DNA of 51,594 nucleotides, from the IMG/VR virus record IMGVR_UViG_3300031276_000002, positions 1 to 51,594 of that record. One strand, 5' to 3'. This stretch comes from a virus. The notes below the pieces were generated by a model, which was given only the letters and a program-made list of their open reading frames with translations, ran no database searches and was not told the DNA's origin. Position 1 is the stretch's first letter. Every line of letters starts with the position of its first letter. A program made the position numbers and the translations under genes. Below, one piece after another: positions 1 to 51,594 of the stretch.

Positions 1-13
1 CCTTGCCGTGAAC
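1..13. repeat. 13-bp terminal direct repeat, left copy (candidate cohesive end)
   Basis: The first 13 bases are identical to 51582-51594. The stretch is GC-rich against very AT-rich flanks and lies about 90 bp upstream of the small terminase gene across the junction, where cos lies in lambda-type phages. It could be a filled-in cohesive end or only an assembly overlap. Confidence 0.6.
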
Positions 14-70
14 CGTATGGCGTAATTTATTAACAGTACCTTTTTTGTATTTAATGTAAAATATGGAATA
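14..70. other. Short AT-rich non-coding gap at the genome junction
   Basis: No coding sequence was found here. With 51495-51594 it forms the gap of roughly 170 bp upstream of the small terminase gene that would carry cos-type signals. Nothing specific is recognised beyond the GC-rich patch at 1-25. Confidence 0.4.
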
Positions 71-409
71 TTACTCTGTATACGATTCATAGTTAATTAC
101 TTTCTTTATTGCAGATGTACTTACTAAATAGTCATATGCTAAGTCTTTATATGATACTTTCTCTTCTCTATATCTTCTTCTTATTTCCTCTGCTAATTGT
201 TTATTTAACTTTCGATTATAACTATCGGAAGGACTGATGCCTAACTCATTTCTTTTCTCTTGTATCCTAATAACAGGACAGTTCATATCTCTAGCTAGTT
301 GTTGATCTGATACAACACCAAGCAATTCTATTTTATCTTCATACTTTTTCCATAGTTTACTCTTACTAATATAACATGCTCTCTTCTTCGTTTTAATCAT
401 CATCTTCAC
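71..409 (-). CDS. Putative DNA-binding protein with two HTH-like segments
   Basis: This basic 112-residue protein has two segments that read like helix-turn-helix motifs, around residues 30-58 (pattern SDQQLARDMN...RNELGI) and 83-108 (YKDLAYDYLVSTSAIKK). It is the last gene of the leftward operon before the genome junction, so in a circular or concatemeric molecule it sits directly upstream of the small terminase. A DNA-binding or packaging-associated role is inferred from the HTH pattern and position only. The family is not recognised. Confidence 0.55.
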   Translation of the reverse strand: MKMMIKTKKRACYISKSKLWKKYEDKIELLGVVSDQQLARDMNCPVIRIQEKRNELGISPSDSYNRKLNKQLAEEIRRRYREEKVSYKDLAYDYLVSTSAIKKVINYESYTE

Positions 410-428
410 CGTACTTTCTTTACAATAA

Positions 429-650
429 CTATTTCAAATCTCTTTTAGTTATATTATTAATACTTGTTTTCAAAGCGCGATAACTTACTACTTCTCTAAA
501 CAAATTTATAAAGTCTCTAGCCTTTGGCTTATCGCTTAATCTACTATCTAACAACTCTAATAGAATAGTATTAAATTCCACATCAGATAGTTTATCAACG
601 TACTCTGAACAATTAGCTAACGCTTCTTTCATTCTATTTATCTCATCCAT
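429..650 (-). CDS. Small phage protein of unknown function
   Basis: A 73-residue helical, charged protein with no recognised domain. The ATG is preceded by AGGAG at a 7-nt spacing, which supports the start. It lies in the leftward operon between two other short unknown genes. Confidence 0.55.
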   Translation of the reverse strand: MDEINRMKEALANCSEYVDKLSDVEFNTILLELLDSRLSDKPKARDFINLFREVVSYRALKTSINNITKRDLK

Positions 651-678
651 TGCCTTACTCCTTTTTTAAAAGTTTATC

Positions 679-1071
679 CTAACTACAATAACTATTTACT
701 AAATAACTATATAAGCTTGATGCATTAAAAATAGCAGCCATAATAGTATATTGTTGTTCAATATTACTTTTAGTATAATTAGCAGTTTCAAACAAATAGT
801 TAGAAATTATTTTTTCTTGTTCTATACCAGCCAATAAAGGATAAGGACAGTTATATCTTTCTATCGGTTCTGGTTCTTTAAAAATAGCATCCACTTCTTG
901 CTGAGGAATAGACTCCAGTTTTCTACCACCGCAACTAGTAAGCAAACCTCTAGCATTGTCCGCATTATAATAATCTAATCTCAATCGATCATAAGTTACT
1001 TTTTTCTGACCATGATCCCAAACCCAAACACCGCACAGTTCAATTACTTCTTCTTTCGTTGGCTTAAACAT
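679..1071 (-). CDS. Hypothetical protein, 130 aa
   Basis: The family is not recognised. The gene has a good AAGGAG site 5 nt before its ATG and sits in the tightly spaced leftward operon. The N-terminal half is rich in Tyr and Asp with two Cys (C13 and C47). The C-terminal half is predicted helical. There is no signal peptide or membrane segment. Confidence 0.55.
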   Translation of the reverse strand: MFKPTKEEVIELCGVWVWDHGQKKVTYDRLRLDYYNADNARGLLTSCGGRKLESIPQQEVDAIFKEPEPIERYNCPYPLLAGIEQEKIISNYLFETANYTKSNIEQQYTIMAAIFNASSLYSYLVNSYCS

Positions 1072-1081
1072 TTTTACTCCT

Positions 1082-1843
1082 TTACTTGTAACTTGGCATT
1101 CTATTTTGAAAAGCAGCTAACGTTGCTTTATATGTTGTTGTTACCTCAGACCTAACAGCAAATTCAAATCCCCATCGTTTTTTAATACTAGCCTTAGTCA
1201 AAAACACGTACATAAATAAATTGCTTTTATCACTAGGCAGTCCTTTATAATAACGTACAGCAATAAAAGTTTTATTTACTTTGCGACTATAAATTAAAAA
1301 AGGAGTACCAGGTAATCTCCGTCGCCTAACACGATGATGGCTAATAGTAGTAACACCATTGTATTTTCCTGTTTTTCTAAATCGTTCAAGAATAATTTTT
1401 GGCTGATACCTTTTCCTTATTTTACCACTGCTTGTTTTAAATGAAGAGTACTGTCTCTTCATTTGATTTGTTGGAGCTGCTATCCATTTATTTTGCGGTT
1501 TTCTTTTTTCACTTAGTTCGTGATCAACCATAAACTGAAGAGACTTTTTAGGATCGCTCGCTCCTCTTAAATAAACAGCTGCTTGCATATCTCCAAAACG
1601 TCGCATAGCATTAGCAGATATTTTTAATTGTGCTTCTGTTTGTGGATAGAATTTAATACCGCGCGGAATGTACTCACTATGCAAACGAAATTTATTTCTA
1701 GTAGTAACAATGGTTTTAGAATTAGCATCAGAAGCTATTTTAGAGAATGCTCTCGCAACTGTTTCTGGCCAGTCACCTTTAATATGTTTCTTTGCGCTTT
1801 TAACAAAGTTATCTAACTCAACTTTTATAACTTCATCTTGCAT
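1082..1843 (-). CDS. Hypothetical protein with possible resemblance to DUF6441-type phage proteins
   Basis: This very basic 253-residue protein has an Arg/Lys-rich middle (about residues 125-180) and a C-terminal beta-rich part. The late segment around 'VFLTKASIKKRWGF' reminds me of the C-terminus of DUF6441 and minor-tail or head-completion proteins that end in a 'vrlkKr' motif. That is recollection, not a search. It is odd among replication and small early genes because such proteins normally sit in the virion cluster. It may instead be an unrelated nucleic-acid-binding protein. Confidence 0.5.
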   Translation of the reverse strand: MQDEVIKVELDNFVKSAKKHIKGDWPETVARAFSKIASDANSKTIVTTRNKFRLHSEYIPRGIKFYPQTEAQLKISANAMRRFGDMQAAVYLRGASDPKKSLQFMVDHELSEKRKPQNKWIAAPTNQMKRQYSSFKTSSGKIRKRYQPKIILERFRKTGKYNGVTTISHHRVRRRRLPGTPFLIYSRKVNKTFIAVRYYKGLPSDKSNLFMYVFLTKASIKKRWGFEFAVRSEVTTTYKATLAAFQNRMPSYK

Positions 1844-1847
1844 TATA

Positions 1848-2192
1848 TTATCCTATTTCATTATATCGTTTCAGCTCACCTATATAACTATATATGTCTT
1901 CAAAATCATCTTCTAAATTAAACTCATAACTTCTAAGAAAATGTTTTACAGCTTTAGTTAATCGTTTAGTCCCTAGACAAAGAGGACAATCATCAACTTT
2001 TCTTTCAACACAAAAACAAGAAACAGTATCCTTTACCTTAGGACCAATAATATAATTATTTTTTTCTTTATTAGCTAATCCTCTCATTTCCTCAATCGAC
2101 TCTAAAACACGCTTAGAACCACATTCATTAATAATATTTTTTAACCACTCATGTTCACGCGTATTTTTATTTATTCCTTTTTCTTTTCTCAT
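1848..2192 (-). CDS. Small protein with CxC...CxxC putative zinc knuckle
   Basis: A 114-residue protein with a Cys cluster near residues 58-72 (CFC, then CPLC followed by LGTKRL). This resembles half of a DnaJ-type zinc ribbon or other small zinc-binding modules. The flanking regions are helical and charged. It ends 5 nt before the next gene of the operon. The function is unknown, and zinc binding is inferred from Cys spacing. Confidence 0.55.
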   Translation of the reverse strand: MRKEKGINKNTREHEWLKNIINECGSKRVLESIEEMRGLANKEKNNYIIGPKVKDTVSCFCVERKVDDCPLCLGTKRLTKAVKHFLRSYEFNLEDDFEDIYSYIGELKRYNEIG

Positions 2193-2194
2193 TT

Positions 2195-2404
2195 TTACTT
2201 CTCACAATTTTTTAAATACATAGTCATGTATGCTACTAAATTCTTATTTGCTTCAGAATGAATAGTGCACATAGATTTAAGATGCTCGTTTGAAAACAGT
2301 AAGCTAAGCCTACTCCAAAACTCACTTTGCTTTTTAAACATTCGCAACATCGTAATAGCAGAAGCTTTCTCAAAATAAGATAGTTTATTCTCTTTTATTA
2401 TCAT
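2195..2404 (-). CDS. Small hypothetical protein, 69 aa
   Basis: The family is not recognised. The protein is short, basic and probably all-helical, with scattered Met, His and Cys. It is packed between its neighbours with 1-2 nt gaps, which suggests cotranslation with the upstream nuclease gene. The ribosome site is weak (AAAGGT). Confidence 0.5.
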   Translation of the reverse strand: MIIKENKLSYFEKASAITMLRMFKKQSEFWSRLSLLFSNEHLKSMCTIHSEANKNLVAYMTMYLKNCEK

Positions 2405-2405
2405 T

Positions 2406-2834
2406 TTAAAAACCTTTCTCGTCTAAAGCTAACAATTCATTTTTAAATATTTTCAAAAACATCTCAAGAGTTATTATAGCACGACAATATCTGTTTTGCA
2501 CTACATAACTATAAGGTTTACAAGGCATCATTATAAGCCAAGGTTGTCTGCTCTGCTTATAAGCGAGCACTGGTACACGCTCACTATCACGACCTTGTCT
2601 AAATGTTTGCTGCCACCATTTATTTAATAGAAGCTTTTCTTGCGTTTTTACCTCGAACGAATAGCAATCATACATTTCCACATCACAGCAAACATCAGCG
2701 CCTCCATTTCTTGTTTGCTCAATATTTCGTGTGTAATGTATAACACCTTCTCCCAGTACTTGATTTGCTGCGCGTTGTATTATCTTTATAAAATCGCGCT
2801 CGCCTCTCTGTCCTTTGCTTCTAACGTTAACCAC
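2406..2834 (-). CDS. PD-(D/E)XK nuclease, Holliday-junction-resolvase-like
   Basis: This 142-residue protein begins with a KGQRGERDF motif (about residues 7-15), followed by NGGADV (about 43-48) and 'SFEVKTQE' (about 58-66). The order E...GAD...ExK is that of archaeal Hjc-type resolvases and related phage PD-(D/E)XK enzymes, with G43-G44-A45-D46 as the metal-binding turn and E60-K62 as the ExK pair. Such enzymes cut branched DNA formed during replication and recombination before packaging. The start is GTG, overlapping the upstream gene by 8 nt, after an AAGGGAA ribosome site. Confidence 0.75.
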   Translation of the reverse strand: MVNVRSKGQRGERDFIKIIQRAANQVLGEGVIHYTRNIEQTRNGGADVCCDVEMYDCYSFEVKTQEKLLLNKWWQQTFRQGRDSERVPVLAYKQSRQPWLIMMPCKPYSYVVQNRYCRAIITLEMFLKIFKNELLALDEKGF

Positions 2835-3147
2835 TTTTTTTCACATTCCCTTTCAAGTCTCTGCAAACTTCTTTTTTAAATGCTATAGCGTCTGAAACAC
2901 TTCGTATATTAATAAGCATATCTTTTTCTTCACAATTTGGTAGGTCCCAAAAATCGAACTTATTATTTCCAAACATAAAGTTATCCACACAATCAAGCTC
3001 TTCTCCATCGTAATAAATAGTAACAGTACAGGCTGATGAAAGATAGAATGGTATGCACGTATTATAAAGCTCTTCGTCGTTTATTAAATCAGGCGCTTCT
3101 GTTTTAATAATTATATCTAACAGCTTACAAATTAATTTATTACACAT
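2827..3147 (-). CDS. Hypothetical protein, 106 aa
   Basis: The family is not recognised. It is an acidic, mixed alpha/beta protein with several Cys. The start is well supported by AAAGGAG before the ATG. It is the first gene downstream of the AT-rich iteron region. The gene body contains a perfect DnaA-box-like 9-mer on the plus strand at 2981-2989. Confidence 0.55.
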   Translation of the reverse strand: MCNKLICKLLDIIIKTEAPDLINDEELYNTCIPFYLSSACTVTIYYDGEELDCVDNFMFGNNKFDFWDLPNCEEKDMLINIRSVSDAIAFKKEVCRDLKGNVKKSG

Positions 3148-3454
3148 TATTTTCTCCTTTAAAACACGTAGAACACATAGAGCAGGCTGTTCTATATATT
3201 GTTCTACATCTTTTTTTCAAAAAACTCAATCATTTCAAATATATATATATATATAATATATATATATATGTATATAGAACATATAGCACAGCTTTTCCTT
3301 TTCACGATTTTAGATTTGCTAGAGCGTGAAAAAGAGACCGGACTAGAAAGTTGTGCTCTTTGTTCTACATGTTGATAAGTAGTTGAAATAATTGACAAAA
3401 CGCCAAAAAGATAGAGAATCATAGAGAACAGATAGCACAAAAGTTCTACTTCTT
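3148..3454. other. AT-rich iteron-bearing gap, candidate replication origin
   Basis: This is the longest gap in the leftward operon. It holds an uninterrupted alternating A/T tract at 3238-3276. Around it lie copies of the 13-mer GAACANATAGCAC: 3171-3183 (degenerate), 3277-3289 and 3426-3438 on the plus strand, and 3353-3365 on the minus strand with one mismatch. Partial TGTTCTA half-copies occur at 3188 and 3200. An AT-rich unwinding element flanked by iterons, beside the helicase and nuclease genes, is the usual look of an origin. A repressor-binding region is the main alternative. Confidence 0.45.
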
Positions 3455-4882
3455 TCACTTTTTTTCCCTCCATTCAGTATCTTTTTCAAAGTAGATCACC
3501 CCTTGATACAGCCCTAAATCGGCATTATCTACTGTTTTTATCACCGATTCTGTCATCAAATTCTCAATTGTTTGGTCAAAAGACCGCATAAAACCAAGAC
3601 TATTTTTCGAAAAAAGTACGTTTCTATCGGCTCTTTTCTTGAGATAGCTGTACGGAATTATATGTGGATACTCTTTTAACTTCTTATTTCGAACTCCATA
3701 ATTATATTTTTTATTAAAATCCATTTTAAAGTAATCGTTAATTGCATTAATAATATACAGCTCCCTCTCGGAGTCATCGCTATTAACGTCGGTCTTTCCA
3801 AACTGCTCTGATGTGGAAACGATGCAGTGATTAACAAAATAAATTGACCAGTCTAAAATTTCTTCTGTAATAAATGGCTTCCTATAATTATCAGCAACAG
3901 CAAGTATACCGCTTATTTTAAGTACGTTTAGTGCTGCCCTTGTCCACAACTCTGCGAGCCCTTCATCATTGTCCCTTGTCTTTTTTCGTTTGTCCTGCTC
4001 GTACAATACAAATCGTTTTCGCGCTTTAGGGTCAATACCAATTCGAATGTGGGCATCCTTGTTTCCTGTTTCCGTGTTAAATATTTTAGATTCTATACTC
4101 CACGAATACATACACGCTTTATACAAATATTTTAGCAAATCTCTTGATGGTTTCGCACCATGATTAAAATTAGGAATCATAGCAAACTCATCTTTAGGTT
4201 GAGTTACTATGAGAAACCTTGACATAAATCCTTCTTTAAGATTCTCTGTTGTTAGGCTTTCGAAAACTGTTTGCGTTGTTCCCTCACCTATTATTGTTAG
4301 ATTAGGGGAATGTATAATAGCGATATTATCTTTTATAGAAGCATAGCTTTTTCCATAGAAAATCTTATTAGGCCCGCTCTTACTATACAGATCAAGGATT
4401 GCGCGTTTTAGATCTTCTTCGAATGCAGCCGCCTTTGCACTAAGCATTTTTTTAAATCTAATACCGGACTCATTGATTATACAAAAAGAGCTTGGTTTGT
4501 CCGCAGCCGCTTTTATTAGCGCAACACCGCTCGAAAAATCGCTAGCAGTTCTGTAGTTGTAAATAGCTTCCAAACCGAGTTTGTGGAGACCAGATTGTAA
4601 GCGTTCAATACCATCAGTCATTGACTCTTTGCCGGCACCAGTCTGCGCTGTAACTATTAGATACACGTTCAGGCCTGCTTGTGAGATAGAATAGGCTCGT
4701 CCAAGTGTTCCTGATATAAATCCTAAAGCGCCGACTATAGCAGCTTCACGAACCGGATAACGCGCTTGAAGCTCTATGTATTTAGATATTTCGCCAGTTA
4801 TACCTGGAGGATGTCGTATTTTGATTTTTTTATTTTCATATTTTGCCTCAAATTTTCTCGCATTAAAATGTTTTGTGCTCAT
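3455..4882 (-). CDS. DUF3987-type replicative helicase/ATPase
   Basis: This 475-residue protein has a P-loop around residues 83-92 (TAQTGAGKES) in which the usual Ser/Thr after Lys is shifted by a Glu. I recall the same departure in phage DUF3987-like helicases. A Walker-B-like stretch follows near 'SFCIINESG' (about 132-140). DUF3987 proteins are the helicase half of primase-helicase pairs in phages and plasmids and usually sit beside a small primase-polymerase, as here (6064-6939). The inferred role is DNA unwinding at the fork. No strong ribosome site was seen before the ATG. Confidence 0.75.
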   Translation of the reverse strand: MSTKHFNARKFEAKYENKKIKIRHPPGITGEISKYIELQARYPVREAAIVGALGFISGTLGRAYSISQAGLNVYLIVTAQTGAGKESMTDGIERLQSGLHKLGLEAIYNYRTASDFSSGVALIKAAADKPSSFCIINESGIRFKKMLSAKAAAFEEDLKRAILDLYSKSGPNKIFYGKSYASIKDNIAIIHSPNLTIIGEGTTQTVFESLTTENLKEGFMSRFLIVTQPKDEFAMIPNFNHGAKPSRDLLKYLYKACMYSWSIESKIFNTETGNKDAHIRIGIDPKARKRFVLYEQDKRKKTRDNDEGLAELWTRAALNVLKISGILAVADNYRKPFITEEILDWSIYFVNHCIVSTSEQFGKTDVNSDDSERELYIINAINDYFKMDFNKKYNYGVRNKKLKEYPHIIPYSYLKKRADRNVLFSKNSLGFMRSFDQTIENLMTESVIKTVDNADLGLYQGVIYFEKDTEWREKK

Positions 4883-4909
4883 ATCTATTTAATTAAACTT
4901 TTATTTATC

Positions 4910-5293
4910 TCAGTCATTATTGTCTAGGTAGGCATCAATATACGCAATAACTTTTTCTCGTGCTAATGGAGTTAAGCCATCAAATTGGCTTAATGAAATA
5001 GAGTTGCTTGAAATTGCATTTATTAGCACTTCATACGTTAATTCCCAAATTTGGCCGTAGTACCATCCATCACAGAAAAAAACCGACCTAACTGATAAGC
5101 AATCACTACACGTTTTGAAAATATTTGAATCACCCTCCCATACGCCAAATACATATTCATATTGCTCACCAATACGTATTTCACGTCCACACTCTAAGCA
5201 TCTGTGGCTCTTACTAGCAACAACAATTTTTTCTTTAATAAATTCACAACGCGCCCAACGATCCACATATGCACAAACGCATGAACCACTCAT
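4910..5293 (-). CDS. Zinc-ribbon-like hypothetical protein
   Basis: A 127-residue protein with a CxxC pair at about residues 32-35 (HRCLECGREI), a second pair about 26 residues later (TCSDC) and more Cys near the N-terminus and after the second pair. This is consistent with a structural zinc site. The body is aromatic-rich (GVWEGD, DGWYYGQIW). Similar zinc-ribbon proteins are common next to phage replication genes, but their function is unknown. The AAGGAG site is only about 2 nt from the ATG, which is unusually close. Confidence 0.6.
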   Translation of the reverse strand: MSGSCVCAYVDRWARCEFIKEKIVVASKSHRCLECGREIRIGEQYEYVFGVWEGDSNIFKTCSDCLSVRSVFFCDGWYYGQIWELTYEVLINAISSNSISLSQFDGLTPLAREKVIAYIDAYLDNND

Positions 5294-5294
5294 C

Positions 5295-5585
5295 TCATTC
5301 TCCTTGTTTTACCTCTGTGAGGGTTTCGCGCCAGTTTGCTACTCTTGCAAGATGATGAGTGCTCCAATGAACTTCTATAGCTTGAGGATACTTTCTATCA
5401 GATTCGTTACCAATATTATATGATACTACTCCATTCTTATCTACTGCAACGTGAGTAGTACCTTCTGGCACTTCAACCTCAATCATTATTTTTACTGTTT
5501 TCATCTCCATTTTATTATCTCCTTTCACTATCCAGTTTTGTTCTTGCTCATCCAAATAATCATAATAATCATTATACAATTTCAT
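5295..5585 (-). CDS. Small tandem-family protein, copy 1 (two possible starts)
   Basis: This is the third transcribed member of a three-gene family with 5582-5800 and 5816-6067. The shared core is a beta-rich stretch, EVEVPEGTTHVAVDKNGVV, followed by a C-terminal NWRETL. The ATG at 5585 overlaps the upstream stop as ATGA and follows AAGGAG, giving 96 aa. A second in-frame ATG at 5510, also with a strong AAGGAG 8 nt before it, would give 71 aa and matches the length of the other copies. Both products may be made. The function is unknown. Confidence 0.6.
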   Translation of the reverse strand: MKLYNDYYDYLDEQEQNWIVKGDNKMEMKTVKIMIEVEVPEGTTHVAVDKNGVVSYNIGNESDRKYPQAIEVHWSTHHLARVANWRETLTEVKQGE

Positions 5586-5800
5586 TCTTTCTCCTTTTTT
5601 ATTTTTATTAGCATATCTTGCCAATTTTTTACTTTTCCACACATAATAAAACGAGCCTCATTATCTTCATCCCAAAAACCAAGCGAATCACCTCTGGAAG
5701 GAAATCCAATAAACTGCGCTATATCTCCATGCTTATTAATAGCAACATAATCCGCTTTATCATGTACTTCTATTTCTATTTCTACTTTTATTGTTTTCAT
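5582..5800 (-). CDS. Small tandem-family protein, copy 2
   Basis: A 72-residue paralogue of its two neighbours. It shares the start MKTIKVEIEIEV, the core YVAINKHGDI and the tail NWQDML. It is predicted as a small beta-sheet protein with a final helix. The stop overlaps the next gene's ATG by ATGA, so translation is likely coupled. It lies between the primase-polymerase and helicase genes. The function is unknown. Confidence 0.6.
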   Translation of the reverse strand: MKTIKVEIEIEVHDKADYVAINKHGDIAQFIGFPSRGDSLGFWDEDNEARFIMCGKVKNWQDMLIKIKKEKE

Positions 5801-5815
5801 TTTAAAGTCTCCTTT

Positions 5816-6067
5816 TTAATTTATCTTACAACATGTTTTTTCCCAGTGTTTTATACCTCCATTACCACAGTCATAACTGTGTGCCTTTACGACAGATACT
5901 TTATAGTTACTTTTATTAACATTGTTTAGTTTAACAAAATGTTCCATGTCCGTATGTGGAAAAATAGGCTCAGTAGACCAAAATACAGAACCATTTTTAT
6001 TTATACCAACGTAATTAGCTTCTTCTGGAACAATTACATTTATTTCCATTTTAATAACTTTGTTCAT
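5816..6067 (-). CDS. Small tandem-family protein, copy 3 (most diverged)
   Basis: This 83-residue paralogue carries the family core (INVIVPEEANYVGINKNGSV) plus an insertion and a Cys-containing tail (HWEKTCCKIN). Its ATG overlaps the primase-polymerase stop as ATGA, so the two are translationally coupled. That coupling and the triplication suggest an accessory role at the replication fork, but this is inference. No catalytic residues are apparent. Confidence 0.6.
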   Translation of the reverse strand: MNKVIKMEINVIVPEEANYVGINKNGSVFWSTEPIFPHTDMEHFVKLNNVNKSNYKVSVVKAHSYDCGNGGIKHWEKTCCKIN

Positions 6068-6939
6068 CTTAAAATCTCCTTGGTTTCAATTGTTTTTTTT
6101 AAAAGTTTCTTTTTCAAAAGTTTCTTTTTCACTTTATTGTTAAATCTGTATATATTTATTAATGGTATTTCTGTTGAACGCATACGATTTATTGTGTAAT
6201 CAATGTATGATTGCCTATGTGCTTTATCGCGTTTTCCTAGTGCTGACATGTGAAATAAGCGAACAACTTGCTCGTCATTTTTTGAATAAAAACCAAGTAT
6301 ACTGCAAAGAGCTAAATCAGCTTCTGATTGACTTTGGTAATAAGCTTCCCAGTTTCCTGTCCACAATATTTCAAATTTATTGCTATCAAAAGCATTGCGT
6401 GCTTTTCGAAGCAATTCAGTGTCCGATTCTTTTTCAGGTTGAGATGCTATCTGCCTCGCTTTTCTATGTTGTTTAACTTCAGAGCAAAGCGTATTTATAA
6501 AGTGTTGTCTGTATTTTATTTTTGTTCTATCAGCAATGCAGTTTCCTGTTAATAATAGATATCTATTATGTGCACGCATTTCCACATTGTCTTGTGCAAA
6601 ATTTATTGCTTTTTTTGCTCTAACAATTATATGTACGCCTCGACCACTAAGGCTAGTCTCAGTATAGCTATTCGCGTTTGCTACTATTCGTTTAAAACGC
6701 TGCTTTTGTTCCTCTGTGGCTGGTTTATCTTCGTGGTCATCTAAATCTATTCCTACAAAAGGATCGTTTTTTGTAAAGACAAAACCAATATGTGGAAACC
6801 CTGCTTCAACAATCTCTTTGTAAGTGCTGTAGGTAAGGGGATCATCCAATAGAGCGTTGCTTCCATTTGGATGTAGCGGAACTTTATCTTCGGTAGTCCC
6901 TATCCATTGTGGATACGCTTTTAGCTCATTCGGAATCAT
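6064..6939 (-). CDS. NrS-1-like primase-polymerase
   Basis: This 291-residue protein matches the N-terminal archaeo-eukaryotic primase-polymerase module of phage NrS-1 type enzymes. It has the catalytic D65-x-D67 in 'VGIDLDDH' and the SGRGVH motif (S98 to H103). Family members make primers, and often DNA, de novo from a specific template sequence. The protein is truncated relative to NrS-1 polymerase, lacking its large helicase part, which here is the separate DUF3987 gene. The last 23 codons are Lys/Leu-rich and contain a 15-bp tandem duplication (about 6099-6130). The start has GAGGA 4 nt upstream. Confidence 0.82.
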   Translation of the reverse strand: MIPNELKAYPQWIGTTEDKVPLHPNGSNALLDDPLTYSTYKEIVEAGFPHIGFVFTKNDPFVGIDLDDHEDKPATEEQKQRFKRIVANANSYTETSLSGRGVHIIVRAKKAINFAQDNVEMRAHNRYLLLTGNCIADRTKIKYRQHFINTLCSEVKQHRKARQIASQPEKESDTELLRKARNAFDSNKFEILWTGNWEAYYQSQSEADLALCSILGFYSKNDEQVVRLFHMSALGKRDKAHRQSYIDYTINRMRSTEIPLINIYRFNNKVKKKLLKKKLLKKTIETKEILR

Positions 6940-7137
6940 TTAATCCTCATTATCTAAAACAATAATAGTTCTGTTAGGTCTAATAGCAATTACCTTATTG
7001 TTTATATAATCCTCATGATAGATTATCCCGCACGCAGGACATTGCCATACATTATAATTATTATTTGAGCCATGCCAGTCAGTAATAAAATCCAATGTCG
7101 ATGATTTACAACTGTAGCAATTATTAACGTTAAGCAT
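6940..7137 (-). CDS. Small zinc-finger protein
   Basis: This 65-residue protein has two CxxC knuckles, CYSC at residues 7-10 and CPAC at about 33-36, in the pattern of a single zinc ribbon. It overlaps the end of the upstream Cro-like gene by 8 nt and the primase-polymerase gene follows at once, so it may be a zinc-ribbon accessory of the primase (inference). No other domain is seen. Confidence 0.6.
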   Translation of the reverse strand: MLNVNNCYSCKSSTLDFITDWHGSNNNYNVWQCPACGIIYHEDYINNKVIAIRPNRTIIVLDNED

Positions 7138-7348
7138 TATTTTTCTCCTCGATATTTGTTACCAAAAAATTATAAAGTGTTTCTATTTTAGTTATTCCAG
7201 GATCATCAATCTTTTTGTACTTGAGAGCTTGTAGCCAATGGTAGCTCAGCCCCGTACATTGTGCAATATTTTGCAACGTATCTTTACTGTTATTAAGTAA
7301 ATAAATCGTCTGATTAAGTAGTGTTTCCGGGCTTTTTTTAACAGTCAA
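7130..7348 (-). CDS. Cro/CI-like HTH regulator (TTG start)
   Basis: A 72-residue protein with a helix-turn-helix pattern in which residues 27-45 (LQNIAQCTGLSYHWLQAL) read as the motif. The size fits a Cro-type repressor. The reading frame is open far upstream, but the start is best placed at the TTG at 7348, which has AAAGGA 7 nt upstream and lies just downstream of the leftward promoter. Longer versions would run through both promoters and into 7452-7579. As first gene of the leftward operon, beside palindromic operators, it probably controls the divergent promoters. Confidence 0.7.
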   Translation of the reverse strand: MTVKKSPETLLNQTIYLLNNSKDTLQNIAQCTGLSYHWLQALKYKKIDDPGITKIETLYNFLVTNIEEKNNA

Positions 7349-7376
7349 TATTTTTTCCTTTCTAGGTTTTTTTCGC

Positions 7377-7405
7377 TTGCACACGTAATATATTACGCGT
7401 AATAT
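7377..7405 (+). promoter_or_regulatory. Rightward early promoter
   Basis: The -35 box TTGCAC (7377-7382) is followed after 17 bp by the -10 box TAATAT (7400-7405). It points toward the gene at 7452, which has AAGGAG just before its ATG. The spacer is filled by overlapping palindromes. Confidence 0.65.
7384..7405. promoter_or_regulatory. Overlapping operator palindromes
   Basis: Two perfect palindromes overlap: CGTAATATATTACG at 7384-7397 and ATATTACGCGTAATAT at 7390-7405. They cover the spacers and -10 boxes of both divergent promoters and are the best candidate binding sites for the Cro-like protein encoded just downstream. Confidence 0.6.
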
Positions 7406-7418
7406 CTTAGGAGCGCAA
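7390..7418 (-). promoter_or_regulatory. Leftward early promoter
   Basis: On the minus strand TTGCGC (7418-7413) is followed after 17 bp by TAATAT (7395-7390), heading into the Cro-like gene. It is interleaved with the rightward promoter. Its -35 element is also one arm of the inverted repeat GCGCAA/TTGCGC at 7413-7432. Confidence 0.65.
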
Positions 7419-7451
7419 CAAAAAGTTTGCGCAAAAAAACAAGGAGAAAAA

Positions 7452-7691
7452 ATGATTTTAAAAATTAGAATGAGTAGGCATGGAAGCCTGTTATTAAATA
7501 CTTGTCCGGCTGATGCTATAACGAGATCATTCCCAGTAAAAGTAGGATCAATAGTATGTGCGGAATGTCCGCACAACAAAAGAACAGATTATGAAAAAAT
7601 GGAAGTTGAATGCTGCTATTCACAAGATTTAAAAAGCAAAAAAGAACAATTTGTAGAATATGTATTAAAAAATAAATTAGCCAATAAATAA
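7452..7691 (+). CDS. Cys-rich small early protein
   Basis: First gene of the rightward operon, 79 aa. It has a strong ribosome site (ACAAGGAG) directly after the promoter region. The centre has a Cys cluster (CPAD..., CAECPH, ECC) that may bind a metal. The function is unknown. The leader matches 16 nt of the putative antisense small RNA (7434-7449), so translation of this gene may be its target. Confidence 0.6.
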   Translation: MILKIRMSRHGSLLLNTCPADAITRSFPVKVGSIVCAECPHNKRTDYEKMEVECCYSQDLKSKKEQFVEYVLKNKLANK

Positions 7692-7708
7692 CTAAAAATA
7701 GGTGTACT

Positions 7709-7987
7709 ATGAATAACACAGCATTTGAATATATACAGTCTATCGTCGATGATACATTTGAAGTAATGATTAAAGAGCTTGTTAACTGCATTAAAGAAGA
7801 TATTGAACAAAATGAAACAGATAATGAAATTGAAAAAATAATAATAGGTATAATGCAACAAAAACGTTTAGAATATATAATTGCTAGTTGTTTTGTTACA
7901 TCTAGTCTCAAAAAAGTAAATAATTATTTGGATACATTTATAAATACAGGAGAAGCTGTAAAAAATAACAAGAAAAAAGATCTGTAA
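7709..7987 (+). CDS. Hypothetical acidic helical protein
   Basis: A 92-residue, mostly helical acidic protein with a Lys-rich tail. The family is not recognised. The stop codon lies inside the 5' arm of an AT-rich hairpin (7986-8015) that may slow or partly end transcription. Confidence 0.5.
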   Translation: MNNTAFEYIQSIVDDTFEVMIKELVNCIKEDIEQNETDNEIEKIIIGIMQQKRLEYIIASCFVTSSLKKVNNYLDTFINTGEAVKNNKKKDL

Positions 7988-8015
7988 TGAGATAACTCTT
8001 GCTTTTTATCTCATT
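7986..8015 (+). terminator. AT-rich hairpin, weak terminator candidate
   Basis: The 10-bp arms AATGAGATAA (7986-7995) and TTATCTCATT (8006-8015) are perfectly complementary across a 10-nt loop. Only a short T run follows, so termination would be partial at best. Confidence 0.35.
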
Positions 8016-8046
8016 TTGATAATCAGATATTAAAAGGAGTTTTTGA

Positions 8047-8334
8047 ATGAAAAAGAATAACTACCGTTGGCTCTTACTGTCATTGCTCATAGGCGCTTTG
8101 TTTTGGTCTGCTCTTTTGTTTCTAATTTTTGGAACAGGCTGTACACCAAGTAGACCTGCTTGCACAATAGAAGGTGTGGTTCGCTGTGAAGGTACCGTAC
8201 TCCAATACTGTAGCGCCGAAAATGAATGGTGGGACCAATATGACTGCGCTAAGAGCTATCAGTTTGACGGCGGTATAGAGCGCCTTGAGTGTTGTGTCGA
8301 AGATACCGAGGTATATTGTGGACGCTGTAAATAA
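8047..8334 (+). CDS. Putative Cys-rich lipoprotein
   Basis: A 95-residue protein that starts MKKNNYR, followed by a hydrophobic segment (residues 9-30) and a lipobox-like FGTGC at about 28-32, so it is probably lipidated and exported. The exported part has about nine Cys in patterns such as CEGTVLQYC and CCVEDTEVYCGRC, which suggest disulfides. Phage-encoded lipoproteins often exclude superinfecting phages or serve as spanin parts, but nothing here proves either. The ATG is preceded by AAAAGGAG. Confidence 0.6.
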   Translation: MKKNNYRWLLLSLLIGALFWSALLFLIFGTGCTPSRPACTIEGVVRCEGTVLQYCSAENEWWDQYDCAKSYQFDGGIERLECCVEDTEVYCGRCK

Positions 8335-8344
8335 GGAGAAATAT

Positions 8345-8569
8345 ATGAAAAACGAAAAAACACGACTTAAAAAAGTCATACTTTGGATGACTAATGGAAT
8401 AACTATTAAAGGTTATGTAGCACTCCACATTAAACTTCCAATATGTTTACATTATAAAGATACAGTAATTACTATACATAATGCGAGTATAAATGACGAG
8501 AGTAAAAGAGCAGCTATATTTATTAATGTAAACAGTATTAGTTGTGAAACAAGTGAATATTGTTTTTGA
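8345..8569 (+). CDS. Hypothetical protein, 74 aa
   Basis: The start is set by AAGGAG before the ATG at 8345. An upstream in-frame ATG overlaps the previous gene and has no ribosome site. The protein is small, basic and probably beta-rich, with a YVALHIKLPI core. The family is not recognised. Confidence 0.5.
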   Translation: MKNEKTRLKKVILWMTNGITIKGYVALHIKLPICLHYKDTVITIHNASINDESKRAAIFINVNSISCETSEYCF

Positions 8570-8598
8570 AATGCAAAAGAAAATAACGGAATAAAATA

Positions 8599-8904
8599 AT
8601 GAGTCAAAGAAAAATAAAAAAGATAGCACCAAAGAAAAAAGAAAAACTAATACAGGGTGACCCAAGCCACCCATTGAATGCGAAGAGACAAATAGCACGA
8701 GATGATGACATTTCCACATTACGGAATCTTATAAAGGCTGATAGGTTCGATTGGAATGAGCGATACAATCCTATTTATATAGGTGCTACAGCTAGATCTA
8801 TTGATATGCTACCGTCTCGTTTGTTTAAAGCTATTGAAGCGTTGTGTGTTGAAAAAAAGAGAGAAAGCGCAATAAGAGATGAAAAACGCAAAGCCAACAC
8901 TTAA
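8599..8904 (+). CDS. Hypothetical protein with very basic N-terminus
   Basis: A 101-residue protein. The first 25 residues are Lys/Arg-rich and the rest is helical, ending in a charged helix. A single TTTCCACAT motif copy (8711-8719) lies in the gene. The gene overlaps its successor by 26 nt. The function is unknown. Confidence 0.5.
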   Translation: MSQRKIKKIAPKKKEKLIQGDPSHPLNAKRQIARDDDISTLRNLIKADRFDWNERYNPIYIGATARSIDMLPSRLFKAIEALCVEKKRESAIRDEKRKANT

Positions 8905-9157
8905 AAATGCACAGCTAGCTTTTTGCCACGCGTGTTTAGGCTACTATACAGATAGTAGCAGAGATTGTACAGACATTAAATGTCCATTTTATAGCTTTCA
9001 TGTCTATGCTGAATTAGAGCCGGATTTAAGCTGGACAAAAATAAATCCAAGACGAAAAGGCATTGTATTATTTGCTGACTGTGAGGATAGAGAAATGCCA
9101 GAACAAACAAAGAAAGCACTGGAGAATAAACGAAATGAAAAAACAAAATCCAGGTAA
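8879..9157 (+). CDS. Cys-rich phage protein, probable zinc binder
   Basis: This 92-residue protein has CHAC at residues 16-19, then C30 and CPFY at about 35-38, followed by an Arg/Lys stretch. The pattern is common in small phage proteins with a treble-clef-like zinc site (family knowledge from memory). It overlaps both neighbours, in keeping with translational coupling. The function is unknown. Confidence 0.55.
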   Translation: MKNAKPTLKNAQLAFCHACLGYYTDSSRDCTDIKCPFYSFHVYAELEPDLSWTKINPRRKGIVLFADCEDREMPEQTKKALENKRNEKTKSR

Positions 9158-9554
9158 TGAAGATGGTCACTATAGCGGTGACTATCAACCAATAGATTTT
9201 GGTGCTGAGTTTGGGACACCAGTTTATCAACTCGCAAATATCGCAAAGTATCTTAAGCGTCATTATAAAAAAGATGGCTTGCTTGATTTAAAAAAAGCAT
9301 TTGTTTTTTTGGATAATCTTATTGATAATTGGCAATATATAAACTATATAGAACGAGATAGGCTTAAAATAAATTATAGAAAGAATAAGTTATTTGGAAA
9401 TAACGAAAATACATTATTTTCAAATGAAGCAATAGCTTTTTCTCAAATAGTAAGAGCTGTTGTGCTCTATAACCATACACTACTCGATAAAGCAGCTGAA
9501 AATATAAATAAGGCAGCTCTAATAGCTTACGGACAAAAAGCAAAGGAGATATAA
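9135..9554 (+). CDS. DUF3310-like protein
   Basis: A 139-residue protein. The start at 9135 has GGAG 10 nt upstream, and upstream ATGs are inside the previous gene. The segment 'YQPIDFGAEFGTPVYQLANIAKYLKRH..KKDGLLDLKKAFVFLDNLID' follows the DUF3310 layout of phage proteins: P-I near the start, an N-x-x-KY helix, and DLKKA with a following helix. DUF3310 proteins often lie near nucleotide-metabolism and replication genes. Their biochemical role is unclear. Confidence 0.55.
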   Translation: MKKQNPGNEDGHYSGDYQPIDFGAEFGTPVYQLANIAKYLKRHYKKDGLLDLKKAFVFLDNLIDNWQYINYIERDRLKINYRKNKLFGNNENTLFSNEAIAFSQIVRAVVLYNHTLLDKAAENINKAALIAYGQKAKEI

Positions 9555-9556
9555 AA

Positions 9557-10177
9557 ATGAGGGAGCCAACTAGAAAAGAAGCTAAAAAAGCTTGGAAAAA
9601 AGCAGCTAAACAATTCAATTTTAAAATTGTGTATTCAAAAAGCTTTATTTCAAAAATTATTTATAACCATATTGCTTGTAAAGCGTTGCAAAAGCAGATA
9701 ACAAATAACGCAAAAAAATTCTTGAATAATAGATTTGTTACCGCTTGTCTTAATAGTGATAGCAAATACCGTTACGTTTTTATACCATATAAACTATGCT
9801 CTGAAAAGATGACAGCTGTTGAGTGGCTTGAAAAATTAGCGCATGAACTTACACACGTGGATCGAATAAATAAATATGGAGCTGCTTGTTTTAATAACGA
9901 CTATTTTACATCAAAAACAAATAGAGCTATGTACGAGGCAGAAGCAGAAGCAGCGGGTTCATGCGATATTAGACGAGCTATAAATAATTTATTATGTAGA
10001 AATCCAGCATTGATATTTGATACTGAATGGATGAAAATATATAACGTAAAAAATGAACACAGAATTGAAGCAATAGATTATTACACATCGTTAACTAGTA
10101 GAATAAAGAGTGGTCCTTGCCAATATAGTGGATATTGGACAATTAAAACGATAAAGAAAATAATGAAAGAAAGTTAA
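9557..10177 (+). CDS. Zincin-like metallopeptidase
   Basis: This 206-residue protein has a clear HExxH zinc motif, HELTH at about residues 96-100, preceded by a helix (WLEKLA) and followed by an acidic helix (MYEAEAEA) that could supply the third ligand Glu. No signal peptide is present, so it would act in the cytoplasm. The target is unknown. Candidates are a host regulator (as for IrrE/ImmA-type peptidases) or a phage protein. The N-terminal 30 residues are strongly basic. Confidence 0.65.
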   Translation: MREPTRKEAKKAWKKAAKQFNFKIVYSKSFISKIIYNHIACKALQKQITNNAKKFLNNRFVTACLNSDSKYRYVFIPYKLCSEKMTAVEWLEKLAHELTHVDRINKYGAACFNNDYFTSKTNRAMYEAEAEAAGSCDIRRAINNLLCRNPALIFDTEWMKIYNVKNEHRIEAIDYYTSLTSRIKSGPCQYSGYWTIKTIKKIMKES

Positions 10178-10182
10178 TAGCT

Positions 10183-10443
10183 ATGAAACGAATAGAAATA
10201 GTAAACCCAATGCTTTTTAGACAAGCATTGTGGACAATGCTTGATGAACTTAGAGATTATGAATTAGAAGAAGCTTTTAATATTATATTAGAAACATACA
10301 CCACACAAAAGAGTGAAATAAATAGAACAAATTTAAAGCAACATCTAGAAGATAATGATATTGAAATAGAAGATGTAATATCTGTTTATGAAAAAGAAAT
10401 TATGGAGTATAAATTATATAGTCATTGTAGGAATGAAAAATGA
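10183..10443 (+). CDS. Hypothetical acidic protein, 86 aa
   Basis: A helical, acidic protein of unknown family. The stop overlaps the next ATG as ATGA, so translation is coupled to 10440-10841. The start context has only a weak GAAAG ribosome site. Confidence 0.5.
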   Translation: MKRIEIVNPMLFRQALWTMLDELRDYELEEAFNIILETYTTQKSEINRTNLKQHLEDNDIEIEDVISVYEKEIMEYKLYSHCRNEK

Positions 10444-10841
10444 GTCTAACACAGAAACAGAAGAATAAGCTAAGCAAATGGTATAGACTTAAAGAGAAGT
10501 TGATTGATATAAAAGAACAGGAATCAGCTTTGAGAGATGAAATACAATTTGAATTGTGTCCACATCCTAAAAAAGGTTTAAATCAAATAGACATTGACGA
10601 TAACTACTATGTGGAAATAGGACAAGTTTATACTTATAGCTTTGAAGAAGATAGATTAGATTCAGTGTTGAAAAAGTTAATGCCTGTCCATAGAAAAAAG
10701 GTCGTTAGAATAAAAAGAAATCTTAATAAAAAATATTTTGATAAAATGGATAGAGCGAGTAAAAAAATATTAGAACAGGTAATAATAGAAAAGCCATCGA
10801 AGCCAACGTTAACAATAAAGGAGAAAAAAAATGCGCAGTAA
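10440..10841 (+). CDS. Hypothetical basic helical protein, 133 aa
   Basis: It begins with a coiled-coil-like helix (residues 1-40) containing EQESALRDEI, then CPHPKKG and a beta-rich middle, and ends Lys-rich. It overlaps the following gene by 11 nt. The family is not recognised. The coiled coil suggests it oligomerises. Confidence 0.5.
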   Translation: MSLTQKQKNKLSKWYRLKEKLIDIKEQESALRDEIQFELCPHPKKGLNQIDIDDNYYVEIGQVYTYSFEEDRLDSVLKKLMPVHRKKVVRIKRNLNKKYFDKMDRASKKILEQVIIEKPSKPTLTIKEKKNAQ

Positions 10842-11262
10842 AAAAGAAGGTATAATTACAGTTGATAACATAAATCTAAGTGAAGACACTATTGATTTAT
10901 CTATATCTGTAAAAGACATTTCTTTGGCTGATATAACTTTTCCAATTAAATCTATTTTATATGACAAAGAAGGCTTACAGGTATTTGATGAACCAAAAAT
11001 TAATTTTTGTAAACGTTATGGTAACTATATGACAGATTCTGATGTTGAAAGTGTTTGTAGTACATTAAATTTTATGGCATATGCTCCTGAAACTGAAATT
11101 GATAAATTATCTAAATTTAATGATGCATTTATAGACGAAGATATAGATGAAGAAGACGAATTAGTAAAAGCAATACAAAAAAAGTATGAGCTTAGATTAT
11201 CAAAAGCGAGTGCAATAGCTTCTATATTAGATAATATAGTCAAAACAAGCGAAGTTGATTAA
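10831..11262 (+). CDS. Tandemly duplicated early protein, copy A
   Basis: A 143-residue protein sharing its whole N-terminal 100 residues with the next gene (common start MRSKKEGIITVDNI, shared YGNYMT and APETEI). Copy A has an extra C-terminal helix with KASAIASILDNIVKT. It is predicted beta-rich and then acidic. Both copies have the same AAAGGAG leader, so the duplication included the ribosome site. The function is unknown. Confidence 0.6.
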   Translation: MRSKKEGIITVDNINLSEDTIDLSISVKDISLADITFPIKSILYDKEGLQVFDEPKINFCKRYGNYMTDSDVESVCSTLNFMAYAPETEIDKLSKFNDAFIDEDIDEEDELVKAIQKKYELRLSKASAIASILDNIVKTSEVD

Positions 11263-11312
11263 TAAAGTTTTTTATCGCTAATAAAACAAATATTGGTAAT
11301 AAAGGAGAAAAA

Positions 11313-11684
11313 ATGCGTAGTAAAAAAGAAGGTATAATAACAGTTGATAACATAGATCTAGATAAAAACACTATCGATTTATCTATATTTGTAAAAGACG
11401 TTTCTTTGAGTGATGTAGATTTTCCAATTAAATCTATTTTATATGATAGTGAATGCTTACAAGTATACGATGAACCAAAAGTTAGTTTTCGTAAACACTA
11501 TGGTAACTATATAACATCTCCTGATATTGACAGTGATCGTAGTACATTACATTTTATGGAATATGCTCCTGAAACTGAAATTAATAAATTATCTAAATTA
11601 AATAAATTATTAATAGATAAAAATACAGAACCATTCTTACTTACAGAGGATGAAGATGAAGAAGATGAGAGTGAAGTTGATTAA
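11313..11684 (+). CDS. Tandemly duplicated early protein, copy B
   Basis: The 123-residue paralogue of the previous gene, alignable from the first residue and differing mainly in the acidic tail (EDEDEEDESEVD). The near identity of the first 60 bp, including the leader, points to a fairly recent duplication followed by amino-acid divergence. The stop TAA overlaps the next ATG. The function is unknown. Confidence 0.6.
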   Translation: MRSKKEGIITVDNIDLDKNTIDLSIFVKDVSLSDVDFPIKSILYDSECLQVYDEPKVSFRKHYGNYITSPDIDSDRSTLHFMEYAPETEINKLSKLNKLLIDKNTEPFLLTEDEDEEDESEVD

Positions 11685-12439
11685 TGCTTAAATTAAAACA
11701 TCCTATAGTATTTTTTGATTTAGAAACAACAGGCGTTGATCCACTGGAAGATAGAATTGTGGAAATAGCTGCTATTAAGTTTTTTCCTACAAAGAAAGGT
11801 GACATTGATTTAAAAAATAAACAAGAATTGCATCATTTATTAAATCCATGTATCCACATACCGTCACAAGCATCTGATGTGCACGGAATATACGATGACG
11901 ATGTTAAAGAGTGCTTAACGTTTAAGAAAAAAGCAAAAGACTTCTATGCATTTTTTAAGCTGTGTTATTTAAGTGGATACAACATAAAAAAATTTGATGT
12001 GCCGCTTCTTACTGCTGAGTTTAAACGCTGCGGAATAAAATTTCCTAGACCACCTATAATTGATGTATATCAAATATTTTTAAATAAGTTTCCACATACT
12101 TTAGCAGGTGCACATAAATATTACTGTAAAAAAGATTTTGACGGAGCACATAGCGCTCTTGTGGATACCGAAGCAACAATAAATGTATTTTTAAAACAGT
12201 TGCAAGTATACGACGATTTAGAGGGTAGTCCGCAACAAATAGAAAAAAAATTTAGTGATGGCTCTTTGGATTTGCTAGGTAAATTAAAAAGAAATAACAA
12301 AGGAGAATTGTGTTTATCATTTGGAAAACATAAAGGTATACCATTAATAGAAGTCCCGTCCGACTATATGGATTGGCTATATAGTGGAAACATTATTGGT
12401 CCTGATGGATGGGAAATAATCAGAAAGGAATTGAAATGA
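11684..12439 (+). CDS. DEDDh 3'-5' exonuclease (DnaQ-like) with C-terminal DUF3820-like domain
   Basis: A 251-residue protein. Motif ExoI is FDLETTG with D12 and E14. ExoII and ExoIII are seen around 'GYNIKKFDVPLL' and 'HSALVDTEAT', the latter giving the DEDDh His and Asp. Residues 195-251 (LSFGKHKGIPLIEVPSDYM...WLYSG) match the small DUF3820 module often fused to such exonucleases. The likely role is proofreading or DNA processing for the phage PolA or repair set. The gene overlaps the next by ATGA. Confidence 0.82.
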   Translation: MLKLKHPIVFFDLETTGVDPLEDRIVEIAAIKFFPTKKGDIDLKNKQELHHLLNPCIHIPSQASDVHGIYDDDVKECLTFKKKAKDFYAFFKLCYLSGYNIKKFDVPLLTAEFKRCGIKFPRPPIIDVYQIFLNKFPHTLAGAHKYYCKKDFDGAHSALVDTEATINVFLKQLQVYDDLEGSPQQIEKKFSDGSLDLLGKLKRNNKGELCLSFGKHKGIPLIEVPSDYMDWLYSGNIIGPDGWEIIRKELK

Positions 12440-12705
12440 AAATTAAAAATGGAAATCAACTAGAAGATTGCTTGGGTAAGCATGTAAAGGATATTATTAC
12501 CGGTTATGAGGGTATAGTTGTAAGCGTATCCACATGGCTTAATAAATGCCGTCGTTTCGGTGTACAAGCACAAGGATTGAAAGACGGTGAGCCGAGGAAA
12601 GTAGAATATGTTGATGTCGAACAAGCGGAATTTATAGGAGAAGAGAAAATAGATTTACAAACAAAACCAAGTGGTGGACCAAAGCCAGCACCAGTTAAGT
12701 TTTAA
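12436..12705 (+). CDS. Small SH3-like phage protein of unknown function
   Basis: An 89-residue protein. The start at 12436 overlaps the exonuclease stop (ATGA) and is preceded by AAGGAA. The sequence 'DIITGYEGIVVSVSTWLNKCRRFGVQAQGLKDGEP' resembles a family of small phage proteins with an SH3-like fold that bind a modified surface or tune replication. The recollection is loose and no function is established. Confidence 0.5.
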   Translation: MKIKNGNQLEDCLGKHVKDIITGYEGIVVSVSTWLNKCRRFGVQAQGLKDGEPRKVEYVDVEQAEFIGEEKIDLQTKPSGGPKPAPVKF

Positions 12706-12707
12706 TT

Positions 12708-13388
12708 ATGGCTGTTAAATTTACGGATACAAGAGAAGCAAGTCAATTGCAAGGTGTTAAAGTACTTGTATATGGTTGTGAAGGGGTCGGTAAAACAAGA
12801 CTATGTGCGACTGCACCTAATCCAATAATAATATCTTGTGAAGGTGGATTGCTTTCTCTAAAAAAAGAAAAGAAGCCTGTTATAGAGATTGAAAACTTTG
12901 ATGATTTGGAGACTGTTTACAACTACTTTATTACAAAAGCTTCTTTTAAAAAATTTAAAACTATTTGTTTAGACTCAATATCTGACATTGCAGAAAAAGT
13001 TTTGTCTGAAGAAAAGAAAGGAAAAAAAGACAAGCGACAAGCTTATGGTGAGACTCAAGAAATGATGTCTGATATGATCCGAAAATTCAGAGATCTAAAA
13101 GGATTCAATGTATACTTTTCGGCAAAAGAGGATATAATACGTGATAGTGAAGGTCATGTAGTGCAATACAGACCTAGCATGCCTGGTAATACACTGAAGA
13201 ATGATCTCCCATACTACTTTGACGAGGTATTTAGACTAACTATTGGACCAGGAAAGCAAGGAAAGAAAATTCATTATCTACAGACAAAAAATGATTACTA
13301 CACAAGAGCAAAGGATAGAAGCGGAACACTAAGCGAAAAAGAAAAACCAAATCTAACAGGTATCTTTAACAAAATAGCTAACGGATGA
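12708..13388 (+). CDS. Sak4-like RecA-family ATPase (single-strand annealing)
   Basis: A 226-residue ATPase with a P-loop at residues 23-31 (GCEGVGKTR) and a Walker-B-like hydrophobic strand ending 'TICLDSIS' (about 85-93). Length, the APNPIIISCEGG segment and context fit Sak4 and AAA_24 phage ATPases, Rad51/RecA-core proteins that anneal single-stranded DNA with a partner SSB. The next gene encodes a DUF669 protein, the usual partner. The role is phage recombination-dependent replication and repair. Confidence 0.8.
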   Translation: MAVKFTDTREASQLQGVKVLVYGCEGVGKTRLCATAPNPIIISCEGGLLSLKKEKKPVIEIENFDDLETVYNYFITKASFKKFKTICLDSISDIAEKVLSEEKKGKKDKRQAYGETQEMMSDMIRKFRDLKGFNVYFSAKEDIIRDSEGHVVQYRPSMPGNTLKNDLPYYFDEVFRLTIGPGKQGKKIHYLQTKNDYYTRAKDRSGTLSEKEKPNLTGIFNKIANG

Positions 13389-13400
13389 AAGGACAATTAA

Positions 13401-14138
13401 ATGGCTAGAAAAAAGTTCAATGCGCGAAAAGTGAAACCGCAAGAGAGACTATCCGCTATACCGGCAGGGGAATATGTAGCTGCTATTGTAGATAGTGGAT
13501 ACTTCGAAAACAAAAAAGGAACTGGAGGTTATCTTAAATTTAAACTTCGAATTTTGGACGGCGAATATAAAGGCAGAATTGTTTTTGAAAATGCAATAAA
13601 TATTGTGAACGAAAGCAAAGAAGCACAAACTATTGCTCAATCACAGTTGTCGGCAATAGCACACGCTGTTAATGTTCTTGATGTTTATTATGATGATACT
13701 CTTAAAACACAATCAGCCGATTGTTTGCATGACATTCCAATGACGATCGAAGTTGGACAAGAAGAGTACAATAATAGGACAGTAAATAGAATTCTCGCGT
13801 ATCTTCCATTGGAAGATGAAGGCGAAGAAGAAGATACAGAAGAAGAAAACGAAGGCGAAGAAGAAGATACAGAAGAAGAAAACGAAGGCGAAGAAGAAGA
13901 TACAGAAGAAGAAAGCGAGGAAGAAGACAACGAAGAAGAAGACAGTTGGAGTGAAGCAGAGGAAGAAGAAACCGACGAGTGGGGAGAAGAAAGTGAGGAA
14001 GAAGAAAAAGAAGAAGAAGAAAAACCAAAGAAGAAAAAAACAAGCAAAAAGAAAGCAACAACAAAACAACCTTCAAAAAAGACCACAAAGAAAAAAGGCG
14101 CAGCAAAGAAAAAAGCAAAGAAACCTGATTGGTTGTAA
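13401..14138 (+). CDS. DUF669 single-strand-DNA-binding-like protein with acidic repeat and basic tail
   Basis: A 245-residue protein. Residues 1-135 form the DUF669 (SSB-like OB-fold) domain. Residues 137-206 are almost all Glu/Asp, including three copies of an 11-residue repeat (33-bp DNA repeat, 13818-13916). Residues 207-245 are Lys-rich. The acidic tail recalls the protein-recruiting tail of bacterial SSB, and the added basic tail may bind DNA or the acidic part. It sits directly after the Sak4-like gene and before a strong terminator. It likely coats ssDNA for the annealing machinery. Confidence 0.75.
   Translation: MARKKFNARKVKPQERLSAIPAGEYVAAIVDSGYFENKKGTGGYLKFKLRILDGEYKGRIVFENAINIVNESKEAQTIAQSQLSAIAHAVNVLDVYYDDTLKTQSADCLHDIPMTIEVGQEEYNNRTVNRILAYLPLEDEGEEEDTEEENEGEEEDTEEENEGEEEDTEEESEEEDNEEEDSWSEAEEEETDEWGEESEEEEKEEEEKPKKKKTSKKKATTKQPSKKTTKKKGAAKKKAKKPDWL
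13818..13916 (+). repeat. 33-bp tandem repeat, 3 units, inside the DUF669 gene
   Basis: The unit starts GAAGGCGAAGAAGAAG and encodes EGEEEDTEEEN. The third unit has AGC in place of AAC. It keeps the frame, so copy number can vary without breaking the gene. Confidence 0.85.
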
Positions 14139-14168
14139 GTCAATGTAAATAGGTACTGCCAACTACCA

Positions 14169-14196
14169 GCCCCCTCTTTTGAGGGGGCACTTTTTT
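14169..14196 (+). terminator. Rho-independent terminator, abutting the next start codon
   Basis: The 8-bp perfect stem GCCCCCTC (14169-14176) and GAGGGGGC (14181-14188) closes a TTTT loop and is followed by a run of six T (14191-14196). The ATG of the following nuclease gene starts at 14200, only 4 nt after the T run, so this structure is also a candidate attenuator of that gene. Confidence 0.88.
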
Positions 14197-14199
14197 ATT

Positions 14200-15249
14200 A
14201 TGCAAGCAACAAAATTAAAAAATAAAATAGACGAAGCAATTGAAAAAAACCAAGATACTTCTCTTCGACCTCATTTAGGTGCTTCTATTATTGGTAGAGA
14301 ATGCGCTCGTCAAATTTGGTACTTATTTCGTTGGGTAAAAAACGAGAAGCGTTGCGCAAGAAAACTAAGGATATTTGATAGAGGAAAAAAAGAAGAAGAT
14401 CGTGTAAAACAATGGTTTGATAATGCTGATATAAAGTTGTGGACACATAATTCAAAAGGCTATCAATATACTATATCAGATTGTGGTGGTCATTTTGCAG
14501 GTAGTCTTGACGGTGTTACTTTTAATATACCAGATCTCCCAAATAAGTATTTAGTAGTTGAAATGAAAACTCATAATGAAAAATCATTTAAGAAGCTACA
14601 AAGAGAAGGTGTAGAAAAAGCTCACAAAGAACATTATGTACAAGGAACAGTTTACGCTTATAAAAAGAAATTAAATTATGTCCTATATATTGCTGTCAAT
14701 AAAAATAATGACTCTATCTATTATGAGGTTTTTAAAATAAAAAATAGTGTAGCTAAACACTATATAAAAAGAGCTAATAGAATTATTTATAGCGATGAAG
14801 CACCGCCTAGAATTGCTAATACAATTATGTTTTATAAATGTAAAATGTGTCCATTTCAAGACGTTTGTTGGGGACGAGAAGCACCAGAAATAAACTGTAG
14901 AACGTGTGTACATAGCCTTCCTAAAAAATTAAATAAGAAATGGCAATGCACTAGATTTAATAAAGAGATTTCCACATCCGAACAAAGAAAAGGATGCAGA
15001 AATCATATATACAATCCTAGTATGCTTGCATCATGTAAATTTATAACTGCTAGTGTGGATAAAGGAAGACATTTTATTAAATTAAAAATTGATTATGATA
15101 ATGCGGATTATATCGTGATAATTGAATCAGAGGATAATAGAAAAATAATAAAACACGGTCCTTCTTTTATTACTAGCAAACAACTATCAAAAATGATTTG
15201 GAAATTACATTCTTTTAAATTAGTAAACAAAGCAAAAAATAAAGCTTAA
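14200..15249 (+). CDS. Cas4-like PD-(D/E)XK exonuclease with Fe-S cysteines
   Basis: A 349-residue protein with the RecB/Cas4 core: GSLDG with D104, then VVEMKTH with E121 and K123, and Q148 in EHYVQGTVYAY. Four Cys at C35, C214, C217 and C223 fit the [4Fe-4S] site of Cas4-type nucleases. A further C-terminal part (230-349) has another Cys group and a winged look. It would resect DNA ends for Sak4-type recombination. The ATG lies directly after a terminator with no clear ribosome site, which is unusual. A TTG at 14179 would give 7 extra residues. Confidence 0.8.
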   Translation: MQATKLKNKIDEAIEKNQDTSLRPHLGASIIGRECARQIWYLFRWVKNEKRCARKLRIFDRGKKEEDRVKQWFDNADIKLWTHNSKGYQYTISDCGGHFAGSLDGVTFNIPDLPNKYLVVEMKTHNEKSFKKLQREGVEKAHKEHYVQGTVYAYKKKLNYVLYIAVNKNNDSIYYEVFKIKNSVAKHYIKRANRIIYSDEAPPRIANTIMFYKCKMCPFQDVCWGREAPEINCRTCVHSLPKKLNKKWQCTRFNKEISTSEQRKGCRNHIYNPSMLASCKFITASVDKGRHFIKLKIDYDNADYIVIIESEDNRKIIKHGPSFITSKQLSKMIWKLHSFKLVNKAKNKA

Positions 15250-15267
15250 ATTTTTTAAAAATAAAAA

Positions 15268-16869
15268 ATGATTAAATTAAGACAGTATCAAAAAGAAGCA
15301 GTCAAATCAGTTCTTAATTATTTTAAAACAAAAAAAGGAAATCCTATAGTAGCTTTACCAACTGGAACTGGTAAGAGTCTTATAATTGCTGCTTTAATTA
15401 GATACTATACAGAGCATTTATTAAATAAAAGAGTATTAATACTTACTCATGTAAAAGAGTTGCTAGAACAAAATGCAAAAACAACAAATAGTTTTTGTAA
15501 CAATCCTGATATTGGATTTTATTCCGCAGGTTTAAATAAACGAGATATTTTTCAGCCTATTATTTTTGCTGGTATTGCTTCTGTATATAAAAAACATGAA
15601 GAGCTTACGCAAATAGGACACTTCGATTTAATTATAATAGATGAGTGCCATCTTGTTCCTGATAATAAAAACACAATGTATCGAAAATTATTAAATGAAA
15701 TTTCCACAACATGCAGAGTTGTTGGATTGAGCGCTACGCCTTATAGATTAAATTCCGGTCTACTCACTAACGGAAAAATATTTGACAACGTTTGTTATGA
15801 TGGAACAAAGCTTGATGATTTTAATAGGTTTATAGATGATGGCTTTTTATCGCCACTTATAGCAAGAGAAACAAAACAGCAGTTAGATATATCAAAAGTA
15901 CATAAACGTGGAGGTGATTATATACAAAAAGAATTGCAACTTGCAGTTGATAAATATTCCATAACAAAAAATGCAATAGAAGAAATGATTGAGTTAGCAA
16001 AAGATAGAAAACATTGGCTTATATTTTCTACTGGTGTTGACCATAGTGAACACATCGTTAATGAATTGTGGAAACATAAAATACCAGCTGCAAGTATTGA
16101 TTACAAATGCACATCACTAGAGCGATATGATCGAATACAGAATTTTAGAAATGGTCAATATCGTGCTCTTGTTAATGCTAACATTTTAACTACCGGTTTT
16201 GATTTTCCTGGAATAGATATGATTGGAATGCTGCGTCCTATGTGCTCACCCGGTTTATGGGTGCAGTCACTAGGCCGTGGAACGCGTCCATGCGAAGGTA
16301 AAGACAACTGCCTCGTATTAGATTACGCAGGCAATACAAGGCGATTAGGACCTATTAATGATGTTATTTTACCAACCGGAAAAACTAGAAGTGGAAAAGG
16401 ACATGCGCCAATAAAAAAATGTCCGAAGTGCAATGCTCTTGTGCATCTTAGTCTAAAGGAATGCCAATCTTGTGGATACGCTTTTCCGGTATCCACAAAT
16501 CTAGATGATAAGGCGGATAGTTTAAAATTAATTGCAACAAAAAATAATCGAGAAGATAATTGGATAGCTGTTAACAGAGTAACCTACATCTCTTACGGTA
16601 AATACAAAGATGGACGTGTATCTAAATCGCTAAAAGTAACTTATTTTTGTAAAAATAATATTACCGTTTATGAGTGGATTAATTTTAATTCTCGACACCA
16701 TTATCCACGATATAGAGCAGGCGTGTGGTGGCGACAACGATCTATGAGTACTGTACCTACTACATTACAGGAGGCGCTTAATCGGTTAGCAGATCTGACT
16801 CCACCTAAATTTATAAAAGTTCGTAAAGTAAAAAATTTCAATGAAATCACTGACATACGCTTTAAATAA
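15268..16869 (+). CDS. SF2 DEAD/DEAH-box DNA helicase with C-terminal zinc ribbon
   Basis: A 533-residue protein. Motif I is LPTGTGKS (residues 30-37), motif II DECH (125-128), motif III SATPYRL, and motif VI QSLGRGTRP near residue 340. A CPKC...CQSC zinc ribbon follows around 388-407 and a C-terminal domain completes it. Architecture and length fit RadD/Ssl2-like phage helicases, which unwind or remodel DNA in recombination and repair. It follows the Cas4-like gene and ends the recombination operon before the accessory cassette. No strong ribosome site was seen, so the start is less certain. Confidence 0.85.
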   Translation: MIKLRQYQKEAVKSVLNYFKTKKGNPIVALPTGTGKSLIIAALIRYYTEHLLNKRVLILTHVKELLEQNAKTTNSFCNNPDIGFYSAGLNKRDIFQPIIFAGIASVYKKHEELTQIGHFDLIIIDECHLVPDNKNTMYRKLLNEISTTCRVVGLSATPYRLNSGLLTNGKIFDNVCYDGTKLDDFNRFIDDGFLSPLIARETKQQLDISKVHKRGGDYIQKELQLAVDKYSITKNAIEEMIELAKDRKHWLIFSTGVDHSEHIVNELWKHKIPAASIDYKCTSLERYDRIQNFRNGQYRALVNANILTTGFDFPGIDMIGMLRPMCSPGLWVQSLGRGTRPCEGKDNCLVLDYAGNTRRLGPINDVILPTGKTRSGKGHAPIKKCPKCNALVHLSLKECQSCGYAFPVSTNLDDKADSLKLIATKNNREDNWIAVNRVTYISYGKYKDGRVSKSLKVTYFCKNNITVYEWINFNSRHHYPRYRAGVWWRQRSMSTVPTTLQEALNRLADLTPPKFIKVRKVKNFNEITDIRFK

Positions 16870-16885
16870 CTTTTTTTGCTCTTTG

Positions 16886-16942
16886 TTGTTGACACACCTG
16901 AGTGTGTGAGTAATAATCCTATTATCAGGTGGCAATAAAGCC
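16886..16942 (+). repeat. 57-bp direct repeat, copy 1 (promoter and operator)
   Basis: It matches 19396-19452 with a single difference (16898 C versus 19408 A). It contains TTGACA at 16889-16894, an AATAAT or TAATAA box at 16911-16917, and the palindrome ACACAC/GTGTGT (16892-16907) over the spacer. Confidence 0.9.
16889..16917 (+). promoter_or_regulatory. Cassette promoter with operator-like palindrome
   Basis: A consensus -35 TTGACA (16889-16894) is followed after 17 bp by AATAAT (16912-16917). TAATAA at 16-bp spacing is an alternative. The ACACAC...GTGTGT inverted repeat covers -35 and spacer and is kept in the second copy, apart from its unpaired centre, as expected of a repressor site. 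It drives the IbrA/IbrB-like operon. Confidence 0.65.
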
Positions 16943-16965
16943 ACATATAAACAAGGAGAAATAAA

Positions 16966-17286
16966 ATGACAACTTATTTCGTAAAAATAGCAAATCCGCA
17001 AATGGAAGAATATATTATCAGCGCCGATACTCCTATTGAGGCAGCAACAAAAGCTTCAAAAATGGCAGTTGTAGAGTTAATACCGACTATTGGACAAGCT
17101 TGTAATGATATTAGGGTAACGTGGAATAATAAAACAGTTACACCTTGCGAATCAGAAGACATTTTCGATGGATTACTAAAAAAACAAGAGTCTCACGAAT
17201 ATTTTGACTATGCAGATTTCTGGTGGGATGAAAACGGCATAATATTACAAAACGATGAAGGTTCGATGTTTGGTGAACATGAATGA
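16966..17286 (+). CDS. Accessory-cassette hypothetical protein, 106 aa
   Basis: The first gene of the promoter-bracketed cassette. It has a good site (ACAAGGAG) before its ATG, and the stop overlaps the next ATG (ATGA). The sequence is an acidic mixed alpha/beta protein with an aromatic C-terminal half (YFDYADFWWDE). The family is not recognised. Its leader matches 14 nt of the putative antisense small RNA. Confidence 0.55.
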   Translation: MTTYFVKIANPQMEEYIISADTPIEAATKASKMAVVELIPTIGQACNDIRVTWNNKTVTPCESEDIFDGLLKKQESHEYFDYADFWWDENGIILQNDEGSMFGEHE

Positions 17287-17681
17287 AAGCAAATTTAAAA
17301 ATAGAAGCTATCGGATATAATAGCGATCAAAAAAATCGACTTTGGACACAGATCCTTGATGGTATTTCAGATGGTCTTGGTAAGACAATAAGAATGCCAA
17401 GACGATATTGGGTAGCTGAGATAACTGGTAAGCACCCGGTGTTCAAGTTTGAACGCACATTTCTTAAGGGAAAAACTGACTACAAAACTTCTAATTCAAT
17501 GTCAAGCAGGGGTGTGTTTTTGAATTATATATTGGAATCAGGTCACATATATGAAGCAAGTCATCCAACATCGTGGAAGAGCACGTTAAGATATTTTGCA
17601 ACAGTATCAAACACAGGAGAAATAATCCGACACAGGAGTTATGAAGGTGCCAAAGCGTTTATTGAATCAGAACGTTTATGA
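17283..17681 (+). CDS. Accessory-cassette hypothetical protein, 132 aa
   Basis: A basic, beta-rich protein of unknown family. It is coupled by ATGA to the previous gene and overlaps the IbrA-like gene by about 35 nt. Such overlaps argue that the four cassette genes are cotranslated and act together. No domain is recognised. Confidence 0.55.
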   Translation: MKANLKIEAIGYNSDQKNRLWTQILDGISDGLGKTIRMPRRYWVAEITGKHPVFKFERTFLKGKTDYKTSNSMSSRGVFLNYILESGHIYEASHPTSWKSTLRYFATVSNTGEIIRHRSYEGAKAFIESERL

Positions 17682-18843
17682 CGCAGCTACAGAGAGAATA
17701 CGGATCGTATTTGACAATTTCCCAATGATTTACATCTCATTCAGTGGGGGAAAAGATAGCTCTGTGATGCTTCATATGGTTATGGAAGAAGCTATTCGAC
17801 GAAATAGGAAAGTTGGAGTTCTGTTTGTAGATCTTGAGGGTCAATATAAATTAACGATTGACCACATTCAGGAGTGTTACAATGAATACTCAGATCGGAT
17901 AATTCCTTTTTGGGTATGCCTTCCGATCCATCTTCGTAATGCCGTTTCACAATATCAGCCACACTGGATATGCTGGGATCCGGATGAAAAGGAACGATGG
18001 ATCCGTACGCCGCCGAAAATGGCAATAACTGATGAAAAATATTTTCCATTCTTCAAGAGTGGAATGGAGTTTGAGGAGTTTGTTCCTAATTTCGGTAAAT
18101 GGTATGGTAACGAAAACCTTACAGCTTGTTTTGTAGGTATTCGAACAGATGAATCTCTAAACAGATATAGAACTATTGCATCTCGTAAAAAGCAAACATT
18201 TGAAAAGCATCAGTGGACAACATGGCTTGGTGATGGCTTATACAATGTTTATCCAATTTACGATTGGAAAACTCGCGATATTTGGATTTATAATACCAAA
18301 TATAAAAAGGCATATAATAGACTTTATGATAGAATGCATCAAGCTGGGCTATCAATACATCAACAAAGGATTTGTCAGCCATACGGTGACGACCAGAGAA
18401 AAGGGCTTTGGCTGTTCCATATTATTGAGCCGGAAACATGGAGTAAGGTAGTTGCACGCGTATCAGGAGCGAATCAAGGAGCGTTATACGCAAACGATAC
18501 AGGTAATATTCTTGGTGTCGGACGAATAGTCAAGCCAGAAGGACATACTTGGGAATCCTTTTCTATGCTATTACTTGAGAGTATGCCAGAAAAAACAGCC
18601 GAGCATTTTAAAAATAAAATAGCTGTTTTTTTAAAATGGTATGAATCGAGGGGTTATTCTGATGGGATACCTGACAACGGACCATTAGATAAACAATATC
18701 CAAGCTGGAAGAGAATATGTAAGTCGCTCCTTAGAAATGATTACTGGTGCAAAGGTCTAAGCTTCACACAACATAAAAGTGAAGCATATGATAAGTATCT
18801 AAAACTCATGAAAAGGAAACGAGCACAATGGCAGCTGATTTAA
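17647..18843 (+). CDS. ibrA-like: PAPS-reductase-like protein of the IbrA/DUF3440 type
   Basis: A 398-residue protein when begun at the GTG at 17647, whose AGGAG is 8 nt away. The ATG at 17641 is only 2 nt from that site. The PP-loop is SFSGGKDSS at residues 31-39, the ATP-pyrophosphatase signature of PAPS reductases and DndC-like enzymes. Length and the following ParB-like gene fit IbrA, first described in E. coli as part of the IbrAB regulator of eib genes and common in phages. The molecular activity is not known. Base composition looks slightly less AT-rich than the neighbours. Confidence 0.8.
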   Translation: MPKRLLNQNVYDAATERIRIVFDNFPMIYISFSGGKDSSVMLHMVMEEAIRRNRKVGVLFVDLEGQYKLTIDHIQECYNEYSDRIIPFWVCLPIHLRNAVSQYQPHWICWDPDEKERWIRTPPKMAITDEKYFPFFKSGMEFEEFVPNFGKWYGNENLTACFVGIRTDESLNRYRTIASRKKQTFEKHQWTTWLGDGLYNVYPIYDWKTRDIWIYNTKYKKAYNRLYDRMHQAGLSIHQQRICQPYGDDQRKGLWLFHIIEPETWSKVVARVSGANQGALYANDTGNILGVGRIVKPEGHTWESFSMLLLESMPEKTAEHFKNKIAVFLKWYESRGYSDGIPDNGPLDKQYPSWKRICKSLLRNDYWCKGLSFTQHKSEAYDKYLKLMKRKRAQWQLI

Positions 18844-19349
18844 AATGGACAAAAGAACATCCGGTGAGCCGCGTTCGATGGGTACCAGCTAAAAAAGTAA
18901 TTGCAAATGATTACAATCCTAACGCCGTAGCGCCGCCTGAGATGAAACTTTTGGCAATAAGCATTAAAAAAGATGGGTACACGCAACCAATCGTTGTGTG
19001 GTTAAATGAAAATGGACTTTACGAGGTTGTAGACGGATTCCACAGATACCGCGTTGGAACTGAAATTCTTAAACTATCACACTTACCTGTTGTTATTATT
19101 AACGATAACAGGACTAACAGAGGAGATCGTATTGCATCTACTATTCGTCACAATAGAGCTAGAGGAAAGCATAAAATTTCAGAAATGTCTGAAATTGTTC
19201 AAGAGCTAGCTAGAAGAAACTGGAGCGATAAAAAGATCGGGAAAGAGCTTGGTATGGAACAGGACGAAGTTCTTCGACTTAAACAAATTTCTGGGCTTGC
19301 TGAATTGTTCAGTGATGAAGAATTTTCAACAGCATGGGAGGCTGAATGA
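18828..19349 (+). CDS. ibrB-like: ParB-like partner protein of the IbrB type
   Basis: A 173-residue protein with the ParB/Srx N-terminal fold: a strand with VPAKKVIANDYNPN, the DGYTQPIVVW helix-strand unit, and VVDGFHRYR, the conserved 'GxHR' turn that binds nucleotide in ParB/Srx proteins. An HTH-like segment (SDKKIGKELGMEQDEVLRL) follows at about 130-150. It overlaps the IbrA-like gene by 16 nt. The pair order PAPS-reductase-like then ParB-like is that of IbrA-IbrB. Confidence 0.8.
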   Translation: MAADLKWTKEHPVSRVRWVPAKKVIANDYNPNAVAPPEMKLLAISIKKDGYTQPIVVWLNENGLYEVVDGFHRYRVGTEILKLSHLPVVIINDNRTNRGDRIASTIRHNRARGKHKISEMSEIVQELARRNWSDKKIGKELGMEQDEVLRLKQISGLAELFSDEEFSTAWEAE

Positions 19350-19365
19350 GCACTAAATAGGTAAT

Positions 19366-19397
19366 AAAATTATTTTTGATTAATTTTTATTTTTTTT
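19366..19397 (+). terminator. Weak AT-only terminator ending the IbrAB-like cassette
   Basis: The arms AAAATTA (19366-19372) and TAATTTT (19381-19387) form a 7-bp stem followed by a T-rich run up to the second promoter repeat. Stability is low, so this is a suggestion only. Confidence 0.35.
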
Positions 19398-19452
19398 GTT
19401 GACACACATGAGTGTGTGAGTAATAATCCTATTATCAGGTGGCAATAAAGCC
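19396..19452 (+). repeat. 57-bp direct repeat, copy 2 (promoter and operator)
   Basis: It is identical to 16886-16942 except at 19408. It carries TTGACA (19399-19404), the ACACAC/GTGTGT palindrome and the AATAAT box, so it is a second promoter, here driving the 19476 gene and the repeat-protein cassette. Confidence 0.9.
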
Positions 19453-19475
19453 GCCGAAAAAAAGGAGAAGAGAAA

Positions 19476-19661
19476 ATGACTATAGGATTTGACGCAATCG
19501 AAATGAAAAGAGTAAATTCAGAGGTAACCCTAAATAAATATGCTGACCCGATTGAAGGTGAACGCTTCGACCTCACCATCGAAGAAGCTGAAGACATAGC
19601 TAGCGTAGATCCGAGTCTTATTTATTTTGAGCCATCAGAGACGATGACTAGACTGATTTGA
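19476..19661 (+). CDS. Small acidic hypothetical protein, 61 aa
   Basis: It is expressed from the second copy of the cassette promoter, with AAGGAG upstream of its ATG. It is acidic with no recognised domain. Its last five codons (MTRLI) and stop lie inside the first 102-bp repeat, which shows the repeat junction replaced the original gene end or was captured with it. Confidence 0.55.
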   Translation: MTIGFDAIEMKRVNSEVTLNKYADPIEGERFDLTIEEAEDIASVDPSLIYFEPSETMTRLI

Positions 19662-19741
19662 CCTCCATCCCGCCCATCACTCCGGTGGTGGACGGCAGTG
19701 GGAGCCAAATTAATTGGCAAAAAACAAGGAGAAAAAAATGA
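19640..19741 (+). repeat. 102-bp direct repeat, copy 1 (hairpin plus ribosome site)
   Basis: It matches 20790-20891 with two substitutions (GAC versus TGC at 19691-19693). It carries an 11-bp stem closed by a TCCG (UNCG-type) tetraloop (19670-19695) and ends in a ribosome site and start codon. Confidence 0.9.
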
Positions 19742-20487
19742 AACGTGCATTGAAAAAAAATAAAAAACAATACTGGGGTGATCTTTCTGGTGTTCGTGGC
19801 GATCTCTCTTACGTTCGGGGCGATCTATCTAACGTTCGTGGCGACCTATCTGGTATTCTGGGCGATCTCTCTTACGTTCGGGGCGATCTATCTAACGTTC
19901 GTGGCGATCTATCTGGTATTCTGGGCGATCTATCTGATGTTCACGGCAACCTAGCAGGCGTTCGTGGTGACCTATCTAGCATACGAGGTGACATAACTGG
20001 TGTTAGGGGAAATCTCTCTTATGTTCATGGCGATCTCTCTTACGTTCGGGGTGATCTATCTAGCGTTCATGGCGACCTATCTGGTATTCTTGGCGATCTA
20101 TCTTATGCTATAGGTGACCTAACTTACGTTCGTGGTGACCTATCTAGCATACGAGGTGACATAACTGGTGTTAGGGGAAATCTCTCTTATGTTCGTGGCG
20201 ATCTCTCTTACGTTCGTGGCGATTTATCTTATGCTCGTGGCGATCTCTCTTATGTTCGTGGCGATCTATCTAGGGTTTGGGGCGATCTATCTAACGTTCG
20301 TGGCGACCTATCTGGTATTCTGGGCGATCTATCTAGCGTTTGGGGCGATCTATCTAACGTTCGTGGCGACCTAACTGGTGTTTTGGGTGATCTATCTGAC
20401 GTGATTGGAGATATGGATGTATGCGAAATAAAAAAAGAGGATAGAGAAAACGGGATTTATATTGAGGATCTTATTATAATTGAATGA
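19738..20487 (+). CDS. Heptapeptide-repeat (GDLSxVR) beta-solenoid-like protein
   Basis: A 249-residue protein with a basic 13-residue start followed by 30 tandem heptads of consensus G-D-L-S-x-V-R (residues 14-223). It ends with a cap (GDMDVCEIKKEDRENGIYIEDLI). The 7-residue period with Gly-Asp and alternating hydrophobics suggests a parallel beta-helix. I recall other phage and bacterial proteins with GD/GN-type solenoid repeats and the same CEI...GI.I.DL cap, all of unknown function. The ATG at 19738 has AAGGAG upstream. The in-frame TTG at 19714 is unlikely. Confidence 0.7.
   Translation: MKRALKKNKKQYWGDLSGVRGDLSYVRGDLSNVRGDLSGILGDLSYVRGDLSNVRGDLSGILGDLSDVHGNLAGVRGDLSSIRGDITGVRGNLSYVHGDLSYVRGDLSSVHGDLSGILGDLSYAIGDLTYVRGDLSSIRGDITGVRGNLSYVRGDLSYVRGDLSYARGDLSYVRGDLSRVWGDLSNVRGDLSGILGDLSSVWGDLSNVRGDLTGVLGDLSDVIGDMDVCEIKKEDRENGIYIEDLIIIE
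19777..20406 (+). repeat. 21-bp tandem repeat, 30 units
   Basis: Each unit encodes one GDLSxVR heptad. Neighbouring units differ mainly at the variable codon, and blocks of three units (for example the triplet ending GIL) recur, which shows expansion by multi-unit duplication. Confidence 0.85.
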
Positions 20488-20510
20488 CGACAAAAACAAG
20501 GAGAAAGAAA

Positions 20511-20801
20511 ATGACTTTTACAGAAATGTATGAAACAGCTCGCAAACTTTATGTTGAAACACACAGACCCATAAACCCAGTGATACGGTATTTTAGCGAT
20601 GGAGATTGGGCAATCAGGTCAGAGCTCACACTGGACGACGCTGTCGAGGCGCAATGTGAACTCGACTCGTTGTATTCGTTTTTCCAGGAAGTTGACTCGT
20701 ATGATCCAGACAGTAACGGATACATACCGAGTGACGAAGACGAGAAAGCGTTTCTGGAGGCTTTGCAAGAGCATGCCACCGAAATCCGCGACGATGACTA
20801 G
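20511..20801 (+). CDS. Hypothetical acidic protein, 96 aa
   Basis: The start is placed at 20511 with ACAAGGAG upstream. An ATG at 20484 overlaps the previous stop but lacks a site. The protein is strongly acidic (SDGDW, DSYDPDSNGY, DEDEKAF) and helical. No family is recognised. DNA-mimic function is possible for such a protein but unproven. Its stop lies within the second 102-bp repeat, read in another frame than in copy 1. GC content is higher than in core genes. Confidence 0.55.
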   Translation: MTFTEMYETARKLYVETHRPINPVIRYFSDGDWAIRSELTLDDAVEAQCELDSLYSFFQEVDSYDPDSNGYIPSDEDEKAFLEALQEHATEIRDDD

Positions 20802-20891
20802 ACTGATTTGACCTCCATCCCGCCCATCACTCCGGTGGTGTGCGGCAGTGGGAGCCAAATTAATTGGCAAAAAACAAGGAGAAAAAAATGA
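20790..20891 (+). repeat. 102-bp direct repeat, copy 2
   Basis: It differs from 19640-19741 at two positions, both in the hairpin stem (20841-20842). The stem CCGCCCATCAC (20820-20830), TCCG loop and 3' arm (20835-20845) again give 10 of 11 pairs, with the single mismatch moved by one position. Confidence 0.9.
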
Positions 20892-21247
20892 CGACAGTAA
20901 AAGAAAGTATACGTATAATGAATCCTTCGACTGAACTGAAATGTAAGTGCGTAGATTCGATAAGATACTTAATAGATGTAGCAACTGAATTCGAATATGA
21001 TTTTGTTATCGTGGATGGACACCCTGTTGCGACCGTGCATGGTGTTGATAAACTAGATACTTGCGGTTATCCGCGTGAAGCTGCCTCTATGGTTGATTCT
21101 GGAATTACAGGTATGCAAAAGATATATCACCCTTGGGACTGTGAGATCGTCGACGGTGAGCTTATTGAACGTAGTGGATATTATCCACAGTATCGATGGT
21201 TATTTGTTCCGCTAAATGAAGTGTTGACAATACTGGACCAAAAATAA
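20888..21247 (+). CDS. Hypothetical protein, 119 aa
   Basis: It starts at the ATG ending the second 102-bp repeat, with AAGGAG upstream. The sequence is mixed alpha/beta with three Cys and a Trp-rich C-terminal half. No family is recognised. The codon choice is more GC-rich than that of the replication genes, in keeping with acquisition by transfer. Confidence 0.55.
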   Translation: MTTVKESIRIMNPSTELKCKCVDSIRYLIDVATEFEYDFVIVDGHPVATVHGVDKLDTCGYPREAASMVDSGITGMQKIYHPWDCEIVDGELIERSGYYPQYRWLFVPLNEVLTILDQK

Positions 21248-21248
21248 T

Positions 21249-21286
21249 TGACACCCACCATGCCGGTCACGAAAGTGATCGGTGGG
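21249..21286 (+). repeat. GAAA-loop hairpin between cassette genes, copy 1
   Basis: The element opens with TGACACCCACC. Its core stem pairs CCGGTCAC (21263-21270) with GTGATCGG (21275-21282) around a GAAA tetraloop, and CCCA/TGGG can extend it. It precedes the 21325 gene. Confidence 0.7.
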
Positions 21287-21324
21287 ATTGACTGCCTGTC
21301 TTGGGCATAACAACGGAGAGAAAA

Positions 21325-21690
21325 ATGCAGAAAGAAACTTACAAATTCAACGCAAGGTATAAAGATGTCGATTTCAAAAGGATCCTCGAAGAGAATCCAT
21401 GTGCAGATTTTATCGAGGTGAAGTGGGCAAAGATCGAAGGGCGTCCCTACGGCGGGTTCGTAATCGTAACCGATTCTGGCTACGAGCGGCTGCGCAAGGC
21501 TGCGATGAACACACCAAGAAGATACGCGAACGCCAGAATTAATCCGGACGGTATCGGGTGGCGTCATGATCCATATGGTAGTGGCGGGATCCGAATCATC
21601 GACAGTGTTGATGCATTTAAGAGTGTGTTTGCAAAGCTCCGTGAGAGGGAGTGTCGAAAGTACGAGATTAAAGTGACTGCAATCGAGTAA
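21325..21690 (+). CDS. Hypothetical protein, 121 aa
   Basis: The start at 21325 has CGGAGAG upstream, and an earlier in-frame start codon lies in the hairpin leader. It is a basic alpha/beta protein with several Arg/Lys pairs and no recognised domain. It is one of the most GC-rich stretches of the window, so probably a recent import. It lies between two copies of the GAAA hairpin element. Confidence 0.55.
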   Translation: MQKETYKFNARYKDVDFKRILEENPCADFIEVKWAKIEGRPYGGFVIVTDSGYERLRKAAMNTPRRYANARINPDGIGWRHDPYGSGGIRIIDSVDAFKSVFAKLRERECRKYEIKVTAIE

Positions 21691-21693
21691 GGC

Positions 21694-21723
21694 TGACACC
21701 CACCCTGCCGACCACGAAAGTGG
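21694..21723 (+). repeat. GAAA-loop hairpin between cassette genes, copy 2
   Basis: It shares TGACACCCACC and the GAAA loop with 21249-21286. The stem is CCAC/GTGG. One T-A pair of copy 1 (21267-21278) is C-G here, a compensatory change that supports an RNA structure. Confidence 0.65.
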
Positions 21724-21747
21724 CTGAACGGATACTAGCAATAGACT

Positions 21748-22017
21748 ATGGCAAACGCCAAATTAGAGAGAATAGAAAATATTAAAATGAATAAAGCATT
21801 AAAAATACTTTTGGACAATGGGTATACTATTACGAATAACAGGCTCATTCACATTAATGAGGCATTAAAATTATCTGGAAAAAAAGAAATCGAATTACTT
21901 GAATATTCGCACGGTAAAAATAATAATGAAATAATGAAACATTATTATAAAAATTGTTTAAAAGTAGGAACTATAACAAGAAAAAATACTAAATATAATA
22001 TATGGGCAATTTGGTAG
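21748..22017 (+). CDS. Hypothetical basic protein, 89 aa
   Basis: A basic helical protein with a possible winged-helix look (LLDNGYTITNN...). The start is uncertain: the ATG at 21748 has no clear ribosome site, and an in-frame ATG at 21787 would drop 13 residues. It follows the second GAAA hairpin. The function is unknown. Composition returns to the AT-rich core style. Confidence 0.5.
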   Translation: MANAKLERIENIKMNKALKILLDNGYTITNNRLIHINEALKLSGKKEIELLEYSHGKNNNEIMKHYYKNCLKVGTITRKNTKYNIWAIW

Positions 22018-22050
22018 TTGACAAAAAATAATTTGTAAACTAATAATCAA

Positions 22051-22071
22051 AAAGGAGAATTTAAAATGTAA
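22051..22071 (+). promoter_or_regulatory. Start-stop element (ribosome site plus ATG-TAA)
   Basis: A strong AAGGAG (22052-22057) precedes an ATG at 22066-22068 that is followed at once by TAA (22069-22071). It could trap initiating ribosomes in the leader of the H1-like gene, or be the remnant of a deleted gene. Confidence 0.5.
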
Positions 22072-22109
22072 TTCTTGATCAACTAAAAAGAATAGGAGTA
22101 AAAGAAAAA

Positions 22110-22892
22110 ATGCCAAAATTAAGAAACAAAGAACAAGCAATCAAGTTGCTCGGAATAATAAGGGCAACAGGAGGTCGTGAAAATAGAAGTAAAGCAAATC
22201 CACAGTTATATGCTGCAATATTCGGCGGTATTACGCCACGTAATATACAAGACATTCTAATTGACTTATTGACAAATAAATTAATTGAGTATAAAGAAGA
22301 AAAAGGCACTGTAATATATAGTGTTATAGAGAAAGGGTTTGAGTTACTTCCAGATAGACAAAAGCTTATTGACTATTACAATAAGTTTTCGGACTTAGAA
22401 AATCAATACGCAGGTAAAGAAAACAAAGTGAAAGGAAATTCGACAATGGCAAAAAAGAAAATTGAAGTATCCACAATTGAAACAAATGAAACCCCAAAGA
22501 AAAAGAAAACATCGAAAAAAGCTATTGCAAAAAAAGCTGCTATAAAGAAAGTAGCGGCTAAAAAAGAAGTGCCAAAAAAAGCAGCTACAAAAAAGGTAGG
22601 AACAAAGAAGACAATCACAAAAAAGAAAGACGAAAAAGCAGCAACAAAAAGAGGTAGAAAACCAACTGCATATGAGAGTGATGCAATTCCAGCAAGAGAG
22701 GGAACAAAGAAGTATCAGATCTGGAAAGAACTGAACAATATGCGAAAGCGTAGAAAAAATCTCGCTTCTACAGCCGAGATTATGGAAAAACTCGGGACGA
22801 AGTACGGTGCTGGAAGTGTATCTGTCACACTTATGGCATGGCGAAAACATAATGGACTGAAGCCTGAAAGACAGAGAAGATCAAAGCAATAA
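22110..22892 (+). CDS. Histone-H1-like protein with HTH-like ends
   Basis: A 260-residue protein. Residues 1-100 look like a winged-helix domain (TPRNIQDILIDLLTNKLIEYKEEKGTVIY). Residues 125-195 are a Lys/Ala/Pro-rich linker like bacterial H1 tails (KKAAIKKVAAKK). A short C-terminal domain (205-250) has a conserved-looking STAEIMEKLG...VSVTLMAWRKH. It probably binds DNA, as chromatin-like packer or regulator. An in-frame ATG at 22446 with AAAGGA upstream could give a shorter H1-like product. It leads the replication module. Confidence 0.6.
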   Translation: MPKLRNKEQAIKLLGIIRATGGRENRSKANPQLYAAIFGGITPRNIQDILIDLLTNKLIEYKEEKGTVIYSVIEKGFELLPDRQKLIDYYNKFSDLENQYAGKENKVKGNSTMAKKKIEVSTIETNETPKKKKTSKKAIAKKAAIKKVAAKKEVPKKAATKKVGTKKTITKKKDEKAATKRGRKPTAYESDAIPAREGTKKYQIWKELNNMRKRRKNLASTAEIMEKLGTKYGAGSVSVTLMAWRKHNGLKPERQRRSKQ

Positions 22893-22940
22893 AAAACACT
22901 TTCAAAATTCATCTCAGTAGCAAAGAATAGGAGACATTGT

Positions 22941-23924
22941 ATGCTATCTGCTGTTAATTTCATCGCTGGAAGTATATCAACGAGTGACTTGATACCAGCA
23001 CTTAAAAGAATAAATATTTGTGATAGCACACTTAGCACTTGCGATGGAATTATAACAGCGAAAGCTGAATTCAAATATCCACAATGTGGAAACATTGAAT
23101 GCAGTGTTGATGGTAAAAAATTTGTTGCTGCAATAAAATCTATTTCATCATTAGAGTCATTAACATTAGAACAGACTAAATCAAATCTTATAATAAAGAG
23201 TAATAACTTTAAAGCTTATCTTCCAATAGATGCTTATATAGAACATTCCTTATCAGCATTAGATGCTTCAAACACTATAGAAATAAAAAACAGTGACTTT
23301 AAAGACGCATTAAAAAGCCTTACGCCTTTTATTGCAGTTGACGGTCAAACGTATTGGGCAGGTGGTGTTCTTCTAAAAGGATCTTCTTTATTTGCTACTG
23401 ATAGTAAAACGCTTATCCAAAAAAAACTTCCGTTCAAAGCTCCAATAAATATTGTAATACCTTTTCAAGCAGTTAAAGAAATCCTTAGAAATAAAGAAGA
23501 TCCTACTGAGATTATTTTTAATGAAAAAATACTGCGCGTTCAATATGGTTCATCACGCTTCTTGGATATAAGTACTATAGACGCTGATTGGCCACCAATT
23601 GAAAAATTACTTAATGACGCTAACTACTCTAATTGTAAATCAATACCTTCTAATTTTTTTGATAACATAAATAAACTTAAAAAATTTGTTGGAGAAGAAA
23701 ACAATCTGTACATATTAAATGGATATTTAAGAACAAGCAGCAATAAAAAAACAGGTGCTGTAATAAAAGGCGCTCCTAAATGCAAAGCTTTATTTGATAT
23801 TGATCAAATATTAAATTTAAAAGGAGTTGCAACTAAAATTGATTTTAGTAAATGGCCGAACAACGTCCCTTTCTTAGGCCATAAATTAAGAGGGATCCTG
23901 TCTGGAAAACAAGGGAATTTTTAA
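22941..23924 (+). CDS. DnaN-like sliding clamp
   Basis: This 327-residue protein reads as a divergent bacterial beta clamp: three repeats of strand-rich sequence, 'NIVIPFQAVKEIL' in the position of the DnaN IPxK segment, and 'RFLDISTIDADWPPIEKLL' like the conserved domain-2/3 link. Clamps encircle DNA and tether the polymerase. Its gene is directly followed by the family A polymerase, so it likely serves that enzyme. The start has TAGGAG upstream. The usual length is about 366, so this is slightly short. Confidence 0.72.
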   Translation: MLSAVNFIAGSISTSDLIPALKRINICDSTLSTCDGIITAKAEFKYPQCGNIECSVDGKKFVAAIKSISSLESLTLEQTKSNLIIKSNNFKAYLPIDAYIEHSLSALDASNTIEIKNSDFKDALKSLTPFIAVDGQTYWAGGVLLKGSSLFATDSKTLIQKKLPFKAPINIVIPFQAVKEILRNKEDPTEIIFNEKILRVQYGSSRFLDISTIDADWPPIEKLLNDANYSNCKSIPSNFFDNINKLKKFVGEENNLYILNGYLRTSSNKKTGAVIKGAPKCKALFDIDQILNLKGVATKIDFSKWPNNVPFLGHKLRGILSGKQGNF

Positions 23925-25931
23925 TTGTCTTTATTTTGGGATACAGATATAAAAACACGTAAACGTGTTACAAGGATACCTCCGTTTCCACATACCGGAT
24001 GGAAAGCTCCCAAAGAATTTCCGCGTCTATCTAATGCATCTGTAATAGGTTTGGATACAGAAACATATGACCCTGGATTAAAACTTAGAGGACCGGGGTG
24101 GGCAAGAAAAGAAGGCCATATTGTCGGCGTTTCTATTGCCGCTGATACTGATGGTAAATGGTATTTTCCAATTCGTCATGAGGTTTGTGTTTCTGAAAAT
24201 TTAAATCCTAAAAAAGTTATTGCTTGGCTTAAAGATGTTTTATCCACATCACAGCCTAAGGTTGGTGCTAATCTTATTTACGATCTAGGATGGCTTGAAG
24301 AAGAAGACATTATAGTAAATGGGGAATTATTTGATGTACAAAATGCAGAAGCGTTGCTTGTAGAAAACGAAAAAGTAGGCCTTGATTATTTAGGTGAACG
24401 CTACTTAGGAGAAGGTAAGGAAACGCAGAAGCTGTATCAATGGCTATCTGAACGATATGGTGGAAAACCAACCTCGGATCAAAGAGCAAATATATACAGA
24501 GCACCACCTAGTTTAGTCGGTCCTTATGCTGAACAGGATGCAGATTTACCAATTCAAATAATTCCTTTTCAAGCTAAAAAATTAAAAAAAGAAAATTTAT
24601 GGAATCTATTTAGAAGAGAAAATAAACTTATTAGACTGCTTATAAGAATGAGGCAGCACGGTGTTCGCGTTGATGTGGATAAAGCAGAACAGGTTAGTGA
24701 GAAACTTAATATAGAATTAATAAATGAACAAAAAGCACTTGATTGGCTTTGTAAACAGAAAGTAAATGTAAATGCTAATGCGAGTATTCAATCAGCATTT
24801 GACAGCTTAGGTGTTGGCTATCCGTACACACCTAGCGGTAATCCTAGTTTTACAAAAGACTTTTTAAAATCATGTCGACATCCAATTGGACAAAAAATTA
24901 TCGACATTAGAAAATTGTCAAAACTTAAAAATGATTTTGTGGATAAAGCTATTCTTGATCACAATGTTAATGGACGTATACATTGTGTATTCCATCAATT
25001 AAAATCTGATAGCAACGGTGCTCGTTCTGGTAGGTTATCTGCTACAGATCCTAATTTACAACAGGTTCCTAGCAGAGATAAAAAATTAGCGCCTTTAGTA
25101 CGTGGTTGTTTTGTACCAGATTACGGACATAAACAATTTAAACGACAAGATGCTTCTCAAGTTGAGTACAGATTTTTAGTTAATTATGCAGTTGGTAAAA
25201 GTGGAAAATTAATAAGAAGTGCATATAATAAAAATCCGTTTACTGATTATCATAAGCTAACACAAGATCTTGTTAAGAATGAAACTGGAATATTTTTAGA
25301 TCGAAAACCAATTAAAAATATTAATTTTGGTATTGTATATGGAATGCAAGTGTATAAATTATCGCGTCAATTAAACATACCATTAGATGAAGCTGAACAT
25401 TTATTAAATGCATACCATGAAGGCGCACCGTTTGTTAAAGATACTATGGACTACTGCTCTAATTTTGCATCGCAAACAGGATATATAACAACAATACTCG
25501 GTAGAAGATCTAGATTTAATTTGTGGGAACCAGCAGATTATTCCGGACCAAAAGATAGTAAGCCACCCGCACTTCCATACAAAGCAGCGCTTAAAAACTA
25601 TGGTGGAAATATTACGCGTGCTTGGGTTTATCGCGCGTTAAATAGAAGGCTACAAGGAAGTTCTGCTGACTTAATGAAAGAGAGCATGCTACAGTGTGAT
25701 GAAGCGGGTTACTTTGATGAGATAGGCGTCCCATTGCTTACAATACATGATGAGCTTGGGTTTTCAGATCCAGGCGGAAAGGATAAAATATTTAAAGAAA
25801 TTATGACTACGTGTGAGAATGCAATAAAAATAAAAATACCAATTATAATTGAAGAAGAAACCGGTCCTGATTGGGGACACACTAAACTAACAAAAGCATG
25901 TAAATTAAGAAAGGAAAATTATAACAAATGA
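23925..25931 (+). CDS. polA-like: Family A DNA polymerase with 3'-5' exonuclease
   Basis: A 668-residue enzyme. The DEDDy exonuclease is seen as D44-x-E46 (GLDTETYDP), D120 (GANLIYD) and Y201...D205. Polymerase motif A is QDASQVEYR (D409), motif B RKPIKNINFGIVYG (R460, K464, F468, Y472), and motif C IHDE (H608, D609, E610). No 5'-3' exonuclease domain is present, as in most phage PolA enzymes. The gene starts at TTG one base after the clamp stop, so the two are coupled. It is the main replicative polymerase of the phage. Confidence 0.93.
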   Translation: MSLFWDTDIKTRKRVTRIPPFPHTGWKAPKEFPRLSNASVIGLDTETYDPGLKLRGPGWARKEGHIVGVSIAADTDGKWYFPIRHEVCVSENLNPKKVIAWLKDVLSTSQPKVGANLIYDLGWLEEEDIIVNGELFDVQNAEALLVENEKVGLDYLGERYLGEGKETQKLYQWLSERYGGKPTSDQRANIYRAPPSLVGPYAEQDADLPIQIIPFQAKKLKKENLWNLFRRENKLIRLLIRMRQHGVRVDVDKAEQVSEKLNIELINEQKALDWLCKQKVNVNANASIQSAFDSLGVGYPYTPSGNPSFTKDFLKSCRHPIGQKIIDIRKLSKLKNDFVDKAILDHNVNGRIHCVFHQLKSDSNGARSGRLSATDPNLQQVPSRDKKLAPLVRGCFVPDYGHKQFKRQDASQVEYRFLVNYAVGKSGKLIRSAYNKNPFTDYHKLTQDLVKNETGIFLDRKPIKNINFGIVYGMQVYKLSRQLNIPLDEAEHLLNAYHEGAPFVKDTMDYCSNFASQTGYITTILGRRSRFNLWEPADYSGPKDSKPPALPYKAALKNYGGNITRAWVYRALNRRLQGSSADLMKESMLQCDEAGYFDEIGVPLLTIHDELGFSDPGGKDKIFKEIMTTCENAIKIKIPIIIEEETGPDWGHTKLTKACKLRKENYNK

Positions 25932-26224
25932 CTGAATCAAATATAGTCTATCAAGTATGCTCTTTTCATTCACCGCATAATAGAAATAATTTACGCTGTA
26001 GAAACGCTTTTTTTATAAAAGATGCAAGAGAAATCTTATGCATGCATATAGACAATAAACAATCCAAATGTACTTGTGAAGAGCAACAAATAAAAATAAT
26101 AGAAATGATGTGGACAGATTCTCTTTTATCAAAAAATAAATACAATGAAAAATTAAAAACAGTACCGAAATCTTATTATACAAATGGACCAGTCCCATTG
26201 AAATACAAGGAGAAAATTTCTTAA
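25928..26224 (+). CDS. Cys/His-rich small protein
   Basis: A 98-residue protein with Cys and His in the N-terminal 55 residues (C12, H15, H18, C25, C39, H41, CTC at about 49-51), suggesting a metal site. It overlaps the polymerase gene as ATGA and its stop overlaps the lysin start. The family is not recognised. Confidence 0.55.
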   Translation: MTESNIVYQVCSFHSPHNRNNLRCRNAFFIKDAREILCMHIDNKQSKCTCEEQQIKIIEMMWTDSLLSKNKYNEKLKTVPKSYYTNGPVPLKYKEKIS

Positions 26225-26688
26225 TGCTAAATCAAATAATACTCCTTATAACATTTCTGATAGCTGATACGCCTAATCATATGTTAAATAAAAATCCAAA
26301 AAAAATGCAATTGTACGCGCATGCCTATATTGATGCTGGTAAAATGTACAACATAGATCCGTTTATTTTAACAGACTGGTCTTATAGAGAATCCTCTTTT
26401 AAAAAAAATGCAGTAGGAAAACTAAAAGAGAAAGGACTATTTCAATTTATGAAGCGTTCTGCTGTAATATGTAAAGGTGTACACGATATAAGCACAGCAA
26501 GAGGACAGATAATGTGTGGCGCTAGAATAATAGATAACTCTAGAACCTATTGTGGAAGCCTAGAACGCGGTTTACGTCAATACGCTAGCGGTTCTTGTAT
26601 AAAGGCAAAAGAAAAAGTTAGGCGGCGTTTAAAGCGCGTAGAGAAGCTCAAAAAGAAGATTAAAGATTCTCTGCATTATACTCAATAA
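26224..26688 (+). CDS. SLT-type lytic transglycosylase (putative endolysin)
   Basis: A 154-residue protein with a short hydrophobic N-terminus (residues 3-15, a possible signal-anchor), catalytic E56 in WSYRESSF, GLFQF at 71-75, and the following helices of the goose-lysozyme/SLT fold. The C-terminal 25 residues are very basic. It would cleave glycan strands of peptidoglycan, in lysis or as a virion-associated enzyme. As last gene of the rightward operon it is positioned for lysis. It overlaps the convergent fibre gene by 29 nt. No clear holin was found beside it. Confidence 0.78.
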   Translation: MLNQIILLITFLIADTPNHMLNKNPKKMQLYAHAYIDAGKMYNIDPFILTDWSYRESSFKKNAVGKLKEKGLFQFMKRSAVICKGVHDISTARGQIMCGARIIDNSRTYCGSLERGLRQYASGSCIKAKEKVRRRLKRVEKLKKKIKDSLHYTQ

Positions 26689-27907
26689 TAAGTCCTGCCG
26701 ACGTATCTAGTGGGGGATCCGGTGAATTTAATGCGATAGATGTTACTCTCAATTGATTACTAGATATTGTCGATATAATATGAACGGGTGATGTAGCTGC
26801 TCCAGATACATTACCATATTGTAACCAAGCAGCTACTACCGGTAGCGGTTGTCCTGCTGTCCATGGTATTCCAGTATCAAAAGATGGCGTAGCAACATAA
26901 GCTCTGCTCGAACCGGACCATGATAAACCTGTTAGTAGATAAGCTTCTTTTCTATAATTTGCTGTTTCTAAATCTGTGCTATTTCCAAAACGCTGTACAT
27001 AATATATACCACGTGCTTTAACCGATGTTTGAGCTATATCAACACCTGTATCTTCTTCGGATATATTAAGTGTATTATAACTTAGTGACATATATTTATT
27101 AGTAGTAGCATCTGTTTGATAAAGAGCAGTAAGGCCTGTTTTGCTCATCACTGTACGAAAATAATTAGACGTTGCAATATCGTGTCTAATAGTTAAAGAC
27201 TCATTATCTTGTAACCACTGATGTCCTGATACAGTTATATCTATTGTTCCGCTTGTAATCACATCAAAAGATAGCTCATCTATAGCACTATCTGTTATAT
27301 TGCCGCCAAGAAATATCGTATCATGCAAAGCGTGCCATCCGGCAGTTCTATCAGCGGCAGCTGTAATGCTGCAATTGCCACCGTATTGCTCAATACAGTA
27401 TGCAATCTCTTCTTGCACTGCGTTATTATATTCAGCGCGATCAACGGTGCCGTGAACAGGTGGTTCAGCTTCCAGATCTCTATTGATGAAACGTCGCTTT
27501 CCACTTTCTAAAACAGCGTAGCTATCTTCAATTCTATGCATACTTTCCTCGCAACTTGTTGACAGCATGCCTATTACAAAAGTTGCTGCCATCAATAAAA
27601 AAATTATTAATCGTTTTGCTATTACACTATTTAATAGCTTGTTTATCCTTTTATGTTTTTTATCTATATCATCATCTCGTTTTCCTAGTATAGATAGTAT
27701 TGTGTTTCTTTGCGTTTCTTCCAATGCAGATAGTAGAGGGCAATCATTTCTGTACTCTGAAAATTTTGTATCTAATTTACTAAAAAGATCTTCCCTCAAA
27801 TTATGCATATCTGTATGAAGCGTTTCAACATTCCTACTCGTCGATTCAAGTAGTGTGTTCAAACGCGATAAGTCCTCAATGCATTCTGGCAATCTTTCTT
27901 TATGCAT
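26660..27907 (-). CDS. Coiled-coil and membrane-segment protein fused to a fibre-like C-terminal region
   Basis: A 415-residue protein from the ATG at 27907, directly after the previous stop. A TTG at 27919 would add 4 residues. Residues 1-95 are charged coiled coil, about 98-117 is a transmembrane helix (IIFLLMAATFVIGML) followed by Cys. From about 145 the sequence is Gly/Ser/Thr-rich like tail-fibre distal parts (RTAGWHALHDTIFLGGN). The N-terminus resembles XhlA/holin-like proteins, the rest a receptor or fibre protein. A membrane-anchored fibre part is odd. It is the last gene of the late operon. Confidence 0.5.
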   Translation of the reverse strand: MHKERLPECIEDLSRLNTLLESTSRNVETLHTDMHNLREDLFSKLDTKFSEYRNDCPLLSALEETQRNTILSILGKRDDDIDKKHKRINKLLNSVIAKRLIIFLLMAATFVIGMLSTSCEESMHRIEDSYAVLESGKRRFINRDLEAEPPVHGTVDRAEYNNAVQEEIAYCIEQYGGNCSITAAADRTAGWHALHDTIFLGGNITDSAIDELSFDVITSGTIDITVSGHQWLQDNESLTIRHDIATSNYFRTVMSKTGLTALYQTDATTNKYMSLSYNTLNISEEDTGVDIAQTSVKARGIYYVQRFGNSTDLETANYRKEAYLLTGLSWSGSSRAYVATPSFDTGIPWTAGQPLPVVAAWLQYGNVSGAATSPVHIISTISSNQLRVTSIALNSPDPPLDTSAGLIIEYNAENL

Positions 27908-27908
27908 A

Positions 27909-28343
27909 TTAATTCTCAAGTATTCCGAGTTTTACAATTGCCTTCATCAATTCAAAGTTGTTTATACCTTTTATTTCCACATCAATCGATGGAAGATTCT
28001 TTAGTGGCAATTTAAACGCTTCGAATGAATATTCTTTATTAAGCATATCGCGTTCAAAAGACAACGCTTCTTTAAATGATGCTTGCATATCTTTTAAAGC
28101 TGCTTCTTTTTGCTCGTCTGATAACTCAGCTTCTTTTTTTGCATAATCATCACGTGCAGAGTTTAAAAGCTGATACTCTTCGTTTTGTTTAGCTGCTTCT
28201 TTAGCAGACTTTAACATATTTTCTATCTTATGCGCATTCTCAAGAAGACAACAACCTACTTGGAAATTGTTTCTAAATAATTGCGCACCTTGCATAAGCA
28301 ATGTGTGAGAAATATTTAACTCTAGAAATGTTAGTGTAACCAT
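27909..28343 (-). CDS. Hypothetical late protein, 144 aa
   Basis: A helical, charged protein with a central Lys/Glu-rich coiled coil (residues 45-100). AAGGAG precedes the ATG. It lies between fibre genes, so a fibre-assembly chaperone or accessory protein is plausible. No family is recognised. Confidence 0.55.
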   Translation of the reverse strand: MVTLTFLELNISHTLLMQGAQLFRNNFQVGCCLLENAHKIENMLKSAKEAAKQNEEYQLLNSARDDYAKKEAELSDEQKEAALKDMQASFKEALSFERDMLNKEYSFEAFKLPLKNLPSIDVEIKGINNFELMKAIVKLGILEN

Positions 28344-28356
28344 TGTCTTGCTCCTT

Positions 28357-29043
28357 TTAAATTAATGCGCACTGTACGCTATTAACCGCTACTTGAATAT
28401 TAGTGCAAATAGAAGTTGCTCCCCAAGATATACCGCCAGAATCAATACGTGGATTATTATTTAAACCGGAATGTCGCCTATTATAAGAAGCTGAATAAAG
28501 ATAACCGAATGTTTCAGACTCAAAATTTGTTTCATCCAAATTAGAGCCTGTATAAGGACCAACGCCTATAATAGAATCCAATCCTCCTATTGCCATCCCT
28601 ACTAATCTACTTCCCTGCGTATCAAAAGTAGACGATACAACAGATATAGAGGACATAGCTTCAGGGTGATACGAATACATTTTATATTCTGCGTTATGTA
28701 AAGAATATACGACAGAGTATTGCCCGTCAGATCCGCTAGAAGCACCGACATTTATAGCAACAGAGTCTCCTGTACTAGTTGGTATAGAACGCCAAGCATA
28801 AAGTTTAAAGCTGACTTTATTCGGCGGTACATTATCATCTATAACTTCGTTTATCTCGGATACTTTAATTAATGTCCAAGAACCACCACCACCAGAAGGT
28901 GCCGATCTTGTAGGATTAGGACTTGTGGATATTTTATAACAATTAGTAAAAGCTATTAGTAGATTATTATCGCTATATGAAGGTATCCTTATATTTAAAG
29001 ATGATCCCGTAGTCTCATTTACATTGGCAATTGGAACAACCAT
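28357..29043 (-). CDS. Fibre-associated beta-rich structural protein
   Basis: A 228-residue Ser/Gly/Tyr-rich protein of beta-sandwich character (SPNPTRSAPSGGGGSW..., TGDSVAINVG), of the type found as tail tip or fibre accessory proteins. It has GAGG before the ATG and follows the main fibre gene by 1 nt. The role is inferred from composition and position. Confidence 0.55.
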   Translation of the reverse strand: MVVPIANVNETTGSSLNIRIPSYSDNNLLIAFTNCYKISTSPNPTRSAPSGGGGSWTLIKVSEINEVIDDNVPPNKVSFKLYAWRSIPTSTGDSVAINVGASSGSDGQYSVVYSLHNAEYKMYSYHPEAMSSISVVSSTFDTQGSRLVGMAIGGLDSIIGVGPYTGSNLDETNFESETFGYLYSASYNRRHSGLNNNPRIDSGGISWGATSICTNIQVAVNSVQCALI

Positions 29044-29044
29044 T

Positions 29045-32000
29045 TTATACCTCTGCTACTAGTTGGCATAAATAACCAATATCAATTCCTAGATACTGAA
29101 TCATTATCAAAATACTTGTTCCTGATGGTATGTAGTAAGCACCAGCATTAAGATCATAGTTACCGATCCATGTTACAGATGTGCTTGGTGTTGTTGCTGA
29201 AAAATTTCCTATTCCTCTTGTTGTATCTGTATAAACTCTTAAGTAATAAGTACCGATCCCAAAGCCAGGATTTGTTAAAATAACAGAGCTAATTGCTTCT
29301 GTCATATCAATCGATTGTATCTGTTTACCTGTTTTTAAATTAACAGTGCAAGTACCAGAGCTTGAAATAATATCGGTCGGCGTAGATCCAAATTGAATAT
29401 TTAAAACGCTACTTATAGAATTAGAATCCATATTTAGATAGCCATTACACACAGTATCTCCATCAATAAATATACCATTTATAGTGATTTGTATACCAGA
29501 ATACAATGAAGATAGATCATCAGCATACAGTTGTATTTGAGGAATATGATATATCTCATTACTAATAATAGTATTAAAATGTAAATAAGATGTACCTACA
29601 CCATCAAACAACGCTTTATACATTGTAGCACCATCAGCTTGAATTATGTGTCCTGTCGAAGTTGAATCAGTAGTTCCTAAAGTACCGTGCAATCCTAGAC
29701 TAACGCAACTATCTGCTCCATTATTTGTCCACGAAACTAATTCTGATAATGTAGACGTATTAATGCGATTAATAGCAAACATAGTACTAGTAGCTGCTGT
29801 AGGACCGTTAATAGCTACAGATCCTATATCAGCTGTAATAGTTGTACCGTCGCCACCATAGCGATAAGCATCATCTAATGTTCCACCTGTGCCACCTAAT
29901 GTAGCGGCGGTAGAAATTAAATCCCATATAGAACCAACGCTGTCTGATAAAAATTGATAGGCTTCAGTCCATTGTGCTGATGAGGAGAAAAGTTTTATTT
30001 TACTTTCAGATCCAAGCGTGCTCCATTCTGAGCTATCCACATATTGATCCGAAAATCCAGCAGCTGTACCAAGAACTCCGCCCGTGAATATACCTGTACC
30101 CTGTGTGTCGTGACCCACGTAACCGCCGTTGACGACCAGCTGCGTATCTGTAAAAGATAAATTAGTAGATTGTTCTAGTCCACCACTTGCGTCACCGAGT
30201 ACAATTAAATTCTCTGTCCATGTTGCCGACAATGTGGATACAGTATTAAAAGCTTGTAAAATAGACACATCTCCGAATGATGTTAAAAAATCGTCAACCT
30301 CTGTATTGGTATCGGCGAAACGTCCCGTCCATGTAACCGTGTCATCGAGTATGTCGTCTCTAAAAATAAGTCTAGCATTATTTCCAACACCAATAGCATA
30401 TGCAGCTGTACGTACATCATTTCCATAACCATTAAAATAACCAATTATAGATGGGACTGCTGGATCTACTACCGTTAAATAAGGACAAATTAAACCAGCA
30501 ACAACATTATATTCTAAACCAGCTGCTTGACCTACAGTGCCATCTGAATTACCAAAAACAAGTTGATCTGGAACCAATCCAGTAATTAAACTTTCATCAA
30601 CATCAACAACTTTTATATCAATATCATAAGTACCGCCTGATGTTACGCTAATTGATGAGTCGCCAGCTGTTAAAGTTAGTACTCCTGATTTACCATTTAC
30701 AGATATGACACCAGTTGCACTACCCACAGAACTTTGTCGAAGCACGCAGTAGTCTACTAGTATACTATGCGTCGATAGTCCTTCACTGTCATGATATATC
30801 CTTACTCTTGATTGGTCAGATCCATTAATATAATTAGCTGCGTTTTGAACAACAATAGAAAATAATTGCCACGTACTCGCCAATGCAAAATCAGTTATGT
30901 TATCCCATGTTGTAGTCACATAGTTATACAATTGTATATGGCATATATGTGAAGCACCTTCACCGTTATATTTAAGATATACTCCTACTAAATCAAAATT
31001 AGCTACATTTATATAATCTAAAATTATAGAAAAACCAGGTGTATTAACTAACTCTTGAACATCCAATTCATCGTTATCGTGTGGTATCTTCGTTGAGTCA
31101 ACATCACCACCGTTAACAGTTCCTACATCAACAGTAATGCTATCAGCAAAATAAACAAGAGCAGCAATGTTAGATGAGATCTGAAAACCAGTGTCGTCAT
31201 CAAGCTTATCAATTAATATATTTGCACCTTCTGTTATACGCAAATCTCCCATCAATTGCTCATCATTATCATTAGATGATAATGATTGTACACCACCGGT
31301 TGTAACATCAATAAATTCAAAACGACTATTAGTAGCATTCCAAACAGGTGCTTGATTATTCGATGGAGAGCTTGATTTATCCACATCTGATAGCTCAGTA
31401 ATTCCAGGAATAACTATTGGTCTCGTGAGCACAGTTCCTGCTGTAGCATGTATTCGAATCGGATTACCAATAAACACGGCTTTTGCAGGTGCATTAGGTT
31501 GCGTTGTGATTAATCCACCATCATCACTAAGCCATAGATCGTCTGCTATAGTATAGGACGTTGTATTTAAATTATAAGCAAGTGTATCAGTAGTAACAAA
31601 ACCATAATCGCTATCAGCAATATCTTGCAGTGTTAAAGCTATTATTGACGTTGCAGGTATTAATTGATCTTTATCAGCTACAGTTATTAGCGGTGTGTTA
31701 TTAGCAGCACTTAAAACTCTTACTACAGTTCCTTTATTTATTTGTGTTCCTGTATCGTTATAAACATAAATAGATTTAGATAATCCTAATTTAATTGTTA
31801 CATCGTTGTTAATCTTATAACTCAAACAACTATCAGTAGTATTACGCCAAACAGTTCCTGATAAAACGCTATAATCATCTTCTAAAAAATTTATCCAAGC
31901 TAATCTAGCAGGGTTGTCTTTAATAATGTCTTTGTATGCTGTTCCGTCATAGTTTTTACCACCAGACATTTTAAAATTAAGATCGGAATCAACAGTCGGC

Positions 32001-32071
32001 TCCATTCCAATTTGACCAGGATTAAGCTCCGTTACTAACTTATTTATTCGTTGTATCCTTTTATCAACCAT
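29045..32071 (-). CDS. Main tail fibre/spike protein
   Basis: A 1008-residue protein from the ATG at 32071, whose A overlaps the gp48 stop. A GTG 12 nt upstream is the alternative. The N-terminal 80 residues attach to the baseplate (inferred). The remainder is low-complexity beta-rich sequence with many Ser/Thr/Gly/Asp and no Cys-rich or chaperone motif, typical of receptor-binding fibres. No carbohydrate-active motif stands out. It directly follows the gp48-like gene as in Mu-type tail clusters. Confidence 0.75.
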   Translation of the reverse strand: MVDKRIQRINKLVTELNPGQIGMEPTVDSDLNFKMSGGKNYDGTAYKDIIKDNPARLAWINFLEDDYSVLSGTVWRNTTDSCLSYKINNDVTIKLGLSKSIYVYNDTGTQINKGTVVRVLSAANNTPLITVADKDQLIPATSIIALTLQDIADSDYGFVTTDTLAYNLNTTSYTIADDLWLSDDGGLITTQPNAPAKAVFIGNPIRIHATAGTVLTRPIVIPGITELSDVDKSSSPSNNQAPVWNATNSRFEFIDVTTGGVQSLSSNDNDEQLMGDLRITEGANILIDKLDDDTGFQISSNIAALVYFADSITVDVGTVNGGDVDSTKIPHDNDELDVQELVNTPGFSIILDYINVANFDLVGVYLKYNGEGASHICHIQLYNYVTTTWDNITDFALASTWQLFSIVVQNAANYINGSDQSRVRIYHDSEGLSTHSILVDYCVLRQSSVGSATGVISVNGKSGVLTLTAGDSSISVTSGGTYDIDIKVVDVDESLITGLVPDQLVFGNSDGTVGQAAGLEYNVVAGLICPYLTVVDPAVPSIIGYFNGYGNDVRTAAYAIGVGNNARLIFRDDILDDTVTWTGRFADTNTEVDDFLTSFGDVSILQAFNTVSTLSATWTENLIVLGDASGGLEQSTNLSFTDTQLVVNGGYVGHDTQGTGIFTGGVLGTAAGFSDQYVDSSEWSTLGSESKIKLFSSSAQWTEAYQFLSDSVGSIWDLISTAATLGGTGGTLDDAYRYGGDGTTITADIGSVAINGPTAATSTMFAINRINTSTLSELVSWTNNGADSCVSLGLHGTLGTTDSTSTGHIIQADGATMYKALFDGVGTSYLHFNTIISNEIYHIPQIQLYADDLSSLYSGIQITINGIFIDGDTVCNGYLNMDSNSISSVLNIQFGSTPTDIISSSGTCTVNLKTGKQIQSIDMTEAISSVILTNPGFGIGTYYLRVYTDTTRGIGNFSATTPSTSVTWIGNYDLNAGAYYIPSGTSILIMIQYLGIDIGYLCQLVAEV

Positions 32072-32772
32072 TATATCACCCACGTAATAGTAATATGCGC
32101 TGGTTTTATCTTATTGATAGCGCACTGAAGTATTGTAACATCGCTTGTACCGCTATTAACAGTTATTCTTAGAATACTATTACCACCATAACCACCCATA
32201 GGTTCCACGCCCATTATTGCTACACCCATTATTCTAGGTGCACTATCTTCAGGTATTTCTTCGACTGTAACATCAAAGCCAAGTGACTCAGCGTATGTTT
32301 CATAAAATTCAATATTAGCTGTTTGATTACTGTTTATAAGTTTCGCGTGAGCAATTCTTTGTCTCTCTTCAATTGATAAAACCAGATCAGCGAAACAACT
32401 TTCCGGCAATCCAAGTTGATTCTCCCAATCTGAAAGTATTTCAATTGCTACACCAGGATCACTTTGATTTATACTTGCCCAAACACTCGATTCAATTCGT
32501 TCGAGTTCAGATGCAAAACAAGACAATACTCGTCTTAAAATATTACCGTCTGAACCATCAGTAAAAGTTGTATCCTGAACAATATCTAAAGAATCAGTAC
32601 TGTCTTCCCATGAGGTATCATCTTCTCCAATAACGTCCTGTACGATTTCATCTAAAATAAATTTTTCAAAAATCCAAATAAAACCATCAGGCAAAAATGT
32701 TAACAGTGATTCTAAATAATCGTATGCTATCCATTTTTGCGGCAGTTTAAATTTTGTAAATTCATCAGCCAT
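32071..32772 (-). CDS. Mu gp48-like baseplate protein (DUF2313)
   Basis: A 233-residue protein. The N-terminal third (ESLLTFLPDGFIW) and the central helix pair (LSIEERQRIAHAKLI, then ANIEFYETYAESLGFDV) match the DUF2313/gp48 layout. It ends with a beta strand segment (AINKIKPAHITITW). In Mu this protein joins the baseplate to the fibre. It lies between the gp47-like gene and the fibre gene, exactly in the Mu order. Confidence 0.8.
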   Translation of the reverse strand: MADEFTKFKLPQKWIAYDYLESLLTFLPDGFIWIFEKFILDEIVQDVIGEDDTSWEDSTDSLDIVQDTTFTDGSDGNILRRVLSCFASELERIESSVWASINQSDPGVAIEILSDWENQLGLPESCFADLVLSIEERQRIAHAKLINSNQTANIEFYETYAESLGFDVTVEEIPEDSAPRIMGVAIMGVEPMGGYGGNSILRITVNSGTSDVTILQCAINKIKPAHITITWVI

Positions 32773-32775
32773 AAT

Positions 32776-33855
32776 TTAACTCAACGTGCTAAATGAAAGT
32801 GTATTTACCAACGGAACATTAGGAATACTGCTTGTTATATTATCAACACCTATTGACACTGTATCCACATCAATATTTGTAATCTCATAGTCAGTTACTC
32901 CTGATGAGCCTATTGCTTGTCTTATATGCGATAAATATATTGTTTCTCCAGGTCCTGATTCCTGCAAAAACAAATCGTTTAAGTTTGTAGTAATCGCTGC
33001 TTGTATATCAGAGTTATTCGGCGTTATTGATATATCAATATCAATATCAATATTAACTACATTTATATAATAAGCATCAGCTGGTACAGGTTTTTTTGTT
33101 TCAATATATGTTTCCACATCTGTTAGAATTGATGTGGAAACAGGCTCTAAATTCGAATCAGATACTAGAACACCGACTGTACCGCTTCCAACGTAAGTTG
33201 GAATACACCAAGACTTGCCTACACCTGCAACCTCCAAAGCCCACCGTTCATAGTCGCCAGCATTTCCTGAGGCAGGCGGATTTTGAAAACGTTGCAGTAA
33301 TCTATCTTGCCAATTACTATCAGTCTCTAAATCTTGTCCATTATCAAAACCGCTTACGACAACGACTGTAGAGTTTATGTCATCACTTGGTTGTGACAAA
33401 GTTAAAAAAGAAGCATCTGTATTATATGCTGAGCCATAGCTTAAAGCGCGAACGTTAACCTGCGTAGGTGGCGCGGGAGGAGAATTTATTACACTGGCTT
33501 CTAACGTTTCATATTCAAGCCCGGCATCACTTACTATAACAGTTCCTTCCGGAACCGGATATAAATCAGTACCTACAAAATAAACAACACCTGTAGTATA
33601 TATTGGAGCTTTAGCTGGCAAACCTAAAATGTTTCCCCATCGAACAAGTCCTAGCTGTTCAGCACGATCTAAAAAAAGCTGGTCATTTCCCCATGCTATA
33701 TATTCATAAATCGCTCTTGAGATACCACTAAACACAATAGCCATTATACCAAGACTACTACTAGTAGGTATCTTGACGCCTTGTGTAACGCGACTTTCCA
33801 TATCAGCTATTATGCGAGCATATAAAGTGTCTATATCGGGTACTGGCCAAGGCAT
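32776..33855 (-). CDS. Mu gp47-like baseplate J protein
   Basis: A 359-residue protein of the baseplate J family. The N-terminal 'DIDTLYARIIADMESRV' helix, the middle 'YSVYNT'-like beta domain with 'VSGFDNGQDLETDSNWQDRLLQRFQNPPASGNAGDYERWA' (about 170-210), and C-terminal strands are typical. It forms the baseplate wedge. It overlaps nothing and sits between the gp46-like and gp48-like genes. Confidence 0.85.
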   Translation of the reverse strand: MPWPVPDIDTLYARIIADMESRVTQGVKIPTSSSLGIMAIVFSGISRAIYEYIAWGNDQLFLDRAEQLGLVRWGNILGLPAKAPIYTTGVVYFVGTDLYPVPEGTVIVSDAGLEYETLEASVINSPPAPPTQVNVRALSYGSAYNTDASFLTLSQPSDDINSTVVVVSGFDNGQDLETDSNWQDRLLQRFQNPPASGNAGDYERWALEVAGVGKSWCIPTYVGSGTVGVLVSDSNLEPVSTSILTDVETYIETKKPVPADAYYINVVNIDIDIDISITPNNSDIQAAITTNLNDLFLQESGPGETIYLSHIRQAIGSSGVTDYEITNIDVDTVSIGVDNITSSIPNVPLVNTLSFSTLS

Positions 33856-33856
33856 C

Positions 33857-34342
33857 TTAACTCACTCCTCCAATAATTTGATTTTCCCAATTCATGTAAA
33901 AGCCAAAAGTAACACTGTATGAATTTGGTTTGTACAAAACGTTTTTAAAATTTAATTGACGTGTTCCTTCGCTTGTTACAACTACATCTGCTTTAGAAAT
34001 TATTCCTTCAGTTATCATCCAATTAAAACCATCTTTTACATATTGCTTAGCTTGTGCAATAACTGTCGGTGTTATATTAGATCTAAAAAGTAACCATAAT
34101 TTATTTCCAACGCTATAACCAACAAGCGACGAACCCCAAAAACCACCTCTATTCTGTATTGTCTTTGGAAGAGTATCTGTTGTGTCAGCTCGCGCATCAG
34201 TTCCAAATGTTATAACAACAGCTGTTTCTAAACCGACATCTCGTACAAGATCTCTATCGCCTATTTCAAAGTCAGCAGGACCGAGATTGTCTGCTGTATT
34301 TGCTCTATATATAAAAGCTATATCGCCAAGATTAGATCTCAT
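33857..34342 (-). CDS. Mu gp46-like baseplate protein
   Basis: A 161-residue protein matching the gp46 family of Mu-like tails by size and by 'GDRDLVRDVGLETAVVITFGTDARA' (26-50). It is a small beta-rich baseplate component. Its ATG shares a base with the upstream stop, and it lies in the conserved gp45-gp46-gp47 order. Confidence 0.78.
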   Translation of the reverse strand: MRSNLGDIAFIYRANTADNLGPADFEIGDRDLVRDVGLETAVVITFGTDARADTTDTLPKTIQNRGGFWGSSLVGYSVGNKLWLLFRSNITPTVIAQAKQYVKDGFNWMITEGIISKADVVVTSEGTRQLNFKNVLYKPNSYSVTFGFYMNWENQIIGGVS

Positions 34343-34881
34343 TAGTCAGCCTTTAGATTAGTTGACTTTATTTCAGACAACCAATTAGTATCTATCGCAA
34401 GCGCCGCTAATATATTAGCTTTAAAAGCTGCGCCACCGTCCTGTGTACCAGTAGCAGCTGTCGATATAGCATTATACAAAGCTTCTATCTTTGCTTTTGT
34501 TTTTGTAGCCATTGCAACAAAATCATCTCCATTACCTACATCAACACTACCGTTGCTTTTTAAATTTATTGTTTGGCCGTGCGCTGAATAAATAACAACG
34601 TCATTATCTGATAAACTACTAGGCCTATTAATGCTGCTATCAACAGCGATCGCAACACCATTATCTCTATTACCGTTTACAAAAAGAACAAAAGCTTCAC
34701 TTCCTTTAGGCGGTACTGATGTCATTCCATAATTTTGAATCCTATCAATATTATCCGAAGTTTCATCAGCTAGAAGTGCAAGCTTAAGCGTTTGTATAGC
34801 ATCAGTATCCACAACTTGCTCGACAATTGCTTTTGCAAGCATCATTTCTATTCGATGCACAATTTTATTTATCATACTCAT
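34342..34881 (-). CDS. Mu gp45-like baseplate spike protein (gpV type)
   Basis: A 179-residue protein. The OB-fold-like N-terminal half (about 20-85) and the beta-prism-like stretch SDNDVVIYSAHGQTINLKSNGSV (residues 91-113) are the spike signature of gp45/gpV. It would form the membrane-piercing tip of the contractile tail. It overlaps the upstream tail-hub gene by ATGA. Confidence 0.78.
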   Translation of the reverse strand: MSMINKIVHRIEMMLAKAIVEQVVDTDAIQTLKLALLADETSDNIDRIQNYGMTSVPPKGSEAFVLFVNGNRDNGVAIAVDSSINRPSSLSDNDVVIYSAHGQTINLKSNGSVDVGNGDDFVAMATKTKAKIEALYNAISTAATGTQDGGAAFKANILAALAIDTNWLSEIKSTNLKAD

Positions 34882-35936
34882 GTCAATTTTACTTCTTCTG
34901 TCGGATCAACTTTATACGTATCTGGATGCCTCAAACCTAGAACTGTTTGCTCTCCGTTTGAATTATCCAACGTAAAACTAACAGTTGTAATCAAAACTTC
35001 TTTATCGATATTTTTTGATTCAACTTGAAGCCTTGTTCTTTTATTTTTTTCCCAAAGAGATAACTCTTTTCCATTTTGATCTTTTTGATACCAACCGCTA
35101 GTAACAACAGTGTACTCACTTGATCTACCAGCCCTAACTTGCGCTTCCCAATTTACTCGCTTAATTAATTCTTCTCTCTTCAGTTTATTTTCAGCAATAA
35201 TAATTAAAGGACGATATCTATCAACACCTCTATCGATAGCTGTTGCTTTTCCTTGCACAAGTTCTTTTGTCCATTGTTTTCCACTTTTAGTAGCTTGCGA
35301 TAAACCAACGTACTCACTATATCTATCAGCCCATGTTGTTGTTTCAGTAATCTCTTTTATATTTCCAGGACTAATCAAATAGCTATCAGCACGATGTGTA
35401 AAATCAGCGGCATAGGTAAGTTTTATTTTACCATCAAATGTGGATATAGGTAATACAGCTTGACTTCTGCACAACCGCTCTAATGCATCAAAAGCTGTTT
35501 CGCCTGATTGGATAGCTAGTTTTTCAATAACAGTGTCTTCAAGCAGATCGTTAGAATCTATTTCCACACTGAAAGGTTCTGCTAAGTCTTTTGCAATTAC
35601 AGAAAGCTTTTTGTTTACCCAAACTCTACTCTTATGAACTGCACTGCACTCAACTAAATCAATCGTTCTATCATTTCCTGAAATAGTAATTTCATCTGTT
35701 GACGGTCCTAAATGAGTTGAACGTTCAACGATATATCCATCTAAGATAAGTATATCGCCATTAACGTACAGCTTACACGCTTCTCCTGATTGCAAATCAG
35801 ACAGTATATTATCTCTATCACGAGCGGTGAATGAAAATGAACTTGATACAGATTCCATATCGAAATCTACAGCAATACTTTTCCAACCAGTAAACTGCTT
35901 ATCTCCAACTTCAATATGTATTGTGTTGTTATTCAC
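34878..35936 (-). CDS. Tail hub protein, Mu gpP/phage late control D type
   Basis: A 352-residue protein with the start 'IHIEVGDKQFTGWKSIAVDFDMESVSSSFSFTARD' and the later 'VNWEAQVRAGRSSEYTVVTSGWY', common in GPD-type hub proteins that bridge tube and spike. It precedes the spike gene, as in Mu (gp44/P). It overlaps the upstream gpN-like gene by 8 nt. Confidence 0.8.
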   Translation of the reverse strand: MNNNTIHIEVGDKQFTGWKSIAVDFDMESVSSSFSFTARDRDNILSDLQSGEACKLYVNGDILILDGYIVERSTHLGPSTDEITISGNDRTIDLVECSAVHKSRVWVNKKLSVIAKDLAEPFSVEIDSNDLLEDTVIEKLAIQSGETAFDALERLCRSQAVLPISTFDGKIKLTYAADFTHRADSYLISPGNIKEITETTTWADRYSEYVGLSQATKSGKQWTKELVQGKATAIDRGVDRYRPLIIIAENKLKREELIKRVNWEAQVRAGRSSEYTVVTSGWYQKDQNGKELSLWEKNKRTRLQVESKNIDKEVLITTVSFTLDNSNGEQTVLGLRHPDTYKVDPTEEVKLT

Positions 35937-37134
35937 CTTCGTACACCCTTAAACTTAACACCGTTCCTGCTGGTATAAAAGCAGGATTTATTATTCTATT
36001 CCTTTTTTCTATTCTGGAAGCTTCTGCTATATCACCATATACGGTATAGGCTAAACGAAGAGTGTTAGTTAATTGCTGTACAGTATAAGAATAATACTTA
36101 GGAAGATTAATTATAATCTCTTGTATATAGTTATAAACTTTAGATCGTATATCTCTTAAAGAAATAAAAACTCTACCATCTATTGTCGCATCAGATGATA
36201 CTGAATCAATATATGAAAAAATATCATCTTGTGCATTTTGTGCCTCAATATCAGATTCAAAATCTATTTGAGTTATTAAATAACTCATTGAACTTATAAT
36301 GTTGTATCGCATTAAATTTTGAACTTGATTTGCAGGATAATCTTCTTCAGTACTTACTAAAGCAGATGTGGATACAAAAGGAGTTGATATACTTTCAAAC
36401 ATTCTTTTGTGTTCTCTAAAAAAATCTTTAGTAGTAAAACCTTGCATAATTTCATCTGTTTCCTCAACACCGAATGAAATAAGCGTTCTAAAGTTAGAAG
36501 CTATTATTGAAGGCTGCAAACTAATAAGGATAATATTTCCTTTAGCATCACTCAATTGTCTTTTAAAAGAAGCAGCACTTTCACTTGATTTCTTCGCTTG
36601 ATCCATAACATCAAAAGCAGAATCTATTGATGTTCTTGCATCATTAACAGTAGCCACTGGTTTATTGTCTAAACTATAGCTGTCTTCAAACCAAGCATCA
36701 ATGTTTTCATCAAGCGTGTCTTTTGAATTAGAAACGGCTTGGCTTCTTGATATTGATTTAACAGTTACTTGATCTGGTTCAATCAAAAATACAGCAGAAA
36801 AAAATGCTGCGCCATTTCGACTATGGGATTCTGATATTGAATAAGAATCAACAGAAACATTAATAACGTCACGATAAGGATGTACTAATTTTCCAGGACC
36901 ATATAAATTAAAAGCTTCTTCAAGTCTATCTCTATCTAAGTTATAATTAGAGCCAATAACATACCCATCCATAGAAATAACTCTGTCTTTTAATCCTAGA
37001 TCTTCGTGCTCTGTTTTATCGATACGTGGGTATTGATGTAAAGCTAATCGTCTACCACTGGATGATTTAGCTTCTCTTAGTTTTATAGCTACACCTCTAA
37101 AAGAACCATCCAGAAAATCATCTTTCCATGTCAT
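35929..37134 (-). CDS. Mu gpN-like DNA-circulation/tail protein
   Basis: A 401-residue protein with the N-terminal DNA_circ domain signature 'WKDDFLDGSFRGVAIKLREAKSSSGRRLALHQYP' at residues 3-36. In Mu-like phages gpN is a baseplate/tail protein next to the tape measure, and its name comes from a predicted role in protecting or circularising infecting DNA. It overlaps the tape-measure gene by ATGA. Confidence 0.8.
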   Translation of the reverse strand: MTWKDDFLDGSFRGVAIKLREAKSSSGRRLALHQYPRIDKTEHEDLGLKDRVISMDGYVIGSNYNLDRDRLEEAFNLYGPGKLVHPYRDVINVSVDSYSISESHSRNGAAFFSAVFLIEPDQVTVKSISRSQAVSNSKDTLDENIDAWFEDSYSLDNKPVATVNDARTSIDSAFDVMDQAKKSSESAASFKRQLSDAKGNIILISLQPSIIASNFRTLISFGVEETDEIMQGFTTKDFFREHKRMFESISTPFVSTSALVSTEEDYPANQVQNLMRYNIISSMSYLITQIDFESDIEAQNAQDDIFSYIDSVSSDATIDGRVFISLRDIRSKVYNYIQEIIINLPKYYSYTVQQLTNTLRLAYTVYGDIAEASRIEKRNRIINPAFIPAGTVLSLRVYEGE

Positions 37135-39200
37135 AACGCACCTTCAAGTATCGGTCCTTTTGGTTTACTTTTTACTTTACCGCCTTTGGTTCCCTTAGCA
37201 GTTACTATCGCGCTTTCTGGCAGACCTTCCACAGTCAGATGAACAACAGATTCAGCTTCTATTTTTCTATTTAAATCCGCAGGCATTATACTTTGATCAA
37301 CAAACAAATTATCTATTGGCTGTGTAGAATCTGCACCATACATCATTTCGTCATGTAAAGCTGTTTGCGCTTCTGTTGCTACAGATAATTTTTTACTAAC
37401 TACATCTAGGTTAACACCTATATCCTCAAAAAAGTTACTAACATATTTCCAAGCATTTTTTATACCATCAACAACAAACGATATTGCTTCTGCAACGCTA
37501 TCAAAAACTTCTTTAACGAATTTACCAATAGTTGTTCCAGTAACAAAAGATGCCCATAATTTACTAAGCCAGGCAATTACAAAACTAACAGCGTTACCTA
37601 CAACATTAAATACTTTTGCTACTAAAGAAGCCACATCAAGAACATATCGAAATTGTCTTGCTATAACGCGTAAAGGAAGAAGTGCCAATTTAATTCCAAG
37701 CTTAATACTAGGTGCTATTAATTTAGCTACAAAACTAACAGCTTGTTTCAATACATTAACAAATCCACTTAAATCAGTAGTACCATAAGTCAATATAGAA
37801 AATAATTCTTTTAAGGTATTTGCAATCGGAGTTAAGATCGCATCGCCTATAGGAGCTAATTCTTTTTTAAAATAAATTATAGCCGCTGTCAAAGCAGCTA
37901 CAGCCGCAACAGTCATTCCTATCGGACCTGTAGCAACAGCAGCTATACCAGCTAACCCACCGGCACCGCCTATAAATGTCATTAATCCTGCTATCGCAGT
38001 TGTAAGTTTACCAACGATAATAAGTGCCGGACCAATAGCAGCTACAAACACACCTATCTTTATTGCAGTGCCTAATGATTCAGCCGATAGATTAGAAAGC
38101 TTATCAATAATAGGATCAAGTCTATCAAGCAGTTTTAAAAGCTTAGGTGCTAATTTATCGCCAATACGTATAGTTAAAATCTTAACGCGTTCAATAAATT
38201 TATCCATAGCAAATCCGGCTTTATTAATTCCACCTGCTTGTTCTTTAAAAGCTTTTTCGGTAGAGCCGGTAGCCTTATACATTTTTCCGAGCTTATCCAC
38301 AAATGTATCAGACTGCTTGTTTAAAAGCGTTAATGCAGCATTCAATCCCTCTTTACGATGTAATAATTGACCTAGCTTTATTTCATCCATTCCAACAGCA
38401 GAACCTAGCTTTTGCAAAGCACCGAACAATCCAAGCTCTTTAACCATTGCTACAGATGATTCAAAGCCTAGACTCTTAGCTGCTTTTGTCATCGCGGTAG
38501 TCGGCTTAATAAAGCCACCCAAAGCTGATGACAATTGCGTTGCTACTTCTGATGCATTACCAGTTACACCTGTAAGCGTAGCAAAGCCAGCAAAAAGCTC
38601 TTCAACCTTAACACCTAAAGTAGTTGCTAACGGGACTACAGTCCCGATAGAAGCGGCCAAATCAGGAAAGGTTGTTTGTCCTAATTTAACTGTGAGAAAA
38701 GATAAGTCGGAAACTTTTTGCGCCGCTTCATTACTTACATCACCGTAGCCTTTTGTTACAGCAGATATAAGTGATAATGCTTCTTTAACAGATGATAATC
38801 CAGCAATAGACCCTTTAGTAGCAATATCTAATTTTTTTATTGGATCTACAGAGTCACCAAAAGCTGAAATAGTCTCATACAAACCTTCTGCTATAGTTGT
38901 CGAAGCTGTTCCTGTTGCAGCTGCTAATTTTAAAACTTCTTCTTTATATCCTTCTAACTTTTTTCTTTCTCCCGGTATGAGTGTTCCAACATTAGCCATT
39001 GCTTTATTAATGTCGTTACTCATTTTTATACCAGCAATACCAACAGCAGCCAAAGGAAGCGTCAAAGAAGTCGTAAGCGTCTTACCTAATTTAGTTATCC
39101 CAACACCAAGCTTCCCTATTTTTTTAGTGAATTTATTAAACTCCTTAGAGTATTGATCTACACCGTGTATTAGTATTCGAAGTGGACTTAAAGTAGGCAT
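37131..39200 (-). CDS. Tail tape measure protein
   Basis: A 689-residue protein with an N-terminal helical segment, Ala/Gly-rich transmembrane-like stretches (about 370-450, with IAGLMTFIGGAGGLAGIA) and TAA-type 'MSNDINKAMANVGTLIPGE' core. It is typical of a phage tape measure of the TIGR01760 type. The length suggests a tail of roughly 100 nm by the usual 0.15 nm per residue rule, which is an estimate only. Confidence 0.85.
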   Translation of the reverse strand: MPTLSPLRILIHGVDQYSKEFNKFTKKIGKLGVGITKLGKTLTTSLTLPLAAVGIAGIKMSNDINKAMANVGTLIPGERKKLEGYKEEVLKLAAATGTASTTIAEGLYETISAFGDSVDPIKKLDIATKGSIAGLSSVKEALSLISAVTKGYGDVSNEAAQKVSDLSFLTVKLGQTTFPDLAASIGTVVPLATTLGVKVEELFAGFATLTGVTGNASEVATQLSSALGGFIKPTTAMTKAAKSLGFESSVAMVKELGLFGALQKLGSAVGMDEIKLGQLLHRKEGLNAALTLLNKQSDTFVDKLGKMYKATGSTEKAFKEQAGGINKAGFAMDKFIERVKILTIRIGDKLAPKLLKLLDRLDPIIDKLSNLSAESLGTAIKIGVFVAAIGPALIIVGKLTTAIAGLMTFIGGAGGLAGIAAVATGPIGMTVAAVAALTAAIIYFKKELAPIGDAILTPIANTLKELFSILTYGTTDLSGFVNVLKQAVSFVAKLIAPSIKLGIKLALLPLRVIARQFRYVLDVASLVAKVFNVVGNAVSFVIAWLSKLWASFVTGTTIGKFVKEVFDSVAEAISFVVDGIKNAWKYVSNFFEDIGVNLDVVSKKLSVATEAQTALHDEMMYGADSTQPIDNLFVDQSIMPADLNRKIEAESVVHLTVEGLPESAIVTAKGTKGGKVKSKPKGPILEGAL

Positions 39201-39308
39201 TTAGAATTCACCTTTATATGCTTCAATCGCTGCTTCTCTCCAAAAAATTAAGTCTTCATAAGTAAACGTTTTCCAATCATTCGGGCTCCAACCATATACC
39301 TTAGCCAT
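39201..39308 (-). CDS. P2 gpE-like second tail-assembly chaperone frame
   Basis: A 35-residue sequence (MAKVYGWSPNDWKTF...) with the W-P-x-x-W and 'WREAA' pattern of the GpE superfamily. Its ATG shares a base with the upstream stop (TAATG). It is too short for routine gene callers. In this class of phages such a segment is the product or frameshift extension of the tail-assembly chaperone. See the CCCTTTT slippery site at 39347-39353, which puts this frame in continuous -1 phase with the preceding gene. Confidence 0.65.
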   Translation of the reverse strand: MAKVYGWSPNDWKTFTYEDLIFWREAAIEAYKGEF

Positions 39309-39652
39309 TAATCTGTAGAGTCTTCTTCTTCCTCTACATCGCTGATAAAAGGGTTTACGATTTCCATACACCGTCTAAAATCTGGAAGAGACATTTTATC
39401 AATCAAAGACTGTGATTGATTTGTCATCTCAGCAATAATAGGTTTAAGATGCCCGAGCTTAATTTGTGCTTCAGATGCGGGCATATGATCAAGAGATGAC
39501 ATAGTCGGCTCAGTAGAAAACACAAGCTCAGTAATAGTACGCTTTCCGAAAACAATAGGCCTTTTTAATTCTAAAACTTTTGGAAGAGAATATACATCCT
39601 CTAGATCTGGTTTCTTGTTTTCTTCTTTATTGGAAAAATAATTCTCAGTCAT
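39308..39652 (-). CDS. Mu gp41-like tail assembly chaperone
   Basis: A 114-residue protein. The 'VLELKRPIVFGKRTITELVF' segment (residues 27-46) is the hallmark of the gp41/E family of tail assembly chaperones, and the acidic C-terminus (DVEEEEDSTD) follows. These proteins hold the tape measure during tube assembly. A -1 frameshift near codon 102 would extend it into the 39201-39308 frame. Confidence 0.8.
   Translation of the reverse strand: MTENYFSNKEENKKPDLEDVYSLPKVLELKRPIVFGKRTITELVFSTEPTMSSLDHMPASEAQIKLGHLKPIIAEMTNQSQSLIDKMSLPDFRRCMEIVNPFISDVEEEEDSTD
39347..39353 (-). promoter_or_regulatory. Candidate -1 frameshift slippery heptamer CCCTTTT
   Basis: On the minus strand the heptamer C CCT TTT lies in the zero frame of the chaperone gene as X-XXY-YYZ. 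A -1 slip continues without a stop for 48 codons to 39201 and would make a 150-residue fusion with the gpE-like frame, as lambda G/GT and P2 E/E' do. No downstream stem-loop was checked. Confidence 0.55.
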
Positions 39653-39682
39653 TTGATTCGCTCCTATTAAATCAAATTTTGT

Positions 39683-40051
39683 TTACGCAGTTATTTCGTC
39701 GGAGTCTATTCCTTGAAATTCAAAATTGATTACTCCCATATCAAGATCAATCTCTCCATTTCCAGAATACCACGCTCCCTCCAAAATAAACGTTTTACCA
39801 TTGCCAGCTTTAGCTGTAAAAGTTGCGTTATCTATTTTAGTTATATCCTCTTTTGTATTTATTCCTTTATAATCTCGCATCTGTCCTTTAGCGCCTGGAA
39901 TACGCTCTTTAGAGGTAAAGCCATCTACAGCTCTTGAACTAACTTGACCTTCTCTTTGTTCACCGCCATGTGTAAACGTAAACGTACCAACAGCACGAAT
40001 AGTTTTCCCATTGCATTTAATTTCAAACTCACCACCTAATCGATCTCCCAT
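39683..40051 (-). CDS. Tail tube protein (Mu gpM-like)
   Basis: A 122-residue protein with an OB-like 'GEFEIKCNGKTIRAVGTFTFTHGG' start and GYxxxP-type loop, of the tail-tube family next to the sheath gene in Mu-like phages. AAGGAG precedes the ATG. It would stack as hexamers inside the sheath. Confidence 0.8.
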   Translation of the reverse strand: MGDRLGGEFEIKCNGKTIRAVGTFTFTHGGEQREGQVSSRAVDGFTSKERIPGAKGQMRDYKGINTKEDITKIDNATFTAKAGNGKTFILEGAWYSGNGEIDLDMGVINFEFQGIDSDEITA

Positions 40052-40063
40052 TTTATATACTCC

Positions 40064-41539
40064 TTATATCCTAAATTGATTAATTGCAGACCCAACAACA
40101 AATTGATTAATAATATTAGGAGGCAAAAGCCAATTAAGCCTATTAGCGTTATCTGAATCCCTCCAAACCTGCAAATACTGCTTAAACGTATTCAACGCAT
40201 TTGTGCCTGGTTCAAATCTAGCTTTACGTTGCAAATCTTTAAACCAAACAATCGCCTCGTCTCTACCTGTTTCAGGTGTCATTACAATTTGATTAGGTTC
40301 AATGTTATCCACATTATCAGCCAGTTTTGCTCTTCCATATTTTGTTTGTATTTGATTTACAAACAAATAACGGGATTCAGACAAAATAAATACCGTATTC
40401 TGTGCTCTATAAGCAGTATCAGCAGCGCCGCTGTCGTTAGTCAAATACATTGTGTGCGTAGCTTCAGTTCTAACGCCGTTATCATCTGTAAATGTGGAAA
40501 ATCCTGCTAGCGCAAGTTGATTGCGTTCAACCAAATCCCATCTATCAGCAGTATCCAAAGCAGTAATACCATTAATAAGCATTCTATGGAGCGGATATGC
40601 TGGATCTTCCATTACAGATACAGCTGTTGCTGCGCATACTGCCGCTGCTATTTGATAGGTTGATTGTCTACGCTGATAGGCCGGTAGTGCAACCATTGAT
40701 TTACTATTACGACTAGAGACTTGTCCATATGTAATAAGATTAGATCTAGTATCACGAATAGCTTGAAAAGCCATAAAGTCGTGCATAACTAAAGCGCTAT
40801 CAACACTAACTGCGTAATCTTCGAGTGTATCCATATTGCTGGTATCTGTATATGGATTAACAATATGCGTATACCATGTATCCCCTAGTACCGCCAATGC
40901 ATCTGCAATATCAGGATCAACAGTTCCAGCTGTTTTAGTTACTGTACTTAGTGTCAATCCAGCTGGCAACAATTCACCTTGGGCAGCATGAAAACGAATA
41001 TCAAGATCATCAGCTGCAATCCCAGCATTATTTATTGTAGCTGTTATTGTACCTGTTGAATTTGCAGCTGTGCACGGTAAATAATTTGCATCAGCAGTAA
41101 TCAAAGCTACAAGCGAATCCTGAACGTCAGAAGCTGTATCTCCTATTGAAACACTAACAGCATACCTATTACCTTGTATATAAGTAACATACTCACCTGA
41201 TGCTGTAGCTGTGCCTGAAAGCGACCACGCATAAGTTCCTTGTGTTGCTGTTCCAGCATCGTCCAAACCAACAAACACAACAGGAACTGTAAGGTTATTT
41301 TTAAAGACAAGTACAGCCATCAAATAAAGCATAGATCCAAAACCAGATTTAAGCCCTACTTCGTCAGCTGATGTTGCAAGATATGGTACTTCAGCGGCTA
41401 CTGTTCCAGTGGACAAACGCTGTCCAATAACTAAAATTTGATATGGAACATCACTTGATTCAGCGCCGGACAGCGTTGAATCAAAAGACATTCCAATGAA
41501 CGGTACTACAATATTCGAAGGTACGGGTTGAACAGGCAT
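40064..41539 (-). CDS. Contractile tail sheath protein (Mu gpL-like)
   Basis: A 491-residue protein. The N-terminus (PSNIVVPFIGMSFDSTLSG) and C-terminal segment (KARFEPGTNALNTFKQYLQVW) fit the Mu gpL/sheath family. The middle contains the expected subdomain with 'LGDTWYTHIVNPYTDTSN'. The product forms the contractile sheath and is the clearest sign that this is a myovirus. Its ATG overlaps the upstream DUF2635-like gene's stop (TAATG). Confidence 0.88.
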   Translation of the reverse strand: MPVQPVPSNIVVPFIGMSFDSTLSGAESSDVPYQILVIGQRLSTGTVAAEVPYLATSADEVGLKSGFGSMLYLMAVLVFKNNLTVPVVFVGLDDAGTATQGTYAWSLSGTATASGEYVTYIQGNRYAVSVSIGDTASDVQDSLVALITADANYLPCTAANSTGTITATINNAGIAADDLDIRFHAAQGELLPAGLTLSTVTKTAGTVDPDIADALAVLGDTWYTHIVNPYTDTSNMDTLEDYAVSVDSALVMHDFMAFQAIRDTRSNLITYGQVSSRNSKSMVALPAYQRRQSTYQIAAAVCAATAVSVMEDPAYPLHRMLINGITALDTADRWDLVERNQLALAGFSTFTDDNGVRTEATHTMYLTNDSGAADTAYRAQNTVFILSESRYLFVNQIQTKYGRAKLADNVDNIEPNQIVMTPETGRDEAIVWFKDLQRKARFEPGTNALNTFKQYLQVWRDSDNANRLNWLLPPNIINQFVVGSAINQFRI

Positions 41540-41712
41540 TATTTATCACCTTTCTTTTTAGACGGCGTTTGGTTTTTAATAAGTGTAAGTTCACCAGCAT
41601 TTATTCGACGCTTAGTGTACACATCAAGATAAACTTCTTCTCCGCTTTCCTTGTAATACTTTCCATCTTTTTTTTGTACTTTTCCCACAGGAATTACAAA
41701 AACTTTTTTCAT
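41539..41712 (-). CDS. DUF2635-like protein (Mu gp38 type)
   Basis: A 57-residue basic protein starting MKKVFVIPVGK. The start lies upstream of the sheath gene and the stop overlaps the sheath ATG (TAATG), the position and size of the DUF2635/gp38 protein in Mu-like tail clusters. Its function is unknown, but its place before the sheath is conserved. Confidence 0.7.
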   Translation of the reverse strand: MKKVFVIPVGKVQKKDGKYYKESGEEVYLDVYTKRRINAGELTLIKNQTPSKKKGDK

Positions 41713-41726
41713 TTAATATTCTCCTA

Positions 41727-42290
41727 TTATCCCGGAGTTTGCTCCAAACCAATATCAGTAAACCAAGGATACCTTTTATGCTCCCAAGATCTTCCAACGT
41801 ATCTAACTTGGAATCTTAAAACTTTACCTATAATTGTTTTATTTGTTTCTGATTCAATATCATAAACAACTATATCGTTGAGTTTATTTCCACAAGCTAG
41901 GCCATCATAATTATCGTTTGGATCGAAATTAGTTAATCGTTTAGAAAAAAACCGATCTCCAATAAAACTATCTTCAACCTGTTGTGCTAATACATCTAAG
42001 TAGTCTTGCCCGCGTTGTGTCTTTAAAAAATTCTCATTTTTCTTTAATTGATTTTCAACGCAAACAGTAACAACCGTATCTACTACACGCTCGTGCTCTT
42101 TTGCATAATATTCAGATCCTGAAGAAGGACTAATAACCTCACTAGTAAAATGTACATTTATGCAAGGAAGCTCGTCTAAAAATAAAGGAGAGTTAGGTCT
42201 AGCTTCAAACACTCTATTACCAACGTCTACATTTTCAGATAGCATATCCACAATGTAATGACGTATCAATGTTATGGTTGGTAGCTTCAT
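41727..42290 (-). CDS. Tail terminator-like protein (gpU type)
   Basis: A 187-residue protein with the layout of head-tail or tail-completion proteins: 'TITLIRHYIVDML' helix at the start, central 'LPCINVHFTSE' strand and a C-terminal strand. It lies between the head-closure genes and the DUF2635/sheath pair, where the tail terminator sits in Mu-like phages. It overlaps the upstream gene by 4 nt. Confidence 0.65.
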   Translation of the reverse strand: MKLPTITLIRHYIVDMLSENVDVGNRVFEARPNSPLFLDELPCINVHFTSEVISPSSGSEYYAKEHERVVDTVVTVCVENQLKKNENFLKTQRGQDYLDVLAQQVEDSFIGDRFFSKRLTNFDPNDNYDGLACGNKLNDIVVYDIESETNKTIIGKVLRFQVRYVGRSWEHKRYPWFTDIGLEQTPG

Positions 42291-42694
42291 TTTATTCTCA
42301 GATACAAAGTTAAACCACCAGTACCATCTGATTCGTAATCATCAATAAATAATTTTTCTCCATTAATAATTAGGTAATCGCCTTTTTCTACTTTATGCTT
42401 CATTAGATTTTCTGATAAAAGAATACTTGGCTTAATACCTCTTACTTCAACTCCCTCACCCAACTGCAATGATGTTGTCATGTTATCAAGCACTGCTTGA
42501 TATACTTCTGTCTGAGAAAATTTATTATGATAGTAAGTTACGCTTTGTCCAAACAAATCAAGACTACACCAGGAATTTAAAAAAGCTTCTGTCTCTAAAT
42601 ATGTTTGTAAATCATTTTTAGTGTAAACAGTTAATGACGTGCTGTATACAGTAACAGAAAATGTTATTGAATCTGTTATTGTTAATGTAGCCAT
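42287..42694 (-). CDS. Putative head-tail joining protein
   Basis: A 135-residue beta-rich protein between the FluMu-type structural genes and the tail terminator. Its 'VEKGDYLIINGEKLFIDDYESDGTGGLTLYLRI' end is the usual form of a head-closure protein (gpFII/gp16-like). The family match is by layout only. Confidence 0.6.
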   Translation of the reverse strand: MATLTITDSITFSVTVYSTSLTVYTKNDLQTYLETEAFLNSWCSLDLFGQSVTYYHNKFSQTEVYQAVLDNMTTSLQLGEGVEVRGIKPSILLSENLMKHKVEKGDYLIINGEKLFIDDYESDGTGGLTLYLRIK

Positions 42695-43128
42695 TATACT
42701 ATTGCGCCGCCTATACCCGATACTGGAAACGGAACTGTCACATTACTTCCATCAGGAGTAAAAGGAAAGTCTGCTATTTTATCATCTTCAAAAATAGCAA
42801 CTAAATATGATGTATCTATTGATGATCCGTTTCTAAAAATTACAAGGGCTCTTCCTACTTTTCCTTCGTCAGCAACTGCCGTAAATAGCAAAGAGTCTGC
42901 AAATAAAGAAGCGGCATCTATATATTTACCGCTCAAAGATGTCTCTGATAAAATAGAGCCATCCGGTATATCACCAATTGTTTCGTCATCAGTTCGGTTA
43001 GGAGCATAGTGATCTGTTGTCCCCACTAGTGCTGTGTCGACTAGGACCGCATTAATTTCGTCATTAACAAAATCAATATCACCACCAAAAAAATGATTCA
43101 TACCTTTTGTGTATATACCGGATGACAT
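42694..43128 (-). CDS. Structural protein of unknown function
   Basis: A 144-residue protein starting 'GIYTKGMNHFFGGDIDFVNDEINAVLVDTALV', a layout I recall from small virion proteins made next to capsid genes. It shares a base with the next gene. It may decorate the capsid or join head and tail, and no catalytic features are seen. Confidence 0.6.
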   Translation of the reverse strand: MSSGIYTKGMNHFFGGDIDFVNDEINAVLVDTALVGTTDHYAPNRTDDETIGDIPDGSILSETSLSGKYIDAASLFADSLLFTAVADEGKVGRALVIFRNGSSIDTSYLVAIFEDDKIADFPFTPDGSNVTVPFPVSGIGGAIV

Positions 43129-43132
43129 AATA

Positions 43133-43480
43133 TTATTTTGCTTCCTGTTTAGCTACCTTCATAATCTGTTTTGCTTTGGTAGCTCCAATGCCCTTAATAA
43201 CTTTCAAACGATCTTCACCAGTAGCAATAAGTGCTTTAAGATCTGGAATCTTATTTTTCTTTAGCAATGTAACAGTTTCTTCGTCCAAAAAAGAAAGATC
43301 TTCTTGAACTACTACCGGTTCGATATGCTCGATTTCAGTTATTACCTTATTGCCTAGTTTTTCCAACTGAGATTGCGTAACAAAAAAAGCACCTGTGTTT
43401 TGATTAATTGTTCTCAAACCGTATTGAATAACACCATGGTATTCAGGATTAAGTTCAACTTTTATTTTCTTATCTGACAT
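43133..43480 (-). CDS. Head-gene-cluster protein with C-terminal helix-hairpin-helix
   Basis: A 115-residue protein. The N-terminal part resembles the FluMu N-terminal region (VIQYGLRTINQNTGAFFVTQSQLEKLG), and residues 97-112 (IKGIGATKAKQIMKVA) form a clear HhH DNA-binding motif. A capsid-cluster protein with HhH is unusual. It might bind packaged DNA at the portal or head interior (inference). Confidence 0.6.
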   Translation of the reverse strand: MSDKKIKVELNPEYHGVIQYGLRTINQNTGAFFVTQSQLEKLGNKVITEIEHIEPVVVQEDLSFLDEETVTLLKKNKIPDLKALIATGEDRLKVIKGIGATKAKQIMKVAKQEAK

Positions 43481-43490
43481 TACTTACTCC

Positions 43491-44543
43491 TTATGCCACT
43501 GTAACAGCTACAACGCCATCGGGTTGATGGAATCCAGCCATAGGACTAGATTCAGCTGCTACTTCTCGTCTCTTACCATCTTCAGATTCGATATAGTTAA
43601 AGAAACGTTCGCCCCTAAAACCAGCAGCTTTAAAGTTCTCAATTTTTCCATAGTGAAAACGGAAATCTTGAGCACGAGAAATAAGCAGTGCTGTGTTATC
43701 AGCTACTAGTTTTCCACTTTGCCTATCTCCCGATCCATCAATGTAGTCATACAATCCGTCATATTCCCACAATCGAACATCGGCATTCCTATATCGAATA
43801 CGTCCGCAATAAACGGCATCCATATCCTCATTTATATCAAAGCCGATACTGCCAATATCAAAATTACGATTGTCCAGCAAATCCTGTATATCACTATCAT
43901 CAAGCAAAAGACCCATTGCAAGGTTATCACAAACAAGATCTCTCGGTGCAGGCATACCTTTAGTAGTCTGCAAAGACGTCCACGTAACTAGATTACCGAG
44001 TATATTGTTTGTCGTTGGCTCATCCCATTCAGCGCCACCAGACAAAGTAATAATATGATTTGCGTTCATATTATAATCAATTTCGTAATCCACAGAATCA
44101 CCAGAAATATCAAGCTTTCCTGTTTGTATCGCTTCACTCACTTGTTTCTCTTCTAGGACATCCAATCTAGTATTAAGATTAGTAAGCGCTTCTGCCATAA
44201 TCTCAGTCTCATTAGACGAGGGGTTTACTTCCCACTCTGTTTGTCCAGGCATACGATCATCCACATCAGAAGGGGTCATTACATATTTTTCGTACACGTA
44301 GGGAGCGACATGTATCGTAGAACTAAAACCAGAACGACCGATTCTATTTGCTTCCCCTTGTCTAGATGTGTATCGCGCAATCATTCGATAATTTTTAGAA
44401 ACCTTATCCAAATTAATATATGGTGTTCCATGAACAGATCTCTCTTTAACAAGCATCTGTGTCAAAAAACGCGGCGTTCGAACAACCTGTTCAACCGCTC
44501 GAACCATATCTCTATTAGTAAATTCAATGCTAGGTGCAGTCAT
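43491..44543 (-). CDS. Major capsid protein (lambda gpE family)
   Basis: A 350-residue protein of the lambda E type (HK97 fold), with the N-terminal 'FTNRDMVRAVEQVVRTPRFL' helix, the 'YVYEKYVMTPSDVDDRMPG' segment near residue 90, and the C-terminal 'SPMAGFHQPDGVVAVTVA'. GGAGG precedes the ATG, fitting high expression. It assembles the T=7-type shell, with the preceding decoration gene and nested scaffold. Confidence 0.88.
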   Translation of the reverse strand: MTAPSIEFTNRDMVRAVEQVVRTPRFLTQMLVKERSVHGTPYINLDKVSKNYRMIARYTSRQGEANRIGRSGFSSTIHVAPYVYEKYVMTPSDVDDRMPGQTEWEVNPSSNETEIMAEALTNLNTRLDVLEEKQVSEAIQTGKLDISGDSVDYEIDYNMNANHIITLSGGAEWDEPTTNNILGNLVTWTSLQTTKGMPAPRDLVCDNLAMGLLLDDSDIQDLLDNRNFDIGSIGFDINEDMDAVYCGRIRYRNADVRLWEYDGLYDYIDGSGDRQSGKLVADNTALLISRAQDFRFHYGKIENFKAAGFRGERFFNYIESEDGKRREVAAESSPMAGFHQPDGVVAVTVA

Positions 44544-44548
44544 TTTAA

Positions 44549-45226
44549 TTAACCTCCAAAGTTCTCATCGGAATAAGACACATGAATGTAACAATTATTT
44601 TCTTTTGCATCATCGATTACGTCCGTATAAACAGTAGAACCACCGAACGTAAGTCCTTGACTGTGGAAATCACCAGAGATAGCCATAGCAATTTTTTGTG
44701 TTTCAGCAGCTCCTGTAGTTACTTCTTCCAAAGCAACTCCTGCCCATTTGTTACTTCCATCGGTATTAGTGGTGTCTAGAGCAACGCCATAACCTGTGCC
44801 AGCAGTAACTGGAAAATTAAATAGATCTCCTACAATAAAATCAGTTGTTCCATCTGCTACGTTAAAGGTTATACCGCCTCCCGTAAAAGTAGTGCTATCG
44901 GAAACAGCTACTGTAAACTGCCCGATAAGAATACCATCAGGATCAACAACATTAAATATCCCGCTATTTGTTACTGCCTCAATACAAGTCGCGACATAAG
45001 TTCCTATTTTTGCAGGACCGCCAGCAGCAAGAGCAAAAGCAGAAACAGCACCGTCTCCTGTATTACTTCCTGCCGCTGCTGTGCCAGCTGCAACAGTAGC
45101 TTTACCGATCACTGTGCCAACTGTAATTGTTTGACTCGCTGCAATAGTTACTTCTTTTCTTTCAACAGGAAAATTTCCTGCAAACAAATTTTTAACCGTC
45201 AATGTGGATGTGACTGTATCATACAT
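44549..45226 (-). CDS. Head decoration protein (lambda gpD-like with inserted domain)
   Basis: A 225-residue protein. The start and end resemble lambda gpD (ATG and ITVGTVIGKAT...; AGVALEEV). About 80 residues in the middle (SNTGDGAVSAFALAA to VADGTTDFIVGDLF) form an inserted domain seen in many phage D-like proteins. It would trimerise on the capsid surface to stabilise it. It lies directly before the capsid gene. Confidence 0.75.
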   Translation of the reverse strand: MYDTVTSTLTVKNLFAGNFPVERKEVTIAASQTITVGTVIGKATVAAGTAAAGSNTGDGAVSAFALAAGGPAKIGTYVATCIEAVTNSGIFNVVDPDGILIGQFTVAVSDSTTFTGGGITFNVADGTTDFIVGDLFNFPVTAGTGYGVALDTTNTDGSNKWAGVALEEVTTGAAETQKIAMAISGDFHSQGLTFGGSTVYTDVIDDAKENNCYIHVSYSDENFGG

Positions 45227-45702
45227 TAGTGCACGCTCCTTTTACTATTGCTCTTCTTTCGATCAACTTTTCGCTGCATTGCAGCAGCAAGATTATTTAT
45301 TCGTTCTTTAGATGCTTTCTCTTTCTCTTTTTCTTCGTCTTTTGGCATTGCTGTTGCCGTTGCAATTTGCTGTACATTAGTTTCAATTTCTCTTCTAGGA
45401 GCAGCAAATTCAGTTAGTGCTTGTGTATTTGCTTTTCCAACAACATCAAGTAGCTCTACAGCAACACTAGCTTCTGTGGCATCATCATCAAATTTACGCT
45501 TAGCAACAAGTTCTGCGGCTGCTGTCCGAGCTGTAGGATGCAATCCTTTGAGTTTATCAAGATTAGCTTCAATCGCTTTAATACGATTTCTATCCTTAAT
45601 AACAGCTGCTGTTTCAATCTCCGCGACAATTGCAGGATAGTCACTTCTAAGCGATTCTGCTGTCACGGGAGGATTAGGATTCTCATTCACGCTTTTCGGC
45701 AT
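45226..45702 (-). CDS. Nested scaffold protein (Nu3-like internal start)
   Basis: The ATG at 45702 is in frame within the protease gene and has GGAGG 5 nt upstream (45708-45712), so the C-terminal 158 residues of the protease gene are probably also made alone. These are highly charged and helical, as a scaffold needs. This mirrors lambda C/Nu3, where the scaffold is the C-terminal part of the protease. Confidence 0.7.
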   Translation of the reverse strand: MPKSVNENPNPPVTAESLRSDYPAIVAEIETAAVIKDRNRIKAIEANLDKLKGLHPTARTAAAELVAKRKFDDDATEASVAVELLDVVGKANTQALTEFAAPRREIETNVQQIATATAMPKDEEKEKEKASKERINNLAAAMQRKVDRKKSNSKRSVH

Positions 45703-46629
45703 ACTTTCCTCCGTTACCCTTCTATTAGGGAAATTATAAATTACATCTGATTTATTAATCAGACTATTAACAAATGTTTCCACATCTGTGATGTCATCAA
45801 TCATACCCGCTGCTTTGGCGCGTTTTGCAACTACCATCGCACCTTGACCATAATTTGCAAGCACATCTTCAGGCGTTGTGTTTCTATCGCTTGCTATACT
45901 GTTTACAAAAACGTCAGCAAGCTCATTTGCTCGTTGTTGATAAACCGCACGCCCTTCATCTGTTGCCGGATCTGCTCTCTTATACGGCGATTGTGCAGAT
46001 ACTATCTCAATATTTTTTACACCACGCTTTTTGTCTAATTCTGAATAGTCTGTTGCTGTAAACACTACACCGATAGAACCAACTTCACCACCTTCAGAAA
46101 CAATGTGCTGATTAGAAGCGCTGCCTATCCACATACCAGCTGATGCGGCCATCCAAGAAAATGTATACGTCTTTTTATTTGATTGTCTAATAATAGCAGC
46201 ATAATCAGATACGCCAGTAGCTACTCCACCTGGAGTATCAAGTAGATGCACAATAGTATCTATCTTTGCATTCGCTTCAAGAGCTTTAAATTCGTTTGTT
46301 GCGACATCCAAAGAAGTCATTCCTGACATATGACTGAACCATGTTGCACGCGGAATAATAGGCCCATCGATAAGAATAAAGCCTACGTTGTCTCTTATAT
46401 TAGTATAGTAAGTATCTTTAGGTCTAAATCCAAACGTCTCCGATTCCGCTAAATTGGCTTTGTATTGTGTATCAAGCGAATGGAAATATTTATAGTCCTC
46501 TGCTTTTATTTCTTCGCCGTCTATAACAGACAACATTGCACGCCATGACGGAATTGTCATTGCCCATCGGTGTCTATAAATTTCCTCAATTATTCGTAGT
46601 GGTATCATTTTAATTATCCTGTTGTCCAT
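45226..46629 (-). CDS. S49-family capsid maturation protease
   Basis: A 467-residue protein. Residues 75-270 form the S49 (SppA-like) domain: DTPGG at 131-135 and the catalytic Ser S163 in WMAASAGMW, with the Lys general base in the later KRAD region. The C-terminal part (308-467) is charged and helical and doubles as the scaffold (see nested start). The protease removes the scaffold before DNA packaging. It overlaps the portal gene by 20 nt. Confidence 0.87.
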   Translation of the reverse strand: MDNRIIKMIPLRIIEEIYRHRWAMTIPSWRAMLSVIDGEEIKAEDYKYFHSLDTQYKANLAESETFGFRPKDTYYTNIRDNVGFILIDGPIIPRATWFSHMSGMTSLDVATNEFKALEANAKIDTIVHLLDTPGGVATGVSDYAAIIRQSNKKTYTFSWMAASAGMWIGSASNQHIVSEGGEVGSIGVVFTATDYSELDKKRGVKNIEIVSAQSPYKRADPATDEGRAVYQQRANELADVFVNSIASDRNTTPEDVLANYGQGAMVVAKRAKAAGMIDDITDVETFVNSLINKSDVIYNFPNRRVTEESMPKSVNENPNPPVTAESLRSDYPAIVAEIETAAVIKDRNRIKAIEANLDKLKGLHPTARTAAAELVAKRKFDDDATEASVAVELLDVVGKANTQALTEFAAPRREIETNVQQIATATAMPKDEEKEKEKASKERINNLAAAMQRKVDRKKSNSKRSVH

Positions 46630-48247
46630 CAGGACCGATTAGCTCGCTTGGATCTGGATTAACTTGCAAACCAAGTTGTTCTAAATGCTGTTCCTCACTT
46701 GCGCGTCGTTCCATTGCAGAATCCCAACGTCCACCTCTTGCTGATGTATAAATGTCTTCATACGTATCCAGCTTATTGTTAAGCGCGATTGCATTAGCTT
46801 TCGATTCGCGCAGCGGATCTAGATAACCTTGACCCATACCCACCCAAGATGATTTCGTCCATGCTTTTCTATACGCATAGTCATCAAAAAATTGAGGCGC
46901 GTTTATTCTGCCTTTTAAAATTGCTTCATGAAAAAATTCATCAAGAATAGGTTTATTCATACGTCTATTAATTAATTCGCGTGCTGTTAATCTATATTTC
47001 CACACATCATTAGCAGCAGCGCGAGCAGCTGTATAGCTGGTTGTGTATTTAAGTTGCGCTTGTTCTACTGGTATATTTGCAGCGGCGCAAACTTGTGTAG
47101 CAAGCGAATCCCAAAACAAACCAAAGTCTCTATCTGTTTTTTTAGCGTCAGCAATTGTCACATCTTTGTGTTCATCTAGATAAACAATATTTCCATAACC
47201 CATTTGTAAATCATTAGATGCTTCTAAATTCTTTGGATAAACATTTGAGTCATTCGGTCCATATTGACCACCACCGCCTACTGCTTCATCAGGTGTTATT
47301 GCCTCAGGTAATAGTGTTCCCAATCCAGAAGAGTCACGAACAAAAGCAGTAAAAAACGCAGCAACTAAACTACTCATCAACTCAGACTCTGATAGACGAG
47401 TAATTTGTTTCAATGGTTCAGCTACAGGCGCTAATAGATTCACACCGCGTCGTTGTTTAATAAGTTTAGGATCGAACACATGATAGATTTGTCGTCGTCC
47501 ATTACTATCAAAAGCTGGAATAAATTGCGAATCTGCTTTAACTCCTCTTAAGCTAAAATCGTTTTCGTAAGAATTCCAAACATGATACCCAAGCAGCCTA
47601 CCCAACGAATCGAATTCAACACCACCCGCTATATCTTTTTTAGTTGAGAAATTTCTTGGATCACGAACGAGGTCAGCAGCAACTAGCTTTATGCAAAACT
47701 CATATGGGAAATCTTTTTCATCCGGTTGACGCCAAACAGGAATAATAAAAAAGTCACCAGATAGAAGCATGTTGTAATAACCGAGTGCTTGGTTGTCACC
47801 GTAATAATTTATCCCATCATAGTCAGAGTTAAATGATTCCGCCCAAAGATCGAATTCGCGTTCAAAATTTCTTTGATAGTCTACTGCTTGTTCGAGTGAT
47901 ATATTTAAAAAATTTCTGTCGACTTTTGATTGATACTGGAGACCGCTACCAATGCTGTGTATTTTGTGACGTTCGAGAATCGATACTGCAAGAGGGGAGT
48001 TCATCGCCATATCACGGGAAAGGCCGCGCATGGCGTCAAGCTTTGCTACTATGTCCACATCAGGACTGTTCGGTCGCGTTCTGACGCCCTTCATCGCCTT
48101 TCGTCTACTGCCGGGCACCACATAACCGGTATCCCCTAGAGCAACCGTTTTAACGCGTTCTGAAGTCCTTCGCAGTATTTCCGATTTTTCTAGCTCTGTT
48201 CGAACTAAACGATATGTATCTTTTAAGATATTCTTTGTAATCGACAC
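46610..48247 (-). CDS. Portal protein (lambda family)
   Basis: A 545-residue protein with the lambda-family portal layout, including 'TTSYTAARAAANDVWKYRLTARELINRRMNKPILDEF' (about 403-440) and 'DPKLIKQRRGVNLLAPV' (about 260-277). It forms the twelve-subunit ring through which DNA enters. The start is GTG at 48247, one base after the upstream stop. Confidence 0.87.
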   Translation of the reverse strand: MSITKNILKDTYRLVRTELEKSEILRRTSERVKTVALGDTGYVVPGSRRKAMKGVRTRPNSPDVDIVAKLDAMRGLSRDMAMNSPLAVSILERHKIHSIGSGLQYQSKVDRNFLNISLEQAVDYQRNFEREFDLWAESFNSDYDGINYYGDNQALGYYNMLLSGDFFIIPVWRQPDEKDFPYEFCIKLVAADLVRDPRNFSTKKDIAGGVEFDSLGRLLGYHVWNSYENDFSLRGVKADSQFIPAFDSNGRRQIYHVFDPKLIKQRRGVNLLAPVAEPLKQITRLSESELMSSLVAAFFTAFVRDSSGLGTLLPEAITPDEAVGGGGQYGPNDSNVYPKNLEASNDLQMGYGNIVYLDEHKDVTIADAKKTDRDFGLFWDSLATQVCAAANIPVEQAQLKYTTSYTAARAAANDVWKYRLTARELINRRMNKPILDEFFHEAILKGRINAPQFFDDYAYRKAWTKSSWVGMGQGYLDPLRESKANAIALNNKLDTYEDIYTSARGGRWDSAMERRASEEQHLEQLGLQVNPDPSELIGPDGQQDN

Positions 48248-48481
48248 TTATACTTCTCTTGGTACTACACGTTGCATTTTAATTCTATTACCGGACAGTA
48301 GTGTCTCTAAATCGCCTTCTAAACGCCGTATTTCTCTAGCTAGACTGTCCAGCTGGGCTTGATCGATAGAGCGGCTGGAAACGCTCACAGATTGCCCAGC
48401 AAGCAATACACGCGTCTCTGCGGCGCGGTATCGCGCCAATCTCGCCTCAATCTCTGCAATTTTTTCTTCACGCGTTGCCAT
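48248..48481 (-). CDS. gpW-like head-tail joining protein
   Basis: A 77-residue protein beginning MATREEKIAEIEARL. The ATG at 48481 has AGGAG 7 nt upstream. A TTG at 48532 would lie inside the promoter region. It has two helices with a beta hairpin between (LLAGQSVSVSS), as gpW does, and lies immediately before the portal gene as in lambda. It completes the head-tail connector. Confidence 0.72.
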   Translation of the reverse strand: MATREEKIAEIEARLARYRAAETRVLLAGQSVSVSSRSIDQAQLDSLAREIRRLEGDLETLLSGNRIKMQRVVPREV

Positions 48482-48502
48482 TAGACAACTCCTTGTACAC
48501 AT

Positions 48503-48532
48503 ACTGTAAAACACAAAGCAAGTAGTTGTCAA
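48503..48532 (-). promoter_or_regulatory. Possible late promoter upstream of gpW
   Basis: On the minus strand TTGACA (48532-48527) is followed after 18 bp by TACAGT (48508-48503). It lies directly after the small RNA terminator, as would be needed to restart transcription into gpW and the portal. The -10 match is only moderate (4 of 6). Confidence 0.35.
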
Positions 48533-48533
48533 T

Positions 48534-48560
48534 AAAAAGATGCCCCCTCGGATTAGGGGC
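48534..48560 (-). terminator. Rho-independent terminator of the putative small RNA
   Basis: On the minus strand GCCCCT (48560-48555) pairs with AGGGGC (48548-48542, with one extra G) and is followed by ATC and five T (48538-48534). It would end the small RNA and also reduce read-through from the terminase genes into gpW. Confidence 0.6.
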
Positions 48561-48695
48561 TAGATAAGACCAAAAAACAAGGAGAAATTTTTGTCTCTAG
48601 TATCCGAAGCCAGGTTCTATTGTAGGATCCTTACAACCTGCACTAGAGAGTGTCGTCGAGTTACGGTCACTATGCTAAGACCAATAACTCACACT
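48534..48695 (-). ncRNA. Putative antisense small RNA between terL and gpW
   Basis: The terminase large and gpW genes are separated by a 250-nt gap (48482-48733) with no minus-strand gene. On the minus strand it reads as a short RNA: hairpin 1 (48695-48649, three nested stems of 5, 6 and 4 bp), hairpin 2 (48649-48594, stems of 8 and 6 bp), a linker containing UUUCUCCUUGUUUUUUG (48587-48571), and a terminator. The linker is complementary to the AACAAGGAGAAA ribosome sites of several plus-strand genes. It may be an antisense regulator of early translation. Confidence 0.5.
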
Positions 48696-48701
48696 ATCTT
48701 T

Positions 48702-48728
48702 ATTATCACAGTTAAACCTAGCAGTCAA
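48702..48728 (-). promoter_or_regulatory. Promoter of the putative small RNA
   Basis: On the minus strand TTGACT (48728-48723) precedes an extended -10 TGTGATAAT (hexamer 48707-48702, spacing 15). TAATAA at 48705-48700 gives a 17-bp spacing. Transcription would start near 48697, at the base of hairpin 1. Confidence 0.5.
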
Positions 48729-48733
48729 AATAA

Positions 48734-50779
48734 TTATAAACCGGGATGACCTTTTTTTCTAATCACTCTTTGCCTAATAACTGCTTCTCCGAATACAGTG
48801 GGTATTCCTAGCTGCGCACGCTGTTCTAAATTTACAGCATAAGATGACCTAGCAACGTAAGAATAATTAAATGTATCTATCGGTTCATTACGCGCACCAC
48901 TAGGATTTTCCCATTTCAAGACTGGTCTACCTGCAACTGTTTTCTCTGTTCGTTTTTCGCAAGTCAGTCCTTTAAAAAACTTTTCATCAAAACATGCCTT
49001 GCGCGGAAAATGTATATAACCGGGACCTGGATCTAATAAAGCAAGAAATGCATATAGCTTAGTTTTCAATTCATCAACAAAAGCTAAATAATCAATCGTC
49101 TTATATTTCTCGTGTCTCCTCTTTGCTCTTCTCCACAATCCGTTACCCCAACCGCCTTTTCCTTTCAAAGGAAATATTCTTCTTGATTCTCTTGAACCAC
49201 AAAATTTATGTACTTGATCATTCTTGTGTCCACAATCGATCATTGTAACTTCAATCGGCATCATTGTGCCTGATTCGTGTTTAAACTTTTTAAGTAAATA
49301 CTCATCCAATAATTTCCAAACAGAAGGATGTCCATTATCAAGCATTAAATATTTATTACCCATCAATTCAGTATCACCAACTAAAACTTTATAGTCAACA
49401 GCGTAGCTTTCTTCAAGAAGCCCCCAAGCATATACTGATACTTCTATTCGATCATCTTGAATATCAACACCTGCTGTTAAGCACAAACCTCCATTAGGAA
49501 CATCATACGAATTTAATTTCCCGCCGTAACTTTCTCTTCTTCCAAATAATCCTGTCGAGTCGATTTCTCCCCCAACAAGACTAAATGTTTCAGCACAAAC
49601 CTGATTCCTAAAAACCTGTAAAAGATTAACATCTCTAGTTCGCAAATATTCAAAAAAATCATGTACTGCATCCTTCCAACTATAAAAACCATATGGCGAA
49701 TAAAATGATGTAATTCTAAATGATGGATTTACAACGTCGCCTACTTTATAACGCGGTAAAGGGTTATCGGGATCGTTTACATTTTTTGTTGAATACCAAT
49801 CACCATGATCTAGCATCCAAGTTTTATGTCGTGATTCATTAATCTCGTATCCACATGCAGGACATTCACACCAAATTTTAATAGGGTCTCCAGTGGATGG
49901 ATTAATTTCTTTAGACCACTTTATTGTATCCCACTCTATCAAAAACATAAAACCATCTTCTCGTTCTGTTAAACTATTATTTGTTATTTTAGCTTTTGGA
50001 TTACAGTTTGGACACGGAACATAATACTGCTCTTGTGAGCCTTCTAGCCATCCTGGTTTTATTGTAGAAAACTCCTCTAGCACTGGTGTTGAATTACGAT
50101 AAAGCTTGCTATTAGGAAAGTTTGTCATTCTACGTTGCAGTAGTTTACGTGGGGATCCTTGCTTACCTACATTAAGTTCGTATTCATCTTCTTCGTCCAT
50201 ACCGGCATCCCTAATAGCTTTTGACTTAAGAAAACCAGTAGAATTAGCTGGACCCATTGCGATAAATCCACCCGGAAAAGTCTTATCTAATAATGAATTG
50301 TAAAATCCCTTTGGTCTACCATTTCCTAATATATCATAGCAAACAGGATTAGCATCTATTGTCGGTTTGAATTTTTGCTTTGAATATTGCTTAACATCCT
50401 CTTCAGTTTTTTGAGTAAATGCAAACGGGCCGGGCATACATACTGCTTTATAAATTTTCCACAACATCAGCAATGTTGTGAATCCTAATTGAGAGCCTTT
50501 CATTCCAACAATTTCACGAGCAATAGAGCTAGGCGAAAGGCATTTCATTATTCTACGTAAAAATGGAAAGCGTTGTGTTCGCCACTTCCCCCATTCATGC
50601 GTAGTTGCTTTAGGTAAACGAAAATTTTCATCTGCCCAGTCATCCATGTCAGGAACTTTTTGAAAACGAAGTGCGGTCATAAAAGAAATTATAATTAATT
50701 TCTTTTTGTATTCCGTTGTTAGAATTTCCACATCCTTTGTGATGTGCTTCTTTTTAGGTCTCCCACGTTTCCGAATCAT
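48734..50779 (-). CDS. terL: Terminase large subunit (GpA family)
   Basis: A 681-residue protein of the lambda gpA family. A P-loop-like motif GMKGSQLGFTTLL is at residues 92-104. A zinc-like pair (CPNC and CECPAC) lies near residues 260-320. The C-terminal nuclease half is present. The N-terminus starts with an AT-hook-like KRGRPKKK. It drives DNA packaging and cuts concatemers, probably at cos. It overlaps terS by 26 nt. Confidence 0.87.
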   Translation of the reverse strand: MIRKRGRPKKKHITKDVEILTTEYKKKLIIISFMTALRFQKVPDMDDWADENFRLPKATTHEWGKWRTQRFPFLRRIMKCLSPSSIAREIVGMKGSQLGFTTLLMLWKIYKAVCMPGPFAFTQKTEEDVKQYSKQKFKPTIDANPVCYDILGNGRPKGFYNSLLDKTFPGGFIAMGPANSTGFLKSKAIRDAGMDEEDEYELNVGKQGSPRKLLQRRMTNFPNSKLYRNSTPVLEEFSTIKPGWLEGSQEQYYVPCPNCNPKAKITNNSLTEREDGFMFLIEWDTIKWSKEINPSTGDPIKIWCECPACGYEINESRHKTWMLDHGDWYSTKNVNDPDNPLPRYKVGDVVNPSFRITSFYSPYGFYSWKDAVHDFFEYLRTRDVNLLQVFRNQVCAETFSLVGGEIDSTGLFGRRESYGGKLNSYDVPNGGLCLTAGVDIQDDRIEVSVYAWGLLEESYAVDYKVLVGDTELMGNKYLMLDNGHPSVWKLLDEYLLKKFKHESGTMMPIEVTMIDCGHKNDQVHKFCGSRESRRIFPLKGKGGWGNGLWRRAKRRHEKYKTIDYLAFVDELKTKLYAFLALLDPGPGYIHFPRKACFDEKFFKGLTCEKRTEKTVAGRPVLKWENPSGARNEPIDTFNYSYVARSSYAVNLEQRAQLGIPTVFGEAVIRQRVIRKKGHPGL

Positions 50780-51494
50780 CTTGCTCTTGCTCTTCTTCTG
50801 TGTATGTAGATGTTAATGTAATAGGCATTAGTGCTGCTAGTGTGTCTTCTAAATTTTCGTATAATATTTCTATTACTTGTTGCTCTGTTAGTTGCGGTAC
50901 TAAGCTTGGTGCAACTCTATCAACAAAAACTTGCAGCATAGCTTTTGTTTCATATGCTATAACATTAGCAGCTTCCATAACGTGTTCGATAGCAATAACT
51001 TCGTTGTTTGCTATTCTATTAGCAATAAGTTTTTCTTCAATCTCTATTTTTAATTTAGTTAGCTTAGCATCATAATTATTATTTATATTTTTTACTTTTG
51101 CTAAGCTATCCACATGCATTGCAGTATCAACAACAGCTTTTCTTTTTACATCAACCTCGTCAGCTATTTGCCTATACTCTTTTGCCTCATTCGGAATAAA
51201 ATCAATTGGCCAAGATTCTTCATCTTTAAAACGATAGACATAGTTATAACCCTCGGTGTTCCAATTAACAAACACGCGTTTATCGCGTTGTGTTCCTTTT
51301 GTTTTTACTACTACTATATCTGTAACTTGTTTAGCTATTATTTTATCAACAACATCGGCTAATACTGCTTCTGCTCTTTTAGCAAATTCATTCACAGTTA
51401 ACCAATTTCTACCTGGCTTATTTTTCCTCGGCGTTTGTTTATCTAAAAATGCATGCCAACTGGTACTTCTTTTTTTACCTTGTTCTGTTTGCAA
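50754..51494 (-). CDS. terS: Terminase small subunit
   Basis: A 246-residue protein. The start is a TTG at 51494, as no ATG lies nearby. A Nu1-like HTH is plausible at the N-terminus (LTVNEFAKRAEAVL), followed by a coiled coil (about 115-160) and an acidic tail that could bind TerL. It is the first gene after the genome junction and precedes terL. The assignment rests on position and layout. Confidence 0.65.
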   Translation of the reverse strand: MQTEQGKKRSTSWHAFLDKQTPRKNKPGRNWLTVNEFAKRAEAVLADVVDKIIAKQVTDIVVVKTKGTQRDKRVFVNWNTEGYNYVYRFKDEESWPIDFIPNEAKEYRQIADEVDVKRKAVVDTAMHVDSLAKVKNINNNYDAKLTKLKIEIEEKLIANRIANNEVIAIEHVMEAANVIAYETKAMLQVFVDRVAPSLVPQLTEQQVIEILYENLEDTLAALMPITLTSTYTEEEQEQDDSETWET

Positions 51495-51594
51495 ATTATT
51501 TTTCTTTCATTAAAATTATTCCGTTATAAATTAATAAACTTGTAATTATTAGCAAAAATTAATAATTTTTTTTCATTTGAGCCTTGCCGTGAAC
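51495..51594. other. AT-rich gap with a dyad, upstream of terS and next to the terminal repeat
   Basis: It has no coding sequence. It contains a near-perfect AT dyad, AAAATTA/TAATTTT (around 51556-51570), and the GC-rich terminal repeat 51582-51594. Together with 1-70 it is the place to look for cos subsites. Confidence 0.4.
51582..51594. repeat. 13-bp terminal direct repeat, right copy
   Basis: Identical to positions 1-13. See the left copy for the interpretation as cohesive end or assembly overlap. Confidence 0.9.

Follow-up and report, generated by a model that had tools for sequence, protein, structure and literature searches.

An IbrA/IbrB gene pair, headed by a promoter-like leader whose near-identical copy stands before the next gene, lies between a helicase gene and a sliding clamp gene in the 51,594-nucleotide stretch of viral DNA that we analysed (hereafter the window), in the interval where relatives usually keep a 7-deazaguanine DNA-modification cluster. 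With moderate confidence, we read this interval as an exchangeable slot, the twin leaders R1a and R1b as early promoters that arose through leader duplication, the genes between them as a deletable cassette, and IbrAB as a pair that probably acts on DNA. Phages are already known to carry cassettes that combine a promoter with cargo; as far as our searches show, what is new here is the twin private leader and the presence of IbrAB in place of the deazaguanine cluster.

The leaders, the hairpins found in them by RNA folding, and the gene that follows the second copy are these:

16886..16942, plus strand: leader R1a, TTGACA-17-AATAAT with a CACAC/GTGTG dyad in the spacer
16929..16946, plus strand: hairpin GTGGC-AATAAA-GCCAC before the ribosome-binding site of orfA
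19396..19452, plus strand: leader R1b, 56/57 identical to R1a
19437..19455, plus strand: hairpin GGTGGC-AATAAA-GCCGCC before the ribosome-binding site of the 61-aa gene
19476..19661, plus strand: 61-aa gene (open reading frame) behind R1b

Direct comparison confirmed the original prediction that the two 57-bp copies differ at a single base, and that base lies in the centre of the dyad. The alignment can be carried on to 61 positions, 59 of them matching, and a looser similarity (97 nt at 84%) continues up to the start codons of both following genes. The longest exact repeat shared by the copies is 44 nt, as against at most 20 nt in 60 surrogates generated from the window with an order-2 Markov model. 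The predicted TTGACA, AATAAT and ACACAC/GTGTGT operator motifs are likewise present in each copy, the dyad taking the form CACAC-NTGA-GTGTG; within the window, this dyad and the downstream core of R1 each occur only in these two places. We scored promoters on the assumption that they are of the sigma-70 type. TTGACA-17-AATAAT (11/12) is found in both copies, and the window holds 4 sites of this score where 2.8 are expected, so that the score alone is not above chance; by simple arithmetic, one such site would fall by chance within any particular 57 nt with a probability of about 0.001. What gives the putative promoter weight is therefore not its score but its location: it stands at the start of a gene, within an intergenic leader that is duplicated.

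Folded as RNA, R1a and R1b form two hairpins each (z −3.5 and −5.3). The second, which the original prediction had missed, lies directly 5′ of the ribosome-binding site in both copies, and its 3′ arm, which falls partly beyond the 57 identical bases, pairs in both despite reading GCCAC in one and GCCGCC in the other. An Rfam search returned nothing above chance. The IbrAB cassette has the promoter-like R1a at its start, and we found no terminator-like site at its end. We identified no cognate repressor for the R1 dyad, and the small ORF at 7140-7348 (minus strand), considered as a candidate, gave no helix-turn-helix match. Divergent from that ORF is a leader of similar design (7372-7455), situated before the gene at 7452, with TTGCAC-17-TAATAT, the palindrome TATTACGCGTAATA and a GCGCAA hairpin ahead of the ribosome-binding site.

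Four genes lie between the two leaders:

16966..17286, plus strand: orfA, 106 aa; structure model with pLDDT 38, unusable
17283..17681, plus strand: orfB, 132 aa, phrog_26647, kept before ibrA in some other phages
17641..18843, plus strand: ibrA, PP-loop protein with PAPS_reduct and DUF3440 domains (profile matches)
18828..19349, plus strand: ibrB, ParB_N/sulfiredoxin-type protein with a DGFHR motif (ParB_N above cut-off)

These genes overlap by 4 (orfA/orfB), 41 (orfB/ibrA) and 16 nt (ibrA/ibrB), and the open reading frames and domain matches bear out the earlier description of four overlapping genes that include a PAPS-reductase-like/ParB-like pair. IbrA has both expected Pfam domains above their cut-offs (phrog_2302, E 7e-89) and is adjoined, across the 16-nt overlap, by a ParB-type IbrB, which places the two in the IbrA/IbrB family. 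OrfA had no family match and no detected relative, and for OrfB we found neither a known fold nor a solved structural relative. The PP-loop S-G-K-D-S is invariant across 16 IbrA proteins, as are many other residues, while no cysteine is invariant or nearly so. PAPS reductase carries a catalytic cysteine, and IbrA, which has no conserved one and scores far below the NCBIfam cut-offs, is probably not a PAPS reductase. The absence of an invariant cysteine makes sulfonucleotide reduction or cysteine-mediated sulfur transfer unlikely, and the simplest inference is an ATP-dependent adenylating activity. Identification of IbrA as a DndC-type phosphorothioation enzyme was rejected (TIGR03183, 23 bits against a cut-off of 290, cysteines missing).

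The cassette lies in an interval of 6071 bp (16870-22940) that holds IbrAB and small genes, and whose borders and right-hand neighbour are collinear in relatives:

15268..16869, plus strand: DEAD/ResIII helicase, phrog_16 (profile match), left border of the slot
22941..23924, plus strand: DNA polymerase sliding clamp, right border of the slot
23925..25931, plus strand: DNA polymerase I

The gene order Sak4-DUF669-Cas4-helicase-slot-clamp-polymerase, in which the first three encode a Sak4-like ATPase, a DUF669 protein and a Cas4-like exonuclease, is common to the window and to Queuovirinae-type phages of many hosts, and the window's replication module belongs with theirs. We compared 16 relatives, taken from match lists and not at random, many of them kin to one another (in one, S0112, the stretch examined starts after the helicase). 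In 13 the slot carries a 7-deazaguanine cluster (relatives of queE, queC, queD, folE and dpdA), and in three it is nearly empty: 534 bp in Paracoccus phage vB_PmaS-R3, 407 bp in Acinetobacter phage vB_AbaS_D0 and 830 bp in Stenotrophomonas phage BUCT626. The window itself has no queE, queC, queD, folE or dpdA match. In phage CAjan, the 7-deazaguanine pathway was shown to protect phage DNA from restriction enzymes (PMC6884629). Because the slot holds this cluster in relatives, and the pathway is protective in CAjan, IbrAB sits in a cargo slot for DNA modification, a setting that the original prediction had overlooked. Outside the replication module, the structural genes at 26660-51494 look contractile-tailed by eye (sheath-like and baseplate J-like proteins), and the lambda gpA-like terminase is near 31% identical to that of AcaML1; what looks like a contractile-type structural part is joined here to a Queuovirinae-type replication module.

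IbrA/IbrB is present in hundreds of phages, among them mutually unrelated ones, and in many bacterial genomes; IbrB is near IbrA at 85 of 87 viral loci. The pair is not tied to the helicase-clamp slot in general. A DEAD helicase lies within 3 kb of IbrAB at 5 of the 87 viral loci, no more than chance may give, so a general IbrAB-helicase link, suggested by adjacency in Pika, CR28, phiFN37, Mwe-JY13 and Amjad_SA, was set aside as showing no enrichment. No deazaguanine gene was found at any of the 87 loci in the DNA examined around each, and 15 full phage records with IbrAB gave a distant helicase in three and a weak polymerase match in one. On one separate phage fragment (L141), IbrB/IbrA directly follows Sak4-DUF669-Cas4-helicase, and on two others (L145 and L150) IbrA adjoins the same Cas4 module; these placements mark IbrAB as mobile cargo, which appears to have come into this replication module on more than one occasion. 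In several phages of Firmicutes or Fusobacterium (L056, L052, L053, L178, L180, L201, L221 and L228), IbrAB is adjoined by a helicase of another kind, about 390 aa long, which lies within 3 kb of the pair at 11 of 80 bacterial loci, possibly as part of a three-gene system. In Fusobacterium phage phiFN37 (L056:9763-11048), a ParB-like gene overlaps an annotated queuine tRNA-ribosyltransferase about 3 kb from that phage's own IbrAB and helicase; the similarity of its product to IbrB was too weak for us to count it as one.

OrfB precedes ibrA in several other phages, and the overlapping orfB-ibrA-ibrB arrangement recurs in Chlorobiaceae phage CV-1-33. The leader, by contrast, is private: none of 124 other IbrAB loci has flanking direct repeats of at least 30 nt, and the R1 core has no real match in IMG/VR or GenBank phages. 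The leader therefore appears native to this phage lineage, and it probably did not come in with the IbrAB cassette. Most likely, the cassette was inserted next to a leader already in place, which became duplicated, much as the R2 pair described below brackets genes of its own. No close relatives, one carrying the cassette and one lacking it, came to light, and the insertion step was thus not observed directly; nor did IMG/VR yield any close relatives of this phage's helicase or polymerase.

Beyond R1b, further duplicated leaders that the original prediction had missed span 19634-21790, together with small genes that we refer to as the island:

19634..19741, plus strand: leader R2a, two hairpins, cUCCGg tetraloop (RNA folding)
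19738..20487, plus strand: open reading frame for a protein of mostly heptapeptide repeats (GDLSxxR-type)
20511..20801, plus strand: small gene (open reading frame) in the R2-bracketed cassette
20784..20891, plus strand: leader R2b, 96-98% identical to R2a
20891..21247, plus strand: 118-aa island gene (open reading frame)
21248..21324, plus strand: leader R3a, a cGAAAg hairpin and a second hairpin, R2 family (RNA folding)
21325..21690, plus strand: 121-aa island gene (open reading frame), GC3 0.53
21693..21788, plus strand: leader R3b, related to R2 (RNA folding)

R2a and R2b are identical at 100 of 102 nt and bracket the heptapeptide-repeat gene and its neighbour. R2 and R3 form a second leader family, different from R1. 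Since the R2 and R3 pairs bracket the next genes, duplicated leaders are a habit of this region. IMG/VR matches to the R2 and R3 patterns do not share the full element. One crossover between the R2 copies would delete 1150 bp. The gene at 19738-20487 consists almost wholly of a 21-nt repeat and likely encodes a solenoid or forms an unstable array; elsewhere in the window, a tandem gene duplication (10831-11262/11313-11684) is 86% identical over 300 nt, the copies lying 482 nt apart.

The repeat with its dyad, the gene order, the slot and the private nature of the leader are established by the sequence comparisons, and together they suggest the following picture. The helicase-to-clamp interval would be an exchangeable cargo slot whose first cargo is a four-gene operon, orfA-orfB-ibrA-ibrB, under R1a, with the next transcription unit under R1b. 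R1a and R1b are most probably early promoters of the sigma-70 type; a repressor could plausibly bind the dyad that lies between −35 and −10, and the 5′ untranslated RNA of each is predicted to form the hairpin just before the ribosome-binding site. Both units would thus be switched together, and the dyad would be the candidate site for the common repressor that the original prediction proposed; the two leaders are likely promoters, or start-proximal leaders, that are used together. The cassette most likely entered the slot with duplication of the resident leader, and homologous recombination between R1a and R1b would delete 2510 bp and leave one intact leader. The original prediction that a single recombination would lose everything between the copies agrees with this, in that a crossover, judged from the sequence, would remove exactly the four genes.

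That prediction had also described the cassette as a moron-like insertion that brought or copied its own promoter. The mobile-cargo part of this stands, given IbrAB in unrelated phages, the nearly empty slot in three relatives of the module and another cluster in 13, albeit in distant relatives; the base composition of the moron-like insertion is also shifted, modestly (GC3 0.26-0.33 against 0.17-0.26), and GC3 over the slot genes is 0.26-0.53 against 0.17-0.26 in the core genes. That IbrAB arrived from another phage together with its own promoter, the leader before the 61-aa gene being a later copy, would suit both its mobility and the raised GC3, but the lack of flanking repeats at the 124 other loci and of any R1 copy in IMG/VR or GenBank phages makes this unlikely, and copying of a resident leader fits better. 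The two leaders might also have been falsely merged at the 44-nt exact repeat in a metagenomic contig, since the record is of IMG/VR type and some k-mers used in assembly are longer than 44 nt; this is very improbable, as the flanks of the copies differ, each copy leads correctly into a gene, and the gene order on both sides of the slot matches relatives.

A more serious contender, which we regard as possible while still favouring promoters, is that the repeats are RNA elements and not operators, their hairpins governing how the mRNA of each cassette is processed, stabilised or translated when early transcription reads through, with TTGACA and AATAAT incidental. All six island leaders have hairpins, R2 and R3 have no clear −10 box, and a hairpin lies within 20 nt of the ribosome-binding site in 5 of 8 island genes as against 2 of 32 elsewhere, a descriptive figure because the island was defined after looking. 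The R2/R3 loops are cUCCGg or cGAAAg with one pair changed on both sides, although this covariation comes from just four sequences and does not clearly beat shuffles. Against an RNA-only role, the 11/12 promoter with its 17-nt spacing sits exactly in the duplicated part of R1. With regard to the gene products, IbrAB could work as paired transcription co-activators of genes in the phage or in prophages, with R1 among the targets. As cited in a later paper, the founding pair was named and its function described in E. coli ECOR-9, where it activates prophage eib genes (Sandt 2002, cited in PMC10434257), and IbrB is of the ParB type, a class with DNA-binding members; we met no other stated IbrAB function in the literature. 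We doubt this account here, since the complete, invariant PP-loop and other invariant residues of IbrA suggest catalysis, and R1 dyads do not accompany IbrAB elsewhere.

We favour instead a joint action on phage or host DNA, in modification or protection, as the probable role of IbrA, a PP-loop protein of the ATP-dependent adenylating type, and its ParB/Srx-type partner IbrB, with co-activation less likely. This remains speculative, and draws on the slot, the PP-loop and the company that ParBc proteins keep with AMP-forming ligases, which they accompany in a proven phage base-hypermodification system (PMC12783734). In its most specific form, which we hold only tentatively and think rather unlikely to be right throughout, IbrA would adenylate a group carried by DNA or by a precursor of it while IbrB binds DNA, replacing the 7-deazaguanine pathway in this lineage; orfB and orfA would be accessory, and a second cassette would be tied to the first via the duplicated promoter-hairpin leader in an exchangeable slot. 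The position is more interesting than the repeat itself. What has been reported on the activity of IbrA/IbrB is a 2002 genetic result, and its place in a slot that relatives use for a DNA-modification pathway proven by experiment may point to a role on DNA and offers a testable clue to function. The twin leaders illustrate how a single crossover could add cargo to such a slot or remove it, with a working promoter retained.

Compared with known systems, the leaders resemble the PeSL of T4-type phages, described in work cited elsewhere (Arbiol 2010, Comeau 2014, cited in PMC4503421) as repeated intergenic promoters with a stem-loop. As far as those citations go, both place promoter and stem-loop repeats among small shuffled genes and allow recombination between cassettes, but the present phage is not T4-type, has two (R1) to four copies and no U-tract terminator, and its R2/R3 have no clear −10 box, so we do not class its leaders as PeSL. 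IbrA shares the PP-loop fold and weak profile matches with the phosphorothioation enzymes DndC/BrxP; it differs in scoring far below their cut-offs, in having no invariant cysteine and in that no Dnd or Ssp partners were seen. The 7-deazaguanine (dpd/queuosine-type) cluster of Queuovirinae-type phages occupies the same slot, and its QueC is, like IbrA, a PP-loop protein, whereas none of the cluster's genes is found in the window. Another counterpart is the IbrA/IbrB pair itself (phrog_2302/phrog_2159), represented by gene7/gene8 of CV-1-33. The twin R1 leaders, the helicase-clamp placement and orfA set the window apart from it; both domain architectures, their adjacency and their overlap are shared, the two proteins are 65% and 73% identical, and orfB lies upstream there too.

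Follow-up and report, generated by a model that had tools for sequence, protein, structure and literature searches.

A predicted minus-strand RNA in the terL-gpW gap of an uncultured phage, with a linker complementary to the ribosome sites of distant phage genes

Introduction

The C-rich anti-Shine-Dalgarno small RNAs of bacteria, such as the streptococcal csRNAs, combine hairpins, an open CUCCUU-type stretch and an intrinsic terminator, and act by pairing with ribosome sites. In the lambda pR'-tR' arrangement, a promoter gives rise to a short terminated RNA, beyond which lie the late genes. Phages P1 and P7 encode the c4 antisense RNA, a structured RNA that pairs around the ribosome site of a phage mRNA and so prevents its translation (PMC12197685). 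Small RNAs of virulent phages have been seen in transcriptomes, with functions that are almost all unknown (PMC4933390); the same study of phage PAK_P3 names the band C and D RNAs of T4 together with the PAK_P3 sRNAs, of which sRNA1 and sRNA2 are intergenic RNAs of about 100 nt from a virulent phage, strongly late in expression and suspected of pairing in trans (PMC4933390). In T4, repression of about 30 mRNAs is exerted by a protein, RegA, and at the lysozyme gene e the ribosome site of read-through RNA is sequestered in a leader hairpin, while a promoter lying over the 5' arm makes RNA that is free of the hairpin (PMC3014915).

The gap between terL and gpW of the uncultured phage described here is predicted to encode, on the minus strand, an RNA that resembles each of these systems in part. 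Like c4, it would be a phage-encoded structured RNA pairing around ribosome sites (PMC12197685), but c4 has a single target, ant, and a role in immunity, whereas the candidate matches several distant leaders on the opposite strand, in a genome where no integrase was seen, and has no Rfam match. With the PAK_P3 sRNAs, detected by RNA-seq, only 11-nt candidate phage targets are associated; the present candidate is predicted from sequence and has leader matches of 14-17 nt. The job proposed for it, to occupy the ribosome sites of numerous early mRNAs as the late genes come on, is that of RegA, which is a protein, whereas the candidate is an RNA that would act by base pairing. Hairpins, an open CUCCUU, a terminator and predicted ribosome-site pairing are shared with the csRNAs, which are bacterial; the candidate is phage-borne, matches no Rfam family and has its predicted targets among the phage's own genes.

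Results

Genome and gene modules

The window analyzed is the whole IMG/VR virus record IMGVR_UViG_3300031276_000002, 51,594 bases from an uncultured phage, with a GC content of 35.5%. Its two ends (1-13 and 51582-51594) are the identical 13-nt sequence CCTTGCCGTGAAC, adjoining the presumed terS gene. This suggests a closed genome cut beside the gene presumed to encode the small terminase, and the record is probably a complete, circularly closed genome. The minus strand carries a head module of the lambda type comprising terL, gpW, portal, protease, and decoration and major head proteins. Here terL, for the terminase large subunit (48734-50779; phrog_15 match, 7e-162), is followed across the gap by the gpW head-tail connector gene (48248-48481, with an ATG at 48481 and a ribosome site; phrog_118 match, 1.8e-11) and the portal gene (48247-46610). 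Genes for DNA polymerase A, a polymerase processivity factor, a helicase, a Cas4-type exonuclease, a Sak4-like protein and a single-strand binding protein lie on the plus strand. The phage looks virulent, since the proteins scanned included no integrase, although many small ones had no match. A search for tRNA and tmRNA genes returned none.

Several other features of the genome were recorded. Four small genes separate two minus-strand genes, 3455-4882 and 6064-6939, over which a single DNA primase family, phrog_3022, is divided (profile positions 8-316 and 343-785); phrog_7314, a family with no assigned function, is matched by gene 4910-5293. The protein of plus-strand gene 22110-22892 is weakly similar, below threshold, to histone H1-like HC2 proteins. 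A promoter with its 5' leader, TTGTTGACACAC.TGAGTGTGTGAGTAATAATCCTATTATCAGGTGGCAATAAAGCC, is duplicated on the plus strand at 16886-16942 and 19396-19452. The genome's strongest terminator, GCCCCCTCTTTTGAGGGGGC-ACTTTTTT (14169-14199, plus strand), stands directly 5' of the Cas4-like gene 14200, and its tail resembles that of the terminator between terL and gpW.

Anatomy of the terL-gpW gap

An initial annotation had placed, on the minus strand of the gap, a promoter, two nested hairpins, a linker and a Rho-independent terminator in this order. All of these elements, the promoter as a promoter-like site, were found at their places, and both hairpins predicted by minimum free energy folding exist (hairpin 1, 48649-48695; hairpin 2, 48595-48648), but they are adjacent rather than nested. 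The candidate promoter P1 (48702-48728, minus strand; assigned by consensus only) consists of TTGACT (48728-48723) and an extended -10 element, TGTGATAAT (48710-48702), giving TTGACT-15-GATAAT with a TG, a 15-nt spacer that is under the usual length, and an expected start near 48695. On a simple score P1 reached 11, ranking 12 among 2138 promoter-like sites on both strands, and such sites are no commoner than in shuffled sequence. An alternative site, TAGAAA-17-TATAAT, likewise recognized by consensus only, lies inside the end of terL (48733-48761, minus strand; start near 48726); neither this upstream candidate nor the high rank of P1 is evidence of transcription.

Downstream of the hairpins, the linker (48571-48587, minus strand; RNA UUUCUCCUUGUUUUUUG) is complementary, base for base, to plus-strand leaders. 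About 10 nt after it begins the intrinsic terminator (48542-48560, minus strand), with a stem GCCCC(C)...GGGGGC (GCCCCTAATCCGAGGGGGC) followed by ATCTTTTT to about 48534. Its T-run is present on the minus strand only, and it is the only clear terminator of the gap, which in silico has the look of an RNA gene on that strand.

Fold and accessibility

The minus-strand RNA folds at -46 kcal/mol (z = -1.62; 9 of 200 shuffles fold equally well), an ordinary value by which the idea of an exceptional fold was rejected; the plus strand of the gap folds equally well (z = -2.0). Within the linker, CUCCUU (48584-48579) is predicted to be unpaired with a probability of 0.74-0.79, and opening it would cost about 0.2 kcal/mol, compared with 3 kcal/mol for the full 17-mer. 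The direct repeat TTGGTCTTA, reported for hairpin 1 and the linker, is real, but the switch that had been proposed from it, in which linker and hairpin exchange partners, was rejected on energy: the forced alternative costs 6.3 kcal/mol relative to 0 for the native hairpin, so the two folds are not of similar energy.

Complementarity to leaders

Exact copies of the linker's complement, CAAAAAACAAGGAGAAA (48571-48587), lie at the ribosome sites of distant genes, confirming the claim of exact complementarity to plus-strand leaders over 17, 17, 16, 15 and 14 nt. The two 17-nt matches are in the predicted target leaders of genes 19738-20487 (19718-19734) and 20888-21247 (20868-20884), the 16-nt match precedes gene 7452-7691, the first of its plus-strand unit (7434-7449), and the 15-nt match precedes gene 20511-20801 (20492-20506). 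The 14-nt match, in the leader of gene 16966-17286, is real as well, although its true place is 16949-16962, one base away from the coordinates first given. Shorter matches were found at the ribosome site before the minus-strand gene 5293 (5298-5310, 13 nt) and at that before gene 26224 (26205-26215, 11 nt). The leaders at 19718 and 20868 belong to one duplicated block and are not independent, so that these two matches count once. This block of about 100 nt, lying upstream of genes 19738 and 20888 (19640-19741 and 20790-20891, plus strand; 51 + 49 identical nt), holds a short palindrome, CCAAATTAATTGG, together with the ribosome site, and is possibly a leader cassette.

With 74 leaders, the true leaders being masked, we compared the longest exact match to any leader in 195-nt windows on both strands. 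The 17-nt match of the gap is the longest of all windows. When the gap was shuffled 20,000 times with its dinucleotides kept, 1 shuffle reached 17 nt and 13 reached at least 15 nt. Given approximately 530 independent windows, a frequency of 1 in 20,000 would correspond to roughly 0.03 such matches per genome. To account for the CUCCUU core itself, duplex energies of the 38-nt linker with 73 leaders were set against controls in which CUCCUU was kept in place and only its flanks were shuffled. For plus-strand leaders, the mean of the best six was -23.5 kcal/mol, compared with -17.5 kcal/mol in these shuffles (fraction as extreme, 0.0007), and ten leaders reached -18 kcal/mol or lower (0.0027); minus-strand leaders showed no pairing excess over the same controls (0.69). 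In silico, these values support a complementarity that extends past CUCCUU itself, with specificity for plus-strand leaders. The predicted RNA thus has an accessible seed with predicted complementarity, beyond chance, to target ribosome sites.

In a sliding scan of the genome, the best partner, the linker's own site aside, was the start of the DNA polymerase A gene (23905-23936, plus strand; PF00476). The predicted pairing, at -27.0 kcal/mol, begins in the ribosome site, passes across the TTG start and runs into the first codons; its energy is modestly unusual among core-kept shuffles (0.012). The TTG start is supported by the alignment of polymerase relatives from residue 1.

Relatives and homology searches

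Scans with terL and portal across viral contigs and bacterial and archaeal genomes identified four relatives (L168, L169, L170 and L171) with portals 55-61% identical. Their terL-gpW gaps, of about 60-360 nt, are unrelated in sequence, one of them holding an 81-codon gene, and no GC-rich terminator was seen by eye at the matching place in any of the four. In distant relatives the terL-gpW junction is occupied by reverse-oriented small genes (L008 2206-2776 and L005 3285-3437). The statement that lambda-type genomes have almost nothing at this position did not hold, as relatives carry 60-720 nt there, sometimes with genes on either strand.

Searches for homologues of the gap by blastn returned none that was convincing in phages and plasmids. 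Viral contigs gave no homologue either, and a scan of them with the DNA polymerase found nothing. Membership of a known RNA family was rejected, as no covariance model matched the window at its gathering score (only RT-11 appeared, at 13.2 bits against the 143.5 needed). With no homologue and a gap that differs in the four relatives, there is no covariation to draw on for an RNA. A pattern search of viral contigs for an anti-leader together with a GC-rich hairpin gave a single match, L183, which was rejected as a relative: there the same AAACAAGGAGAAA site belongs to the start of an ordinary gene on the opposite strand. This match identifies the leader motif as an ordinary strong ribosome site, and the order of sequence elements alone cannot separate an anti-leader RNA from a gene start.

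Discussion

The best single explanation of the gap, though a tentative one that we would hold at below even chance, is a trans-acting antisense RNA against early and replication genes. A minus-strand RNA of about 155-195 nt would end at the terminator (48560-48534), its 5' end being made from P1 near 48695, started near 48726 or cut from the 3' end of terL. Two hairpins would hold a U-rich linker with CUCCUU exposed, which would pair in trans with A-rich, AAGGAG-bearing plus-strand leaders and block ribosome binding at the first gene of the plus-strand unit, at genes 16966, 19738, 20511 and 20888, and at the DNA polymerase start. Since the RNA would be made from the head-gene strand, translation of replication genes would be lowered while packaging and head genes are on. 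The anatomy of the gap, the complementarity and its strand specificity are direct observations; from them we infer transcription, stability, timing and repression, including the late synthesis and shut-off of early translation put forward in the initial annotation. The 17-nt match, the plus-strand specificity, the polymerase partner, the open CUCCUU, the terminator, the rank of P1 and the non-coding character of the opposite frame argue for the antisense RNA; the absence of a homologue or Rfam match, the variation of the gap in relatives, the ordinary fold and the 15-nt spacer of P1 argue against it.

The next most probable explanation, which we consider unlikely on its own, is a transcription boundary that controls the locus in cis only: the terminator would end the terS-terL RNA and a second promoter would start gpW and the head genes, in read-through RNA the gpW ribosome site would be masked by hairpins, and the anti-leader match would be incidental or act in cis on gpW. 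The order of terminator, promoter and gpW fits this arrangement. A consensus match to a second promoter, TTGACA-18-TACAGT (48503-48532, minus strand), lies directly past the terminator with its expected start at the gpW ribosome site; it probably serves gpW and the genes downstream, judging from the sequence, and in an alignment by eye a similar site, TTGAAA-18-TACAAT, occupies the corresponding position before gpW in L170. A predicted hairpin, GACAACTACTTG / CAAGGAGTTGTC (48484-48530, minus strand), would hide the gpW ribosome site between 12-nt arms (48530-48519 paired with 48495-48484) in read-through RNA, and TTGACA (48532-48527) overlaps the 5' arm. T4 gene e has the layout predicted here, in which a promoter runs into the 5' arm of a hairpin that masks the ribosome site, except that here the promoter looks like a sigma-70 promoter and the gene is gpW. 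The gpW ribosome site, ACAAGGAG (48489-48496, minus strand), is exactly complementary to CUCCUUGU of the linker, and forcing the two to pair in read-through RNA costs 1.25 kcal/mol. The linker may therefore act in cis at gpW, and the terminator may serve only to keep terL apart from gpW. What a cis boundary leaves unexplained is the 17-nt identity to distant leaders, since 8 nt would suffice in cis, and the specificity for plus-strand leaders. In one variant, a late promoter is followed by a leader terminator awaiting antitermination, as at lambda pR'-tR'; here, however, the arrangement lies between terL and gpW and has an anti-leader linker added, and no Q-type antiterminator was seen among the proteins scanned, which are part of a proteome with many matchless small proteins.

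The complementarity fits a plus-strand ribosome site equally well, and a somewhat less probable account takes the 17 nt as the one that starts a small accessory gene in reverse orientation, or the relic of such a gene, inserted between terL and gpW. Behind AAGGAG, at a spacing of 6 nt that is also that of the other leaders, a TTG opens a frame of 52 codons (48591-48749, plus strand), and AAGGAG-6-TTG with 52 open codons arises in 0.6% of shuffles (p = 0.006). Farther relatives have reverse-oriented genes within the same gap (L008 2206-2634 and 2603-2776; Vibrio phage R19R 3285-3437), so that a variable site that takes up accessory genes lends such a gene some weight, and L183 shows the same order, terminator and AAACAAGGAGAAA, as an ordinary gene start. 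The frame had been named from the outset as the product whose conservation would speak against the RNA; its well-spaced ribosome site and open frame are indeed present, but its codon usage appears non-coding, with a score of -0.20 that is lower than for every real-gene fragment and for the small plus-strand genes and equals the shadow-frame mean, and it has no homologue and no Pfam family, which weakens it as a gene. In addition, no promoter-like site lies just upstream of it on the plus strand, the ribosome site would fall within a weak hairpin, and the other exactly matched leaders have ATG starts, not TTG; a search of all six frames of the gap for a protein relic gave nothing significant. 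Least probable, and in our judgement improbable, is chance, in which the gap is ordinary non-coding sequence that has a terminator and an A-rich stretch happening to look like a leader. The ordinary structure, and the choice of the finding for its oddity, speak for chance, but the match sits within a non-coding gap, beside a terminator and in an open loop, and is complementary to several leaders.

A further point against the trans-acting antisense RNA is that AAACAAGGAGAAA, which also occurs in the unrelated phage L183, is a strong ribosome site of an ordinary kind, so the predicted targets do not have to form a designed regulon. A more specific proposal, which we regard as doubtful, makes the RNA a late, base-pairing counterpart of T4 RegA that acts through one open anti-ribosome-site loop; with the same reserve, it would shut off translation of a set of early and replication genes of the phage itself that have a leader in common, DNA polymerase among them, and spare the leaders of the head genes. 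If this holds true, a phage RNA with predicted target leaders among the phage's own genes would be a clear case of RNA-based switching from early to late expression.
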